A stretch of DNA of 7,784 nt from Actinomycetota bacterium (GTDB taxonomy: Bacteria; Actinomycetota; Acidimicrobiia; Acidimicrobiales; Poriferisodaliceae). The translations under genes and the position numbers were made by a program. The stretch covers positions 1-7,784 of the forward strand of contig PCCJ01000025.1 of NCBI GenBank assembly GCA_002731665.1, written 5' to 3'. Below are positions 1 through 7,784 of this stretch, one piece after another (position 1 is the first letter of the stretch; each line of letters starts with the position of its first letter). Below the pieces are notes generated by a model. It was given only the letters and a program-made list of their open reading frames with translations, searched no databases and was not told the DNA's origin.

Positions 1-138
1 ACTGAGAATCTCCCCGGCCTGTATTTCTTGCTCACGTTCGGTGCGTTCAGTGTCGTCCTCAATGTATGTGAGGGCGTCAACTCCGTTCGCCTCATAGGCG
101 TAGCAGTCGTAGCATACCCAACTTAGATAATTGTTCAT
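1..138 (-). CDS. Hypothetical protein, 3' end beyond window (partial)
   Basis: The open frame starts at ATG 138-136 and stays open for 46 codons to the window edge, so the C-terminus is missing. The visible N-terminus begins MNNYLSWVCYDCYAYEANGV. The CYDC pair of cysteines followed by an acidic, E/Q-rich stretch could be half of a small metal site, but no second pair is seen. The start is set by a ribosome site (AAGGA, 147-143) four bases upstream, in the same context (AGGAAACCATG) as two other genes of this leftward operon. A tRNA-like RNA module lies immediately upstream. I do not recognise the protein. Small early or middle phage proteins of unknown role commonly sit in such operons. Confidence 0.75.
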   Translation of the reverse strand, partial: MNNYLSWVCYDCYAYEANGVDALTYIEDDTERTEREQEIQAGEILS

Positions 139-168
139 GGTTTCCTTACTGATCCACCGGGAGGTGGA
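139..168 (-). promoter_or_regulatory. 5' hairpin plus ribosome site of module 1
   Basis: Read on the minus strand, TCCACC (168-163), loop TCCC and GGTGGA (158-153) form a perfect 6-bp hairpin. After it comes a 14-base segment with AAGGA just before ATG 138. If the upstream tRNA-like element were cut after its discriminator A, this hairpin would lie about four bases from the new mRNA 5' end, where such hairpins are known to protect mRNAs. The structure is seen; the role is inferred. Confidence 0.6.
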
Positions 169-169
169 A

Positions 170-212
170 TCGTGCCGGTGCAAGAATCGAACTTGCTTGA
201 ACCATTACCGGC
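170..212 (-). ncRNA. tRNA-like element, module 1 (acceptor stem + T-arm, no anticodon arm)
   Basis: On the minus strand, GCCGGT (212-207) pairs perfectly with ACCGGC (179-174). Between them lie a 10-base linker AATGGTTCAA (206-197) and a T-arm with stem GCAAG/CTTGC and the canonical 7-base loop TTCGATT (191-185). The element ends in ACGA (173-170), i.e. a discriminator A followed by CGA instead of CCA. The GG in the linker could play the part of tRNA D-loop G18-G19, which contact the T-loop, so a minimal tRNA elbow may be kept with no D-stem or anticodon arm. It starts 7 bases after the stop codon of the upstream gene. A 7-bp hairpin with that stop codon in its loop (229-223 with 218-212) abuts the element. 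Confidence 0.7.
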
Positions 213-219
213 TGCCGCA

Positions 220-414
220 CTAGCGGCAGTAGTGCATATCGTCACTTTCCATGATGACTGCTACTCCACAATCCGGGCATGACGGCACCCGGTGGCCTAG
301 GCCGTAGCCCGGTTCCGGGAACGTCAACTCGCTGTAAAGCTTTCCTTTTAGTTCTTCTTCCGAACTGTTGCGAATTTCGTCACTTGAAAAGACAATCGCT
401 TTTGTAAATTCCAT
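220..414 (-). CDS. Hypothetical 64-aa protein with C-terminal CPDCG zinc-ribbon-like knuckle
   Basis: A complete 64-codon gene starts at ATG 414 behind TTAGGAAACC. The N-terminal half (residues 1-30) is charged and probably helical (SSDEIRNSSEEELKGKL). The C-terminal part has CPDCG at about residues 46-50 and ends in HYCR, a layout like a zinc ribbon (CPxCG, then xYC) that is cut off before a fourth ligand. A histidine next to the last cysteine could complete the site. It might bind nucleic acid or a protein, but no family can be named. It lies second from the left edge in the leftward operon, between tRNA-like modules 2 (upstream) and 1 (downstream). Its reading frame, ribosome site and operon position make it a real gene. 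Confidence 0.8.
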   Translation of the reverse strand: MEFTKAIVFSSDEIRNSSEEELKGKLYSELTFPEPGYGLGHRVPSCPDCGVAVIMESDDMHYCR

Positions 415-444
415 GGTTTCCTAACTGATCCAACTGGTGTTGGA
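415..444 (-). promoter_or_regulatory. 5' hairpin plus ribosome site of module 2
   Basis: On the minus strand TCCAAC (444-439), loop ACCA and GTTGGA (434-429) form a 6-bp hairpin. It differs from the module 1 hairpin by a compensated pair (C-G replaced by A-T), with an unrelated loop. The 14-base segment behind it (TCAGTTAGGAAACC) is nearly identical to that of module 1 and carries the AGGA ribosome site for ATG 414. Confidence 0.6.
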
Positions 445-445
445 A

Positions 446-490
446 TCGTGCCGGGCGACGGAATCGAACCGTCGTGTAACCGTTCCCGGT
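446..490 (-). ncRNA. tRNA-like element, module 2
   Basis: On the minus strand ACCGGG (490-485) pairs with CCCGGC (455-450) over five bases, with an A.C mismatch at the outer end. The linker AACGGTTACA (484-475) again contains GG. The T-arm has a 6-bp stem CGACGG/CCGTCG and loop TTCGATT (468-462). The element ends in ACGA (449-446). It begins 6 bases after the stop codon of the gene upstream, and that stop codon sits in the 7-base loop of a small ACCC/GGGT hairpin (506-503 with 495-492). The stem sequences differ from module 1 but the fold is the same, which argues for selection on structure. Confidence 0.65.
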
Positions 491-496
491 GACCCG

Positions 497-715
497 CTAT
501 GAGGGTAGTTCATTCATCTGTTCTGGCAGATTGTTGAGTGAGGTCTCGCCTACCCAACGCTCGCCGTGGCCGGTAGTGATTAGGCAGTCCACCCGGTCGA
601 ATACTTGCCGAACATCAATAACGTCTACAGGCACTTGAATATCTGTGGCTATACCGTTAGACGGTGGAGCCCACATACGACGGCCTAGATGCTTTTGTAA
701 TGCTGCTATGCTCAT
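497..715 (-). CDS. Hypothetical 72-aa protein
   Basis: A complete gene of 72 codons begins MSIAALQKHLGRRMWAPP from ATG 715, with the ribosome site ATAGGAAACC directly upstream. Residues 1-14 could form a basic amphipathic helix. The middle (VPVDVIDVRQVFDRVDCLIT, about 28-47) is rich in beta-branched residues and looks like beta-strands. The tail is polar. There is no signal peptide, membrane segment or metal motif, and I do not recognise the family. The compact alpha/beta appearance fits a small cytoplasmic phage protein. It lies between tRNA-like modules 3 (upstream) and 2 (downstream), with intergenic gaps of about 80 bases on both sides. Confidence 0.8.
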   Translation of the reverse strand: MSIAALQKHLGRRMWAPPSNGIATDIQVPVDVIDVRQVFDRVDCLITTGHGERWVGETSLNNLPEQMNELPS

Positions 716-745
716 GGTTTCCTATCTGTTTCGGTGTTTCCGAAA
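716..745 (-). promoter_or_regulatory. 5' hairpin plus ribosome site of module 3
   Basis: On the minus strand TTTCGG (745-740), loop AAACA and CCGAAA (734-729) form a perfect 6-bp hairpin whose sequence is unlike those of modules 1 and 2, while its position right after ACGA is the same. A 13-base segment CAGATAGGAAACC with AGGA leads to ATG 715. Confidence 0.6.
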
Positions 746-787
746 TCGTGCTCCGTGCCGGAATCGAACCGGCTAACCATTCAGAGC
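746..787 (-). ncRNA. tRNA-like element, module 3
   Basis: On the minus strand GCTCTG (787-782) pairs with CGGAGC (755-750), with one G.U pair. The linker is AATGGTTA (781-774), close to a real D-loop sequence. The T-arm is GCCGG/CCGGC around loop TTCGATT (768-762), and a single unpaired A (756) separates T-stem from acceptor. The end is ACGA (749-746). It starts 6 bases after the upstream stop codon, as in module 2. No stop-codon hairpin is evident here. Confidence 0.65.
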
Positions 788-793
788 GACTAA

Positions 794-1078
794 CTAGGCC
801 CACACTGCTAACGCTAGGAAATAGTAAGCGTCGTGGTCCCAACCCATACCGCTAATCTTGCCTCCCTTATCGTCAAACATCACGGCCGCTAGCGCCTCCG
901 CTGCTGCCATGTGGTTGTCTTGCGCATTCAGTGCGTAGTCCCAACTAACGACTACTCTTTTAGTGTCGCTATCGCACCATTTATGGGTAGCGGCTACACG
1001 AGCACCCCGGTAATTAGTTGGGCCTAGGAATCTAGTTTTAATTAGGCAGCCTTTTGCGTCTATGTTTAGATATGACAT
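794..1078 (-). CDS. Hypothetical 94-aa protein, first gene of the leftward operon
   Basis: The chosen start is ATG 1078, giving a 94-residue protein beginning MSYLNIDAKGCLIKTRFLGP. The frame stays open further upstream to 1195, but those codons run through tRNA-like module 4 and its hairpin. The purine-rich AGAGAAG before ATG 1078 and the match to the ACCATG context of the other genes favour the shorter form. The protein mixes beta-like stretches (RVVVSWDYAL, about 41-50) with an alanine-rich helix (HMAAAEALAAVMF, about 56-68) and ends in hydrophobic ALAVWA. No catalytic or binding motif is evident. It looks like a small folded cytoplasmic protein. I do not recognise a family. Confidence 0.78.
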   Translation of the reverse strand: MSYLNIDAKGCLIKTRFLGPTNYRGARVAATHKWCDSDTKRVVVSWDYALNAQDNHMAAAEALAAVMFDDKGGKISGMGWDHDAYYFLALAVWA

Positions 1079-1116
1079 GGTTTTTCTTCTCTCATTATGT
1101 GCGAGTGCATCTCGCA
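1079..1116 (-). promoter_or_regulatory. 5' hairpin plus ribosome site of module 4
   Basis: On the minus strand TGCGAG (1116-1111), loop ATGCA and CTCGCA (1105-1100) form a 6-bp hairpin directly after ACGA, as in the other three modules but with unrelated sequence. The following segment is longer (21 bases) and has a GAGAGAAG ribosome site before ATG 1078. Confidence 0.6.
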
Positions 1117-1170
1117 TCGTGAACGGTGGGGACTCGAACCCCGTTGGGCACCGTATAAATGCCACCGTCC
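1117..1170 (-). ncRNA. tRNA-like element, module 4, with an extra arm
   Basis: On the minus strand GGACGGT (1170-1164) pairs with ACCGTTC (1127-1121), one G.U pair included. The T-arm is GGGG/CCCC with loop TTCGAGT (1138-1132). It ends in ACGA (1120-1117) like the others. The linker is longer (21 bases) and can fold as GGCAT/GTGCC with a 7-base loop (1163-1159 with 1151-1147), resembling an anticodon arm, although the base after the would-be anticodon is C, unusual for a tRNA. The stretch TACGGTGCCCAA matches the GG-containing linkers of the other copies. No D-arm fits, so this is not a normal tRNA gene. It may be an intermediate between a tRNA and the shorter modules. Confidence 0.6.
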
Positions 1171-1503
1171 TAACCATGAAAACCAAGATATGCACTTTCC
1201 GTGGGACCGCCTTACCGCTCCGTGGTCGGCGCTTATCTTCGATATAGGTCTAACCTCCCGATGAATCGGTGGCCGCCTACATCACGCAGCCGCACTTCCC
1301 GCTAGGTCTTCCCTCGCCCTATCTGCTCCCCCTTTTAGGAGAGCAGGTCATAAGACCGACCTAACAAGACTCAAGCCGCAAGACTTCGCCCTTAAGCCAC
1401 CGTGACCGCTACCCCTCTCAAGGGCGGCCCGTAGGTGACCACCGGCAGACCCAACCCTATCTGCGGGTTTCGAACTACCGGACCAAGTAGCAAACTACTT
1501 GAT
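1171..1503 (-). ncRNA. Structured leader RNA of the leftward operon, unknown class
   Basis: No gene is seen here on either strand. On the minus strand nested helices can be drawn: CGGTGGC (1402-1396) with GCCACCG (1273-1267), enclosing GTTAGGTC (1365-1358) with GACCTAGC (1308-1301), enclosing a 10-bp hairpin (1346-1337 with 1332-1323, AAAA loop, two G.U pairs that only form on this strand). Further stems are AAGTAG/CTACTT (1500-1485), GCAGA/TCTGC (1464-1445) and CCGCCCT/AGG..GCGG (1427-1406). The strand is G-rich relative to its complement. It lies between a promoter and tRNA-like module 4, so it is the 5' leader or a separate RNA released by processing. It does not match tmRNA, RNase P RNA or group I core motifs that I could recall. 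Confidence 0.5.
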
Positions 1504-1509
1504 GAGTCC

Positions 1510-1537
1510 AGTATAAGGGTATGTAATACAAAAGCAA
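1510..1537 (-). promoter_or_regulatory. Leftward promoter candidate
   Basis: On the minus strand, TATACT (1515-1510) is a good -10 box. TTGCTT (1537-1532), 16 bases upstream, is a poor to fair -35. Transcription would begin near 1503 and read the structured leader and the four leftward genes. Nothing else upstream of the operon looks better, and a position just left of the repeat cluster is sensible for a regulated early promoter. Confidence 0.45.
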
Positions 1538-1586
1538 CAACCAAAAGAAAAAAAACAGGAAATCTTTTTCAAAAACCCAAACAAAA

Positions 1587-1640
1587 CAATCCACAAATTA
1601 CCCACAAGCTGAGGACAACCTAAGGACAAGCTGTGGAAAA
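1587..1640. promoter_or_regulatory. Cluster of three DnaA-box-like sites
   Basis: Compared with TTATCCACA, the sites are CAATCCACA (1587-1595, 7 of 9), TTACCCACA (1598-1606, 8 of 9) and, on the minus strand, TTTTCCACA (1640-1632, 8 of 9). Between them, AGGACAA and ACAAGCTG each occur twice (1604-1633). An A-rich stretch (about 1529-1590) flanks the cluster and could unwind easily. Three near-matches in 54 bases next to direct repeats suggest a DnaA-dependent origin, but short near-matches can arise by chance. Confidence 0.45.
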
Positions 1641-1651
1641 ACCCACCAACA

Positions 1652-1834
1652 CTTAACTACCACTCAGTAACTAAACGAACGTTCAGTAAACCCGTAAGTC
1701 TCGCCACGCACCCAAACTTAACGAACGTTTAGTAGGTTCTGACTTAATGAACGTTTAGTAACCCCACCCACTACTTAACAAACGTTTAGTAAGTACCCCA
1801 ATGCGCAAACACTGGCTTAATGAGCGTTTAGTAA
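1652..1834. repeat. Five 19-bp iteron-like repeats plus one degenerate copy
   Basis: Copies lie at 1671-1689, 1717-1735, 1743-1761, 1774-1792 and 1816-1834, with a weak copy at 1652-1670. The consensus is CTTAAyGAACGTTTAGTAA. Each is an imperfect inverted repeat, because the left part CTTAACG is nearly the reverse complement of CGTTTAGT, as expected for a site bound by a dimer. Start-to-start distances are 19, 46, 26, 31 and 42 bases, so spacing is irregular. The right half is the better conserved part. They could be replication iterons or operators for a repressor/activator of the two flanking promoters. No gene in the window is an obvious partner. Confidence 0.85.
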
Positions 1835-1864
1835 GGGGCCAGGTGCCGCCGCACCCCCCACGTA

Positions 1865-1870
1865 TATACT
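1865..1870 (+). promoter_or_regulatory. Rightward -10 box candidate
   Basis: TATACT lies at 1865-1870 within GTATATACTG. No TTGACA-like -35 is found at the proper distance (1842-1847 reads GGTGCC), so the promoter would need an activator. The last 19-bp repeat is centred about 50 bases upstream of the expected start near 1877, a usual place for activator binding. Confidence 0.35.
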
Positions 1871-1914
1871 GTCTATCGGTGTTTTGGGGAGTTTGGTTCA
1901 GGTGTTTGTTTCGT

Positions 1915-1947
1915 GCTGGGTGTTCGCTGGGTGTTTGCTGGGTGTTT
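1915..1947 (+). repeat. Three tandem 11-bp repeats, possible G-quadruplex
   Basis: GCTGGGTGTTy occurs three times head to tail (1915-1925, 1926-1936, 1937-1947), followed by GGGGG at 1949-1953. The four G-runs are separated by 8, 8 and 6 bases, so a G-quadruplex with long loops is possible on this strand. The repeat sits just past the composition flip, at the start of the presumed rightward RNA. Confidence 0.75.
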
Positions 1948-2395
1948 TGGGGGTGTTGTCATCCATTTTGTTGGGCAGTTTTTGAGCTGGTGGCATTTGC
2001 AGTAGTTCATTGTTGTGGTGGTGTCGTTTCGGACGGTGTTGGTGGGTGGGTGAGTGGAGGTAGCCCCCCAGTGGGGGAGCTTCCTTGTTGCACGGTGTTG
2101 GAGCCGTGGTTTCGTTAGGAGCCAGCAGGGGATTGGTCTGCTGGAAGGCCGGGTGGTGACTGTTCGATTGTTTGTTGTGCTGCCCAGGCTTCCCTTTACC
2201 AGCACTCGATTTCAGTCTTGGGTGATTTGTTGAACGCCTTTGCTTGTGTTTCCACGTAGGCGTTGGGGACTGGCAGCGTCTAACGCTTTACTGGCCCTAC
2301 CGTCGATCTGTTCAGGTCGAAGGTTTCGCACCTCGCAACCCTATTTTCCCCTGGGTTGGGGCCACTCTCTCGTGGTGTCACTGGTTGTGTCAGTT

Positions 2396-2404
2396 ATTAT
2401 AGCA
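2396..2404 (-). promoter_or_regulatory. Leftward extended -10 candidate
   Basis: On the minus strand the bases read TGCTATAAT, an extended -10 (TGn plus a perfect TATAAT). No clear -35 is present, which extended -10 promoters tolerate. It would start an RNA near 2389 running leftward, antisense to the presumed rightward structured RNA. A chance match is possible. Confidence 0.35.
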
Positions 2405-2421
2405 CCCCTTTTTGTGGACAG

Positions 2422-2700
2422 CTAACAGTCCAAGTCTCTTTTAAGTTTTTCCCATACTGTCCATTGTTGTTCTGTCCAGTTGTGGTCGATTGTGTTGTAA
2501 AGCTGGGAGCATTGTGCCCCGTATCCGGTGTTATGTAATAGTACGGTGGTATCTTTTTCTTCTCCTCCGTTAGGCCACCACATTATGATTGCGCTTACGG
2601 CAGCAGCTAAGGCTACTCCGACAGCAGATAAGGCTTTTAAGATTTTTTTTATTGCCTCTGACCAAGCGTCAGCTCGTTCAGCGACTTCCTCTATAGTCAT
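2422..2700 (-). CDS. Small membrane protein, 92 aa, holin-like in layout
   Basis: The gene begins at ATG 2700, with an in-frame stop two codons upstream, so the start is secure. A ribosome site AGGTGG (2718-2713) is 12 bases upstream and a weaker AGGT touches the start. Residues 1-20 form a charged amphipathic helix (EEVAERADAWSEAIKK). Residues about 20-42 are one hydrophobic alanine-rich membrane segment ending in MWWP, followed by a polar tail of some 50 residues with two cysteines, aromatic residues and a charged end. One transmembrane helix with a charged tail is compatible with a holin, spanin-type or virion membrane protein, but no family is recognised. It is the only leftward gene between two gene-free or rightward regions, placed back-to-back with the late operon (44 bases apart). 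Confidence 0.75.
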   Translation of the reverse strand: MTIEEVAERADAWSEAIKKILKALSAVGVALAAAVSAIIMWWPNGGEEKDTTVLLHNTGYGAQCSQLYNTIDHNWTEQQWTVWEKLKRDLDC

Positions 2701-2712
2701 TACCTAATAATA

Positions 2713-2718
2713 CCACCT
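2713..2718 (-). promoter_or_regulatory. Ribosome site of the membrane protein gene
   Basis: AGGTGG on the minus strand is a strong Shine-Dalgarno match but lies 12 bases before ATG 2700, farther than usual. A weaker AGGT (2705-2702) is too close. With an in-frame TAG just upstream of ATG, no alternative start brings the site nearer. Confidence 0.4.
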
Positions 2719-2744
2719 TTGTTTTTCTGCTATCTTTTTGAGTC

Positions 2745-2900
2745 ATGGCTAAACGTGGTTTGTATTCGAATATTCATGCGAAACGTAAACGCATTAAAGC
2801 GGGTAGTGGCGAGGCAATGCGTAAACCTGGATCTAAGGGTGCGCCTACAAACAAAGCGTTTAAGCAGTCAGCTAAAACTGCGAAGAAACGGAAACGGTAA
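2745..2900 (+). CDS. Very basic 51-aa phage protein
   Basis: This short gene starts MAKRGLYSNIHAKRKRIKAG at ATG 2745 and ends KKRKR. About one third of its residues are K or R, and glycine/serine links (GSGEAMRKPGSKGAPT) separate the basic blocks. I recall closely similar short proteins in many uncultured marine phages, usually near terminase and portal genes; their role is unknown. The composition suggests binding to DNA, RNA or an acidic partner, perhaps during packaging. It is the first gene of the rightward operon. The ribosome site is weak (GAG, 2740-2742), and its stop overlaps the next start in a TAATG junction. Confidence 0.85.
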   Translation: MAKRGLYSNIHAKRKRIKAGSGEAMRKPGSKGAPTNKAFKQSAKTAKKRKR

Positions 2901-3157
2901 TGGCCGAGTTCAAAGGCAAGAAAGTTACGTTAAATAAGCCACGTAACATTTCTAAAGGCTCACCTGGGTACGGTAAGAAACAAAAAGAAGTTTTTGTTAT
3001 GGACGGAGGGAACGTTAAACGGGTTGCGTTTGGTGATCCGAACATGAAGAATCGGAGTAACGAACCTAAACGTAAGAAAGCGTTTCGGGATCGTCATAAC
3101 TGCGAAAACCCTGGTCCGAAGACAAAAGCCCGTTACTGGGCGTGTAAGGACTGGTAA
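2900..3157 (+). CDS. Basic 85-aa hypothetical phage protein
   Basis: The start ATG at 2900 overlaps the previous stop (TAATG), so translation is probably coupled. The protein is lysine-rich, begins MAEFKGKKVTLNKPRN, has a central beta-like stretch (EVFVMDGGNVKRVAFGD, about 30-46) and ends in a motif HNCENPGPKTKARYWACKDW (66-85). The RxRHNC...ARYWxCKxW type of ending resembles a small basic protein family I recall from aquatic phages, with the two cysteines possibly binding metal or forming a compact knuckle. Its function is unknown. Position before terminase and strong positive charge fit a DNA-associated or head-assembly role, which is inference only. Confidence 0.82.
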   Translation: MAEFKGKKVTLNKPRNISKGSPGYGKKQKEVFVMDGGNVKRVAFGDPNMKNRSNEPKRKKAFRDRHNCENPGPKTKARYWACKDW

Positions 3158-3444
3158 TGTTTGAACGCACAAGCAAATGCGGGTGCGAAGGGGAAGAATG
3201 CATATGTCACTTTCAACATTATGATTGCGCTTGCCAGCACTGCCCGGAATGCGCTGAAGATTGTTTTTGTTTTAACCCAGAGGATGCTATGGAACACCAG
3301 GCCAACCCCCAAGATTTACTTGATGACGGCATGTGGATGTCGCCAAATGAGATGGGTGAACGCCCAGAGATAGATCCTTTTACAGATGACACTCCTCTCG
3401 AATGCGGAATAGAGAACCCTGACTTTTGTGAATCTTGTCAGTAA
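3157..3444 (+). CDS. Cysteine-rich, acidic 95-aa protein
   Basis: ATG 3157 again overlaps the upstream stop as TAATG. Residues 8-38 hold eleven cysteines and two histidines, in CGC, CIC, CAC, CxxC (CQHCPEC) and CFC patterns, so the N-terminal third almost certainly binds metal, probably one or two zinc ions. The rest is acidic with few hydrophobic residues and ends with CGIENPDFCESCQ, adding three more cysteines. A second frame starting at 3161 is open over part of the same stretch, but it lacks the coupled start and would end inside. The gene lies 9 bases before terminase. Its acidity contrasts with the two strongly basic proteins before it, so they might interact. No family is recognised. 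Confidence 0.72.
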   Translation: MFERTSKCGCEGEECICHFQHYDCACQHCPECAEDCFCFNPEDAMEHQANPQDLLDDGMWMSPNEMGERPEIDPFTDDTPLECGIENPDFCESCQ

Positions 3445-3453
3445 GGGGACAAC

Positions 3454-5388
3454 ATGCCATCAGGCAAAGCTACGACAATAGAAAAATGGGCCGACTACCT
3501 GGCGATGCGCCGACAAGGGATTTCTTTATACGCAGCATCAAAACATTGCGGGTTGTCTTATCACGCTTGCCGGGACGCAGAAAGTGGAAAGGCCCCACGT
3601 AACTATCTTGCAGCGGAAGAAGCATTAGGGAAAACGATTCAACCAGAAGTTCCTCTCTATGATGTTCTTTCTCCTGAAGCTCAGGATGCTTACGACAATA
3701 TCGAAGTTTTTGCTAAAAGATATTTTGGGATTATTCTTCAGCCTTGGCAAATTGAGGCTACTGAACGCATCATGGGTCTCCTCAACACAGACTTTGAAGA
3801 GTACGCAGTAATTAATGCCCCACCAGGGTCAGGTAAGTCAACTTTCTTTGCTAAGGTATTGCCTGCATGGGCAACCGTGCGTAACCGAGCCATCCGTGGG
3901 ATGATCGGTTCATCTACACAACGACTGGCTGAATGGTATTGCCGCAGGCTGCGTGCTGAGTTAGATCGAGCGCATCCCGTAAAAGCTGAGCTGAACGATG
4001 TTCGACTCGGTTTGGCGGTTGACGCTGAAGCTACGTTGCAAGATGACTTTGGGATGTTCAAACCCGACTCTTCAGAAATTTGGCGAGCCGAAGCATTCAC
4101 AGTGCTACAACAAGATGATGCTCCTTTATCTCAGAAGGAGCCAACATGGTCAGCTTTCGGAATGGACTCCGGGTTTCTCGGTGGTCGTTTCGATTTGGTG
4201 ATTTGGGACGACGTTTACGATCCTCGCAAGATGCGGTCGTCGGAAGCCCGTGAAGATATGCGTCGCTGGTGGGACGAAGTAGCTGAAACTCGGTTAGAGC
4301 CGGGTGGGCTCTTAATCTTACAAGGGCAACGCATGTCCGCAGATGACATCTACCGGTATGCACTGGACAAAGTAGCTCCACCCGACGAAATAGAGTTAGA
4401 GGAATTTGATCCAGAAGATGCACCAGAAGATTGGCGTAAATATCATCACATCAGCTATAAAGCGCACTACGAAAAACTTTGTACAGGCGATCACAAGGCT
4501 CCAGGCACACCCTGGCCCGAAGGGTGTTTACTTTACCCTCGAAGATTACCCTGGCGAAAGCTGCGACACATTAAAGCGCAAACTCCAGACAGATTTGAGG
4601 TCTTGTATCAGCAATCGGACGTAAACCCCGCAGCGGTTTTAGTTGACCCTTTATGGGTAAGTGGCGGTCTTGGTAAAGACGGCGTTGATTATGTGGGTTG
4701 TTGGGACAACGACCGTGACCTTTGGGAAATACCTGCGGGTGTTTCTGGTGACTTGTTTGTTGTAGCAACTGCTGACCCTTCGCCGTCTAAATTCTGGGCG
4801 TTACAATGCTGGGCATACAACCCTGAAACACAGTTTAGGTATTTGTTAGAATCGTATCGTCGGAAGATGGATGCGCCGTCGTTCCTTGATTGGAATCATT
4901 CAGAACAAACGTTTACTGGTGTTGCCGAAGATTGGTGGCAAATTACTAACAACATGGGTCGTCCTTTAACACATTGGATTATTGAAGCAAATGCCGCTCA
5001 AAAATTTATTCTCCAATACGATCATTTCAAACGTTGGGCAGCGATGCGTGGCGTGGAGTTGGTGCCTCATTACACGCACTCAAGAAACAAAGGCGACCCC
5101 AAGTATGGGGTGCAAATGCTCGCTCCGTTATGGCGCGTTGGCCGAGTGCGTTTGCCAGGTAAACAACGGACAGAAGCGCGCCCGCATTCGCTTCTTTTAG
5201 TAAATGAAGTAACACGCTGGAACCCGGAAGGCACGGGTGCCCGCACAGACGACTGTGTTATGGCACAATGGTTTATGGAACACAACCTTGAAAAGCTATA
5301 TGTTTCTCCCTCACAAGGGGTCAAACAGTGGCGACCGACATGGGTTTCAGGGCAAGATAGTGAGTACGCAGCATCCGGTAGGTTTTAA
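3454..5388 (+). CDS. terL: Phage terminase large subunit (packaging ATPase-nuclease)
   Basis: This 644-residue protein is the DNA-packaging motor and genome-cutting nuclease, acting at the portal of the empty head. Visible motifs are Walker A NAPPGSGKST (121-130), Walker B FDLVIWDD (246-253), a coupling motif GQRMSADDIY (291-300), and three acidic clusters expected for the RNase H-like nuclease: D441 (ATADPSPS), E511 (WIIEANAAQ) and D599/D600 (ARTDDCVMA). Length is at the upper end of the usual range because residues about 1-60 form an extra domain with a helix-turn-helix look (GISLYAASKHCGLSYHACRD). No separate small terminase is seen nearby, so this part might supply DNA recognition. The start ATG 3454 follows AAGGGGA at good spacing, and the stop is immediately followed by the portal start. 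Confidence 0.93.
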   Translation: MPSGKATTIEKWADYLAMRRQGISLYAASKHCGLSYHACRDAESGKAPRNYLAAEEALGKTIQPEVPLYDVLSPEAQDAYDNIEVFAKRYFGIILQPWQIEATERIMGLLNTDFEEYAVINAPPGSGKSTFFAKVLPAWATVRNRAIRGMIGSSTQRLAEWYCRRLRAELDRAHPVKAELNDVRLGLAVDAEATLQDDFGMFKPDSSEIWRAEAFTVLQQDDAPLSQKEPTWSAFGMDSGFLGGRFDLVIWDDVYDPRKMRSSEAREDMRRWWDEVAETRLEPGGLLILQGQRMSADDIYRYALDKVAPPDEIELEEFDPEDAPEDWRKYHHISYKAHYEKLCTGDHKAPGTPWPEGCLLYPRRLPWRKLRHIKAQTPDRFEVLYQQSDVNPAAVLVDPLWVSGGLGKDGVDYVGCWDNDRDLWEIPAGVSGDLFVVATADPSPSKFWALQCWAYNPETQFRYLLESYRRKMDAPSFLDWNHSEQTFTGVAEDWWQITNNMGRPLTHWIIEANAAQKFILQYDHFKRWAAMRGVELVPHYTHSRNKGDPKYGVQMLAPLWRVGRVRLPGKQRTEARPHSLLLVNEVTRWNPEGTGARTDDCVMAQWFMEHNLEKLYVSPSQGVKQWRPTWVSGQDSEYAASGRF

Positions 5389-7143
5389 GTGAAAACTATT
5401 GAAGAAATAGTCGCTATATATGCGTCACGACAGCAAGGCTCTGATGACGCTAAGTCACGGATGCGTAACTTGCGTGATTACTATAACGGCGATGTAATTG
5501 TTCCGCTACCCGAAATTAACTCTGATGAGCAATCGGCGGTAGCGAACTTGTTGGCCCAAGGTTTAGATCAGACCGCTATGCGGATTGCTTCAACTAAACC
5601 AGATGTTTATTGTCCTCCTGTAGACCCACACAAGAAACGTTCACGAGATAATTCGAGTGTTCGTCGTAAAGCTATTTTTGGTTGGTGGGAATATTCGCGT
5701 ATGGATTTGCAGTTAGCGAAACGTGCTCGTCAACTTATTGGTTATGCGACGACAGTAACGCAGCTCAGGTTCAACGCTAAAACTGGTTGCCCTGAATGGC
5801 ATTTGCGTGACCCGTTGACTGCGTATCCGGCAACACTTTTGGGTGTTGACGATATGCGTCCCCGTGACGTGGTGTTTGCTTACGAACGTCCTCTCGGATA
5901 TTTGCGGACAATGTACCCAGACGTGGCTGCTGTTTTTGAAAGCGACAGCGGCGCAGGCGACGATCAATCAATAGAAATGATTGAATACATTAGCGACGAA
6001 GAACAAGTATTGATCGCTATGAGAGGCCCAGTTAAAACAGGGTTGTTTGGAACATCTAGCGATTCTGACAGCAACGTAGTTGTTGAATTAGAACGTGTCC
6101 CTAACATTCTTGGTGAATGCCCAGTGGTGTGTGCCGAACGCATAAACCTTGATAACGCTCAAGGCCAGTTCGACGGCATCCTCGGCATGTACCAAATGCA
6201 AGCCAGGTTAATGGCTCTCGAAGTTATCGCAGTTCAGAAAGGCGTGTTTCCCGATACTTGGCTTGTAGGTCGAGCCGGAGAAACACCACAAATCGTGAAT
6301 CCTGCTGATGGGCTTACCGGCGAAGTCGGTTTAGTGCGTGGCGGCGATCTGCGTGATATGCAAATGCAACCTGGTTACATGACCAACCCTGCGATTGACA
6401 GGTTAGAACGAGCGCAACGTTTAACGGCTGGTATCCCACCAGAGTTCGGTGGCGAGTCAACAACAAACATTCGTACTGGCCGTCGTGGCGACGCTGTTCT
6501 TTCTGCTGTCGTTGATTTCCCTGTGCAAGAAGCGCAACGCATTATGGCACGTTCACTGCAAGAAGAAAACAAACTCGCAGTCAATATGTCAAAGGCTTAT
6601 GCGGGAAGCAAAGGCAAATCGTTTTATGTGACAACAAAGAACGCTAAAGGCCGAGTTGACTACACACCCAACGACAACTTTGATTCAACAGACAACGTGG
6701 TGTCATATTCGCAAGCTGGCGCTGATATCAACAATCTTGTCATAGGGGGAGGACAACGAGTTGGTATGGGCACTATGTCTAAACAATCGTTTATGGCAAT
6801 AGACCCACTTGTTGACGATCCAGAGTTTGAACATGACACTGTGATTGCCGAACAGTTAGAAGCAGCGTTGCTTTCTTCTATCCAGCAGCAAGCGTCTCAA
6901 GGCGCTATTCCTCCTGCTGATCTTGCTCGCATTATGGAACTTGTTGCTAACGACCAAATGGAACTTGCTGAAGCTGTAGAAAAAGTGCAGAAAGAAGCAC
7001 AAGAACGTCAAGCAGAACAAGTGGCTCCAGATTCACCTCAAGCTATGCCCGGTTTAGCTCAACCTGGTATGGGTGCTGAGTCAGCGACCGCAGCACCGGC
7101 TGGGGAACAACCAAGTTTACAAGCACTGTTAGGGGCTCTCTAA
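5389..7143 (+). CDS. Portal protein
   Basis: The start is GTG at 5389, touching the terminase stop with no gap, so translation is probably coupled; GGTAGG inside the terminase end is the only ribosome site. The 584-residue length, an N-terminus with RNLRDYYNGD (26-35) and then VANLLAQGLDQTAMRIA (51-67), and a position right after terminase are all typical of phage portals, which form the dodecameric ring through which DNA enters the head. Residues about 345-380 include IPPEFGGES and RTGRRGDAV, probably in the ring's stem/crown core. The last 100 residues are Gln/Glu/Ala-rich (likely coiled coil, SSIQQQASQ...VEKVQKEAQERQ) followed by a Pro/Ala-rich flexible tail. The family assignment rests on context and local similarity, not on a strict motif. 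Confidence 0.85.
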   Translation: MKTIEEIVAIYASRQQGSDDAKSRMRNLRDYYNGDVIVPLPEINSDEQSAVANLLAQGLDQTAMRIASTKPDVYCPPVDPHKKRSRDNSSVRRKAIFGWWEYSRMDLQLAKRARQLIGYATTVTQLRFNAKTGCPEWHLRDPLTAYPATLLGVDDMRPRDVVFAYERPLGYLRTMYPDVAAVFESDSGAGDDQSIEMIEYISDEEQVLIAMRGPVKTGLFGTSSDSDSNVVVELERVPNILGECPVVCAERINLDNAQGQFDGILGMYQMQARLMALEVIAVQKGVFPDTWLVGRAGETPQIVNPADGLTGEVGLVRGGDLRDMQMQPGYMTNPAIDRLERAQRLTAGIPPEFGGESTTNIRTGRRGDAVLSAVVDFPVQEAQRIMARSLQEENKLAVNMSKAYAGSKGKSFYVTTKNAKGRVDYTPNDNFDSTDNVVSYSQAGADINNLVIGGGQRVGMGTMSKQSFMAIDPLVDDPEFEHDTVIAEQLEAALLSSIQQQASQGAIPPADLARIMELVANDQMELAEAVEKVQKEAQERQAEQVAPDSPQAMPGLAQPGMGAESATAAPAGEQPSLQALLGAL

Positions 7144-7506
7144 ATGCCACGTAAAGGTAAAGGACAGAAAGTTCAAACTGCTAAGGGACAGCAGTATGGT
7201 CAGGCAAAGATGCAAGAGGAAGCACAGGATGTTGTGCCATTACCTCAAATGCCTGCGCCTCCTCGTGCCAGACCAGCAGAGGCTGGTCCGTTGCGTCGCC
7301 CTACTGAACGACCCAATGAACCTTTAGGCACGATGGCTCCTCCGCCTCCTGCTAACCAAGTCACAACCGATCCGAACATGATTCGTCCCTATTTGCCTGC
7401 ATTAGAAACTATTGCTTCTCAACCTGGGGCTTCTCGACAAACGAAAGCATTTGTTAGCCGGTTAAGAGCGATAGCTATGGGCGGGACAAACGATGGGATG
7501 GTATGA
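7144..7506 (+). CDS. Proline-rich 120-aa protein after portal
   Basis: ATG 7144 follows the portal stop directly (TAAATG). Residues 1-30 are lysine/glutamine-rich (PRKGKGQKVQTAKGQQYGQA), residues 30-75 are proline-rich and probably unfolded (PLPQMPAPPRARPAEAG, PPPPAN), and residues 78-113 look like helices (IRPYLPALETIASQ, TKAFVSRLRAIAMG). The layout, a disordered charged arm with a C-terminal helix next to portal, would suit a small head-assembly factor or scaffold-like protein, but there is no motif to prove it. Similar short proteins after the portal occur in aquatic phages as far as I recall. The end overlaps the next gene by 14 bases. Confidence 0.8.
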   Translation: MPRKGKGQKVQTAKGQQYGQAKMQEEAQDVVPLPQMPAPPRARPAEAGPLRRPTERPNEPLGTMAPPPPANQVTTDPNMIRPYLPALETIASQPGASRQTKAFVSRLRAIAMGGTNDGMV

Positions 7507-7784
7507 CCGTATCGGCAAAATCGCTGGCGGTTTTGTTGATTTAGGTGCAGAAGTAGTTGAGCTTGGGTTTGATACTGCAAAAGCTTTTGTTATTGAAGAC
7601 GAGTACGACGGTGTTGCTGCCACAGTTAACGGTATTCTAAAAGAGAACTTGATAAAAGGGGTTTTGGGAACAGCGTTCGGCCCAGAAGGCGGTATTGGCT
7701 CAATCATTGAAGCGATACCCGAAGAGGCCCGTTCGCCTGTCAGACAGTTTGTTATTCCCGTTTTAGGGCAAATAGATGCTCTTC
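7493..7784 (+). CDS. Hypothetical virion-type protein, 3' end beyond window (partial)
   Basis: A frame opens at ATG 7493 inside the end of the previous gene and remains open for 97 codons to the edge. It begins MGWYDRIGKIAGGFVDLG. A start like 'short aromatic block, then IGKIAGGFVDLGAEVV' with alternating glycine and hydrophobic residues resembles the N-termini of phage internal virion or membrane-interacting proteins that lie after portal genes, but this is resemblance only. Further glycine-rich hydrophobic blocks follow (LIKGVLGTAFGPEGGIGSII, about 54-73), possibly membrane-active helices. The ribosome site must lie inside the preceding gene (GGGCGGG, 7480-7486). Two other ATGs at 7498 and 7502 fall in frames that stop at once. 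Confidence 0.72.
   Translation, partial: MGWYDRIGKIAGGFVDLGAEVVELGFDTAKAFVIEDEYDGVAATVNGILKENLIKGVLGTAFGPEGGIGSIIEAIPEEARSPVRQFVIPVLGQIDAL

What the first reader, a model, noticed from the sequence alone, without database searches (positions are those of the whole stretch)
139..1170. Four tRNA-like minihelix modules separate the genes of one phage operon ('tRNA punctuation')
Each of the four leftward genes is preceded by acceptor-like stem, GG-containing linker, T-arm with TTCGA loop, ACGA, hairpin, ribosome site and ATG. For the three internal copies the element begins 6-7 bases after the upstream stop and gaps are 78-82 bases. Acceptor, T-stem and hairpin sequences differ between copies while pairing is kept, so structure is selected, not just a recent duplication. 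Established: RNase P accepts acceptor/T-arm minihelices, and mitochondria use tRNAs to cut polycistronic RNA. Inference: host RNase P and RNase Z split this message into monocistronic mRNAs. I know of no described phage operon with anticodon-less elements repeated in this way.
Basis: partly seen in the sequence, partly recalled or inferred. Interest (0 to 1): 0.95.

Follow-up and report, generated by a model that had tools for sequence, protein, structure and literature searches.

The report
tRNA mimics punctuating phage operons
Small RNA structures that copy the acceptor and T-arm half of a transfer RNA, with no anticodon, lie in front of each of four genes in this phage operon and recur between genes in dozens of other phage sequences, where they likely act as cutting signals that let the host's tRNA-processing enzymes split one long message into single-gene messages.

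Summary
Four minus-strand elements (acceptor stem, D-loop-like AAYGGTT linker in copies 1-3, T-arm with TTCGA loop, ACGA, hairpin, ribosome site) precede the four leftward genes. A stem-blind pattern scan of IMG/VR gave 64 distinct matches; 53 form all five T-stem pairs (dealt-arm control 7.6%). A covariance model finds up to ten full-length copies per record, including Mycobacterium phages Cuke, Fowlmouth, Predator and Cosmo. Pairs covary (241 two-sided changes against 71 shuffled) and the stacked helix is 11-12 bp in 93 of 95. In three annotated phages 25 of 33 long gaps of the arrays carry one (shuffles 0.1%), 0 of 10 elsewhere. Tested Rfam and ARAGORN scans call none; bacterial chromosomes almost lack them. 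Wildcat genes 143-171 have published, unexplained 80-100 bp gaps with RNA-seq dips; its relative Cosmo carries the elements in 6 of 12 such gaps. True tRNA genes of these phages share the C74-[G/T]75 boundary. I infer tRNA punctuation: host RNase P and/or RNase Z likely cut here, and the hairpin likely protects the new 5' end. No cleavage was tested. Against: U-1 is missing, one window copy folds better another way, and most window kin lack the elements.

The parts
170..212 (-). Copy 1 core: acceptor 212-207/179-174, D-loop-like linker AATGGTTCAA 206-197, T-stem 196-192/184-180, T-loop TTCGATT 191-185, discriminator A 173, CGA 172-170
   Evidence: covariance model hit 168-214, E 3.3e-9 (this copy was in the training rows)
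152..169 (-). Hairpin directly after copy 1
446..489 (-). Copy 2 core: acceptor CCGGG/CCCGG, linker AACGGTTACA, T-stem CGACGG/CCGTCG, loop TTCGATT, ACGA 449-446
   Evidence: model hit 444-492, E 4.4e-12 (training row); alternative 5' partner in the predicted fold
428..445 (-). Hairpin directly after copy 2
746..787 (-). Copy 3 core: acceptor GCTCTG/CGGAGC with one bulged A, linker AATGGTTA, T-stem GCCGG/CCGGC, loop TTCGATT, ACGA 749-746
   Evidence: model hit 744-789, E 6.2e-9 (training row)
729..745 (-). Hairpin directly after copy 3
1117..1170 (-). Copy 4 core, before the first gene: acceptor GGACGGT/ACCGTTC, extra arm GGCATTTATACGGTGCC, T-stem GGGG/CCCC, loop TTCGAGT, ACGA 1120-1117
   Evidence: not found by the model at E 0.05
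1100..1116 (-). Hairpin directly after copy 4
1..138 (-). Leftward gene 4 of the operon (runs off the window), no Pfam or PHROG match
220..414 (-). Leftward gene 3, 64 aa, no Pfam or PHROG match
497..715 (-). Leftward gene 2, 72 aa, no Pfam or PHROG match
794..1078 (-). Leftward gene 1, 94 aa, PHROG 3199 (unknown function), E 2.5e-11
1196..1530 (-). Strongly structured leader upstream of copy 4, probably the 5' part of the same transcript (promoter not identified)
   Evidence: fold z -3.34, 0 of 100 shuffles as good

Best explanation
The elements are anticodon-less tRNA mimics (acceptor stem stacked on a T-arm, with D-loop-like bases) that likely punctuate a polycistronic phage transcript: the host's tRNA-processing enzymes, RNase P before the acceptor and/or RNase Z after the discriminator A, are predicted to cut there and release single-gene mRNAs. 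Shown by calls: the structure, its covariation, its 11-12 bp helix length, its usual place just after a stop codon and before a ribosome site, and its recurrence in many phages. Inferred: that the genes are co-transcribed, that the RNA is cut, by which enzyme, and that the hairpin, which starts most often 3-4 nt after the discriminator, becomes a protective 5' end of the downstream mRNA. A further inference is that this insulates each small gene from its neighbours, so that genes can be exchanged at these boundaries.
For: Stem-blind scan: 53 of 64 distinct matches form 5 of 5 T-stem pairs (arms dealt among rows: 7.6%) and 56 of 64 at least 5 of 6 acceptor pairs at the best register. On 52 rows: 94.6% of cells paired against 52.9% shuffled and 36-53% slid; 241 two-sided changes against 71; covariation score 1.017 against 0.206 (rows had passed a pairing filter). 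Helix length 11 in 72, 12 in 21, 13 in 2 of 95, up to 17 allowed. A linker-free 12-bp minihelix in Predator. Placement: stop just before and start plus ribosome site after in 69 of 97 distinct copies, random same-strand positions 3.75%. Hairpin within 8 nt after the discriminator in 70 of 97, letter shuffles 10.4%. Gaps of 60-260 nt in the arrays of Cuke, Predator and Cosmo: 12 of 13, 7 of 8 and 6 of 12 carry it (25 of 33), shuffles 0.1%; in the rest of the fetched stretches 0 of 10 (25 of 43 in all). Full-length model hits in those genomes lie in one gene block each. True tRNA genes of Cosmo and Cuke have C74 in 22 of 26 and G or T at 75 in 20 of 26; the elements have C74 in 88 and G/T75 in 88 of 95. 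Wildcat genes 143-171: 80-100 bp gaps, shark-tooth RNA-seq with low points at the gaps, no promoter, terminator or single common motif identified (PMC7474061, section 9 read). E. coli RNase P RNA cleaves acceptor/T-stem/T-loop model hairpins, and RNase P processes phage C4 RNA and mRNAs (PMC11143913, passages; PMC10465520, passages).
Against: No RNA end or cleavage data were available. The elements have T at -1 in 2 of 95, against 22 of 26 true tRNAs of the same phages (my count), so RNase P may not treat them alike. CCA, whose RCC part pairs with RNase P RNA, is absent (C at 75 in 2 of 95). The copy 2 fold disfavours the acceptor pairing. Eight of 33 array gaps lack the descriptor, six of them in Cosmo, the phage closest to Wildcat. 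One of the two Cosmo model hits (L109 11974-12019) overlaps the annotated start of gene 144, although an ATG follows 29 nt after it. 27 of 97 copies lack a nearby hairpin and 28 of 97 miss at least one placement criterion. 28 of 30 related records lack a full-length match (many are fragments), so the elements are not fixed in this lineage. The number of pairs with two-sided changes (10 of 11) does not exceed shuffles (9.9). The RNA-seq dips could come from structure or library bias.
Confidence: 0.6

Rival explanations
1. The element is not cut out but acts in place as an RNA cap: a tRNA-like fold that blocks exonucleases at the 3' end of the upstream gene, or isolates translation of neighbouring genes, like the tRNA-like 3' ends of plant viruses.
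For: The fold sits mostly 5-10 nt after stop codons; the base before the RNase P site is not tRNA-like (T at -1 in 2 of 95).
Against: The hairpin starting most often 3-4 nt after the discriminator and the tRNA-gene-like C74-[G/T]75 boundary are better explained by a 3' cut. A cap needs no T-loop or D-loop bases.
Confidence: 0.2
2. Each gap holds a promoter or terminator, and the tRNA-like part serves transcription control.
For: Shark-tooth RNA-seq in Wildcat could reflect separate transcripts, as its authors suggest (PMC7474061).
Against: No terminator-like site on the minus strand of window 1-2800, and one weak promoter-like site (1123-1094) against a shuffle mean of 2.2 for both strands (sigma-70 consensus only). 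The Wildcat authors also found neither. Pairs covary as RNA.
Confidence: 0.06
3. Recombination sites: the elements mainly serve as homology or integrase targets for shuffling gene cassettes, like integron attC sites.
For: Of 89 element pairs in different contigs that share a flanking homologue, 61 share only one side.
Against: Acceptor and T-stem letters differ between copies while pairing is kept, which is poor for homologous recombination; T-loop and linker bases are conserved though unpaired; fixed orientation to transcription.
Confidence: 0.06
4. Trans-acting decoys: released or nascent minihelices titrate host tRNA enzymes or anticodon nucleases.
For: Many copies per genome, and in Wildcat the corresponding region is the most highly expressed early one.
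Against: Does not explain placement at gene boundaries or the downstream hairpin.
Confidence: 0.05
5. Decayed tRNA genes or chance hairpins.
For: Single copies fold only modestly better than shuffles.
Against: Stem-blind pairing count, covariation and helix-length limit over many loci.
Confidence: 0.01

Closest known systems
tRNA punctuation of animal mitochondrial transcripts
   Same: tRNA-shaped units lie between genes of one transcript; cutting at them would release mRNAs
   Different: There the units are working tRNAs; here there is no anticodon arm, the carrier is a DNA phage, the downstream gene has its own ribosome site and usually a 5' hairpin, and cutting is not shown
RNase P model hairpin substrates (acceptor stem, T-stem and T-loop, e.g. 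pATSer)
   Same: Same minimal anatomy; Predator even has a linker-free 12-bp minihelix
   Different: Synthetic molecules with RCCA; the natural elements mostly have ACGA and add D-loop-like bases
RNase P processing of phage P1/P7 C4 antisense RNA and of some E. coli operon mRNAs
   Same: Phage or operon RNA cut by the host tRNA enzyme (named or cited in PMC11143913, passages)
   Different: As far as I recall, single sites; not a repeated family at gene boundaries
tmRNA (RF00023) tRNA-like domain
   Same: Acceptor and T-arm; partial hits of 11-13 bits on three window T-arms
   Different: No tag reading frame, no full model match; gathering score 47
Plant virus 3' tRNA-like structures and the MALAT1-derived mascRNA (recalled)
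   Same: tRNA mimicry used as an RNA-end or processing signal
   Different: Single, terminal or nuclear; not repeated in a bacterial virus operon
Wildcat Motif 1 (PMC7474061)
   Same: 60-bp motif in four Wildcat gaps; the Cosmo gaps at L109 17173, 17644, 18071 and 19531 carry the 12-bp helix with T-loop; correspondence inferred from gene order only
   Different: In the section read the authors describe a shared sequence, with no tRNA likeness or function

Membership tests
tRNA gene (RF00005) | Acceptor stem stacked on T-arm with 7-nt T-loop | tested here: met
tRNA gene (RF00005) | Anticodon arm; detection by tRNA models | tested here: not met
   ARAGORN 0 in window and no element called in the loci scanned; Rfam at gathering finds true tRNAs in L107 and L109 but no element in L107, L108, L109, L070, L053; 0 matches at E 0.5 in the Cuke array
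tRNA gene (RF00005) | 3' CCA or tRNA-gene-like 3' boundary | tested here: inconclusive
   CCA absent, but C74-[G/T]75 is shared with most true tRNA genes of Cosmo and Cuke
tmRNA (RF00023) | Full tRNA-like plus mRNA-like domains above gathering score | tested here: not met
   only 13, 12.3 and 10.7 bits against 47
tRNA punctuation | Units sit at gene boundaries | tested here: met
   69 of 97 against 3.75% at random; co-transcription inferred
tRNA punctuation | Units are functional tRNAs | tested here: not met
   no anticodon arm
tRNA punctuation | RNA is cut by RNase P and RNase Z | not testable with these tools
   needs RNA end mapping or in vitro cleavage
RNase P minihelix substrate | About 12-bp stacked acceptor/T-stem with T-loop | tested here: met
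   11-12 bp in 93 of 95
RNase P minihelix substrate | 3' RCCA and favoured U at -1 (the U preference partly recalled) | tested here: not met
   A73 in 84 and C74 in 88 of 95, but C75 in 2 and T at -1 in 2 of 95
RNase Z substrate | Acceptor/T-arm, discriminator, no CCA after it (rule recalled) | tested here: met
   cleavage not testable here
Intrinsic terminator | G+C-rich hairpin followed by a T run | tested here: not met
   none on the minus strand of window 1-2800
Integron attC | RYYYAAC and GTTRRRY ends and integron integrase | not tested
   considered from memory only

The most novel reading that the evidence does not exclude
A previously undescribed RNA family: dedicated, non-coding tRNA-elbow minihelices that hijack the host's essential tRNA maturation enzymes to cut phage early transcripts into autonomous one-gene messages, making every gene a self-contained, exchangeable RNA cassette. 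It would be tRNA punctuation invented again by viruses of bacteria, without tRNAs.
Probability: 0.5. Interest if true: 0.96.

Novelty: new variant of a known kind. Interest (0 to 1): 0.92.

Why it matters
If true, phages use the host's indispensable tRNA enzymes as mRNA processors, a mode known from mitochondria but, in my searches, not described for phages. It offers a direct, testable answer to a published puzzle: why genes of the highly expressed, toxic-gene-rich block of mycobacteriophage Wildcat are separated by 80-100 bp gaps and show RNA-seq low points without identified promoters or terminators (PMC7474061). It could explain how mosaic arrays of small phage genes can be shuffled while each keeps its own message, it gives a structure-based marker for such arrays in unannotated phage DNA, and it might serve as a compact RNA part for separating genes in synthetic operons.

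Tried and rejected
Terminators and promoters as the reason for the gaps: no support. tRNA or tmRNA genes: rejected. Chance hairpins: rejected by the stem-blind scan. Single-copy folding energies: not significant, so not used as proof. Window 1-2800 against named phages: nothing in the operon. Operon proteins 1-4 against the 52 terminase relatives: no match at E 0.01; Pfam none, PHROGs one unknown family. L096 against named phages: no match. The 36-letter fixed-spacing pattern over 394 genomes found nothing, but it also misses the known Glycomyces copy, so it is uninformative. The 396-genome model search scored only 15 candidates per genome, a weak negative; the stronger one is the scan of genome contigs, 4 stretches, all Glycomyces, though it asked only for the AACGGTT form. 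Literature: ten searches of open-access PMC; several gave more papers than were listed. No listed title or abstract start describes such elements. Of papers I saw: PMC7474061 passages and section 9 in full; PMC3029335, PMC11143913, PMC10465520, PMC5723415 and PMC4633059 passages only; the rest listings only.

Biases and dropped rows. Searches asked for fixed letters (AAYGGTT or TGGTT, TTCGATT, CACG or ACGA), so conservation of those letters is partly built in. In one search seven of the 52 relatives had descriptor hits; five without the GGTT linker (L003, L014, L018, L038, L042) were judged chance, and the model confirmed only L027 and L047. The rows of A1 had passed a pairing filter; of 56 thinned rows four were dropped (L109:5563, a true tRNA; L081:6696; L081:11266; L093:1202). 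One search used 116 rows: of the 135 matches, 21 were left out (14 repeats of Cuke, Predator and Cosmo-like copies in L058, L068 and L087; one cut off at a contig end; six weak ones, E 0.005-0.026), and two were added. The four Glycomyces rows were then dropped, leaving 112, 97 distinct, which include the model's training rows; 2 of 97 could not be resolved. In one search I gave only the array blocks, chosen; one search repeats the count on all same-strand gene gaps of 60-260 nt without annotated tRNA in the three stretches: 25 of 43. The descriptor there asks for at least 11 bp, so only the upper limit of 12 is informative. The hairpin control is a letter shuffle, not a dinucleotide shuffle.
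Full report
WHAT IS IN THE WINDOW. The window encodes a large terminase (3454-5388, PHROG 38, E 4e-49) and, to its left, a leftward set of four small genes (138-1, 414-220, 715-497, 1078-794). Before each leftward gene lies one element (cores 170-212, 446-489, 746-787, 1117-1170). Reading the minus strand: acceptor 5' strand, a linker such as AATGGTTCAA, a T-stem, the loop TTCGATT (TTCGAGT in copy 4), the T-stem and acceptor 3' strands, ACGA, a hairpin, a ribosome site, ATG. The element begins 6-7 nt after the upstream stop in the three internal copies. The four hairpins have different letters. ARAGORN finds no tRNA, and Rfam gives only weak T-arm pieces of tmRNA (13, 12.3, 10.7 bits against 47). 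Each copy alone folds only modestly better than shuffles (z -1.3 to -1.6), and the predicted fold of copy 2 gives the acceptor 3' strand another partner, so the case cannot rest on this window.

RELATIVES, FOUND WITHOUT ASKING FOR STEMS. Among 52 terminase relatives in IMG/VR, the element was found in two (L027, L047), each time between two leftward genes (five other descriptor hits without the GGTT linker were judged chance). I then scanned IMG/VR with AACGGTT or AATGGTT, 6-9 free letters, TTCGATT, 10-11 free letters, CACG (24 and 33 stretches). The pattern does not ask for pairing. Of 64 distinct matches in the 106 loci then held and the window, 53 form all five T-stem pairs (arms dealt among rows: 7.6%), and 56 form at least five of six acceptor pairs at the best register. 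Of the 11 without a full T-stem, 7 have at most three T-stem and at most four acceptor pairs, as chance hits would.

COVARIATION. On 52 thinned rows (A1) the two helices have 94.6% of cells paired, against 52.9% with dealt partners and 36-53% with slid partners; 241 cells have changes on both sides against 71, and the covariation score is 1.017 against 0.206. The bare number of pairs with two-sided changes, 10 of 11, does not exceed shuffles (9.9). RNAalifold proposed the same 11 pairs unasked. These rows had passed a pairing filter, so the unfiltered count is the cleaner test. Longest stacked helix per copy: 11 bp in 72, 12 in 21, 13 in 2 of 95 (up to 17 was allowed). A tRNA has 7+5 = 12. One gap of phage Predator holds a linker-free 12-bp stem with a TTCGACT loop followed by GCGA.

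SPREAD. A covariance model (R1) found 135 matches at E 0.05 in 48 sources, some of them repeats of the same phage, and only two at E 0.5 in 759 kb of terminase relatives. It matched none of the 24 annotated tRNA genes of Cosmo in L109. In whole records, chosen because they had a hit, 12 of 34 have five or more matches at E 0.01, a few of them weak and partial. Cuke has ten full-length copies between 30.0 and 37.4 kb of its 68.9 kb plus a weak partial match at 38.0 kb; Predator has six between 36.8 and 39.3 kb of 70.1 kb; Cosmo has two near 68-71 kb of 78.2 kb, one of which overlaps the annotated start of gene 144. L058 and L068 are identical to Cuke and Predator over the stretches compared and L094 to Fowlmouth; L087 is near-identical to the Wildcat-group phages MaryV, Cosmo, EniyanLRS and Azrael100. 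Of 30 records of window kin, two have a full-length match and one a weak partial match. In genome contigs of 84,980 species the AACGGTT form of the pattern occurs in four stretches, all Glycomyces, beside a gene that looks like an FtsK/Tra-type transfer protein in the one I read (L113; family recalled). The model found one of 396 Actinomycetota genomes, the Glycomyces used as centre (only 15 candidates scored per genome). So the element belongs mainly to phages and perhaps to other mobile elements.

PLACE. Of 97 distinct phage copies, 80 begin -8 to +17 nt from the stop of an ORF of at least 40 codons, 80 have a start codon with a ribosome site 15-62 nt after, and 69 have both; random same-strand positions give 14.6%, 24.5% and 3.75%. 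Among gaps of 60-260 nt in the array blocks, 12 of 13 in Cuke, 7 of 8 in Predator and 6 of 12 in Cosmo hold a helix of at least 11 bp with a T-loop (25 of 33); dinucleotide shuffles 0.1%. I chose those blocks after seeing the gaps; over all same-strand gene gaps of that size in the fetched stretches it is 25 of 43, 0 of 10 outside the blocks. The gaps without it include two Cosmo gaps with a plain hairpin and loop GGAACTAGGTCAAA, and two with an acceptor-like stem but no T-arm. Five Cosmo gaps have an extra arm before the T-arm, the plan of window copy 4. One Cuke gap (L107 6528-6724) has a tmRNA-like long insertion and ends ACCA. None of the elements is annotated in the stretches of the three records shown.

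MECHANISM. A hairpin of at least 5 bp starts within 8 nt of the discriminator in 70 of 97 copies (letter shuffles 10.4%), in 42 of the 70 at 3-4 nt. If RNase Z cut after the discriminator, the downstream mRNA would begin with CGA and a hairpin; hairpins close to a 5' end are known to stabilise bacterial mRNA (recalled). The letters after the stem, A-C-G-A (84, 88, 80 and 72 of 95; partly built in by the search pattern), resemble the 3' boundary of the true tRNA genes of Cosmo and Cuke: C74 in 22 of 26, G or T at 75 in 20 of 26. That suggests shared 3' processing. CCA, which in known bacteria blocks RNase Z (recalled), is avoided. For RNase P, the bacterial enzyme's RNA cleaves hairpins made only of acceptor stem, T-stem and T-loop (PMC11143913, passages; PMC10465520, passages), and the same review lists phage C4 RNA and mRNAs as substrates. 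Against full likeness, T at -1 is found in 2 of 95 elements but in 22 of 26 true tRNAs (counted). I therefore think a cut at the 3' side is more likely than one at the 5' side.

INDEPENDENT EVIDENCE IN PRINT. [quoted passage not shown] Two partial motifs were noted. The Cosmo gaps at L109 17173, 17644, 18071 and 19531 fit the four intervals of Motif 1 by gene order if Cosmo numbers run one ahead (inferred, not checked on sequence).

MOSAIC BOUNDARIES. Among pairs of elements in different contigs with a homologous neighbour, 28 share both flanking genes, 35 only the upstream and 26 only the downstream gene (near-duplicate contigs inflate these counts). The elements thus often lie at boundaries where gene content changes, as expected if each gene carries its own message signal.

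VERDICT. The element family is real and, in my ten literature searches of open-access PMC, undescribed. Its way of working is inferred: tRNA-like processing signals that punctuate phage operons, confidence 0.6. I rate it a new variant of a known kind, since tRNA punctuation exists in mitochondria; as an RNA family it belongs to none that I could test.

Noticed in passing
window 1196-1530 (-): Noncoding leader upstream of copy 4 folds far better than shuffles (z -3.34); no Rfam match.
   Followed up: partly
window 1667-1834: Five copies of a 23-nt repeat around AACGAACGTTYAGTAA between the leftward genes and the rightward noncoding stretch; looks like operator or iteron sites.
   Followed up: no
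window 1840-2400 (+): G/T-rich noncoding stretch; its first ~70 nt match many relatives and later parts match a few, but folding is not unusual (z -0.57).
   Followed up: partly
window 2422-2700 (-): 92-aa ORF of unknown function with 31 matches in the relatives, in both orientations relative to the terminase.
   Followed up: no
L107 6528-6724 (Cuke): A gap element with tmRNA-like topology: acceptor, ATGGTTT, long paired insertion, T-arm, 3' ACCA.
   Followed up: no
L108 8397-8537 (Predator): Perfect 12-bp minihelix with T-loop TTCGACT and no linker, followed by GCGA.
   Followed up: no
L109 16202-16293 and 16833-16920 (Cosmo): Two gaps carry instead a plain hairpin with loop GGAACTAGGTCAAA followed by a second hairpin: perhaps another kind of gene separator.
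   Followed up: no
L109 11974-12019 (Cosmo): A model hit overlaps the annotated start of gene 144; an ATG 29 nt after the element may be the true start.
   Followed up: no
L110-L113 (Glycomyces chromosomes): One strong element each, in L113 after a gene that looks like a mobile-element transfer ATPase; weak further model hits in L111, L112 and L113.
   Followed up: partly
L070, L084, L085, L089, L091, L096, L103: Related phage contigs in which homologous genes have different neighbours across similar elements.
   Followed up: partly
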